36,078 nucleotides of DNA from Candidatus Ghiorseimicrobium undicola (GTDB lineage: Bacteria; Omnitrophota; Gorgyraeia; Ghiorseimicrobiales; Ghiorseimicrobiaceae): the NCBI GenBank assembly GCA_002796125.1, contig PCWA01000111.1, positions 1 through 36,078 on the forward strand, in the 5' to 3' direction. The position numbers and the translations under genes were made by a program. The number at the start of each line of letters is the position of its first letter. Positions within the stretch are counted from its first letter, which is position 1. Below are positions 1 through 36,078 of the stretch, one piece after another. The notes under the pieces are model-generated. The model was not told where the DNA came from, made no database searches, and saw only the letters and a list, made by a program, of their open reading frames with translations.

Positions 1-70
1 TTGTAAAAGTGGGTGTAATGAATTTTCAATCACTCTAACCCATTTACCGAGAGGAGTTGATAAAAATCAA

Positions 71-90
71 GCTCTTTCTTGCGAAAGAGC
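71..90 (+). promoter_or_regulatory. Perfect hairpin upstream of the NifU-like gene
   Basis: An 8-bp perfect stem (GCTCTTTC, 71-78; GAAAGAGC, 83-90) closes a four-base loop, 25 bases before the start codon at 116. A smaller TTGAT/ATCAA hairpin lies just before it, near 58-70. No T-run follows, so it is not a standard intrinsic terminator. It may be a leader structure or the 3' end of an upstream transcript. The fold is seen; the role is unknown. Confidence 0.4.
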
Positions 91-115
91 CTCGCTGCTT
101 AAGGAGGGATAAGAT

Positions 116-343
116 ATGATAGATAAAGAGAGGGTAGAAAAAGCGTTGGAAAAAGTTCGCCCCATGCTGGCTGCTGACGGAGGCGATGTACAGTTAGTAG
201 AAGTTACGAATGATGGAGTGGTGCGCTTGAAGCTTACGGGGACATGCGGTTGTTGCCCGATGAGCCAGATGACCTTAAAAAATGGAGTTGAGAAAATACT
301 TAAGCAGGAAATTCCCGAAATAAAGAGCGTGGAAGCTTTATAA
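116..343 (+). CDS. NifU-like Fe-S cluster scaffold domain protein
   Basis: A stand-alone NifU C-terminal domain (Nfu type) of 75 residues, the usual size for single-domain members. It holds a transient Fe-S cluster on a CxxC motif and passes it to target apoproteins in the cytoplasm. The motif is visible as [10 protein letters not shown], with C44 and C47 as the probable ligands and an extra C46 between them, followed by the family's TLKNGVE segment. The N-terminal half has the typical [12 protein letters not shown] stretch. A strong Shine-Dalgarno sequence (AAGGAGGG, 101-108) lies seven bases before ATG 116, so the start is secure. The next gene follows within 20 bases. No nif or isc/suf partner is in view, so a general Fe-S repair or assembly role is most likely. 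Confidence 0.92.
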
Positions 344-360
344 CTTTACATTTTTTATTG

Positions 361-1260
361 ATGAGCATAATAGTTCTTGGCACGGTAGCATTGGATTCGG
401 TTAAAACCCCTCACGGCAGGCGGAATAACCTGTTGGGAGGCTCTGCCGCTCATTTTGCCATGAGCGCGCGTTTTTTTAATGAAGTAAACCTTGTTGCCAT
501 AGTTGGTGAGGATTTTCCGCGGAAACATATAGATTTTTTACATAAGAACGGCATAATTCTTACCTCTTTGATTAAAAGCGGCGGTAAAACATTCCGCTGG
601 TCAGGAGAATATAAAGGCGATCTAAATACCGCGCTCACTCTTAGCACTGAATTGGGCGTCTTGTCTTTCTTTAAGCCAAAAATCACAGATCATCAGAGAA
701 AAATTGAGAACGTTTTTCTGGCAAATGTTGACCCGGAAATACAATCCCACCTTTTAAAGAGCATGCATTCGCCGCGGCTGGTCGGTTTAGACAGCATGAA
801 TTACTGGATCCACAATAAGCGAAAAGCCCTATTTAAATTATTAAAACTGGTTGATATTTATGTGGCAAATGACCAGGAGGCCCGCGATTTATCGGGTGAA
901 CATAATTTGATAAAAGCGGCGCGATACCTGCGCGGTAAGGGGCCGCGTTTTATTGTGATAAAAAAAGGCGAACACGGAGTTTTGTTCTATTGCGACAGGT
1001 TCATTTTTTCATATCCGGCGTTTCCGGTCGAGAAAGTGGTTGACCCAACGGGAGCCGGCGATACCTTTGCCGGAGGTTTTATGGGTTATCTATCCGTGCA
1101 AAAATCTATAAGCGAAAAAATATTAAAGCGGGCCGTGATATACGGCACGATATTGTCATCTTTTAATGTAGAAGGGTTTGGCCTGGAAAAAACATCCGTA
1201 CTTACGAAGAAAGCGGTAAATTCGCGGCTGAATAAATTTAAAAAAATCCTGGCTTTCTAA
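361..1260 (+). CDS. PfkB-family carbohydrate/nucleoside kinase
   Basis: Ribokinase/PfkB-fold kinase of 299 residues that phosphorylates a sugar or nucleoside hydroxyl with ATP. The first family signature region shows GGSAAHFA near residues 26-33. The second signature, DPTGAGDTFAGGF (228-240), contains the anion hole GAGD, with D234 as the catalytic base. ND-E motif residues are seen at NDQEA (170-174), and KKGEHG lies at 201-206. A TTG three bases upstream could also start translation, but ATG 361 gives the standard N-terminus. There is no clear Shine-Dalgarno sequence, so coupling to the NifU-like gene is possible. The substrate cannot be told from sequence; adenosine, ribose and fructose kinases all share these motifs. 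Confidence 0.88.
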   Translation: MSIIVLGTVALDSVKTPHGRRNNLLGGSAAHFAMSARFFNEVNLVAIVGEDFPRKHIDFLHKNGIILTSLIKSGGKTFRWSGEYKGDLNTALTLSTELGVLSFFKPKITDHQRKIENVFLANVDPEIQSHLLKSMHSPRLVGLDSMNYWIHNKRKALFKLLKLVDIYVANDQEARDLSGEHNLIKAARYLRGKGPRFIVIKKGEHGVLFYCDRFIFSYPAFPVEKVVDPTGAGDTFAGGFMGYLSVQKSISEKILKRAVIYGTILSSFNVEGFGLEKTSVLTKKAVNSRLNKFKKILAF

Positions 1261-1265
1261 CCGGT

Positions 1266-1502
1266 ATGTATTTTTTATTTTTAACGGTTTTTGCTTTATT
1301 TGCTTTGGCGGCCGGGCTATTTTTTGCCTTAAGGCCTTCTGATACCATCGAATTACAGCGAAGGTTTTATCTGCTGATAAATTGGAATATTTCTCCTGTA
1401 TCTATGGATAAAGAAGTACGTAATACAAGGCTGATGGGCCTATTTTTAGTTTTAATCTCCATCTTGACGTTTAGTTACGTTTTTTATCAGTTTCATGCCT
1501 AA
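1266..1502 (+). CDS. Small two-helix membrane protein, unknown function
   Basis: I do not recognise this 78-residue protein. It has two hydrophobic segments, about residues 2-22 and 57-75. They are joined by a charged cytoplasmic or periplasmic stretch containing ELQRRFYLLINWN and DKEVRNTRLMG. It starts five bases after the PfkB kinase stop and overlaps the start of the 1076-residue protein by eight bases, so the three genes are almost certainly co-transcribed. Similar short two-TM proteins are common partners in such operons, but nothing here gives a function. The tight overlap and clean start make it a real gene. Confidence 0.7.
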   Translation: MYFLFLTVFALFALAAGLFFALRPSDTIELQRRFYLLINWNISPVSMDKEVRNTRLMGLFLVLISILTFSYVFYQFHA

Positions 1503-4500
1503 AAATAATCCAAAATACCACCTTAATAAAAAAGGCGAGTTTGTAATTGAAAACTACAATTCCGCTAAGCCTTTTTCGAGCTTTTTCCCCGGAATTGCCG
1601 GAGAATCAGGCATACCGATGTGGGTTTTTTACGTAAACCGCGGCCAGTGCGTAATAAGCTTCGGCACAGAAGACAAGCATCATGCCATCGCCGAATTCTT
1701 CCCCGCCAACCGCGCCTGGCAACTGGCTTCCCTGCAGGGCTTCAGGACGTTTCTAAAGATTAAGGACAAGGGGAAAGTTATTTATTATGAGCCTTTTCAG
1801 GACAGCGTGGATAACCTTTCTTTTGATATCCAGCGCGATATGAGGATTAAGTCCTATGAGTTAATTATAACCGAGATAAACCATACTATCGGAATCCGCC
1901 TGGAAATAACTTATTTTACCATGCCCAACGAACCCACTGCCGCCTTAATCCGGGAGGTGAAAATAACAAATATAAAGGATAAGCCTCTTTGCCTTGAGCT
2001 GCTGGACGGCCTGCCGCAGGTTATACCATACGGGACCAGCAACTTTTTCCTAAAAAAGATGTCGCGCACGATAGAGGCATGGATGAGGGTTGATTTTTTA
2101 GGCGGCATTACCCCTTTTTATAATTTAAGCGTTGACCCTTCTGACCGGCCGGAAACCTCATTTATTGAAGGCGGGAATTTTTACCTTCCCTTTCATAAAG
2201 AAAATTCAAAAGTAAAATTATTAAAAGGATTAGTTGATCCCGCGGCTATTTTTGGGGCAGGGGATTTTTCTTATCCGAGAAATTTTATATCCAAGGATAA
2301 ATTTAAGCCGGCATTATCGCCGGAGATAAAAGAAAGTAAAATGCCCTGCGCCTTTTCTTATCTTGATTTATCCATCGCGCCGAATTCCGGCAAAACAATT
2401 TATTCTATAACCGGCTATGCCGAAGATAAATATACCTTAAGCCGGCAAATTGAGAAAATTTTAGGCAACGGATTTGTAGAAAATAAACGTAAGGAAAATT
2501 CGGAAATAATATTGGGCATAGAAGATACGGTTTTAACTAAAAGCGGCATGCCGCGGTTTGACTTTTACGCGCGCCAGACATTTTTAGACAACGTTTTACG
2601 GGGTGGGTATCCCATGCCTTTTGATACCGCCGGCGGCAGGGATGTTTTTTATCTTTATTCCCGCAAGCACGGTGACTTAGAAAGAGATTATAATAATTTT
2701 GTTCTCGCGCCGACTTATTTTTCGCAGGGCAACGGAAATTACCGCGATATGAATCAGAACAGGCGTTGTGATAATTGGCTTAGCATGGATGTAAAGGAAA
2801 GCAATCTCGTTAATTTTCTAAATCTTATCCAGGCTGACGGATTTAATCCTTTGGTGGTTAAAGGCCTGAGTTTTATGCTCAGAAAAGACAAAAAGGAAGA
2901 ATTGTTTTCCTGTCTGCTAAAAAGCGATGGCCGGCAGAAGCTGGAGGCTTTTTTTGATAAGCCGTTTAATCCCGGCAGCCTCATGATGTATATAGAAAAA
3001 AACGCCGTAAAGCTGGCCATAGACAGGCATGATTTTTTACGTAAAGCCGTTTCTTTTTCCGGCAAGCTTGAAGAAGCAGAGCATAGCGAAGGATTCTGGA
3101 CTGATCATTGGACATACAATCTTGATTTATTAGAGAATTATTTAGGCGTATATCCCGAAAAACTGAAGGAAATATTTATAGATAAAAAAATATTTACTTT
3201 TTTTGACAATGCCGAAGTGGTGCGCCCAAGAAGCGAAAAATATGTCTTAACCGCTGAGGGCAAAATCAGGCAGTATCATTCTCTGGTTTTTGACAAGGAA
3301 AAAAGCGCCTTGATTAAATCAAGGGCGGATAACCAGCATAGAGTAAGGGCTGATTTTGGCAAGGGCGATGTAATTTACGCGAATCTTCTCAATAAATTCC
3401 TCTGCCTTATGGTTAACAAGCTTGCTTCTTTAGACGCCGCGGGTACCGGAATTGAAATGGAGGCGAATAAGCCTAATTGGTTTGATTCTTTAAACGGCCT
3501 GCCGGCGCTTTTTGGTTCTTCAACCAATGAAACATTTGAGCTGAAACGCCTGATTCTTTTTATAGAAGAGGCGCTTAAGGCATCCGCCGCTTTCCGGCAG
3601 AAAGATATAATGCTGCTTTCCGAAATCCATGATTTTCTTCTTGGCTTAGGCAGGCTGCTTGAAGAATACTTTTCTTCGGAAAATAAGGACAGGGATTTTA
3701 TATTTTGGGATAAGGCTTCTTCGCTAAAAGAGGGATACAGGGAAATCACCAAATTCGGCTTTAGCGGCAAAGAAAAAGGCATAAACCTGACGGATTTATT
3801 TTCTATACTTGACGCGGCGAAAAGAAAAGTAGCGCTGGGTATTGCCCGGGCTTTTGACAAAAAAATAAAGCTTTATCACGCCTATTTTATCAACGAAGTA
3901 GTTGATTATGAATTGGCAGGAAGTGTAGTCAGGGTAAAAAAATTCAGGCAAGTTCCTTTGCCGTTATTTTTAGAGGCACAGGTGCATGCCCTGCGCCTTG
4001 AGCGCGACAGAAATAAAGCAGTTAATCTATATAAAGCGGTAAGAAGGTCTTTGCTTTATGATAAGAAGCTTAAAATGTATAAAGTCTGCGCTCCGCTTAA
4101 AGAGGCGCCGGTGGAAATAGGGCGCTGCCGGATATTCAGCCCCGGATGGCTTGAAAATGAATCTATATGGCTGCATATGGAATATAAATTCCTACTGGAA
4201 CTTTTAAAAGGCGGCTTATATAAAGAGTTTTACGATGATTTTTTTAATTGCCTTATTCCCTTTCTGGATGCCAGGAAATACGGCAGGAGCATTTTAGAGA
4301 ATTCATCATTTCTGGTAAGTAGCGCTTTTGTTGATGATAAGTTGCATGGCAACGGTTTTGTGGCGCGCCTTTCCGGCTCTACCGCTGAATTTATCAATAT
4401 CTGGAGGATTATGAATACGGGATTGGCCCCTTTTAAGAGGGATGCAAAAGGGGGCATTGTTTTAGAATTCAAACCCGTGCTTCACAAGAGGCTTTTTAGC

Positions 4501-4725
4501 AGGCAGAAAACTTACGGCTTTAAATTTTTAAATAAAACTATCGTTACCTACCACGCTAATAAGTTTTCCGATACATTCGGCCATGGCGGATTATCCGCAG
4601 GGATGTATATTTTTAAAGATGAGAACGGAGAGCTTGTTACTATCAAATCAAATGTTATCCCCCAGCCATACGCTGAAAAAATCCGCGCAGGCAAAATCAA
4701 AAAAATAGACGTATATCTGGTTTAA
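1495..4725 (+). CDS. GH94-like (cellobiose phosphorylase-related) protein
   Basis: A 1076-residue protein related to glycoside hydrolase family 94 / glycosyltransferase-36 proteins, which phosphorolyse beta-glucosidic disaccharides or trim cyclic beta-glucans. The N-terminal beta-sandwich-like part contains the stretch with GQCVISFG and FFPANRAWQ (about residues 50-76). The central (alpha/alpha)6-like part has EGFWTDHWTYNLD near residue 532. The C-terminal part has GNGFVARLSGSTAEF near 951. These match the long, poorly characterised cellobiose-phosphorylase-like proteins rather than the classical 800-residue enzymes. There is no signal peptide, so it is probably cytoplasmic. With the PfkB kinase two genes upstream, a sugar salvage role fits, but the substrate is inferred. 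I could not assign the catalytic acid with certainty. Confidence 0.65.
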   Translation: MPKNNPKYHLNKKGEFVIENYNSAKPFSSFFPGIAGESGIPMWVFYVNRGQCVISFGTEDKHHAIAEFFPANRAWQLASLQGFRTFLKIKDKGKVIYYEPFQDSVDNLSFDIQRDMRIKSYELIITEINHTIGIRLEITYFTMPNEPTAALIREVKITNIKDKPLCLELLDGLPQVIPYGTSNFFLKKMSRTIEAWMRVDFLGGITPFYNLSVDPSDRPETSFIEGGNFYLPFHKENSKVKLLKGLVDPAAIFGAGDFSYPRNFISKDKFKPALSPEIKESKMPCAFSYLDLSIAPNSGKTIYSITGYAEDKYTLSRQIEKILGNGFVENKRKENSEIILGIEDTVLTKSGMPRFDFYARQTFLDNVLRGGYPMPFDTAGGRDVFYLYSRKHGDLERDYNNFVLAPTYFSQGNGNYRDMNQNRRCDNWLSMDVKESNLVNFLNLIQADGFNPLVVKGLSFMLRKDKKEELFSCLLKSDGRQKLEAFFDKPFNPGSLMMYIEKNAVKLAIDRHDFLRKAVSFSGKLEEAEHSEGFWTDHWTYNLDLLENYLGVYPEKLKEIFIDKKIFTFFDNAEVVRPRSEKYVLTAEGKIRQYHSLVFDKEKSALIKSRADNQHRVRADFGKGDVIYANLLNKFLCLMVNKLASLDAAGTGIEMEANKPNWFDSLNGLPALFGSSTNETFELKRLILFIEEALKASAAFRQKDIMLLSEIHDFLLGLGRLLEEYFSSENKDRDFIFWDKASSLKEGYREITKFGFSGKEKGINLTDLFSILDAAKRKVALGIARAFDKKIKLYHAYFINEVVDYELAGSVVRVKKFRQVPLPLFLEAQVHALRLERDRNKAVNLYKAVRRSLLYDKKLKMYKVCAPLKEAPVEIGRCRIFSPGWLENESIWLHMEYKFLLELLKGGLYKEFYDDFFNCLIPFLDARKYGRSILENSSFLVSSAFVDDKLHGNGFVARLSGSTAEFINIWRIMNTGLAPFKRDAKGGIVLEFKPVLHKRLFSRQKTYGFKFLNKTIVTYHANKFSDTFGHGGLSAGMYIFKDENGELVTIKSNVIPQPYAEKIRAGKIKKIDVYLV

Positions 4726-4805
4726 ACGTTACAAGACACCCTAATCATAACTATTTCAGAAAAAAGTAGTTACAAGTTTATTAGCTATAATTTTACCGAT
4801 TATTA

Positions 4806-4892
4806 ATAATTTTCATCTATAAAATATTAACCATTATCCGAATAATCGTAATTTTTCAATCTATTCTGTTTTCTGTTTAATAATTTCGGCAT
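4806..4892 (-). pseudogene. Decayed N-terminal fragment of a RAYT/Y1 (IS200-like) transposase
   Basis: Reading the - strand from ATG 4892 gives MPKLLNRKQNRLKNYDYS followed by DNG, a stop codon at 4827-4829, then YFIDENY in the same frame. This resembles the N-terminus of REP-associated tyrosine transposases, where a motif like RLK-YDYS--GYYFVTICT is expected. The stop falls where a tyrosine codon (TAT) would give NG-Y-YF. No HUH motif or catalytic tyrosine remains, and the following 80 bases up to 4726 are full of stops. The fragment begins 12 bases after the last integron core site (4905-4911). It may be the remnant of a sixth cassette or a separate insertion. The assignment rests on about 25 residues. 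Confidence 0.45.
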
Positions 4893-4904
4893 TCTTAATT
4901 TTTT

Positions 4905-4983
4905 CGCTAACATTTGAGCTCAGGCAGAGGAAACCGTACCCGATAAGGCGCGGATTCCGATTGCCTGGAGCGAATTGTTATAT
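4905..4983 (-). repeat. attC5 recombination site (end of array)
   Basis: Read on the - strand, the site runs from ATATAAC (4977-4983) to GTTAGCG (4905-4911), 79 bases long. The inner arms GCTCCAGGCA and TGCCTGAGC pair except for one extra C, the extrahelical base typical of attC. It lies 13 bases after the stop of the membrane-protein cassette gene. No further attC follows, so this closes the recognisable array. Confidence 0.85.
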
Positions 4984-4995
4984 GTTTTTATATTA

Positions 4996-5433
4996 TTACT
5001 TAAATTTTTCTGTTATGTTTTTACTGGTAATTAAATAAAGCACTAAAATTTCTACAGCTAATATGATATAGCCTGGAATCATGCTAAATTTTACGACAAG
5101 TGCTCCTTCCGGTATAGTAATGGGTTTATTCATGGTAAAACATGCATGCCAATAATTACATATACCAAATAATCTAAAACAAATATCTATTACTAGAAAA
5201 CTCAGAATAATTATTCTTCCCCAGTTTTTTAATAATATAAAGAATATTCCGCCAATAACAAGCCATAGTAGAAGCAAGGGATATGCGATCATTAAAATAG
5301 TTAGGAATATCCCAGATGATTGGATAGTTCCAGATAAATTTTTTAAGCCGTATATTAATAAGGGAGACTGGCGAAATAATTCCCATAGGCCATATAAACA
5401 TACAGAAATTCCAATTATTTTTATTTTATTCAT
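4996..5433 (-). CDS. Cassette 5: four-helix membrane protein, unknown function
   Basis: I do not recognise this 145-residue protein. It has about four hydrophobic segments: residues 5-25, 41-68, 73-92 and 118-136. A short polar loop with NKPITIPEGALV lies before the last one. The stop codon sits 13 bases before attC5, and ATG 5433 is 21 bases from the 5' core site GTTATAG (5445-5451). The Shine-Dalgarno AGGAAAG directly follows and overlaps that core site, which supports this start. The gene is markedly AT-rich compared with cassette 4 next to it, as expected for cassettes of separate origin. Orphan membrane proteins are frequent integron cargo; no function can be inferred. Confidence 0.75.
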   Translation of the reverse strand: MNKIKIIGISVCLYGLWELFRQSPLLIYGLKNLSGTIQSSGIFLTILMIAYPLLLLWLVIGGIFFILLKNWGRIIILSFLVIDICFRLFGICNYWHACFTMNKPITIPEGALVVKFSMIPGYIILAVEILVLYLITSKNITEKFK

Positions 5434-5444
5434 TTTTATCTTTC

Positions 5445-5524
5445 CTATAACGCTCTAGATCAGCGGTATTTTCCTGTGGCTATTTTTGCCGCAGGTAAAC
5501 ATCCGCTGGATCTTTTTGTTAGCC
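5445..5524 (-). repeat. attC4 recombination site
   Basis: On the - strand it runs from GGCTAAC (5518-5524) to GTTATAG (5445-5451), 80 bases. The inner arms GATCCAGCGG and CCGCTGATC pair except for one extra C in the left arm. The TAA within GGCTAAC is the stop codon of the HEAT-protein gene, so gene and site overlap. Confidence 0.88.
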
Positions 5525-6148
5525 ATCTTTCTTGTTTATAAATTTGCTTGCCAGCTTGTAAGTCTGTGCAACGCGCTTGTTTGACGTATCCCACAGCTGG
5601 AGCTCGTTCTTTATTAATTCTTTGTGCTTCTTGCTTATGTCTCGTAACGAATTCCCGACAGACTTTCTAACGTACGCACTCTCATCATTTCTAAGCTGGC
5701 TCAACAATTGAACTGCAATTTCGGGGTGATCTCGAAAATATGGGCGACCAGTCCAAATCCGCAGACCTTCCGTGACTGAACGCCTCACGTTTGGCGTGGA
5801 ATCTGATATCCATTCCTTTATCACCGGCAGTGATTGCTCATAGCCATTGTCGAAACAATATCTGTCAAAGGCTTTTGCTAATATTTCTTGAACCCGCCAA
5901 TCATCATCCAGGCTCACGCGGTCTTTTAGGAACTTGAGACTTTCGTTTGACTGGGCGGCTAATCGGCCAAGGATAAAAGTTGCCAGTGAACGTACTTGAT
6001 ATGCTTCCGAAGTGAACAACCGTTCGGCCACACTAAGACTCTCATTCATAGACCGACCAGCAACGAATTCGTCTGCTGCGCTTTGAATATTCAAAAAGCC
6101 ATGTTGTGTCTCTTGAACTCTTTGTATTAATTTTTCTATTTTATCCAT
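5519..6148 (-). CDS. Cassette 4: HEAT-repeat, DNA-alkylation-repair-like protein
   Basis: A 209-residue, wholly alpha-helical protein with repeating helix pairs typical of HEAT repeats. The clearest are SLATFILGRLAAQ (about residue 53), WISDSTPNVRRSVTEGLRIW (about 112) and SAYVRKSVGNSLRDISK (about 157). The VRRSVTEG-RIWTGRPYF and VRKSVGN-LRDISK patterns resemble the AlkC/AlkD superfamily of DNA glycosylases, which remove N3- and N7-alkylated purines. I cannot confirm the AlkD-type catalytic Asp and Trp residues, so it may be a binding protein only. It starts at ATG 6148, 30 bases inside the cassette, with AGGG at 6152-6155 as a weak ribosome site. Its stop is embedded in attC4. Composition is closer to 45-50 percent GC, richer than its cassette neighbours. 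Confidence 0.72.
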   Translation of the reverse strand: MDKIEKLIQRVQETQHGFLNIQSAADEFVAGRSMNESLSVAERLFTSEAYQVRSLATFILGRLAAQSNESLKFLKDRVSLDDDWRVQEILAKAFDRYCFDNGYEQSLPVIKEWISDSTPNVRRSVTEGLRIWTGRPYFRDHPEIAVQLLSQLRNDESAYVRKSVGNSLRDISKKHKELIKNELQLWDTSNKRVAQTYKLASKFINKKDG

Positions 6149-6171
6149 CTAGCCCTAATGCCTTATCTTAT

Positions 6172-6267
6172 GGCTAACGCGGAGCTAAGCGAACCGCGCG
6201 TAAAGGGCGCGAAAATCTTTTTTCGCGGCATATTGGCGCGCGGTTTCGCTTGAGCGATTTGTTGGGC
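6172..6267 (-). repeat. attC3 recombination site
   Basis: On the - strand it runs from GCCCAAC (6261-6267, a perfect RYYYAAC) to GTTAGCC (6172-6178), 96 bases. The arms GCTCAAGCGAAACCGCGCG and CGCGCGGTTCGCTTAGC pair with two extra unpaired bases in the left arm, the extrahelical hallmark. An inner hairpin CGCGAAAA/TTTTCGCG is also present. It ends the second ORF-less cassette. Confidence 0.85.
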
Positions 6268-6352
6268 GGCGCTGCGCCCAAAGCTGTTATTTATACAGCG
6301 CTTGCCAATCTTTATAGCTTTGTTATTTTTTTTATATCTCTACCCGGCCCAA
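6178..6352 (-). other. Cassette 3: ORF-less integron cassette
   Basis: This unit of about 175 bases lies between core sites GTTGGGC (6347-6353) and GTTAGCC (6172-6178). It contains attC3 plus some 80 bases of AT-rich sequence with no reading frame of useful length. Its own ends, GTTGGGC and GCCCAAC, are perfectly complementary, as for a true circularisable cassette. A CTGTTATTTATACAG near-palindrome lies at 6284-6298. ORF-less cassettes in other integrons can carry promoters or small RNAs; none is evident here. Confidence 0.65.
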
Positions 6353-6391
6353 CAGAGCGCGAAGAAGCGAATGCTTAGCTCCGCGTTGCGC
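6347..6391 (-). repeat. attC2 recombination site (short)
   Basis: On the - strand it runs from GCGCAAC (6385-6391) to GTTGGGC (6347-6353, a perfect GTTRRRY), only 45 bases. The pairing is irregular: GAGC/GCTC and AAGC/GCTT with an asymmetric bulge. It is the weakest of the five sites. Its support comes from the matching ends of cassettes 2 and 3 on each side. Confidence 0.55.
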
Positions 6392-6472
6392 GGCGCCGAA
6401 CGGTGATTTATTAATTATTTTATTTAACCCGCTTTGGTTCGTCTTAAACGGCCGCGGCGCTGCGCCGCGCAA
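6353..6472 (-). other. Cassette 2: ORF-less integron cassette
   Basis: This unit of about 120 bases lies between the core sites at 6467-6473 and 6347-6353. It holds attC2 and about 75 bases without an ORF. Its ends carry a longer inverted match, GTTGCGCGGCGC against GGCGCCGCGCAAC. A GGCGC-T-GCGCC palindrome (6456-6466) abuts attC1 and is repeated exactly at 6268-6278, abutting attC3. The two ORF-less cassettes may share ancestry. Confidence 0.6.
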
Positions 6473-6528
6473 CATTCAAGCTCACCGGCAAAACCGCAGG
6501 TTTTGTCCGGTGGAGCGCGTTGTTAGAA
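6467..6528 (-). repeat. attC1 recombination site
   Basis: On the - strand it runs from TTCTAAC (6522-6528) to GTTGCGC (6467-6473), 62 bases. The arms GCTCCACCGG and CCGGTGAGC pair with one extra C, and a central hairpin CAAAACC/GGTTTTG is perfect. It follows the stop of the first cassette gene by eight bases. Confidence 0.88.
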
Positions 6529-6535
6529 TATTATT

Positions 6536-7168
6536 TTATTCTTTGAAAAACTCTGGTCGCCATGATTCTTTCATTAATTTTTCTCTAATACTTTTTGTCT
6601 CGTTATGCGAAATAGTCTTTTCTTTTTCAAGTCCACATAATAACAACATGAATGCGGGATCATTTTTTGCTTCCTTAATAAAATAAGAATATTCTTTTTC
6701 AGTGCCCATGATAAATATATTGTCTTTTGTTCCGCTTTGAATAATGAGGGGAAGATATTCATGGTCTCTGGGGAAATCTTTCTGGTGCACTGAGCCATCG
6801 CTATGAAGAATGATAAAACTATTATTAATATCCCATTGGCCTTTTTCGTAAATAGTGAGAGGTAGTATATCTGCCCATTTAAGATATATGTATGTGTTAT
6901 CCGGAAAAAGATATAGTTCTGAACCAGACAATGCCCCTCCCCTTCGCTCCTTCATGGAAGGACCTAATGTGCAGTAATGACCGGAAATGTTTTCAACATT
7001 TAGCGATGAAGACGAAACTTGTTTTACAGTGGGTAAAAGGCTTTTAATTCCCGAAAACATTTTTGTAGCTGATTTTAAATTCGTATCAGGGTTTACTGTT
7101 TCGGTATACCCATATGCAATAAAGGTAATTAAGTAAATTAATAAAATAGCGAATATATTATTTTTCAT
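6536..7168 (-). CDS. Cassette 1: secreted protein of unknown function
   Basis: I do not recognise this 210-residue protein. Residues 1-20 form a signal peptide (NNIFAILLIYLITFIAYG), so it is exported. The mature part has a pattern ISGHYCTLGP...GSELYLFPDNTYIYLKW...GQWDI, like small beta-barrel or lipocalin-like proteins in which a growing strand array surrounds a ligand. That is only a resemblance. ATG 7168 is 20 bases from the attI-proximal core site GTTAGAA. The Shine-Dalgarno GAAGGAG overlaps that core site, which fixes the start. It is the cassette nearest the integrase, so probably the most recently acquired and the best expressed from the Pc-like promoter at 7240-7268. Confidence 0.75.
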   Translation of the reverse strand: MKNNIFAILLIYLITFIAYGYTETVNPDTNLKSATKMFSGIKSLLPTVKQVSSSSLNVENISGHYCTLGPSMKERRGGALSGSELYLFPDNTYIYLKWADILPLTIYEKGQWDINNSFIILHSDGSVHQKDFPRDHEYLPLIIQSGTKDNIFIMGTEKEYSYFIKEAKNDPAFMLLLCGLEKEKTISHNETKSIREKLMKESWRPEFFKE

Positions 7169-7180
7169 TTAATTTTCTCC

Positions 7181-7187
7181 TTCTAAC
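7181..7187 (-). other. attI-proximal core site of the integron
   Basis: TTCTAAC on the + strand (GTTAGAA on the -) marks the junction of the attI platform with cassette 1. It is exactly complementary to the 3' core of the same cassette (TTCTAAC within attC1). The attI region proper should lie on the intI side, about 7188-7260. I cannot define its integrase-binding repeats by eye. Confidence 0.75.
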
Positions 7188-7239
7188 AATTAATATGCGA
7201 ACTTCTGGTTTTATGGTTATCTTGCCCTGCTACGGTTTG

Positions 7240-7268
7240 AATATAGCATAATTTTTACGCCTTAACAA
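7240..7268 (-). promoter_or_regulatory. Candidate cassette promoter Pc
   Basis: On the - strand, TTGTTA (7263-7268) and TATATT (7240-7245) are separated by exactly 17 bases, a good sigma70-type promoter pointing into the cassette array. Transcription would start near 7233, about 65 bases before the first cassette start codon. Its place between intI and the first cassette is where Pc is expected. Confidence 0.65.
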
Positions 7269-7278
7269 TAAAAATCCC

Positions 7279-7306
7279 TTGTTTATTTTCGTGATTGCTC
7301 TATAAT
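7279..7306 (+). promoter_or_regulatory. Candidate intI promoter
   Basis: TTGTTT (7279-7284), 16 bases, then a perfect TATAAT (7301-7306), giving a start near 7313 and a 37-base leader to intI. It is divergent from the cassette promoter and about 10 bases away from it, so the two could interfere. A small CGAAGTTCG palindrome follows at about 7318-7326. No canonical LexA box is seen. Confidence 0.6.
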
Positions 7307-7349
7307 AACGAAAAATACGAAGTTCGTTTAAGAAGGGAATTTTGGAAAA

Positions 7350-8663
7350 ATGGAGAAAATTAAGATGTTTGGCGGTGTCTTGCCGGAATTTCAGGAATTT
7401 TTGCTTTCGCGTAAGCTCGCGCCTGAGAAGAGCGTTTCATATTACGCGCGCTGGGTAAGTAAATTCCTTGATTTTAGCAATAATAACAGCAATGAAAAAC
7501 AGGATTTAGCCGCGAAAAAATTCATAACTTATTTAAAGCAATCTGTTTTTGCCGATTGGCAGGTAAAGCAGGCAGAACAGGCATTGGAGCTGTATACCAA
7601 ACAATTTTTGCCGAAGAATGCCGGCGTTGGCGGGAGTAGTTTTTTATCTGCCGAAGGAAGCCGCCTTGAAATCGCCGATATTATAAACAAAGCGAAAGAA
7701 GCGATGCGGCTTAAACATTATTCTTACGCGACAGAGCGTTCTTATATTGGCTGGGTGAAGCGTTTTTACGCTTATCTTAAAGAGGCGGCGAAAAATGGCG
7801 CGGGAGGGAATAGGCTATGCTCAGAAGAGGTGAGAAATTTCTTAAGTTATTTGGCCGTAGAAAAACGGGTTTCATCTTCAACGCAAAATCAGGCTTTTAA
7901 CGCGCTTTTATTTTTATTCCGCGAAGTGCTTAAAATTGAACTTAAAGATTTGGATAATACGGTCAGGGCAAAACGCGGCCAAAAGGTGCCTACGGTATTG
8001 ACGGTTGAAGAGGTAAAATCTTTATTCGGGCAGGCGCAGGGCAAGGCGCGAATCATTATACAATTACTTTACGGCTCAGGGCTCAGGCTTATGGAGTTGG
8101 CGCGCTTGAGGGCGCAGGATATAGATTTTAACTCTAGTACCATATTTGTGCGCGGCGCTAAACAGGATAAAGACAGGACTACTATTCTCCCTGATAAAAT
8201 TAAAGGCGATTTACGCCTGCATCTTGATAAAGTCAAAGAATTGCATATAAAGGACCTTGAGGCAGGGTATGGAGAGGTGTATTTACCGGGCGCGCTTTCC
8301 CGTAAATATCCCAATGCCGCCAAAGAGTGGCGCTGGCAGTATGTTTTTCCTTCGGCGAACCTTTCGGTTGACCCCAGAGGCGGCAAAGTGCGGCGGCACC
8401 ACATAAGCGGCAAAACTATTCAGCAGGCGGTTAAGAAAGCGGCGGACGGGGCGGGAATAGTTAAGCGCGTTTCGGTGCATACCTTGCGGCATAGTTTTGC
8501 CACGCATCTTTTAATGAATGGGGTTAATATCAGGGAAGTGCAGGAGCTTTTGGGGCATAAGAGCGTTGAAACGACGATGATTTATACGCATGTCTTACGG
8601 GATATGAGTAACGCGCCCAAAAGCCCGCTGGACAGCCTTTATTCAAATAAATCCATAGTTTAA
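7350..8663 (+). CDS. intI: Integron integrase IntI with N-terminal extension
   Basis: A tyrosine recombinase that catalyses attI x attC and attC x attC recombination on folded single-stranded attC. The catalytic set is complete: R246 (YGSGLR), K271 or K274, H377 and R380 (VHTLRHSFATHL), H403 (LLGHKS) and nucleophile Y412 (IYTH). The integron-specific insert between boxes II and III is present at about residues 305-350 (GEVYLPGALSRKYPNA, YVFPS, DPRGGKVRRHH); XerC/D lack it. The usual IntI N-terminus (KAKEAMRLKHYSYATERSYIGW) begins only at residue 114. The first 110 residues are extra and contain a second core-binding-like segment (LPEFQEFLLSRKLAPEKSVSYY). At 437 residues it is about 100 longer than IntI1. 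AAGAAGGGA (7330-7338) is the ribosome site. No frameshift is visible, so it is probably active. Confidence 0.95.
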   Translation: MEKIKMFGGVLPEFQEFLLSRKLAPEKSVSYYARWVSKFLDFSNNNSNEKQDLAAKKFITYLKQSVFADWQVKQAEQALELYTKQFLPKNAGVGGSSFLSAEGSRLEIADIINKAKEAMRLKHYSYATERSYIGWVKRFYAYLKEAAKNGAGGNRLCSEEVRNFLSYLAVEKRVSSSTQNQAFNALLFLFREVLKIELKDLDNTVRAKRGQKVPTVLTVEEVKSLFGQAQGKARIIIQLLYGSGLRLMELARLRAQDIDFNSSTIFVRGAKQDKDRTTILPDKIKGDLRLHLDKVKELHIKDLEAGYGEVYLPGALSRKYPNAAKEWRWQYVFPSANLSVDPRGGKVRRHHISGKTIQQAVKKAADGAGIVKRVSVHTLRHSFATHLLMNGVNIREVQELLGHKSVETTMIYTHVLRDMSNAPKSPLDSLYSNKSIV

Positions 8664-8664
8664 T

Positions 8665-8693
8665 TTGGCGGAATGGTTGTTTTTTGATATACT
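8665..8693 (+). promoter_or_regulatory. Promoter with predicted leaderless start (DUF72 gene)
   Basis: TTGGCG (8665-8670), a 17-base spacer and TATACT (8688-8693) form a near-consensus sigma70 promoter. The expected start, about seven bases downstream, coincides with ATG 8700. There is no Shine-Dalgarno sequence in the gap, so the mRNA is predicted to be leaderless. It probably also drives the tRNA-Pro that abuts the gene. Confidence 0.55.
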
Positions 8694-8699
8694 ATGTAA

Positions 8700-9428
8700 A
8701 TGCGCAGGCCAATATATATCGGCACCAGCGGATGGAATTATCCTCACTGGAGAGGAGTTTTTTATCCTGAAGGGCTCGCGCAGAAAAATTGGCTGGCATA
8801 TTATGTTAACTTCTTTAACGGCGTTGAGTTAAATGTTACTTTCTATAGGCTGCCGCAGAAAGAGATCTTTGAAAATTGGCGTAAAAATACTCCTAAAAAT
8901 TTCCGGTTTGCGGCCAAGGGCTCGCGGTTTATCACGCATATCAAGAGATTAAAAGATGTCAAAGCGCCGCTGAATCTGTTCTTTAAAAATGCCTCTGGGC
9001 TTGGCGAAAAAATGGCGGCGGTTTTATGGCAATTGCCGCCCGCGTTTAAGCAGGATTTAAAACGGCTAGAGCCGTTCTTAAAACTCATCAAAAAAACAAA
9101 AATCCGCCAGGCGTTTGAATTCAGGAACCAAACCTGGTTTAATGAAGAAACTTACGCGTTACTTAAGGAATATAACGCCTGCTTATGTATTGCTCATTCA
9201 GGCGGGCGGTTTCCTTGCATAAAAGAGACAACATCCGATTTTTTATATTTGAGATTTCACGGCGTGGGCGCGCTTTACAGCTCTAATTATTCTGATAAAG
9301 AATTGAAGGGTTGGGCAGAATTTGCCAAAAAGCATAGAGATAAGAATTTATTCGCGTTTTTCAATAACGACGCGCGCGGATTTGCCGTAAAAAATGCGTT
9401 AAGATTTAGAGAGTTGTTTAAGAGATAG
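8700..9428 (+). CDS. DUF72 (YecE-like) TIM-barrel protein
   Basis: A member of the DUF72 family, 242 residues, the usual size. It begins with the family's signature IGTSGWNYPHWRGVFYP and continues with FNGVELNVTFYRLP, FRFAAKGSRFITH and the C-terminal YLRFHGVGALY and LFAFFNND segments. The fold is a TIM barrel with a pocket suggested to bind a phosphate or nucleic acid end. The biochemical activity is not established for the family. The gene follows the integron immediately and has its own promoter at 8665-8693. Its TAG stop (9426-9428) directly abuts the first base of tRNA-Pro. Confidence 0.9.
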   Translation: MRRPIYIGTSGWNYPHWRGVFYPEGLAQKNWLAYYVNFFNGVELNVTFYRLPQKEIFENWRKNTPKNFRFAAKGSRFITHIKRLKDVKAPLNLFFKNASGLGEKMAAVLWQLPPAFKQDLKRLEPFLKLIKKTKIRQAFEFRNQTWFNEETYALLKEYNACLCIAHSGGRFPCIKETTSDFLYLRFHGVGALYSSNYSDKELKGWAEFAKKHRDKNLFAFFNNDARGFAVKNALRFRELFKR

Positions 9429-9506
9429 CGGGGCGTGGCTCAGTTTGGCTAGAGCGCAACGTTCGGGACGTTGAAGTCGACGGTTCGAGTCCGTCCGCCC
9501 CGACCA
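9429..9506 (+). tRNA. tRNA-Pro (anticodon CGG)
   Basis: A complete cloverleaf. The acceptor stem is CGGGGCG/CGCCCCG, the D-arm includes GCTCAGTTTGGCTAGAGC and the anticodon stem is CAACG/CGTTG with loop TTCGGGA (anticodon CGG). The T-arm is GACGG TTCGAGT CCGTC, followed by discriminator A and an encoded CCA. There is no base between the upstream stop codon and the tRNA 5' end, so release depends on RNase P processing of a joint transcript. Confidence 0.96.
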
Positions 9507-9522
9507 TTTCTAAAACAGTAAT

Positions 9523-9546
9523 TAGTGAATAGTCAATAGTGAATAG
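9523..9546 (+). repeat. Heptad stutter repeat after tRNA-Pro
   Basis: Three tandem 7-mers, TAGTGAA, TAGTCAA and TAGTGAA, are followed by TAG. They fill the space between the tRNA and the next gene. The same period with other sequences recurs at several junctions in this window. Confidence 0.8.
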
Positions 9547-9567
9547 ATGTTAAAAAGGGGGTATGAT

Positions 9568-10149
9568 ATGCAATATAGACATCCGGCATTTACCCGTCGC
9601 CAATATTTAATCCGCAGAAAAGTCTTTAAATTATTCGGCGGAGCTTTTCATGTATATGACGAAAGCGGCAACCTGGTATTGTTTTCTAAACAGAAGGCGT
9701 TTAAGATAAGGGAAGATTTCCGCATATACTCCGATGAAAGCCAGGCCCAGGAACTCTTATCAATCAAGACCCCCAATATCATTGATTTTTCCGCTACTTA
9801 TTATGTGCGCGACGCCTCCGCAGGCGAAGAAGTAGGCGCTATAAAAAGAAAGGGCTTGAAATCTCTTTTTAAAGATGAATGGATTATCTTATCAAGCCAA
9901 AATCAGGAAATTGGGATGATAACCGAGGCAAGCCTGTTCTCGGCTTTCCTGAGCAGGTTTATTAATTTAATACCCCAAACATATATTATTTTAGCGGGCT
10001 CGAGAGAGATAGGCCGGATTAAGCAGCATTTTAACCCTTTTATATTAAAATATACCCTGACGCTGATCGAACCCGAACCTTCAATAGACGCGAGGATTTT
10101 AATTGCCGCCGGTATTCTTCTGGCAGGGGTAGAGCGGAGGCAGCGGTAA
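9568..10149 (+). CDS. LURP-one-related (tubby-like) family protein
   Basis: A 193-residue protein that resembles the LURP-one-related / scramblase-like family, a tubby-like beta barrel. It has repeating pairs such as KVFKLFGGAFHVYDESGNLVLFSKQKAFK and ATYYVRDASAGEEVGAIKRKGLKSLF, ending in a hydrophobic C-terminal helix (ARILIAAGILLAGV). In bacteria such proteins have no firmly known role. An earlier in-frame ATG exists at 9547, but it sits at the end of the heptad repeat. A Shine-Dalgarno AAAGGGGG (9554-9561) lies six bases before ATG 9568, so I chose that start. The acylphosphatase gene follows three bases after its stop. Confidence 0.7.
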   Translation: MQYRHPAFTRRQYLIRRKVFKLFGGAFHVYDESGNLVLFSKQKAFKIREDFRIYSDESQAQELLSIKTPNIIDFSATYYVRDASAGEEVGAIKRKGLKSLFKDEWIILSSQNQEIGMITEASLFSAFLSRFINLIPQTYIILAGSREIGRIKQHFNPFILKYTLTLIEPEPSIDARILIAAGILLAGVERRQR

Positions 10150-10152
10150 CGA

Positions 10153-10422
10153 ATGAAGCGCCTCCATGTATATTATTCCGGCAGTGTGCAAGGAGTGGGT
10201 TTTCGTTTTACCGTAGAAAGAATCGCTTTGGATTTAGGTATTGCCGGGTGGGTAAAAAACCTGCGGGATGGAAGAGTGGAAGTAGTCGGCGAGGCGGATG
10301 AGAAGGTATTGCGGGAATTATTAGGTGGGATTAGTGATTATTTCAAAAAATATATTACCGATACAGATATAGCTTTTTCTTCGGCCACCGGAGAATTCAA
10401 GGATTTCGCGATTAAGTTTTAA
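10153..10422 (+). CDS. Acylphosphatase
   Basis: An 89-residue acylphosphatase, which hydrolyses acyl phosphates such as carbamoyl phosphate and 1,3-bisphosphoglycerate. The signature [13 protein letters not shown] (about residues 9-21) carries the catalytic arginine R18 in the phosphate loop. The second signature, [13 protein letters not shown], carries the catalytic asparagine N36. Length and both motifs match the family exactly. The gene is three bases downstream of the LURP-one-like gene and close to the phosphoesterase gene, probably in one transcript. ATG 10153 gives the standard N-terminus. Confidence 0.95.
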
Positions 10423-10481
10423 ACTAATTGCAGAGATTTTTTAAAAAAGATTACACAGATATTTATCTTTTTACTAAATTG

Positions 10482-13263
<2,782 letters not shown>

Positions 13264-13264
<1 letters not shown>

Positions 13265-13788
13265 TGATTAATTCTGGGCAGGGCCTAAGGATTAGAGTTT
13301 ATAGCGTTTTTTTTCTTACTGCTTGCTGCTTGCTACTTGCTACTTTTTTATGCGGCTGCGAAACATTACGCAGAAAATTTATCCGTAATCCGAAGCATGA
13401 GAAAAAGGCCGAGGAGGCGGTTTTTGTCCCGCAGGAATACGGCCCAGAATTTGAGAAAGAAACGCTTTATAAAAAATATCTTGTTTATTGGCGCAGTTGG
13501 CAGGATGAATTAATCACAGCTATCGAAGCCAATCTAAGCTATAAGAAGCAGATAGATTGCGCGGAGCAGGCGGTGGCTAACCTGGAAAAGCTGCGTACTT
13601 TTCTTAAAGAAGAAAAACAAAACACCTTGGACATATATTTATCAGAACTTAAAAAATTGCGCGATGAGATAAAATCCGGAGTCCCCGCCGGCGCGGGGAT
13701 TGAAATTCTTAAAAACAGGCTAAGAATAAACCGTAGAAATATACTGCATAATTTTATGTATTCAAAAGTAAAGGATGACTTAAAATAG
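13264..13788 (+). CDS. Predicted lipoprotein with coiled-coil region
   Basis: I do not recognise this 174-residue protein as a named family. Residues 1-31 look like a type II signal peptide: a basic start, a hydrophobic run FFLTACCLLLATF and a lipobox-like LCGC, with lipidation expected on the second cysteine. The rest is charged and helical (repeated E, K, L), with a probable coiled coil in residues 75-160. Part of the hydrophobic run is encoded by a heptad tandem repeat at 13321-13341, so the signal sequence may have grown by repeat expansion. It overlaps the ligA stop by one base and the next gene's stop/start by one base, so the three genes are translationally coupled. Confidence 0.6.
13321..13344 (+). 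repeat. Heptad stutter repeat inside a signal-peptide coding region
   Basis: GCTTGCT, GCTTGCT, ACTTGCT, then ACTT: a 7-bp tandem of just over three copies. It encodes part of the hydrophobic core of the lipoprotein signal peptide. Confidence 0.8.
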
Positions 13789-14420
13789 TGGTTATGTTAA
13801 ATAATAATTTAATGATTAAGACGCTTATAGTAGGCAATATGTTTACTAATTGTTATATCGTTTATGATAAGATGAAAGGAAAAGCTTTTATCATTGACCC
13901 CGGAGCGGAAGCAGACAATATTAAAAAATATTTAGACAGTAATAAGCTTAATGTTGAATTTATAATTCACACTCACGGCCACATTGACCATATCATAGCG
14001 GACGCGCAATTTGAAATTCCTATCTATATTCATAAATTAGACAGAGAGTACTTGTTAAATTCGGAATTTAACCTTTCAAGTTTTTTAGATAGCCCGTTTA
14101 AATTGGCAAATAAGGATATAAGGGCCTTAAATGACGGAGATAAAGTTGAATTTATAGATTCAACTTTAAAAATTATCCATACTCCCGGGCATACTCCGGG
14201 AGGGATCTGCATTCTTTTAAATAAAGCTTTATTCAGCGGAGATACTCTTTTTGCCGAAGGCATAGGCAGGACAGATTTTCCCGGCGCCTCCCACGAGTTA
14301 TTGGTTGATTCTATCAAGGAAAAATTATTAAAATTACCCGATGACGTAGTTGTTTATCCCGGGCATGGAGAACCAACAACTATAGGGCGCGAGAAAAAAA
14401 CAAATCCATTTTTAATGTGA
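13788..14420 (+). CDS. Metallo-beta-lactamase-fold hydrolase (glyoxalase II-like)
   Basis: A 210-residue MBL-fold hydrolase of the glyoxalase II / YcbL type, cytoplasmic, with a two-metal site. Metal ligands are seen in THGHIDH (H63, H65, D67, H68), in HTPGH/HTPGG near residue 127, in SGDTLFAEGIGRTDF (the bridging Asp) and in PGHGEPTTIG. GIGRTD-P is typical of the YcbL subgroup, whose substrates are thioesters. I call it from GTG 13788, which overlaps the previous stop; ATG 13794, two codons later, is equally possible. The Shine-Dalgarno AAAGGA at 13770-13775 could serve either. About 120 bases follow without an ORF I trust. Confidence 0.85.
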   Translation: MVMLNNNLMIKTLIVGNMFTNCYIVYDKMKGKAFIIDPGAEADNIKKYLDSNKLNVEFIIHTHGHIDHIIADAQFEIPIYIHKLDREYLLNSEFNLSSFLDSPFKLANKDIRALNDGDKVEFIDSTLKIIHTPGHTPGGICILLNKALFSGDTLFAEGIGRTDFPGASHELLVDSIKEKLLKLPDDVVVYPGHGEPTTIGREKKTNPFLM

Positions 14421-14542
14421 GATGATGCCGGCGCTATAGTTATTGGCTTTCGCTTTAATAATGGCATTAAGGTAGTTAATATTTCGCTTTGTTTTCTCGG
14501 GATTTTTACCATTAGTTGTACAAAGCTCAATAAGCGGATAAT

Positions 14543-15430
14543 ATGCGGGAACTTATAGATGTATTTCTGAACTATTTATCGGTAGAGCGCGGATTGAGCA
14601 ATAATACGATTATTTCTTACGGCAGTGATTTGGTTAAATTTTCTTCTTATCTGGAAAAAAATAACATAAATTCTTTTGCGAAAGCCGGCAGAGAAAATAT
14701 TTCTGAATTTATGTTCGCGCAGAAAGAAAAAGGGCTTTCTCCCGCATCAATAGCGAGAAACCTCGTCGCTATAAAGACATTTTATCGTTTTTTAGTAAGA
14801 GAAAGAATCTTAAAAAATGACCCTACGGCCGTATTAGAAACTCCTAAATTATGGAAAAGGCTTCCAGAGGTAATGACTTTGGCGGAAGTAGAAGCTTTGA
14901 TTAATTCTCCTAATTTACGAAGCAGCCAAGGCGTGCGCGATAAAGCTATTCTTGAAATGCTCTATGCCAGCGGTATGCGCATTTCGGAATTAGCTAATTT
15001 AAAAATCCAGGATATAAATTTGGATGTAGGTTTTATTAAGTGTTTAGGAAAGGGTAAAAAAGAGCGTATTGTTCCGGTGGGGCGCAAGGCCAAAGAGGCG
15101 CTTTCGCGTTACTTAAATATTACCCGGCCCAAGCTGAGCAAGGGGCAGGCACAAAGCGAGGTCTTTCTAAGCAGAATAGGCAAGAAGCTCTCCCGTCAAT
15201 CGCTATGGAAAATTATAAAAAACTACGCCCGTATTGCTAAGATAAAAAAACAGATTAAGCCGCATACATTCCGCCATTCATTCGCGACACACCTGTTAGA
15301 AGGGGGAGCTGATTTAAGAAGCGTGCAGGAAATGCTTGGGCATAGCGATATTTCAACAACGCAAATTTATACCCACATACATAAGGACAGGCTTAAGAAT
15401 ATACACAAAAAATTTCATCCTCGGGGATAA
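14543..15430 (+). CDS. xerD: Tyrosine recombinase XerD-like (XerC/XerD)
   Basis: A 295-residue site-specific recombinase of the Xer type, the usual length, that resolves chromosome dimers at dif with FtsK. The N-terminal SAM-like core-binding domain (FLNYLSVERGLSNNTIISYGSDL) is followed by the catalytic domain. This has R146 (YASGMRISEL), K172/K173, H241 and R244 (HTFRHSFATHLL), H267 (LGHSDIST) and Y276 (IYTHIHKDRL). The C-terminal end HKKFHPRG matches XerD better than XerC, but the two are hard to separate. Only one Xer gene is in the window, so a single-recombinase system is possible. It is distinct from IntI at 7350, lacking the integron insert and the extra N-terminus. Confidence 0.9.
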   Translation: MRELIDVFLNYLSVERGLSNNTIISYGSDLVKFSSYLEKNNINSFAKAGRENISEFMFAQKEKGLSPASIARNLVAIKTFYRFLVRERILKNDPTAVLETPKLWKRLPEVMTLAEVEALINSPNLRSSQGVRDKAILEMLYASGMRISELANLKIQDINLDVGFIKCLGKGKKERIVPVGRKAKEALSRYLNITRPKLSKGQAQSEVFLSRIGKKLSRQSLWKIIKNYARIAKIKKQIKPHTFRHSFATHLLEGGADLRSVQEMLGHSDISTTQIYTHIHKDRLKNIHKKFHPRG

Positions 15431-15440
15431 AATAGCCGTG

Positions 15441-15461
15441 AGTTATGGGTTATGAGCCATA
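15441..15461 (+). repeat. Heptad stutter repeat between xerD and cca
   Basis: AGTTATG, GGTTATG and AGCCATA in a row, of which the first two are near-identical. TTATGG and CCATAA within it also form a short hairpin. It is a weaker member of the heptad class. Confidence 0.55.
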
Positions 15462-15567
15462 AGTAAATAAAACATAAAAGATAGAAATGAACCCAGCCTT
15501 TCCTAAAGAATTCGTGTTAGAATAGAAAGGAAGAGTTGAGGGTTTAAAATTAAGAAGGAAGAGCTGA

Positions 15568-16878
15568 GTGAATTTAAAAAATAAGATAAAAAAACTACCT
15601 AAAGATATATTATCTATAATTGAAAAATCCGGAGCCTTAGCTGACGAAATGAGCGTATCTGTTTATGTGGTAGGTGGTTTTGTGAGAGATGTTTTATTGG
15701 GCAGGCCGAATCTGGATGTGGATATTGTGGTTGAAGGCGACGGGATATTATTTGCCGAGAACTTAAAGAATATCCTCGGGGGGAATTTAGTAAAACATAT
15801 AAGGTTCAGGACCGCCGTTTTAAGCTTAGAGAATAATTTAAAAGTAGACATAGCAAGCTCAAGAAGCGAGAATTATGTTTCTTTCGGAGCTTTGCCTGTT
15901 GTCGACAAGGGAACGATACGCGATGATCTTTTTAGGCGCGATTTCAGCATTAATGCTATGGCCGCCTTTATTAATAGGCATAATTTCGGATATTTCTTGG
16001 ATTATTTTAAAGGCAGGCAGGATTTAAAAAATAAAAATATACGCGTATTACATGATTTGAGTTTTCTTGAAGATGCCACGCGGATGCTTCGCGCTTTGCG
16101 TTTTGAACAAAGGTATGGTTTTCGCATGGAAAAGCATACACGGCAGCTTTTTGCTGAGGCGGCAAGGCGTAAAATGCTTGATAAGATAAGCAAACATCGG
16201 GTACGCGACGAACTTATTTTGGGCTTAAAAGAAGAAAGCCCGGTAAAACTGCTCGGCCGCATAGATAAACTTTACGGGTTTTCTTTTATATGCCGCGGTA
16301 TTAAATTAACTTCTTCCAAAAAAAAATTTCTTAAAACAATAGAAAATACCGCGAGCTCGTTTTGCAGGGATTATCCGAAAAAGAGGGCGCTTGATGCCTG
16401 GCTTATTATATTTATTGCCCTTTTAGAAGGCCTGGATTTTAAAAAAATAAGAAAGATATGCCATGATTTCGCTTTCTCCAAAGGTGATAGCCGGCGCATA
16501 TTGTCTTTTCATGAGATAAATAAGAGAATTATAAAATTTTTATCGCGGAAGAGGCTTAAATCTTCTTTGGTGTATCAGAAATTTGAGCCATTAAGTTTTG
16601 AGGTTATAGCTTTGATAGCGGCTAAGGTAAGATCGAAAATTGCGCGAAAAAGAATAAATGAATACCTTCTTTTGCACAATGGTATCGCGCTTGCGATCAA
16701 CGGCAGCCATCTTAAAGAGCTGGGATTTGTCCCCGGACCACACTTTAAGAAGATGCTGACAAAAGTGCTCCATGCTAAAATAGATAAAGTTGTCAAAGAT
16801 CAGGAAGGAGAAATAAATTTTATAAAAAAACATGGTTTTGCTTCGCAGGAACCAAAGCTGCGTGGTAAATTCCGGTAG
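15568..16878 (+). CDS. CCA-adding/poly(A) nucleotidyltransferase family protein
   Basis: A class II nucleotidyltransferase-fold protein of 436 residues. It could add CCA, or only CC or A, to tRNA 3' ends, or make poly(A). The head domain has GGFVRDVLL (36-44) and the metal-binding pair D50-V-D52 in NLDVDIVVEGDG. The neck has RRDFSINAMA and EDATRMLRALRFEQRYGF, both standard. It starts at GTG 15568, preceded by AAGGAAGAG. A near copy of that site lies 28 bases upstream (15527-15540). Since tRNA-Pro here encodes its CCA, a repair role is as likely as de novo addition. The exact specificity cannot be told. Confidence 0.88.
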   Translation: MNLKNKIKKLPKDILSIIEKSGALADEMSVSVYVVGGFVRDVLLGRPNLDVDIVVEGDGILFAENLKNILGGNLVKHIRFRTAVLSLENNLKVDIASSRSENYVSFGALPVVDKGTIRDDLFRRDFSINAMAAFINRHNFGYFLDYFKGRQDLKNKNIRVLHDLSFLEDATRMLRALRFEQRYGFRMEKHTRQLFAEAARRKMLDKISKHRVRDELILGLKEESPVKLLGRIDKLYGFSFICRGIKLTSSKKKFLKTIENTASSFCRDYPKKRALDAWLIIFIALLEGLDFKKIRKICHDFAFSKGDSRRILSFHEINKRIIKFLSRKRLKSSLVYQKFEPLSFEVIALIAAKVRSKIARKRINEYLLLHNGIALAINGSHLKELGFVPGPHFKKMLTKVLHAKIDKVVKDQEGEINFIKKHGFASQEPKLRGKFR

Positions 16879-16952
16879 GAATTTATAGGCGTTTAGGCAA
16901 GGAGTAAAAATAATTTTTCCGTCGTAAGGCGGGCGGCGAGGAGACTTTTAAA

Positions 16953-17297
16953 ATGAAAAGAAAAGACAGGGTACGGGAACTTGTAAGAGAAGAGGCGGGC
17001 AAGATTATGCAAGAAGAACTAAATGACCCCCGCCTTGGTTTTATTACTATAACGCGGGTTGAAATGACCGATGATTTGCGTTATGCTAAAATATATTATA
17101 GCGTCTTAGGTACGCCAAAACAGGAAAAAGATACTATTTTGGCAATGAATTCGGCATCCGGCTTTATCCGTAAACTTATTGCCGAGCGCATAGGGCTTCG
17201 TTTCGCGCCCGATATCAGCCTAAAGCTGGATAAATCCGCGAAAGAGGCAATGCGTTTGGACGAAATATTTAAGGATATAGAAAATGAGCATAAATAA
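16953..17297 (+). CDS. rbfA: 30S ribosome-binding factor A
   Basis: RbfA of 114 residues, a KH-fold protein that helps 16S rRNA 5'-end maturation of the 30S subunit. Typical features are the N-terminal RVRELVREEAGKIMQEELNDPRLGFITI and the DLRYAKIYYSV segment, followed by the helix with ASGFIRKLIAERIGLRFAP and the conserved PDISLKLDKS. GAGGAGA (16939-16945) is its ribosome site. It overlaps the DHH phosphoesterase start by 14 bases; in many bacteria rbfA, nrnA and truB form the same cluster. Confidence 0.96.
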   Translation: MKRKDRVRELVREEAGKIMQEELNDPRLGFITITRVEMTDDLRYAKIYYSVLGTPKQEKDTILAMNSASGFIRKLIAERIGLRFAPDISLKLDKSAKEAMRLDEIFKDIENEHK

Positions 17298-18243
17298 AAT
17301 TATAAAGGCGATAGACAGGTATGACAGTTTTTTAATTACTTCGCATATAGGCCTGGAAGGCGATGCCTTAGGCAGCGAGCTTGCCTTGGCATATCTTTTA
17401 AAGAAAAAAGGTAAAAATGCGGTTATAGTAAATGAAGATGGCGTTCCTCAAAATTATATGTTTTTAGAAGATAAGCGCTTTATCAAACCATTATACGCTA
17501 AGATAAAAAAGCCGGAGGCAGTATTTATTTTGGATTGTTCCGACATGTCCAGGTGCGGCAAGGTTTCCGGGATTATGCCGCAGGATGCGCCGCTAGTATC
17601 CATAGACCATCACATAAGTAACATGTGTTTTGGAGATATTAATTGGGTTGAAGCCAAAAGTTCATCGACAGGAGAAATGATTTATAAGCTATACAAAAAA
17701 ATGAATATCCCATTTGAGCGCAAGGCCGCTATCTGTTTATATACGGCGATACTTACCGATACCGGTTCATTTAGATATTCTGCCACAAGTTCCTATACGC
17801 ACCAGGCGGCGGCTGAGCTGCTTAAGTTTAATATCGCGCCGGACGATATTTATAAAAAAGTATATGAATGTAATTCTTATTCCGACATCATTATGTTTAA
17901 GAAAGCCCTGGATACTTTAACTATAGATGATACCGGCAAAATTGCCTGGCTAAAGATGGATATGGATTTGCCTGATTCTCAAAGTTGTTTTGATCAAACC
18001 GATAATGTTATGGATTTTGCCCGGAGAATAAAAGATATCAGAGCATGTTTTTTATTAAGGAGAGCGAAGAATAAAAATGAAGTACGTGTTAATCTACGCT
18101 CAAAGGGCAATGTAGACGTAAGTAAGGTAGCGCGTTTTTTTGGAGGGGGCGGCCATAGAAATGCCAGCGGCTGTACCGTAAAAGGTAGTTTTGCCGAAGT
18201 AGAAAGTTTGGTATTTAAACAAGTAAAAAAGGCTATAAAATAA
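17284..18243 (+). CDS. nrnA: DHH-family phosphoesterase (NrnA/pAp phosphatase-like)
   Basis: A bifunctional oligoribonuclease/pAp phosphatase-type DHH protein of 319 residues. It would degrade nanoRNA to mononucleotides, and perhaps pAp to AMP, using Mn2+. The DHH domain shows HIGLEGDALGSE (H21, D27), DCSD (D84, D87) and IDHH (D108-H110). The DHHA1 domain ends with GGGGHRNASG near residues 289-298, which binds the substrate. The start overlaps rbfA by 14 bases, so the genes are translationally coupled. The rbfA-nrnA-truB-ribF order is a common bacterial arrangement and supports the NrnA assignment over other DHH enzymes such as RecJ. Confidence 0.9.
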   Translation: MSINKIIKAIDRYDSFLITSHIGLEGDALGSELALAYLLKKKGKNAVIVNEDGVPQNYMFLEDKRFIKPLYAKIKKPEAVFILDCSDMSRCGKVSGIMPQDAPLVSIDHHISNMCFGDINWVEAKSSSTGEMIYKLYKKMNIPFERKAAICLYTAILTDTGSFRYSATSSYTHQAAAELLKFNIAPDDIYKKVYECNSYSDIIMFKKALDTLTIDDTGKIAWLKMDMDLPDSQSCFDQTDNVMDFARRIKDIRACFLLRRAKNKNEVRVNLRSKGNVDVSKVARFFGGGGHRNASGCTVKGSFAEVESLVFKQVKKAIK

Positions 18244-18248
18244 ATTTA

Positions 18249-18275
18249 CATTTTGCAATTTTGCATTTTGCATTA
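18249..18275 (+). repeat. Heptad stutter repeat before truB
   Basis: CATTTTG, CAATTTTG, CATTTTG, then CATT: 7-bp units with one base inserted in the second. It lies in the 51-base gap between the DHH phosphoesterase and truB. Confidence 0.75.
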
Positions 18276-18294
18276 TAAATTTTAAATTCTTAAG

Positions 18295-18954
18295 ATGGAT
18301 GGAATACTAATTATAAACAAGCCTCAGGGCATAACCTCTCACGATGTGGTTGATTTTGTGCGTAAAAGGTTTAATATGAAGAAGGTTGGCCATGCCGGCA
18401 GCCTTGATCCTTTAGCAACAGGGGTTTTATTGATATTGTTAGGCCGCGCAACCAGGCTTTTTAATTCTTTTACGAAGATGGATAAGATTTATGAAGCAAC
18501 GCTAACTTTAGGCAGCATGACCGATACGGGTGATTCCTGCGGAAAAATTATTAAAACTTTCTCCTGCGGTAATATCACTGAGAGTAAAATAAAAGAGGTC
18601 CTTGAAAAGTTTATAGGAAAGATGAGGCAGGTTCCGCCTATGGTTTCGGCATTGAAATATAAAGGTAAGCCTCTGTATAAATTGGCAAGGGCCGGAATAG
18701 AAGTGCCGCGTAGCCCCCGGGAAATAACAATCTATGAAATCAAGCTTTTGGAATTTTTCATGCCAAATATATCATTTGAAGTAAAATGTTCTAAAGGTAC
18801 CTATGTGCGTACTTTAGGCGAGGATATTGCAAGCGCGTTAGGCTGCGGCGGGCATATTTCGAAAATAACGCGGATTGCGATAGGTGAATTTCACATAGAA
18901 GACAGTGTTTTTCTCGATAAAATAAATGAAAGTCATCTACGGGCTTGGCAATAA
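18295..18954 (+). CDS. truB: tRNA pseudouridine-55 synthase TruB
   Basis: TruB makes pseudouridine 55 in the T-loop of tRNAs. The 219-residue protein shows the start LIINKPQGITSHDVVDFVR and HAGSLDPLATGVLL, with catalytic D38. TYVRTLGEDI and MVSALKYKGKPLYKLAR also match. It is short: the catalytic domain is complete but a C-terminal PUA domain is absent, as in many small TruB proteins. Its end overlaps ribF by 29 bases. The upstream heptad repeat may explain the lack of a Shine-Dalgarno sequence. Confidence 0.96.
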   Translation: MDGILIINKPQGITSHDVVDFVRKRFNMKKVGHAGSLDPLATGVLLILLGRATRLFNSFTKMDKIYEATLTLGSMTDTGDSCGKIIKTFSCGNITESKIKEVLEKFIGKMRQVPPMVSALKYKGKPLYKLARAGIEVPRSPREITIYEIKLLEFFMPNISFEVKCSKGTYVRTLGEDIASALGCGGHISKITRIAIGEFHIEDSVFLDKINESHLRAWQ

Positions 18955-19897
18955 AGCCGCGCAATATATCTATAATAAGCCATGTGTGGCGCTGGGTATT
19001 TTTGACGGCGTGCATTTAGGGCACCGGCATGTTTTGGCTTCCCTTGTCAGAGAAGCCAAAAAAACCGGTAAAGAAGCTGTTTGTATTACTTTCTTCCCGC
19101 ACCCATTAAAAATATTGAGCTCCAAGAATATATTCATACATCTCGTTTCTCTTCCTCACCGTTTAAAATTAATCCAAGAGTTAGGCGTTGATGTTTGTAT
19201 CGTAATTAATTTTAACAGGGATTTTGCGCGCATAAGGCCGGAAGAGTTTATTAAGATTTTAGCCGATGTAGTCAAACCTTACGCTATTTTTGTCGGCAGT
19301 AATTTTACATTCGGCAGGGCCGCTTCAGGAGATATTAAACTGCTTAAGAAATTAGCAAAAAAATTTAATTTTAAAGTAAGGGATATTTCTCCTTTAAAAT
19401 TAGACGGAAAAATTATATCCAGCACGCTTATCCGCGGCTTGATAAAAGAGGGGAATTTGATTTTAGCGAAGAAATATCTGGGGAGAAACATTTCTATCTT
19501 GGGCAGGGTTATCAAGGGTAAATCCGTGGGCAGGCGGTTAGGTTATCATACGGCTAATATAGATACTGAAGGCGAGGTTATCCCTCCTGCCGGCGTTTAT
19601 GCCGTAAAAGTAAAATTAGTTAATCCTGATTTATATTCTGAAAGATTTGCATATAATAAAAAATATTACGGTATTGCTTATATCGGCACAAGCCCAACAA
19701 TGAAATTTCACTACCGCCTAAACCGCCTGGAAGTTTACATATTCAATTTCAAGGCTAACATTTATAATAAATTATTGGAGGCCGAATTTATAGCAAAAAT
19801 AAGAGAGGAGGTTAAATTTTCTTCTTTAGAGCTTCTGGCTGCTCAAATTAAAAAAGATGTAAATAAAGCCAAGCATATTCTAACCAGCCTTTTTTAG
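18926..19897 (+). CDS. ribF: Bifunctional riboflavin kinase / FAD synthetase
   Basis: RibF of 323 residues makes FMN and FAD from riboflavin and ATP. The N-terminal FMN adenylyltransferase domain has GIFDGVHLGHRHVL (about residues 24-37, with the HxGH nucleotidyl-transfer motif) and FFPHP. The C-terminal kinase domain has GRVIKGKSVGRRLGYHTANI near residue 198, and the expected PAGVYAV strand follows. It starts inside truB (29-base overlap), so translation is coupled. No FMN riboswitch is seen here. It is followed by a 328-base gene-free stretch containing the control region of the dcw cluster. Confidence 0.95.
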   Translation: MKVIYGLGNKAAQYIYNKPCVALGIFDGVHLGHRHVLASLVREAKKTGKEAVCITFFPHPLKILSSKNIFIHLVSLPHRLKLIQELGVDVCIVINFNRDFARIRPEEFIKILADVVKPYAIFVGSNFTFGRAASGDIKLLKKLAKKFNFKVRDISPLKLDGKIISSTLIRGLIKEGNLILAKKYLGRNISILGRVIKGKSVGRRLGYHTANIDTEGEVIPPAGVYAVKVKLVNPDLYSERFAYNKKYYGIAYIGTSPTMKFHYRLNRLEVYIFNFKANIYNKLLEAEFIAKIREEVKFSSLELLAAQIKKDVNKAKHILTSLF

Positions 19898-20007
19898 TTT
19901 TTTCCTAAAATAACCACGGAATATAATTTTCTACAGAAAATAACCCATACCATATAAGCCATACAATATATATTTTAATACTACTTGTTGTATTGTAGCG
20001 AGTTAAG

Positions 20008-20037
20008 AAAATTTTGCTATTTTAAGGGCAAAATTTT
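20008..20037 (+). promoter_or_regulatory. 10-bp inverted repeat abutting the mraZ -35 box
   Basis: AAAATTTTGC (20008-20017) and GCAAAATTTT (20028-20037) form a perfect inverted repeat with a 10-base spacer, three bases upstream of the -35 box. It may be an operator, an AT-rich UP-like element or the end of the ribF transcript. Confidence 0.5.
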
Positions 20038-20040
20038 GTC

Positions 20041-20069
20041 TTGACATGTGGAGTGTAATTGTCTATACT
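20041..20069 (+). promoter_or_regulatory. dcw cluster promoter (upstream of mraZ)
   Basis: A consensus TTGACA (20041-20046), exactly 17 bases and TATACT (20064-20069). This is the best promoter in the window. Transcription would start near 20076, giving a leader of about 150 bases before mraZ. Confidence 0.85.
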
Positions 20070-20076
20070 TTGCTAT

Positions 20077-20102
20077 AAGTGGAGCAAAGTGGTTTAAAGT
20101 GG
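20077..20102 (+). promoter_or_regulatory. Triple MraZ-binding box
   Basis: AAGTGG occurs at 20077, 20087 and 20097 with an exact 10-bp period, one helical turn each. MraZ proteins bind such direct repeats (AAAGTG or TGGG cores) upstream of their own gene. The boxes sit at the predicted start site, so repression of the whole cluster by MraZ is likely. Confidence 0.8.
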
Positions 20103-20204
20103 TTGAAGCCGCAATTCATGTTCGCTGCCGTTCTATAAATTGCTTGGCTGAAACCACCCAACATTTATTTTTACCCCAGCTTTTATTAGTAAAATAAGTG
20201 CTGG
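20099..20204 (+). ncRNA. Structured 5' leader of the mraZ transcript
   Basis: A first stem-loop (20099-20157) pairs GTGGTT with AACCAC, AGCC with GGCT and GCAATT with AATTGC. A GA/GA 2x2 internal loop (tandem sheared G-A pairs possible) and a two-base TT bulge separate these helices, under a 21-base loop. A second hairpin (20176-20204) pairs CCAGC with GCTGG and TTATT with AATAA. Both lie between promoter and start codon. I match no known riboswitch class. The fold was found by eye and needs covariation support. Confidence 0.5.
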
Positions 20205-20225
20205 ATAAATTCAAACACATAACTT

Positions 20226-20660
20226 ATGTTTTATGGCGAATATAAACATAGTATTGACCGTAAGGGCAGAATAATACTGCCGGCCAAGTTTCGTGAAACG
20301 GCGGGCGTAAATTTCATAGAAAAGTTTTTCGTTACCCGGGGCCTGGATAAATGTTTATTTATGTTTACTGAAGATGAATGGAAATCCCAGGAGCAGAAAT
20401 TTAAAACAATGCCTTTTACGAAGCAGGAAGCCAGGCGTTTTAACAGGGTATATTTTTCCGGCGCGGTAGAAGTGATTCCCGATAAGCAAGGGAGGATTCT
20501 GCTGCCGCAATATTTAAAAGATTTTGCCGGAATAGAAAGGGAAATAGTGATAATAGGCGTGGCAAATAGAATAGAGATCTGGGATAAATTGTTATGGAGT
20601 GAGTTTTATAAAGCAGCGCGCGAAGATTTCGAAGGCATCGCAGAAAAGCTATTAGAATAA
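20226..20660 (+). CDS. mraZ: Transcriptional regulator MraZ
   Basis: MraZ of 144 residues, two tandem AbrB-like (SpoVT/MraZ) domains that assemble into a ring and bind direct repeats upstream of the dcw cluster. The first domain starts GEYKHSIDRKGRIILPAKFRE. The second, about 50-60 residues later, has VEVIPDKQGRILLPQYLKDFA. The DxKGR signature is in both. Three AAGTGG boxes with 10-bp spacing precede the gene, consistent with autoregulation. No Shine-Dalgarno sequence is obvious before ATG 20226, but the N-terminus MFYGEY is standard. It heads the cell-wall cluster as in most bacteria. Confidence 0.96.
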   Translation: MFYGEYKHSIDRKGRIILPAKFRETAGVNFIEKFFVTRGLDKCLFMFTEDEWKSQEQKFKTMPFTKQEARRFNRVYFSGAVEVIPDKQGRILLPQYLKDFAGIEREIVIIGVANRIEIWDKLLWSEFYKAAREDFEGIAEKLLE

Positions 20661-20683
20661 TAATAAATTATTAGATTTTTGAG

Positions 20684-20749
20684 TTGTTGCATTGTTGCGT
20701 GGTTATGTTGCTGAAATCAATACGACAATATCGCAATGGAACAATATAG
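20684..20749 (+). repeat. Octad stutter repeat before rsmH
   Basis: Two runs of 8-mers. TTGTTGCA, TTGTTGCG, TGGTTATG and TTGCTGAA lie at 20684-20715. Then CAATACGA, CAATATCG, CAATGGAA and CAATATAG lie at 20718-20749. The second run is roughly the reverse complement of the first, so the RNA could fold into an imperfect hairpin just before the rsmH start. Confidence 0.65.
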
Positions 20750-20761
20750 CCATAAAAATAA

Positions 20762-21646
20762 ATGAGGCACAAACCGGTAATGATGGATGAAGTAATAAAG
20801 TCATTGAACCTAAGGCCGCAGAGTACAGTTGTCGATTGCACTGTAGGTACCGGAGGCCATAGTATAGAAATTTTAAAGCATATAACGCCCAAGGGCAGGC
20901 TTATTGCCATAGACAGGGATAAGGAATCTTTGGAATGCGCAAAGGAAGAGCTCAAAGAGTATGGCGGCTCTACCATATTTGTTCACAATGATTTTAGAAA
21001 CATCGATAGAATATTGGATGATTTACAGATAGAAAAAGTAGATGCTATTTTATTTGATTTGGGTATTTCGTCGTTTCAACTGGAAGCAGCCGATAGGGGT
21101 TTTAGTATAAAAAACGATGGGCCTTTGGATATGAGGATGGATAGATCGAGCTATATTTCTGCTTATGACCTTGTGAATAATCTTACCGAAGAAGAGATTT
21201 CTTCCATTCTTAGGGCCTTTGGCCAGGAAAGATGGCATAACCGTATTGCCAGGCACTTGGTAAGAGCAAGAGTAAGCCAGCCCATTGCTACCACGGGGCA
21301 GCTTAGTTCCATTATACTAAAAGCCATACCGCATGGTTTGAGCCATTCTAAGATACATCCGGCTACAAGGTCATTTCAGGCGTTTCGAATTGCTGTAAAT
21401 CGGGAGCTGGAATCATTGGAAGAAGCTTTGAGAAAAGCCGTAAATTATTTAAGCAAGGGCGGCCGGATGAGCGTGATTGCGTTTCATTCGCTGGAGGATA
21501 GAATAGTAAAAAATACGTTTAAAAAATTTTTCCGTGAAGGCAGAGTAAATTTAGTTAATAATAAGCCGGTTATTCCCGAGGCGGAAGAAATTCTGGTTAA
21601 CCCGCGCGCGCGCTCTGCCAAATTGAGGACAATAGAAAGAATATAA
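20762..21646 (+). CDS. rsmH: 16S rRNA (cytosine-1402 N4) methyltransferase RsmH
   Basis: RsmH (MraW) of 294 residues methylates the N4 of C1402 in the 30S decoding centre using S-adenosylmethionine. It starts with the family N-terminus RHKPVMMDEVIKSL, followed by the SAM motif DCTVGTGGHS (25-34), DRDKE, and LFDLGISSFQLE. The C-terminal part has the RDxR-like AFHSLEDRIVKNTFK and ends ARSAKLRTIERI. All family blocks are intact. ATG 20762 follows the octad repeat without a clear ribosome site. The ftsL-like gene starts immediately after its stop. Confidence 0.97.
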   Translation: MRHKPVMMDEVIKSLNLRPQSTVVDCTVGTGGHSIEILKHITPKGRLIAIDRDKESLECAKEELKEYGGSTIFVHNDFRNIDRILDDLQIEKVDAILFDLGISSFQLEAADRGFSIKNDGPLDMRMDRSSYISAYDLVNNLTEEEISSILRAFGQERWHNRIARHLVRARVSQPIATTGQLSSIILKAIPHGLSHSKIHPATRSFQAFRIAVNRELESLEEALRKAVNYLSKGGRMSVIAFHSLEDRIVKNTFKKFFREGRVNLVNNKPVIPEAEEILVNPRARSAKLRTIERI

Positions 21647-22051
21647 ATGATTATTGCTAAAACTATAAGGTTAATCTTAATAAGTACGGCTATATGCGTA
21701 TTTTGTGTTTGGCAACAGACACAGATTGTAAAGCTTTCTTATAATAAGCAAGATAAAATCAGCTTATGCAGCCAGCTTCTTGACCGTAATACATTTTTAA
21801 GATATAATTTAATGATGCTGGAATCATCAGGCAATTTAAGCAAAAGCCTTGTGACTTTCGACGATAGTTATGAAATGCCTCATTTTTCACAAATAGTAGA
21901 TTTACGCAGCCGCCAGGAAAAAGATAGGCTGGCTCTTAATGCCGCAAAGAGATATTCGCAAGTACAGCAAAATAAAGAAAAACCCAATTTGTTTTTAAGC
22001 TTGTTTAGCCCGCGTTCTCAAGCAGAGGCCCAGATACAAAAAACCAGATAA
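21647..22051 (+). CDS. ftsL: FtsL-like divisome protein
   Basis: A 134-residue bitopic membrane protein, placed exactly where ftsL lies in the dcw cluster (between rsmH and the division transpeptidase gene). Residues 5-22 form one transmembrane helix (TIRLILISTAICVFCVW), with a short cytoplasmic start. The periplasmic part begins with a helical, coiled-coil-like stretch rich in L, K and Q. Sequence identity to known FtsL is low, as is normal for this family, so the assignment rests on position, size and topology. FtsL would bridge FtsQ/FtsB and FtsW/FtsI. It starts directly after the rsmH stop. Confidence 0.65.
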   Translation: MIIAKTIRLILISTAICVFCVWQQTQIVKLSYNKQDKISLCSQLLDRNTFLRYNLMMLESSGNLSKSLVTFDDSYEMPHFSQIVDLRSRQEKDRLALNAAKRYSQVQQNKEKPNLFLSLFSPRSQAEAQIQKTR

Positions 22052-22064
22052 GTTTGTTATATAA

Positions 22065-22095
22065 GCACTCGTATTGCAACGAGGCAATAGAGTGC
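22065..22095 (+). promoter_or_regulatory. Strong hairpin between ftsL and ftsI
   Basis: GCACTC and TATTGC pair with GCAATA and GAGTGC (12 pairs, one bulged G at 22071) around a six-base loop. It lies in a 186-base gap before the ftsI start. A second small TGCGT/ACGCA hairpin follows near 22113-22127. No T-run is present. It could be an RNA processing or stability site within the operon. Confidence 0.45.
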
Positions 22096-22237
22096 GGTAG
22101 TATTGATTCTTGCGTTAATGACGCAGGCGTTTATTGCTTTAACATGGACTTTGAGGCTTATAATAGACGGCTGTTTTATGCAATATATACAGAGTCAATA
22201 ATATAACATTAATAATAGATACTCGTGGTATCCTATC

Positions 22238-23938
22238 GTGCATATCAGAAGCCATCATCGCCGTTTTTACGCGGTATTCTTTTGCTTCCTTTTTTTATTC
22301 TTTTTGCTTTCTTTACGCCTGATCTTCATATATTCTTTCCGGTCTAAATATTTAATCACACTAGCGGAAAAACAGCATAATTTTTTCACGGAGCTCGAAC
22401 CCAGGCGCGGGACTATATTTGATAAAAATTTTCGTCCGCAAGCTTTAAATATAGCCTGTGATTCTCTCTATGCCATGCCGCTTAAGATTAAAAATAAGCA
22501 GATCTCAGCGGAAAAGCTTCATCAAATATTGGGTTTAGAGAGTAATTATATTCTCGAAAGGATTAGCCGCAATAAATCTTTTATTTGGATTAGCCGAAAA
22601 CTTTCTCCCGATAAAATCAAGAAAATCGAAGAAGAGAATATTAAAGGCTTAGGTTTTTTAAGGGAAAGCAAGAGGTGTTACCCTAATAAAGAATTATCCA
22701 GCCATCTTTTGGGTTTTGCCGGCATAGATAATAGCGGGTTAGAGGGGCTGGAATTGGCCTATGATAGATATTTACGCGGTGAGCCCGGATGGCTAAGGAG
22801 CATGAGGGATGCCAAACAGCGGACAGTACCGATATATGAGAAGTTTATCCCTGCCCGCGACGGATATGATTTGGTGCTGACAATAGATGAAGTAATACAA
22901 TTTATTGCCGAGTATGAATTAGATAGAGTATATAAGGAGTCGCGCGCGAAATCAGCAATAATAATCATCATGGATCCTTATACCGGCGGCATACTTGCGC
23001 TTGCCAATAGGCCGGCACTTGATTTAAATAATGTTGGCGCTTATAATAAAGAAGACCGGCGTAATAGGGCCGTAACTGATTATTTTGAGCCGGGTTCCGT
23101 TTTTAAAATAGTAACTGCTTCAGCCGCGTTAGAGGAGGGGCGTGTAAGTCTTGATGATAAGTTTTTTTGCGAAAACGGAGAATACCGGGTTGGTAATCAT
23201 GTTTTGCATGATCATACGCCTCACGCTTGGCTTAGTTTCCTTAAGGTGATTTCTGAATCGAGTAATATCGGTACAACTAAAGTCGCGCAGATGCTGGGGC
23301 CGGATATAATCTATAGATATGCCAGGCGTTTCGGTTTTGGTGATTTTACCGGCGTTGACATGCCTGGCGAGGTTCAGGGAGTATTAAAACTTCCTTCTTC
23401 TTGGTCGAAAACTTCCATTGGAGCCATTCCTATAGGGCAGGAAGTATGTGTTACCGCTTTGCAGCTTGTTAATATGGTATCCGCTATAGCCAATAATGGT
23501 TTATTGTATAAGCCGTATGTGGTTTCTGAAATCCGCGATAAAGCAGGGGAGATTATTAAAAAGTTTCAGCCTCAGGTTTTGCGTAGGGTTATATCTGAAG
23601 AGACAGCATATAAGATGAAACAGATTTTGGCAGATGTAGTGGCGGAAGGCACGGGAAGGTTAGCCCGCCTGTCTAATTTTGAAGTTGCGGGTAAAACCGG
23701 CACAGCGCAAAAAATAGAAAATGGCACTTATTCGCATACAAGTTTCATCGCTACTTTTCTGGGGTTTGTGCCCGTGGAAAATCCGCGCATTGCCATGGTT
23801 GTGATAGTCGATGATCCAAAAGGCACGCATTTCGGCGGGACGGTATCCGCCCCGGTTTTTAAAAGAGTAGCCGATAAAGTATTAAAATACCTTAACGCGT
23901 CGGAGAATTTGGAGATAGTCCGCCATGAAATTAAGTGA
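22238..23938 (+). CDS. ftsI: Division-specific peptidoglycan transpeptidase (FtsI/PBP3-like)
   Basis: A class B penicillin-binding protein of 566 residues that cross-links septal peptidoglycan, acting with FtsW. An N-terminal membrane anchor (about residues 10-30, FFCFLFLFFLLSLRLIFIY) leads to the pedestal dimerisation domain. The transpeptidase domain has the active-site S287-V-F-K290, then S341-S-N343 and K486-T-G488. No PASTA repeats follow, in keeping with a Gram-negative type. The start is GTG 22238, without a strong ribosome site. The gene overlaps murE by 14 bases. Position in the dcw order fixes the name. Confidence 0.93.
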   Translation: MHIRSHHRRFYAVFFCFLFLFFLLSLRLIFIYSFRSKYLITLAEKQHNFFTELEPRRGTIFDKNFRPQALNIACDSLYAMPLKIKNKQISAEKLHQILGLESNYILERISRNKSFIWISRKLSPDKIKKIEEENIKGLGFLRESKRCYPNKELSSHLLGFAGIDNSGLEGLELAYDRYLRGEPGWLRSMRDAKQRTVPIYEKFIPARDGYDLVLTIDEVIQFIAEYELDRVYKESRAKSAIIIIMDPYTGGILALANRPALDLNNVGAYNKEDRRNRAVTDYFEPGSVFKIVTASAALEEGRVSLDDKFFCENGEYRVGNHVLHDHTPHAWLSFLKVISESSNIGTTKVAQMLGPDIIYRYARRFGFGDFTGVDMPGEVQGVLKLPSSWSKTSIGAIPIGQEVCVTALQLVNMVSAIANNGLLYKPYVVSEIRDKAGEIIKKFQPQVLRRVISEETAYKMKQILADVVAEGTGRLARLSNFEVAGKTGTAQKIENGTYSHTSFIATFLGFVPVENPRIAMVVIVDDPKGTHFGGTVSAPVFKRVADKVLKYLNASENLEIVRHEIK

Positions 23939-25463
23939 ATTACTTAATGATGTAAAAATAAGCAGGCTGGAAAATTTTTATGATATTGAGGTAAAAGGTC
24001 TGACAGATAACTCCAGGGAAGTCAAAGACGGCTTTATTTTTGTGGCTCTTAAAGGGGCTGTATTGGACGGAAATATTTTTATAGAGGAAGCGCTGAAAAA
24101 TGGAGCCGCAGGAATAGTTTTGGAAAATAACCTAAATTGGCCTTTAAAAGAAATAAACAAGCAAGGCTTATTCAATACTCTAATATATGCTGAGGATGCA
24201 AGGCGTCTGCTTTGGCAGTTTGCCAGCAGGTTTTATGGTTATCCTTCGCGTGAAATAAGATGCATAGGGATAACCGGCACCAATGGTAAAACAACAACCG
24301 CTTATATCCTGGAAAGTATTTTCCGGCAGGCCAGTATTAGCTCGGGATGCAGAAAATTTAATTGCGGCGTAATGGGAACGGTAAATTACCGTTATAAGAA
24401 TAATATAATTAACGCCCCGAATACTACGCCGAGCCCGATTTTATTACAATCATTACTTTCTAAAATGGTATATTCGGGAGTGGACTATTGCGTTATGGAG
24501 GTTTCTAGCCATTCATTAGAGCAGCAGCGTGTCGGAGGCATAGATTTTAAGTGCGCAGTCTTTACTAATTTAACTTCCGATCACCTCGATTACCATAAGG
24601 ATGTTTCTTCTTATTTTGGCGCAAAGGCAAAACTTTTTAAAATATTAAAAAAAGATGCGGTTGCGGTTATAAACGCGGATGACGCCTACGGCCAGCTATT
24701 GTTAAAATTGCCGCATGAAAAGGTTTTTACCTATGCCATCGATAGCCACGCTGATTATATGGCTTATGGGTTAGAATTTGATTTTAATGGGAGCAGGTTT
24801 AATGTGGCAATGCCGTCAGGAGATATCCGCATAAACAGTAAATTAATAGGCAGGCATAATGTTTATAATATTCTTGCGGCTATAGCAGCGGCAGCATCCG
24901 AGGGCGTTGATTTAGATGATATAATAAAAGGCATAAATGATTTAATTGTTGTAGAAGGTAGGCTGCAAAAAATTGAAGGGCATTATCCTTTTGATGTATT
25001 TGTTGATTATGCTCATACCGAAGACGCGCTAAAGAATATACTATTCTCGCTAAGAGAAATAAATAACGCGCGGAAAAATAGCTCTGGTAAGAGGCGCGGA
25101 AGGATTATCGTTGTTTTTGGTTGTGGGGGGGATAGGGATAAAACGAAAAGGCCTTTTATGGGCCGGATTGCTTCCAGTCTGGCGGACCATGTTATCGTAA
25201 CTTGCGATAACCCCAGAAGGGAGGACCCTGATGGCATAATAAATGAGATTATAGGCGGTATGGAAAAAAATAATTTCGAAAAGATTGTTGATAGATACCA
25301 GGCCATAGAAAAAGCGTTATATTCGGCCGCAGCCGGCGATATAGTGCTTATAGCAGGCAAGGGCCATGAAGGATACCAGATATTCGCGGATAGAAAAATT
25401 GATTTTGATGATAGAAAAGCAGCAAAAGAAATATTAGATAAAATTCCTAATCCGGAATTATAG
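23925..25463 (+). CDS. murE: UDP-MurNAc-tripeptide synthetase MurE (meso-DAP type)
   Basis: MurE of 512 residues adds the third amino acid to UDP-MurNAc-dipeptide. The ATP-binding P-loop GITGTNGKTTT has K122, and the Mur ligase motifs VMEVSSHSLEQQRV, NLTSDHLDYHKD and VDYAHTEDAL are present. The substrate-specificity motif near residues 428-431 is DNPR, which marks meso-diaminopimelate ligases rather than lysine-adding ones. This predicts a DAP-type peptidoglycan. It overlaps ftsI by 14 bases. A 112-base gap follows before murF. Confidence 0.96.
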   Translation: MKLSELLNDVKISRLENFYDIEVKGLTDNSREVKDGFIFVALKGAVLDGNIFIEEALKNGAAGIVLENNLNWPLKEINKQGLFNTLIYAEDARRLLWQFASRFYGYPSREIRCIGITGTNGKTTTAYILESIFRQASISSGCRKFNCGVMGTVNYRYKNNIINAPNTTPSPILLQSLLSKMVYSGVDYCVMEVSSHSLEQQRVGGIDFKCAVFTNLTSDHLDYHKDVSSYFGAKAKLFKILKKDAVAVINADDAYGQLLLKLPHEKVFTYAIDSHADYMAYGLEFDFNGSRFNVAMPSGDIRINSKLIGRHNVYNILAAIAAAASEGVDLDDIIKGINDLIVVEGRLQKIEGHYPFDVFVDYAHTEDALKNILFSLREINNARKNSSGKRRGRIIVVFGCGGDRDKTKRPFMGRIASSLADHVIVTCDNPRREDPDGIINEIIGGMEKNNFEKIVDRYQAIEKALYSAAAGDIVLIAGKGHEGYQIFADRKIDFDDRKAAKEILDKIPNPEL

Positions 25464-25575
25464 CCGGATTTGATACGCCAAACCATGGCTATGTGTTTAG
25501 AATTTGTTATATGTTGTCCGGTATTTATCCGGTTGAAACAGCAACCATCTCCTTACCTAAATTTAATTTGTAGTT

Positions 25576-27105
25576 ATGAAAAGCAGATATTTATTAAATA
25601 ACGCCGAGGCAAAGAGGCGCCTGCCTAAAGACGGGTTGCCTCCGCTTGGCTTTAGCGTTGAAGAAGTGATAAAGGCAACCGGCGGTAAGCTTATATCGGG
25701 GGAGGCAAATATTTTTGCTTTGCATGTTTCTTCGGATACGCGGTCTATTAAAGAAGGAGAATTATTCATTTCAATAAGAGGGAAAAAATTCGATGGGCAT
25801 GGCTTCATTGCTGATGCTATAAAAAAAGGCGCGCGAATTATCATTGTGGATAATAAATTCCGTTTTAGCGTTAGGAATGGATATTTACGTATTAGCGGAT
25901 CTAAAACAGCTTGTGATTGCGGCAAAGTTTCATTCGTTATGGTTGAAGATACCGTAAAGGCGTTAATGGATATAGCCCAATTTCACCGCGCCCGCCTTAT
26001 TCATATTCCGATAATAGGGGTTACGGGTTCCTGCGGCAAAACGACTACCAAAGATATGATTTATGAATTATTATCAACCAAATATAATGTGCTTAAGAAT
26101 GAGGGCACGTTCAATAATTTTATAGGAGTCTCTCATACAATATTAAAGTTGAATAAGGGCATTGATATGGCGGTATTAGAAATGGGCACAAGCAGCCCGG
26201 GAGAAATAAAAAAGCTTAGTAATGTTATCCGCCCCAACGTGGGGGTAATTACTAACATAGGGCCGTCGCATCTCGCTTTTTTTAAGACGCTTAATAATAT
26301 CTTGGGCGAAAAATATGAGCTGGTTAACAATCTCCAATCTCCGCGCCTGGCGATTTTGAATACCGATGATGTGTTAATCAATAATAGAGCCAAAAATGAA
26401 GAAAAAGCGTTAATTTTTACAGTAGGCATAAATGATAAAAATTATTTTTCATCTGCGCAAACTTTTTCTAAGCGGCGGCCGGGATTGGAAAAGCGCGATT
26501 TTTCGGCATCCAACGTCAGGATAAAATCCGGCGTAATCGATTTTACACTAAATAATAAACAGCAATTACGCATTAATATGCTGGGTTTGCATAATATCTA
26601 TAACGCCTTATCCGCGGTTGCCTGTGCCGTGGTATTCGGGATAAGCCCGCGTCAAATCAAAAAACGCATGCCGGATTTTATATTGCCGTCTACGAGGATA
26701 AACTTCAAAAGAATTAAGGGATATAACATAATAGATGATACGTATAATTCTAATCCGTTGTCTTTGGAATGGGCAATTGATGCTTTAAAAAATTTCAGCA
26801 TAAAAGGAAAAAAAATTTTCGTGATGGGGGATATGCTGGAATTAGGAGAAAAAAGTATTTTATTACACCGTCAAATGGCAAAAAAAATTACCGAATCCGG
26901 AGTAAATACCTTAATTACCGTAGGCAGGTTTTCTACTTATACCGCCGATGCTGTTTCTGCAAGGCAGGAGGGCGTAAAGGTTTATTCTTGCGGCAGCAAT
27001 CTTGAAGCAAGAGGCATTCTTTCCGGAATTATCAGGAGCGATGATTTAATTCTTGTAAAAGGTTCCCGGGCTATGCAGATGGAAAAGATAATAGAGGGCT
27101 TATAG
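25576..27105 (+). CDS. murF: UDP-MurNAc-pentapeptide synthetase MurF
   Basis: MurF of 509 residues ligates D-Ala-D-Ala to the UDP-MurNAc-tripeptide. The P-loop GVTGSCGKTTT carries K155. LEMGTSSPGEIKKLS, NIGPSHLAFF, DDTYNSNPLS and VMGDMLELGEKS are standard MurF blocks. The domain proper begins at LGFSVEEVIKATGGKL, so the first 23 or so residues are an extension relative to most MurF proteins. No in-frame start codon is better placed, so I keep ATG 25576. MraY starts three bases after its stop. Confidence 0.96.
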   Translation: MKSRYLLNNAEAKRRLPKDGLPPLGFSVEEVIKATGGKLISGEANIFALHVSSDTRSIKEGELFISIRGKKFDGHGFIADAIKKGARIIIVDNKFRFSVRNGYLRISGSKTACDCGKVSFVMVEDTVKALMDIAQFHRARLIHIPIIGVTGSCGKTTTKDMIYELLSTKYNVLKNEGTFNNFIGVSHTILKLNKGIDMAVLEMGTSSPGEIKKLSNVIRPNVGVITNIGPSHLAFFKTLNNILGEKYELVNNLQSPRLAILNTDDVLINNRAKNEEKALIFTVGINDKNYFSSAQTFSKRRPGLEKRDFSASNVRIKSGVIDFTLNNKQQLRINMLGLHNIYNALSAVACAVVFGISPRQIKKRMPDFILPSTRINFKRIKGYNIIDDTYNSNPLSLEWAIDALKNFSIKGKKIFVMGDMLELGEKSILLHRQMAKKITESGVNTLITVGRFSTYTADAVSARQEGVKVYSCGSNLEARGILSGIIRSDDLILVKGSRAMQMEKIIEGL

Positions 27106-27108
27106 GCG

Positions 27109-28197
27109 ATGTTTTATCATTTTCTTTATCCTCTTAAAGATATATTTTTTGGGTTTAATATCTTTAAGTATATTACATTTAGGGCGGCAATGGCCGCATT
27201 TACATCTTTTTTATTATGTGTCATATTGGGCCCTTTTTTTATAAAAAAGCTCACCTTATTAAAAGTAGGAGAAAATATACGTAAAGACGAATGCATCAAG
27301 CTTTATAATATGCAGCCGCATAAGCAGGGCACGCCTACCATGGGCGGGTTATTTATAATCGCCTCTATCGTCATTTCCGTTTCTTTATGGGCAGACTTTA
27401 CTAATGGATATATATTGATTTGCCTGGTGAGCGCGCTTTGGCTTGGGTTATTAGGCTTTAAAGATGATTACCGTAAGCTGGTCAATAAAAGCTCCAAGGG
27501 ATTATCGGCTAAAAGCAAGTTATTTTGGCAGTCGCTGCTGGGATTGGCGATAGGCGTTATTCTTTTCAATGATGAGAAATTCTCTACGATTTTGGACATT
27601 CCGTTCTTGAAAGAAATAGCTCTTGATTTGGGGATTTTTTATGTAGTATTTACCGTTATTGTAATAATGGCTTCTTCCAATGCCGTAAATATTACCGACG
27701 GTTTGGATGGGCTGGCGATAGGCCTGGTTATAATGGTTGTAGTTTCGTATTCTATCTTAAGCTATGTTACCGGGCATGCAGTTTTTAGCAAGTACCTTCT
27801 TATTCCCTATATGCCTGAGGCTGCGGAATTAACTGTTTTTTGCTCTGCCATATTCGGGGCATCACTGGGTTTTCTTTGGTTCAACGCCCATCCCGCGGAT
27901 GTCTTTATGGGCGATACAGGGTCATTATCTTTGGGCGGAATGATCGGAACCATCGCGATACTTACAAAAAAAGAATTGCTTTTACTTTTAGTCGGCATGG
28001 TATTTGTAATTGAGGTATTATCGGTAATGATCCAGGTATTTTGTTTTAAACTTACCGGAAAACGCGTTTTCAAAATGTCTCCGCTTCATCATCATTTCCA
28101 AGTGGCAGGCTGGAAAGAATCAAAGATAATTATACGTTTTTGGATAATAGGCATTATACTTCTTATTTTTACTTTGATGACTCTAAAATTAAGGTAG
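27109..28197 (+). CDS. mraY: Phospho-MurNAc-pentapeptide translocase MraY
   Basis: MraY of 362 residues transfers phospho-MurNAc-pentapeptide to undecaprenyl phosphate to give lipid I. It has about ten transmembrane helices. Conserved cytoplasmic loops are visible: HKQGTPTMGGL, FKDDYRKL, NAVNITDGLDGLAIG near residue 193, NAHPADVFMGDTGSL near 263 and SPLHHHFQ near 324. The Asp residues of DDY and DVFMGD are those proposed for Mg2+ and substrate binding. Length is standard. Confidence 0.97.
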   Translation: MFYHFLYPLKDIFFGFNIFKYITFRAAMAAFTSFLLCVILGPFFIKKLTLLKVGENIRKDECIKLYNMQPHKQGTPTMGGLFIIASIVISVSLWADFTNGYILICLVSALWLGLLGFKDDYRKLVNKSSKGLSAKSKLFWQSLLGLAIGVILFNDEKFSTILDIPFLKEIALDLGIFYVVFTVIVIMASSNAVNITDGLDGLAIGLVIMVVVSYSILSYVTGHAVFSKYLLIPYMPEAAELTVFCSAIFGASLGFLWFNAHPADVFMGDTGSLSLGGMIGTIAILTKKELLLLLVGMVFVIEVLSVMIQVFCFKLTGKRVFKMSPLHHHFQVAGWKESKIIIRFWIIGIILLIFTLMTLKLR

Positions 28198-28203
28198 CAG
28201 AAT

Positions 28204-29490
28204 ATGAAACAAGGCTTGAATATTAAAAATAAAAAAGTAGTGGTTGTGGGTTTAGCAAAAAGCGGATTAGCCGCGGCATTATTACTTAAGAAAAAGGGCG
28301 CTGATGTTTTTGCCAGCGATATAACAGATAATGCCCAGACCAGATTAGCCGGCGATGAATTGAGAACTGAAGCAGTTAAAGTAGAGCTTGGGAAGCATTC
28401 GCAAGAGCAATTTAGAAATGCGGATTTAGTTGTTGTTAGTCCGGGGGTAAAGTTCGATGCTTCATGTTTAAACTGGGCGCGTTCTGAAGGAATTCCAATA
28501 ATAGGCGAGGTCGAATTGGCGGCATTATATTGCCCTGCGCCTATTATTGCGGTTAGCGGAAGCAACGGTAAGACTACCACTACTATTTTAATAGGTGAAA
28601 TATTAAAAGATAGCGGTAAAAATACTTATGTTTGCGGTAATATCGGCAGGCCATTTTCGCTGGATATAGAAAAAATAAGAAAAAGCGATATTGTATGCCT
28701 TGAAATAAGCTCCTTTCAATTAGAATCATGCGTTAACTTTAAGCCTAATATTTCAGTCTTGCTGAATTTTAAACAAAATCATTTAGACAGGCATGGCAAT
28801 CTTGATGTTTATCTTGATGCCAAGAAAAAACTATTTATGAATCAGGACGCCAATGATTTCGCGGTTTTAAATAATGACGATATGGAAGTTAGGGAGTTGG
28901 CAAAAAACATAAATGCGCGAATTAAATTTTTTAATCCAGCGCTTTCTATAGGCGATTTTAAATTAAATGCGAATCAAGCGGCAGCTTTTGCCGTAGGTGA
29001 AATATTAGGCCTGGATAAAGATAAAATGTTAAAAACCTTCAGAGGCTTTAAAGGGTTGAATCATCGCCTTGAATTAGTAGAGGTATTGGGTGGGGTAGAA
29101 TTTATTAATGATTCCAAAGCCACGACTGTTGACTCTTGCGCCTGGGCGTTGGGTAATATTTATAAACCGGTTATCTTAATCGCTGGAGGCAGGGATAAAG
29201 GGGCTGATTTTTCTTCAATAAAGAATTTATTGCGCAGGAAAGTAAAAACTTTAATTTTAATAGGTGAGGCGAAAGAGAAGATGAAACAGGCCTATAGGAA
29301 TTCCGTAGCGCTAATAGAGGCGGAAAATATCCAGAAAGCTGTAAATCTGGCAAAAGATATATCCTGTGAAGGTGATTGCGTGCTTCTTTCTCCGATGTGC
29401 GCAAGCTTTGATATGTTCCGTGACTTCGAAGAAAGAGGCGAAGTTTTTAAGCAGATAGTCCGGAGTTTTAAAAAAGAAAAAAGCCGATAG
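28204..29490 (+). CDS. murD: UDP-MurNAc-L-alanine:D-glutamate ligase MurD
   Basis: MurD of 428 residues adds D-Glu to UDP-MurNAc-L-Ala. It has a Rossmann-like N-terminal domain (VVVGLAKSGLAAALLLKKKG) and the P-loop SGSNGKTTTT with K123. Mur motifs EISSFQLE and NHLDRH and the C-terminal FINDSKATTVDS also match. It starts six bases after mraY. About 140 bases of repeat-rich sequence separate it from ftsW. Confidence 0.96.
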   Translation: MKQGLNIKNKKVVVVGLAKSGLAAALLLKKKGADVFASDITDNAQTRLAGDELRTEAVKVELGKHSQEQFRNADLVVVSPGVKFDASCLNWARSEGIPIIGEVELAALYCPAPIIAVSGSNGKTTTTILIGEILKDSGKNTYVCGNIGRPFSLDIEKIRKSDIVCLEISSFQLESCVNFKPNISVLLNFKQNHLDRHGNLDVYLDAKKKLFMNQDANDFAVLNNDDMEVRELAKNINARIKFFNPALSIGDFKLNANQAAAFAVGEILGLDKDKMLKTFRGFKGLNHRLELVEVLGGVEFINDSKATTVDSCAWALGNIYKPVILIAGGRDKGADFSSIKNLLRRKVKTLILIGEAKEKMKQAYRNSVALIEAENIQKAVNLAKDISCEGDCVLLSPMCASFDMFRDFEERGEVFKQIVRSFKKEKSR

Positions 29491-29513
29491 TTTTAATTTC
29501 GTCTTAAGGTTGT

Positions 29514-29599
29514 GGTTGCGTAACTGGAAACGGGTGGCGTTAAACGGCAATCGTAAAGGACGCAACCCGTAAACGATAAACGATTCGAGCTACGCAACC
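29514..29599 (+). repeat. Repeat-rich gap before ftsW with a 9-bp inverted repeat
   Basis: GGTTGCGTA (29514-29522) and TACGCAACC (29591-29599) are perfect inverted copies. Between them is a string of related units (AAACGGG, AAACGGC, TAAACGA, TAAACGA), many at 7-base spacing, plus GACGCAACCC near 29559. No ORF is present. It looks like a locally expanded heptad region. Confidence 0.5.
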
Positions 29600-29633
29600 A
29601 TTTAACGATAAGCATCTATTCTTTTTAAAAAAT

Positions 29634-30725
29634 ATGCGCAATATAAGAATATCCTTATTTTTAATAACACTTGTATTAATTTGTATCGGCGTGGTAATGA
29701 TATATAGCGCTTCTTCCATATATGCGTGGGAAAGATTGGGCGATGCGAATTATTATCTTAAAAGGCAGATTCTTTATCTGTTTATCGGTTTTACGCTTGT
29801 GTTTTTGGTGATGTTGTTTGATTATAGGCAGCTTCAAAGATATGCCAAGCCATTATTTTTTATTTCGCTGGCACTTTTAATCAGTGTCCTGATATTTGGC
29901 AGGGAGGTAGGAGGCGCTAAGCGCTGGTTTAGACTTTTTGGATTCAGTTTTCAGCCTTCGGAGTTAATGCAGGTGAGCATTATTGTTTATCTTGCTGATT
30001 TTATCGCCCGGAAGAAAAAAACAATGAAACATTTCTGGAGTGGTTTTTTTCCCCCGGTCTTGATGCTGGGATTGGTTTGTGTTTTGCTTCTATCCCAGCC
30101 TGATCTGGGTAGCGCGGTGTCGATCGTTGCCGTTACTTTTATCATGCTTTTTGCCTCCGGGGTTAAGATTTCCTATCTTTTGACGTGCTGTTTAAGCGCT
30201 GTGCCTGTTTTATATTTTTTGATATTTAAAGTGCCATACCGCAGGATGCGCATTTTAACTTTTATCAATCCATGGATGGACCCCAAAGGAAGCGGATTTC
30301 AGATAATACAGTCGCAGATTGCTTTAGGCTCCGGAGGCATTTTTGGTTTAGGCATAGGGCAGGGAAAGCAAAAATTATTTTATTTACCGGCAGCGCATAC
30401 TGATTTCATATTTTCTATAATAGGGGAAGAGGCCGGGCTTATTGGAGCCTTTTTGGTTATAATCCTTTTTATTCTATTTATCTGGCAGGCAGCATTGATA
30501 TGCCGAAAAACTCACGATGCCTTCGGCAGATTTTTATGCCTGGGAATCATTTCAATGATAGCTTTAAAGGCATGTATCAATATCGGCGTTTCAACCGGAT
30601 TTATGCCTACCAAAGGCCTGCCTTTGCCTTTTATAAGCTACGGTGGAACATCTTTAGTCTTTGATATGATATCCGTCGGGATATTATTAAATGTTTCCAG
30701 GTCTAATGAAGGGGCGGGGTATTGA
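29634..30725 (+). CDS. ftsW: Septal peptidoglycan polymerase FtsW
   Basis: A SEDS-family membrane glycosyltransferase of 363 residues with about ten transmembrane helices. It polymerises lipid II at the septum with FtsI. Family blocks include the start ISLFLITLVLICIGVVMIYSAS, the AKRWFRLFGFSFQPSELMQ stretch, LLSQPDLGSAV, AAHTDFIFSIIGEE and the C-terminal PFISYGGTSLVFDM. RodA is the close paralogue; the position between murD and murG points to FtsW. Its TGA stop overlaps the TTG start of murG. Confidence 0.94.
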   Translation: MRNIRISLFLITLVLICIGVVMIYSASSIYAWERLGDANYYLKRQILYLFIGFTLVFLVMLFDYRQLQRYAKPLFFISLALLISVLIFGREVGGAKRWFRLFGFSFQPSELMQVSIIVYLADFIARKKKTMKHFWSGFFPPVLMLGLVCVLLLSQPDLGSAVSIVAVTFIMLFASGVKISYLLTCCLSAVPVLYFLIFKVPYRRMRILTFINPWMDPKGSGFQIIQSQIALGSGGIFGLGIGQGKQKLFYLPAAHTDFIFSIIGEEAGLIGAFLVIILFILFIWQAALICRKTHDAFGRFLCLGIISMIALKACINIGVSTGFMPTKGLPLPFISYGGTSLVFDMISVGILLNVSRSNEGAGY

Positions 30726-31822
30726 AAATTATAGTTTCTGCCGGGGGGACTTACGGCCATATATATCCTGCATTAAGCTTGGTATCGGCGCTGAAAAAAG
30801 ATACGGGAGCGTATATTATCTTTGTCAGCCCGAATACCGAATTAAGCGGCCTTTTATCGGCAAAAAACATAAGTAAATATTTTATCGAAAGCCCAAAAAT
30901 TAAAACCGGCAATATTTTTGCCTTTATGAAAAGCTTATGGAGATTGTTAAAGGCCTTAAGGCAAAGTTTTTCTATTCTGCTGAAAGAAAAGCCGGATATT
31001 GTTATCGGTTTTGGCGGCTATGCGGCTTTCCCCGTAGTTTTGGCAGCCAGTCTTATGCGAATTAAAACGGCAATCCATGAGCAAAATGTCGTTATGGGTA
31101 AAGCTAACCGTTTTTTAGCCTATTTTGTATCTAATGTGTTCCTGAGCTTCAAAGAGACGCTAAAATTTCTGCCAACCTTTATAGTGAAATTTAAGAAGAC
31201 GCAAGTCGTGGGAAATCCTATACGCGAGGATCTGATTCTTATAGATAAAAATGAAGCTCTCGATAGCTTAGGCCTGGATAAAAATAAATTTACTATTCTG
31301 GTGATGGGCGGTACTTCCGGCTCACAAGTTATAAATAAAAAAATTATGCAGATAGCCGCGGAAATAAATGAAAGAAATTTTCAGATAATACATATCGCGG
31401 GGGCCAAAGACTTTGAAGCTGTGGAAAATTTTTATGCCGCAGCAAAGATTAAAAATAAAATATTTGCTTTCAGCGATCAGATGTCGCATGTTCTAAGCGC
31501 GGCAGATTTGATGATTTCCCGCGCGGGCGCTTCCGTGATTTGGGAAATTTCTTATTTTCGTATCCCGTCTATTTTGATTCCTTATCCTTACGCTGGCGCT
31601 CATCAATTAGAAAATGCCCGTATTCTGTCTTTACGCGGCGCGGCTCTTATTGTGGAAGAAAAAAAGATGACTTGTGAAATTTTAAAAGAGCATATCGTCG
31701 ATTTCATGGAACATCCTTCAAAACTTAATGACATGCGCAATAAATTTGATAAAATAGACTATAATAGCGCTCAAATTATGGCAGAAAAATTAGTGCATTT
31801 AAATTATTCTCTGAGGAAATAA
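30722..31822 (+). CDS. murG: UDP-GlcNAc:lipid I transferase MurG
   Basis: MurG of 366 residues makes lipid II on the cytoplasmic face of the membrane. It starts at TTG 30722, within the ftsW stop (ATTGA), with a purine-rich GGGGCGGGG just upstream. The N-terminal glycine motif reads GGTYGHIYP where GGTGGHI is usual, a small oddity. The second domain has GGTSGSQ, the donor-binding segment includes SRAGASVIWE, and PYPYAGAHQLENA gives the family signature. The HEQN segment (AIHEQNVVMGKANR) is intact. The next gene begins on the base after its stop. Confidence 0.95.
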   Translation: MKIIVSAGGTYGHIYPALSLVSALKKDTGAYIIFVSPNTELSGLLSAKNISKYFIESPKIKTGNIFAFMKSLWRLLKALRQSFSILLKEKPDIVIGFGGYAAFPVVLAASLMRIKTAIHEQNVVMGKANRFLAYFVSNVFLSFKETLKFLPTFIVKFKKTQVVGNPIREDLILIDKNEALDSLGLDKNKFTILVMGGTSGSQVINKKIMQIAAEINERNFQIIHIAGAKDFEAVENFYAAAKIKNKIFAFSDQMSHVLSAADLMISRAGASVIWEISYFRIPSILIPYPYAGAHQLENARILSLRGAALIVEEKKMTCEILKEHIVDFMEHPSKLNDMRNKFDKIDYNSAQIMAEKLVHLNYSLRK

Positions 31823-32623
31823 ATGAAGGCATCAAGTTCACAAATTAAGCCGGTTAATTTTATATTGGCTTTTTGTTTTGCCTTATCGTTATTTATATCA
31901 GGGGCGCAGGCATCAAATGGAAATAAGTGGCGGGAAAAACGCAGCGAACATTTTATTATTTATTTTAAAGACGTGCCGGTTGATTTCATAGAAGAAATTG
32001 TGAAAACAGCGGAGGATTGTTATGTGCAGATAACCCAGAATTTAGGTTTTGTGCGCTATAACTTTTGGCTTTGGGATAACCGGGCGAAATTTTATATATA
32101 TAATGATAAAGAACATTATCTTTCGGATACGCGGCAGCCGGAATGGAGCGCGGGGGCGGCGCAGTCGTATGAAAAAATAATCAAGACGTATCCGCAGATG
32201 TCCGGATTCTTTGATTCTATAATGCCGCATGAATTGGGGCATATAATATTCCGCGAGTTTATCGGCTATAAAGCCGTTATTCCTTTATGGCTTGAAGAGG
32301 GCGTGGCCTCTTATCAGGAAAAATCAAAACGCCTTGTAGCCGATACTATAGTTAAGTCGGCTATCAAAGAAAACCGTTTTATACCGCTTGATAAATTATC
32401 CGCTATGGATATACGCAGCAAAACGGATAAAAAAATAGTTGAGCTTTTTTACGCTGAGTCAGTAAGCATTGTCAATTTTTTAATTAAAAAATTCGGCAAG
32501 AGCACTTTTGGCTGGTTTTGCCGCGATTTAAAAGACGATAAGCCTTTTGAGAAAGCCTTATCGCGTTTTGGCTTTTGGGATATACCCAAAATTAATAAGG
32601 CGTGGATGAAATCTTTGGAGTAG
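31823..32623 (+). CDS. Secreted gluzincin-like metallopeptidase within the dcw cluster
   Basis: A 266-residue exported protein. Residues 1-30 are a cleavable signal peptide ending AQA. The mature part has a zinc-peptidase motif HELGH (H136, E137, H140) and a downstream glutamate in PLWLEEGVASY (E159), the gluzincin arrangement. It resembles MA-clan peptidases such as the Peptidase_MA-like families. It is most likely periplasmic. It lies between murG and murC with one base on each side, so it is co-expressed with cell-wall synthesis. No such gene is part of the classical dcw order. It might trim a cell-wall or divisome protein, but the substrate is unknown. Confidence 0.8.
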   Translation: MKASSSQIKPVNFILAFCFALSLFISGAQASNGNKWREKRSEHFIIYFKDVPVDFIEEIVKTAEDCYVQITQNLGFVRYNFWLWDNRAKFYIYNDKEHYLSDTRQPEWSAGAAQSYEKIIKTYPQMSGFFDSIMPHELGHIIFREFIGYKAVIPLWLEEGVASYQEKSKRLVADTIVKSAIKENRFIPLDKLSAMDIRSKTDKKIVELFYAESVSIVNFLIKKFGKSTFGWFCRDLKDDKPFEKALSRFGFWDIPKINKAWMKSLE

Positions 32624-32624
32624 G

Positions 32625-34022
32625 ATGAATTATAATAACATACATTTTGTGGGCATAGGCGGTATAGGGATGAGCGGGATTGCCGCCATATTAAAAAGCA
32701 AAGGCAGAAAAGTTTCCGGCTCGGATATAAAAGATTCCGTTTTGCTGGACTCGCTTAGGAGGCAGGGGGTTGTTATATCTATCGGCCACAGAGAAGAGAA
32801 TATAAACGGTGCGGATTTACTGGTATATTCTTCAGCTATTAAGCCGGATAATCCCGAAATCATTGAAGCCAGAAAAAGAAAAATTCCCGTTATGAAAAGG
32901 GCTGAATGCTTAGCCGCGCTTATGAAAGATAAAATTTCCATAGTAGTAAGCGGCTCGCACGGCAAAACCACCACAAGCTCTTTGTCCTCTTGCCTTTTAT
33001 CCATGGCCGGCCTTTTTCCGACGGCGGCGATAGGAGGCCTGGTTTTGAATTGGAATAATAATATTTGTTTAGGGCAAAGCGATTATTTTGTAGCGGAGGC
33101 GGATGAAAGCGACGGCACGTTTTTAAATTATGAACCGGATTATTCCCTGGTTATGAATATCGACCATGAACATCTTGACTATTATGCGGATTTTTCCGGC
33201 ATAATAGAGGCCTTTGGCATGTTTCTGGAAAAGACAAAAGATAAGGGCTGTGTTATCGCCTGCGGAGACGATAAAAACATAAAAAACCTATTATCGCATT
33301 TTCATAAGAGATATTTAACCTTTGGATTCGCAGCCGAAAACGATATATCCGCGGGAGATGTAGTTTTGCGGGGATACGCTTCAGAATTCAGCTGTGTCTA
33401 TAAGGCTAAAATACTGGGAAAATTTAAACTCTCTGTGCCCGGCAGGCATAATATATCAAATTCCCTGGCTGTCATTGCTTTGGGTTTAGAATTGGGTATA
33501 GATATAAAGAAAATTTATGAAAGCCTGGTTGAATACCGTGGCACGGGAAGAAGGCTTCAGGTAAAATCAAATCCCGGGAATTTTTTAATAATAGATGATT
33601 ATGCCCATCACCCTACAGAGATAAAGGCTGCTTTGGCCTCTGTGCGTTCTATGCTGGATACGGATGAAACAGGCACTAACTTGCGGCGCAGGCGGATAAT
33701 TGCCGTATTCCAGCCGCATCGTTACAGCCGCACGAAATTTCTTTTGGATGATTTTAGTAAAAGCTTTGCTTTGGCCGATCATATTATCATTACCGATATA
33801 TATGCCGCTAATGAGTTGCCGATAGCCGGAATAACTGCCGAAGCCCTTTGCGAAAAGATAAAAAAGATAAAAGCAGGCAATGTAGAATTTATTAGAAAAG
33901 AAGAAATAGCCGGAAGGATTTTAGAGATCGTATCTCTGGATGATGTGGTGGTTACGCTGGGGGCCGGCGATATAGGGAAAGTGGCAGATGAATTATCTTC
34001 GGGGAATATCGGGAAAAATTAA
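32625..34022 (+). CDS. murC: UDP-MurNAc:L-alanine ligase MurC
   Basis: MurC of 465 residues starts the stem peptide by adding L-Ala to UDP-MurNAc. It begins with the nucleotide-fold IHFVGIGGIGMSGIA, then has the P-loop SGSHGKTTTS (K114), AEADESDGTFLNYEPD, NIDHEHLDYY and the C-terminal DDYAHHPTEIKA and FQPHRYSRT. All family blocks are present. GGAG at the end of the peptidase gene is its ribosome site. Its last 35 bases overlap the murB start. Confidence 0.97.
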   Translation: MNYNNIHFVGIGGIGMSGIAAILKSKGRKVSGSDIKDSVLLDSLRRQGVVISIGHREENINGADLLVYSSAIKPDNPEIIEARKRKIPVMKRAECLAALMKDKISIVVSGSHGKTTTSSLSSCLLSMAGLFPTAAIGGLVLNWNNNICLGQSDYFVAEADESDGTFLNYEPDYSLVMNIDHEHLDYYADFSGIIEAFGMFLEKTKDKGCVIACGDDKNIKNLLSHFHKRYLTFGFAAENDISAGDVVLRGYASEFSCVYKAKILGKFKLSVPGRHNISNSLAVIALGLELGIDIKKIYESLVEYRGTGRRLQVKSNPGNFLIIDDYAHHPTEIKAALASVRSMLDTDETGTNLRRRRIIAVFQPHRYSRTKFLLDDFSKSFALADHIIITDIYAANELPIAGITAEALCEKIKKIKAGNVEFIRKEEIAGRILEIVSLDDVVVTLGAGDIGKVADELSSGNIGKN

Positions 34023-34929
34023 ATTCGGCGAGCCATTAAAGGGGCATACGACTTTTAGAATCGGAGGAAAGGCTAAGGTATGGTTTGAGCCGGAGAGCGT
34101 AGAAGATTTAACTAATATGGTAAGGGCGGCCGGTAAACAAAAACTTCCTTTATTTGTGATTGGTTCGGGCAGTAATGTTCTCATAGCGGATAAAGAGATA
34201 AACGGCGTATTTATAAAGCTTAGTTCAGCCTATTTTAAAAAAATGAGCATAAAGTCAGCTACGATTTATTGTGGAGCGGGCGCGACACTTGCCGAATTAA
34301 TAAATACAGCTTATTTTCATGGTTTATCGGGGCTTGAATTTTTAAGTGGTATCCCCGGGACATTAGGCGGGGCGGTATTTATGAATGCCGGGATAAGCGC
34401 CAAAATTTCCGCCGAAGGCGGATCCGCCTCTGGCGGAAAAAATGGAAAAACAAAAACAAAATCTATCGGAGATTTTGTTAAAAATGTTACGGTTATGGAC
34501 TATAAAGGGAATGTTAAGAAAATAAATAGCGATAAAATTATTTTTACCTACCGTAAATCCAATCTTGAAAGATGCATTATTTTAAGCGCACATTTGAAAT
34601 TATTAAAAAAAGATAAAAAAAAGATTAAAAAAAATATGTTGGAATACATTGATAAGCGGAGAAAGGCCCAGGATTATGCGGCCTCTTCTGCCGGATGTTT
34701 TTTTAAGAATCCGTCTAATGAATTAAGCGCAGGCAGGCTTATTGATTTATGCGGATTAAAGGGCAGATCGGTGGGGGGTGCCGCTGTATCAAGAAAACAT
34801 GCTAATTTCATCGTTAATAAGGGAGGCGCCAAGGCAGGAGATGTTTTGAGTTTGATGTCGTTAATACGTAAAAGGGTAAAGAACAAATTCGGTTTAACCC
34901 TTAATCCGGAAGTGAAGATATGGCAGTAA
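33988..34929 (+). CDS. murB: UDP-N-acetylenolpyruvylglucosamine reductase MurB
   Basis: MurB of 313 residues reduces UDP-GlcNAc-enolpyruvate to UDP-MurNAc using FAD and NADPH. FAD-binding blocks LKGHTTFRIGGKAKVW, VIGSGSNVLIAD and SGIPGTLGGAVFMNAG are intact. The active-site loop reads SSAGCFFKNP with Cys at position 237, where Ser is more usual; the C-terminal glutamate is E308 (NPEVK). An insertion at about residues 138-158 (AKISAEGGSASGG and following lysine-rich residues) is absent from the typical MurB consensus and matches an embedded DNA palindrome at 34406-34439. It overlaps murC by 35 bases and ddl by 10. Confidence 0.95.
   Translation: MNYLRGISGKIKFGEPLKGHTTFRIGGKAKVWFEPESVEDLTNMVRAAGKQKLPLFVIGSGSNVLIADKEINGVFIKLSSAYFKKMSIKSATIYCGAGATLAELINTAYFHGLSGLEFLSGIPGTLGGAVFMNAGISAKISAEGGSASGGKNGKTKTKSIGDFVKNVTVMDYKGNVKKINSDKIIFTYRKSNLERCIILSAHLKLLKKDKKKIKKNMLEYIDKRRKAQDYAASSAGCFFKNPSNELSAGRLIDLCGLKGRSVGGAAVSRKHANFIVNKGGAKAGDVLSLMSLIRKRVKNKFGLTLNPEVKIWQ
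34406..34439 (+). repeat. 34-bp REP/RPE-like palindrome inside murB
   Basis: TTTCCGCC, GAA, GGCGGATCCGCC, TCT, GGCGGAAA. The two 17-base arms match at 15 of 17 positions. It keeps the murB frame and is GC-rich within an AT-rich neighbourhood. It encodes about eleven residues rich in Gly, Ser and Ala in a loop after the GIPGTLGGAVFMNAG motif. No second copy is seen in this window. Confidence 0.75.
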
Positions 34930-35921
34930 CAGTTAAAACTAAGAATCAAGAATCAGGGATCAGGGATCATTTTGGCAGGATTGGGGTTTTAATGGGAGGG
35001 ATATCCAATGAAAGGGAGATTTCTCTTAAGTCGGGTATGGCCGTATATGAGGCGCTTGAAACTTTGAACCTTGATGTGATGAATTTAGACATAATTGAGC
35101 GCAGCAGGGCTAAATTAAAAGCCTGGATTAAAGATAAAAACATTGACATAGCTTTTATTGCTTTACATGGAAGATTCGGTGAAGACGGTACTGTTCAGGC
35201 ATTACTAGAGGATATGGGTATTGCTTATACCGGCTCCGGGGCAAGAGCCAGCATGAGCGCATTAAACAAGATAGATTCCCGCTCTATTTTTAGTAAGGCA
35301 GGCATTATGATTCCCGAGGCAGAATATTTGAATATAAGCCGCTGGTCTTCTGGCAATGTGGTAATAAATAGAAAACTGCCGTTTGTGGTCAAGCCCGCGT
35401 CTTCAGGTTCGAGTATCGGGTTGACGATAGCCAGAACAGAAAATAAGATTGAGGATGCCCTGCGCACGGCTTTTAAGCATGATGAGAATGTGCTTATAGA
35501 AGATTATATTGAAGGCAGAGAGCTTACTGTAGGGATTTTAGACCAACAGCCTCTTCCCGTGATTGAAGTAGTTCCCAAAAAGGAATTTTTCAATTATGAA
35601 GCAAAATATACCAAAGGGCTTACTGATTATATAGTGCCTGCGCATTTACCGCAGGAAATATCTAAGGCCGCGCAATTTGCCGCACTGAGCGCCCACAGGG
35701 CGTTAAGTTGTTCGGGATTTTCGCGCGTGGATATGATTTTGGATAAGCGCGGTAATATTTTTGTATTAGAGGTTAACACTATCCCGGGCATGACACAAAC
35801 AAGCTTATTGCCGAAGGCGGCCAGGGCGGCCGGCTATACATTTGAGAACCTTTGTTTAAAATTATTGGGATTAGCCATAAAAAAACGCTCGCTTCCTTCT
35901 TTGGCGGAGGATTCGCATTAA
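34920..35921 (+). CDS. ddl: D-alanine:D-alanine ligase
   Basis: Ddl of 333 residues makes the D-Ala-D-Ala dipeptide used by MurF. It is an ATP-grasp enzyme. The conserved start RIGVLMGGISNEREISLKSG appears only at about residue 20, then ALHGRFGEDGTVQALLE, AYTGSGARASMSALNK, VKPASSGSSIG, EDYIEGRELTVG and VNTIPGMTQTSL. The first 19 residues are an extra stretch, largely encoded by a heptad tandem repeat (34941-34968). ATG 34920 is the only reasonable start in frame. It overlaps murB by 10 bases. Confidence 0.96.
   Translation: MAVTVKTKNQESGIRDHFGRIGVLMGGISNEREISLKSGMAVYEALETLNLDVMNLDIIERSRAKLKAWIKDKNIDIAFIALHGRFGEDGTVQALLEDMGIAYTGSGARASMSALNKIDSRSIFSKAGIMIPEAEYLNISRWSSGNVVINRKLPFVVKPASSGSSIGLTIARTENKIEDALRTAFKHDENVLIEDYIEGRELTVGILDQQPLPVIEVVPKKEFFNYEAKYTKGLTDYIVPAHLPQEISKAAQFAALSAHRALSCSGFSRVDMILDKRGNIFVLEVNTIPGMTQTSLLPKAARAAGYTFENLCLKLLGLAIKKRSLPSLAEDSH
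34941..34968 (+). repeat. Heptad stutter repeat at the 5' end of ddl
   Basis: AAGAATC, AAGAATC, AGGGATC, AGGGATC: four contiguous 7-mers in two near-identical pairs. They are translated as part of the extra N-terminus of Ddl. Confidence 0.85.
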
Positions 35922-35932
35922 AAATAGACGAC

Positions 35933-36078
35933 ATGAAAAGAAATAAAATATTACGCCGCCGTATATTTTTTATTTTTGCACTAGGCGTAATAACTGTTTT
36001 TATGGTATTTATTTTTAAGAAGACGGTATCTAATTGGCCTTATTTTTCGCTAAGGGATGTGATTATTTCCGGGCCTTC
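35933..36078 (+). CDS. ftsQ: FtsQ-like division protein, cut by window end
   Basis: A reading frame from ATG 35933 runs off the window after 48 codons. It has a basic start (MKRNKILRRR), one transmembrane helix (about residues 11-28, IFFIFALGVITVFMVFIF) and then FSLRDVIISGP. That fits the start of the POTRA domain of FtsQ/DivIB. Position right after ddl, where ftsQ normally lies, supports the call. FtsQ anchors FtsB and FtsL at the septum. Only the N-terminus is visible, so length and C-terminus cannot be judged. It starts 11 bases after the ddl stop. Confidence 0.8.
   Translation, partial: MKRNKILRRRIFFIFALGVITVFMVFIFKKTVSNWPYFSLRDVIISGP

Follow-up and report, generated by a model that had tools for sequence, protein, structure and literature searches.

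The locus considered here raises two questions, namely whether an integrase gene and the repeats accompanying it form a genuine integron, and how such an element is organised within its genome. The window, by which we mean the whole 36,078-nucleotide stretch of DNA that was analysed, had been predicted from its letters to hold a chromosomal integron in a lineage resembling Omnitrophota, and the original prediction named as checks a covariance search for attC sites, the placement of IntI in a tree and a comparison of arrays in related genomes. The intI open reading frame (7350-8663, plus strand) encodes a long-form protein of 437 aa, which scores 420.6 bits against TIGR02249 (cut-off 265), while in the family search ordinary control genomes gave weak matches, none above the cut-off. 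As had been claimed, the translation contains the complete catalytic set (R246, K271, H377, R380, H403 and Y412) together with the IntI-specific insert around patch III (KELHIKDL..YPNAAKEWRWQYVFPS; 8235-8354, plus strand), in which K319, W329 and F333 are invariant in an alignment of 64 sequences. In the PDB the closest structure by sequence is IntI4 (2a3v, E 2e-74), and the same entry is the closest fold to the AlphaFold model (mean pLDDT 87.5). When 93 integron integrases were placed in a tree, the protein grouped within them, and the XerD of the same host lay far away on a very long branch.

The attC sites were sought with a covariance model (R1) built from 42 pattern-collected sites of other lineages, with the window and its family excluded; these sites were chosen partly for their pairing, so that their covariation is not independent evidence. 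Four sites were recovered in tandem, all on the minus strand and all with paired R and L boxes and an extrahelical base: that of cassette 1 at 6467-6528 (43.4 bits, E 2.7e-8), of cassette 2 at 6172-6267 (35.3 bits, E 2.7e-6), of cassette 3 at 5445-5524 (51.1 bits, E 3.6e-10) and of cassette 4, at the end of the array, at 4905-4983 (55.6 bits, E 2.9e-11). The next-best match in the 36 kb, with filters off, reached 16.7 bits (E 0.095), and the model was checked on the class 3 integron plasmid LC735978, a positive control in which the two cassette attC sites were recovered. A separate pattern scan returned the same four and none besides (shuffles: mean 0.05, maximum 1, n=40), and on folding against shuffles on both strands the four gave z from -3.0 to -5.3. 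Rfam, on the other hand, matched no integron element. Five attC-like sites had been claimed, the extra unpaired base being ascribed to four; the extra base holds for the four real sites, and the fifth, probably the stretch at 6344-6400, the sole remaining attC-like one, was rejected, since it gave no R1 match even with filters off and folds like its shuffles (z +0.4 and -0.1). To the eye that stretch, which lies inside the ORF-less cassette 2, has the look of a damaged and inverted attC. An ordinary Xer or phage recombinase accompanied by chance hairpins is hardly a tenable reading of the locus, for although all tyrosine recombinases have the catalytic domain in common and ordinary genomes do give weak matches in the family search, the score lies far over a cut-off that no control genome reached, the IntI-specific insert is present, the XerD of the same genome is distant, and four attC sites stand against the 0.05 expected.

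The four confirmed attC sites delimit four cassettes, one of them without an ORF. They are read from the minus strand, so that intI on the plus strand is divergent from the array, as had been described. Cassette 1 (6473-7186, 714 bp) carries an ORF of 210 aa (6536-7168) with a signal-like N terminus, cassette 2 (6178-6472) has no ORF over 47 aa, and cassette 3 (5451-6177) encodes a 209-aa protein (5519-6148) resembling HEAT-repeat and DNA-alkylation-repair proteins (PF08713, E 4.7e-13; PF13646, E 3.8e-12). The 145-aa product of cassette 4 (4911-5450; ORF 4996-5433) appears hydrophobic by eye. The ORFs of cassettes 1 and 4 had no match in Pfam, NCBIfam, PADLOC or PHROGs, and neither PADLOC nor PHROGs gave a lead to cassette function worth keeping.

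The array is headed by an attI site (7181-7207, minus strand), which consists of a variable dyad and a core, TATTAATTG^TTA, with the crossover after the G at 7187; the core is conserved at the intI loci of relatives, and the crossover point is revealed by a second copy elsewhere in the same genome. On contig C107 (L135 3105-4228) 161 bp correspond to window positions 7185-7345 at 98.8% identity, beside mnmG (named by eye from the sequence) and with no integrase, and among the 115 contigs of this draft the attI stretch occurs in exactly these two copies. The attI of C107 is joined exactly at G^TT to a copy of the cassette at window positions 6174-6474 (96% identity), giving the order attI-G^TT-cassette 2, where the window has attI-G^[714 bp]TT-cassette 2. 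Since cassette 1 is missing from the C107 junction, it has been inserted, relative to that copy, precisely at the crossover point of attI, and would be the footprint, a single one, expected from recombination of the IntI type. The C107 array holds one further cassette and falls within the definition of a CALIN (at least two attC sites, here at L135 3468-3563 and 4152-4228, and no intI nearby); a search of the 8 kb around it found no intI remnant. Copying probably proceeded from the intI locus to C107, because the intI spacer of a relative (G001) is related to the copied stretch and the regions upstream of mnmG in other family members are not. Ordinary duplication could have produced both attI-cassette copies, in which case IntI would account solely for the subsequent entry of cassette 1. 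The mnmG-apgM interval is variable in the family, with attC in G003 (L138), unrelated genes in G001 (L145) and, in G002 (L146), an attC-like remnant seen by eye that the covariance model does not support.

Taken together, the complete IntI, the four attC sites with their extrahelical base, the conserved attI core and the one insertion footprint indicate that the locus is very probably a sedentary integron on an Omnitrophota chromosome. Expressed divergently from the array, IntI would join bottom-strand attC in its folded form to double-stranded attI, at G^TT, such that new cassettes would enter first, adjoining the cassette promoter Pc, which may drive them. The integrase may be active at present, although it may also be decayed or silent. 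Like the sedentary integrons of the Vibrio/Xanthomonas type, the locus combines a divergent intI, an attI and attC sites with an extrahelical base, its cassettes are mostly of unknown function and its chromosomal position is fixed in relatives. It departs from them in its small array of four cassettes and its Omnitrophota host; its IntI is extended N-terminally by some 110 aa, and its genome holds a further attI platform that lacks intI. What the two copies offer is a natural within-genome comparison displaying cassette insertion at attI.

Two candidate promoters can be proposed between attI and intI. A putative intI promoter, TTGTTT-16-TATAAT (7279-7306, plus strand), was picked by eye and not listed by the scanner, and a candidate Pc, TTGTTA-17-TATATT (7240-7268, minus strand), points at the cassettes; in G001 and G003 a counterpart of equal spacing was read ahead of attI. 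The promoter scan found 2 promoter-like sites here against 1.2 in shuffles, and when intI-adjacent regions were pooled their promoter scores exceeded those of shuffles (p 0.001). At the intI promoter lies a palindrome, ACGAASTTCGT (7317-7327), of which a similar imperfect copy adjoins attI. Control of intI by LexA and the SOS response is common, though not universal. The palindrome was considered as a LexA box and rejected: its one other occurrence in the genome is in the second attI copy. A complete LexA was not found in the draft genome, the sole LexA-like match being an 80-aa ORF with a LexA-type DNA-binding domain and no peptidase domain (L180 1492-1734).

The additional length of IntI is accounted for by an extra N-terminal domain (7377-7664, plus strand), which hhalign identifies as homologous to the protein's own core-binding (SAM-like) domain: a profile of residues 1-105 aligned with the core-binding profile at probability 94.9 (E 4.6e-8), and shuffled-column controls stayed below 1. 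The helical region of the extension is confidently predicted in the AlphaFold model. The extension is present in the Omnitrophota IntI proteins found, one of which (L010) is shorter, and long-form relatives also occur in Nitrospirota, Desulfobacterota and the PVC phyla; one annotated long form, on a Thiodictyon plasmid (L129), is labelled simply as an integron integrase. IntI4 of Vibrio cholerae and the class 1-3 integrases have the catalytic domain, the core-binding domain and the IntI insert in common with the present protein, but no counterpart of the extra domain, their alignments starting at residue 111-114, and those of the plasmid class 1 and 3 integrases likewise begin downstream of the extension. 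The very long XerD branch makes the root of the tree unsure, and the domain may have been either gained or lost.

The extra domain may provide further contacts with DNA, possibly at the variable dyad that adjoins attI. Upstream of the crossover this dyad varies between genomes, with at least 4 of 5 pairs formed in 11 of the 24, and a dyad-like second copy near the intI promoter is found across genomes (combined p 1e-6, with motif shuffles as the control); in the window itself this copy is weak (8/12, not significant alone). Recognition of the dyad by the N-terminal domain is hypothetical, the support being no more than marginal. A partial Mantel comparison of the two gave p 0.001 at first and 0.012-0.027 once near-duplicates were removed, in an exploratory setting with several comparisons in which a control stretch gave p 0.0135 and the core-binding domain p 0.009.

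The assignment of the host to Omnitrophota was borne out, a genome of the same family but another genus (G001) being likewise Candidatus Omnitrophota. Of 384 genomes sampled across the phylum, 18 had IntI above the cut-off (17 among the 249 good ones), and attC sites were present in 52 of 368. The family sample comprises four genomes including the source, three of which have IntI. In G001 (L108) an intI 75% identical to that of the window lies between the 1076-aa gene and tRNA-Pro, just as here, and the cassettes at this orthologous position are entirely unrelated to those of the window, which is array variation of the kind that the original prediction had proposed to look for in relatives. 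The integron is absent from G002 at that position, where other genes are found, and in G003 intI resides at another locus, its IntI grouping with other families in the tree. A patchy distribution of this kind and the behaviour of G003 are what would be expected had the integron been recently acquired by transfer and not settled in the lineage, yet the same gene order around the G001 intI implies an element at least as old as the split between the two genera, unless the same place was entered twice, and we consider recent transfer improbable. For an integron in a lineage resembling Omnitrophota the original prediction had foreseen an extension of the record. Omnitrophota are indeed missing from the list of integron-bearing phyla in a 2021 review (PMC8618304), and the only open-licence paper we found that names both integrons and Omnitrophota does not connect them (PMC9391474). 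The finding thus places working-looking integrons in a phylum for which no earlier report was found; integrons have by now been described in numerous phyla and also in Archaea (PMC9668308), which makes the extension by itself modest.

The C107 array has counterparts elsewhere in the phylum, arrays without integrase, many of them headed by an attI, that we refer to as satellites. Several start with long copies of their own genome's intI-attI spacer, extending over 159 bp at 99.4% and 47 bp at 97.9% in G122, 155 and 154 bp at 84 and 80% in G221, 108 bp at 89% in G324, 109 bp at 76% in G178 and 74 bp at 81% in G022; contig-edge overlaps in G036 (L160) and G229 (L169) were excluded from these attI copies. 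For a wider survey a position matrix was derived from 24 intI-adjacent attI sites, a locus being called when a site scoring at least 16 preceded its first attC on the same strand, and in 92.6 kb of null DNA, both strands, nothing matched at 11 or more. An attI was found to head 14 of the 23 other attC loci in intI-bearing genomes and 10 of the 20 loci in genomes without a detected intI, proportions to be read in the light of some misses that start at contig edges, of the draft state of the genomes, as a result of which a missing intI may be unassembled, and of training that included the masters of several satellite genomes, so that near-identical copies score by descent. Freer of that overlap are G003, G178 (L158) and the genomes without intI. 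As a separate observation, G050, which is 95% complete, has three attI-headed arrays (L181-L183) and no intI over threshold.

Are such arrays inert relics, integron copies that have lost their intI? One of the G122 satellites (L157) has lost the middle of intI and retains its two ends, so that this satellite at least is an integron that lost its integrase gene; in that of G324 (L166) some 64 bp from the 5' end of intI survive, the attI core of one G221 copy (L163) is degenerate, and attI-headed arrays also occur where no intI was detected. Against a general explanation of this type, most satellites keep the attI core together with the adjoining dyad, five attC sites follow a single satellite attI in G324, and the C107 attI is 98.8% identical to its master and is followed by a further cassette. 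On balance we regard decay into relics as having slightly less than an even chance of being the correct account.

Our inference is instead that one IntI would serve several attI platforms in trans, that of C107 included. In its fullest form, which is speculative and in our estimation unlikely, the Omnitrophota integron would be distributed, a long-form IntI serving scattered chromosomal attI platforms, each capable of cassette capture, with the N-terminal domain reading a genome-specific dyad beside attI and at the intI promoter, such that integrase and attI would constitute a private pair in each genome. Were the platforms indeed served in trans, the view of integrons as having one entry point would need revision, and many CALINs elsewhere might merit a search for a hidden attI.

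Both CALINs and mobilisation in trans are already known ideas; CALINs, like the C107 array and the other satellites, have no nearby intI, and the possibility of mobilising their cassettes in trans has been noted (PMC9668308, PMC12444791). In contrast to CALINs, most of the satellites examined here start with an attI of their own, some of them including an extended copy of the spacer between intI and attI, and we found no account of attI-headed arrays lacking an integrase in the open-licence literature. A parallel exists with the delta-attI type cassettes of mobile integrons, in which attI is likewise out of place, but there short pieces of attI replace attC within an array, whereas here attI heads a separate chromosomal array (PMC12901181). 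The attI2 core described in the same work, AATAAAATGTTRRRY, is similar in form to the attI core of the present locus (PMC12901181).
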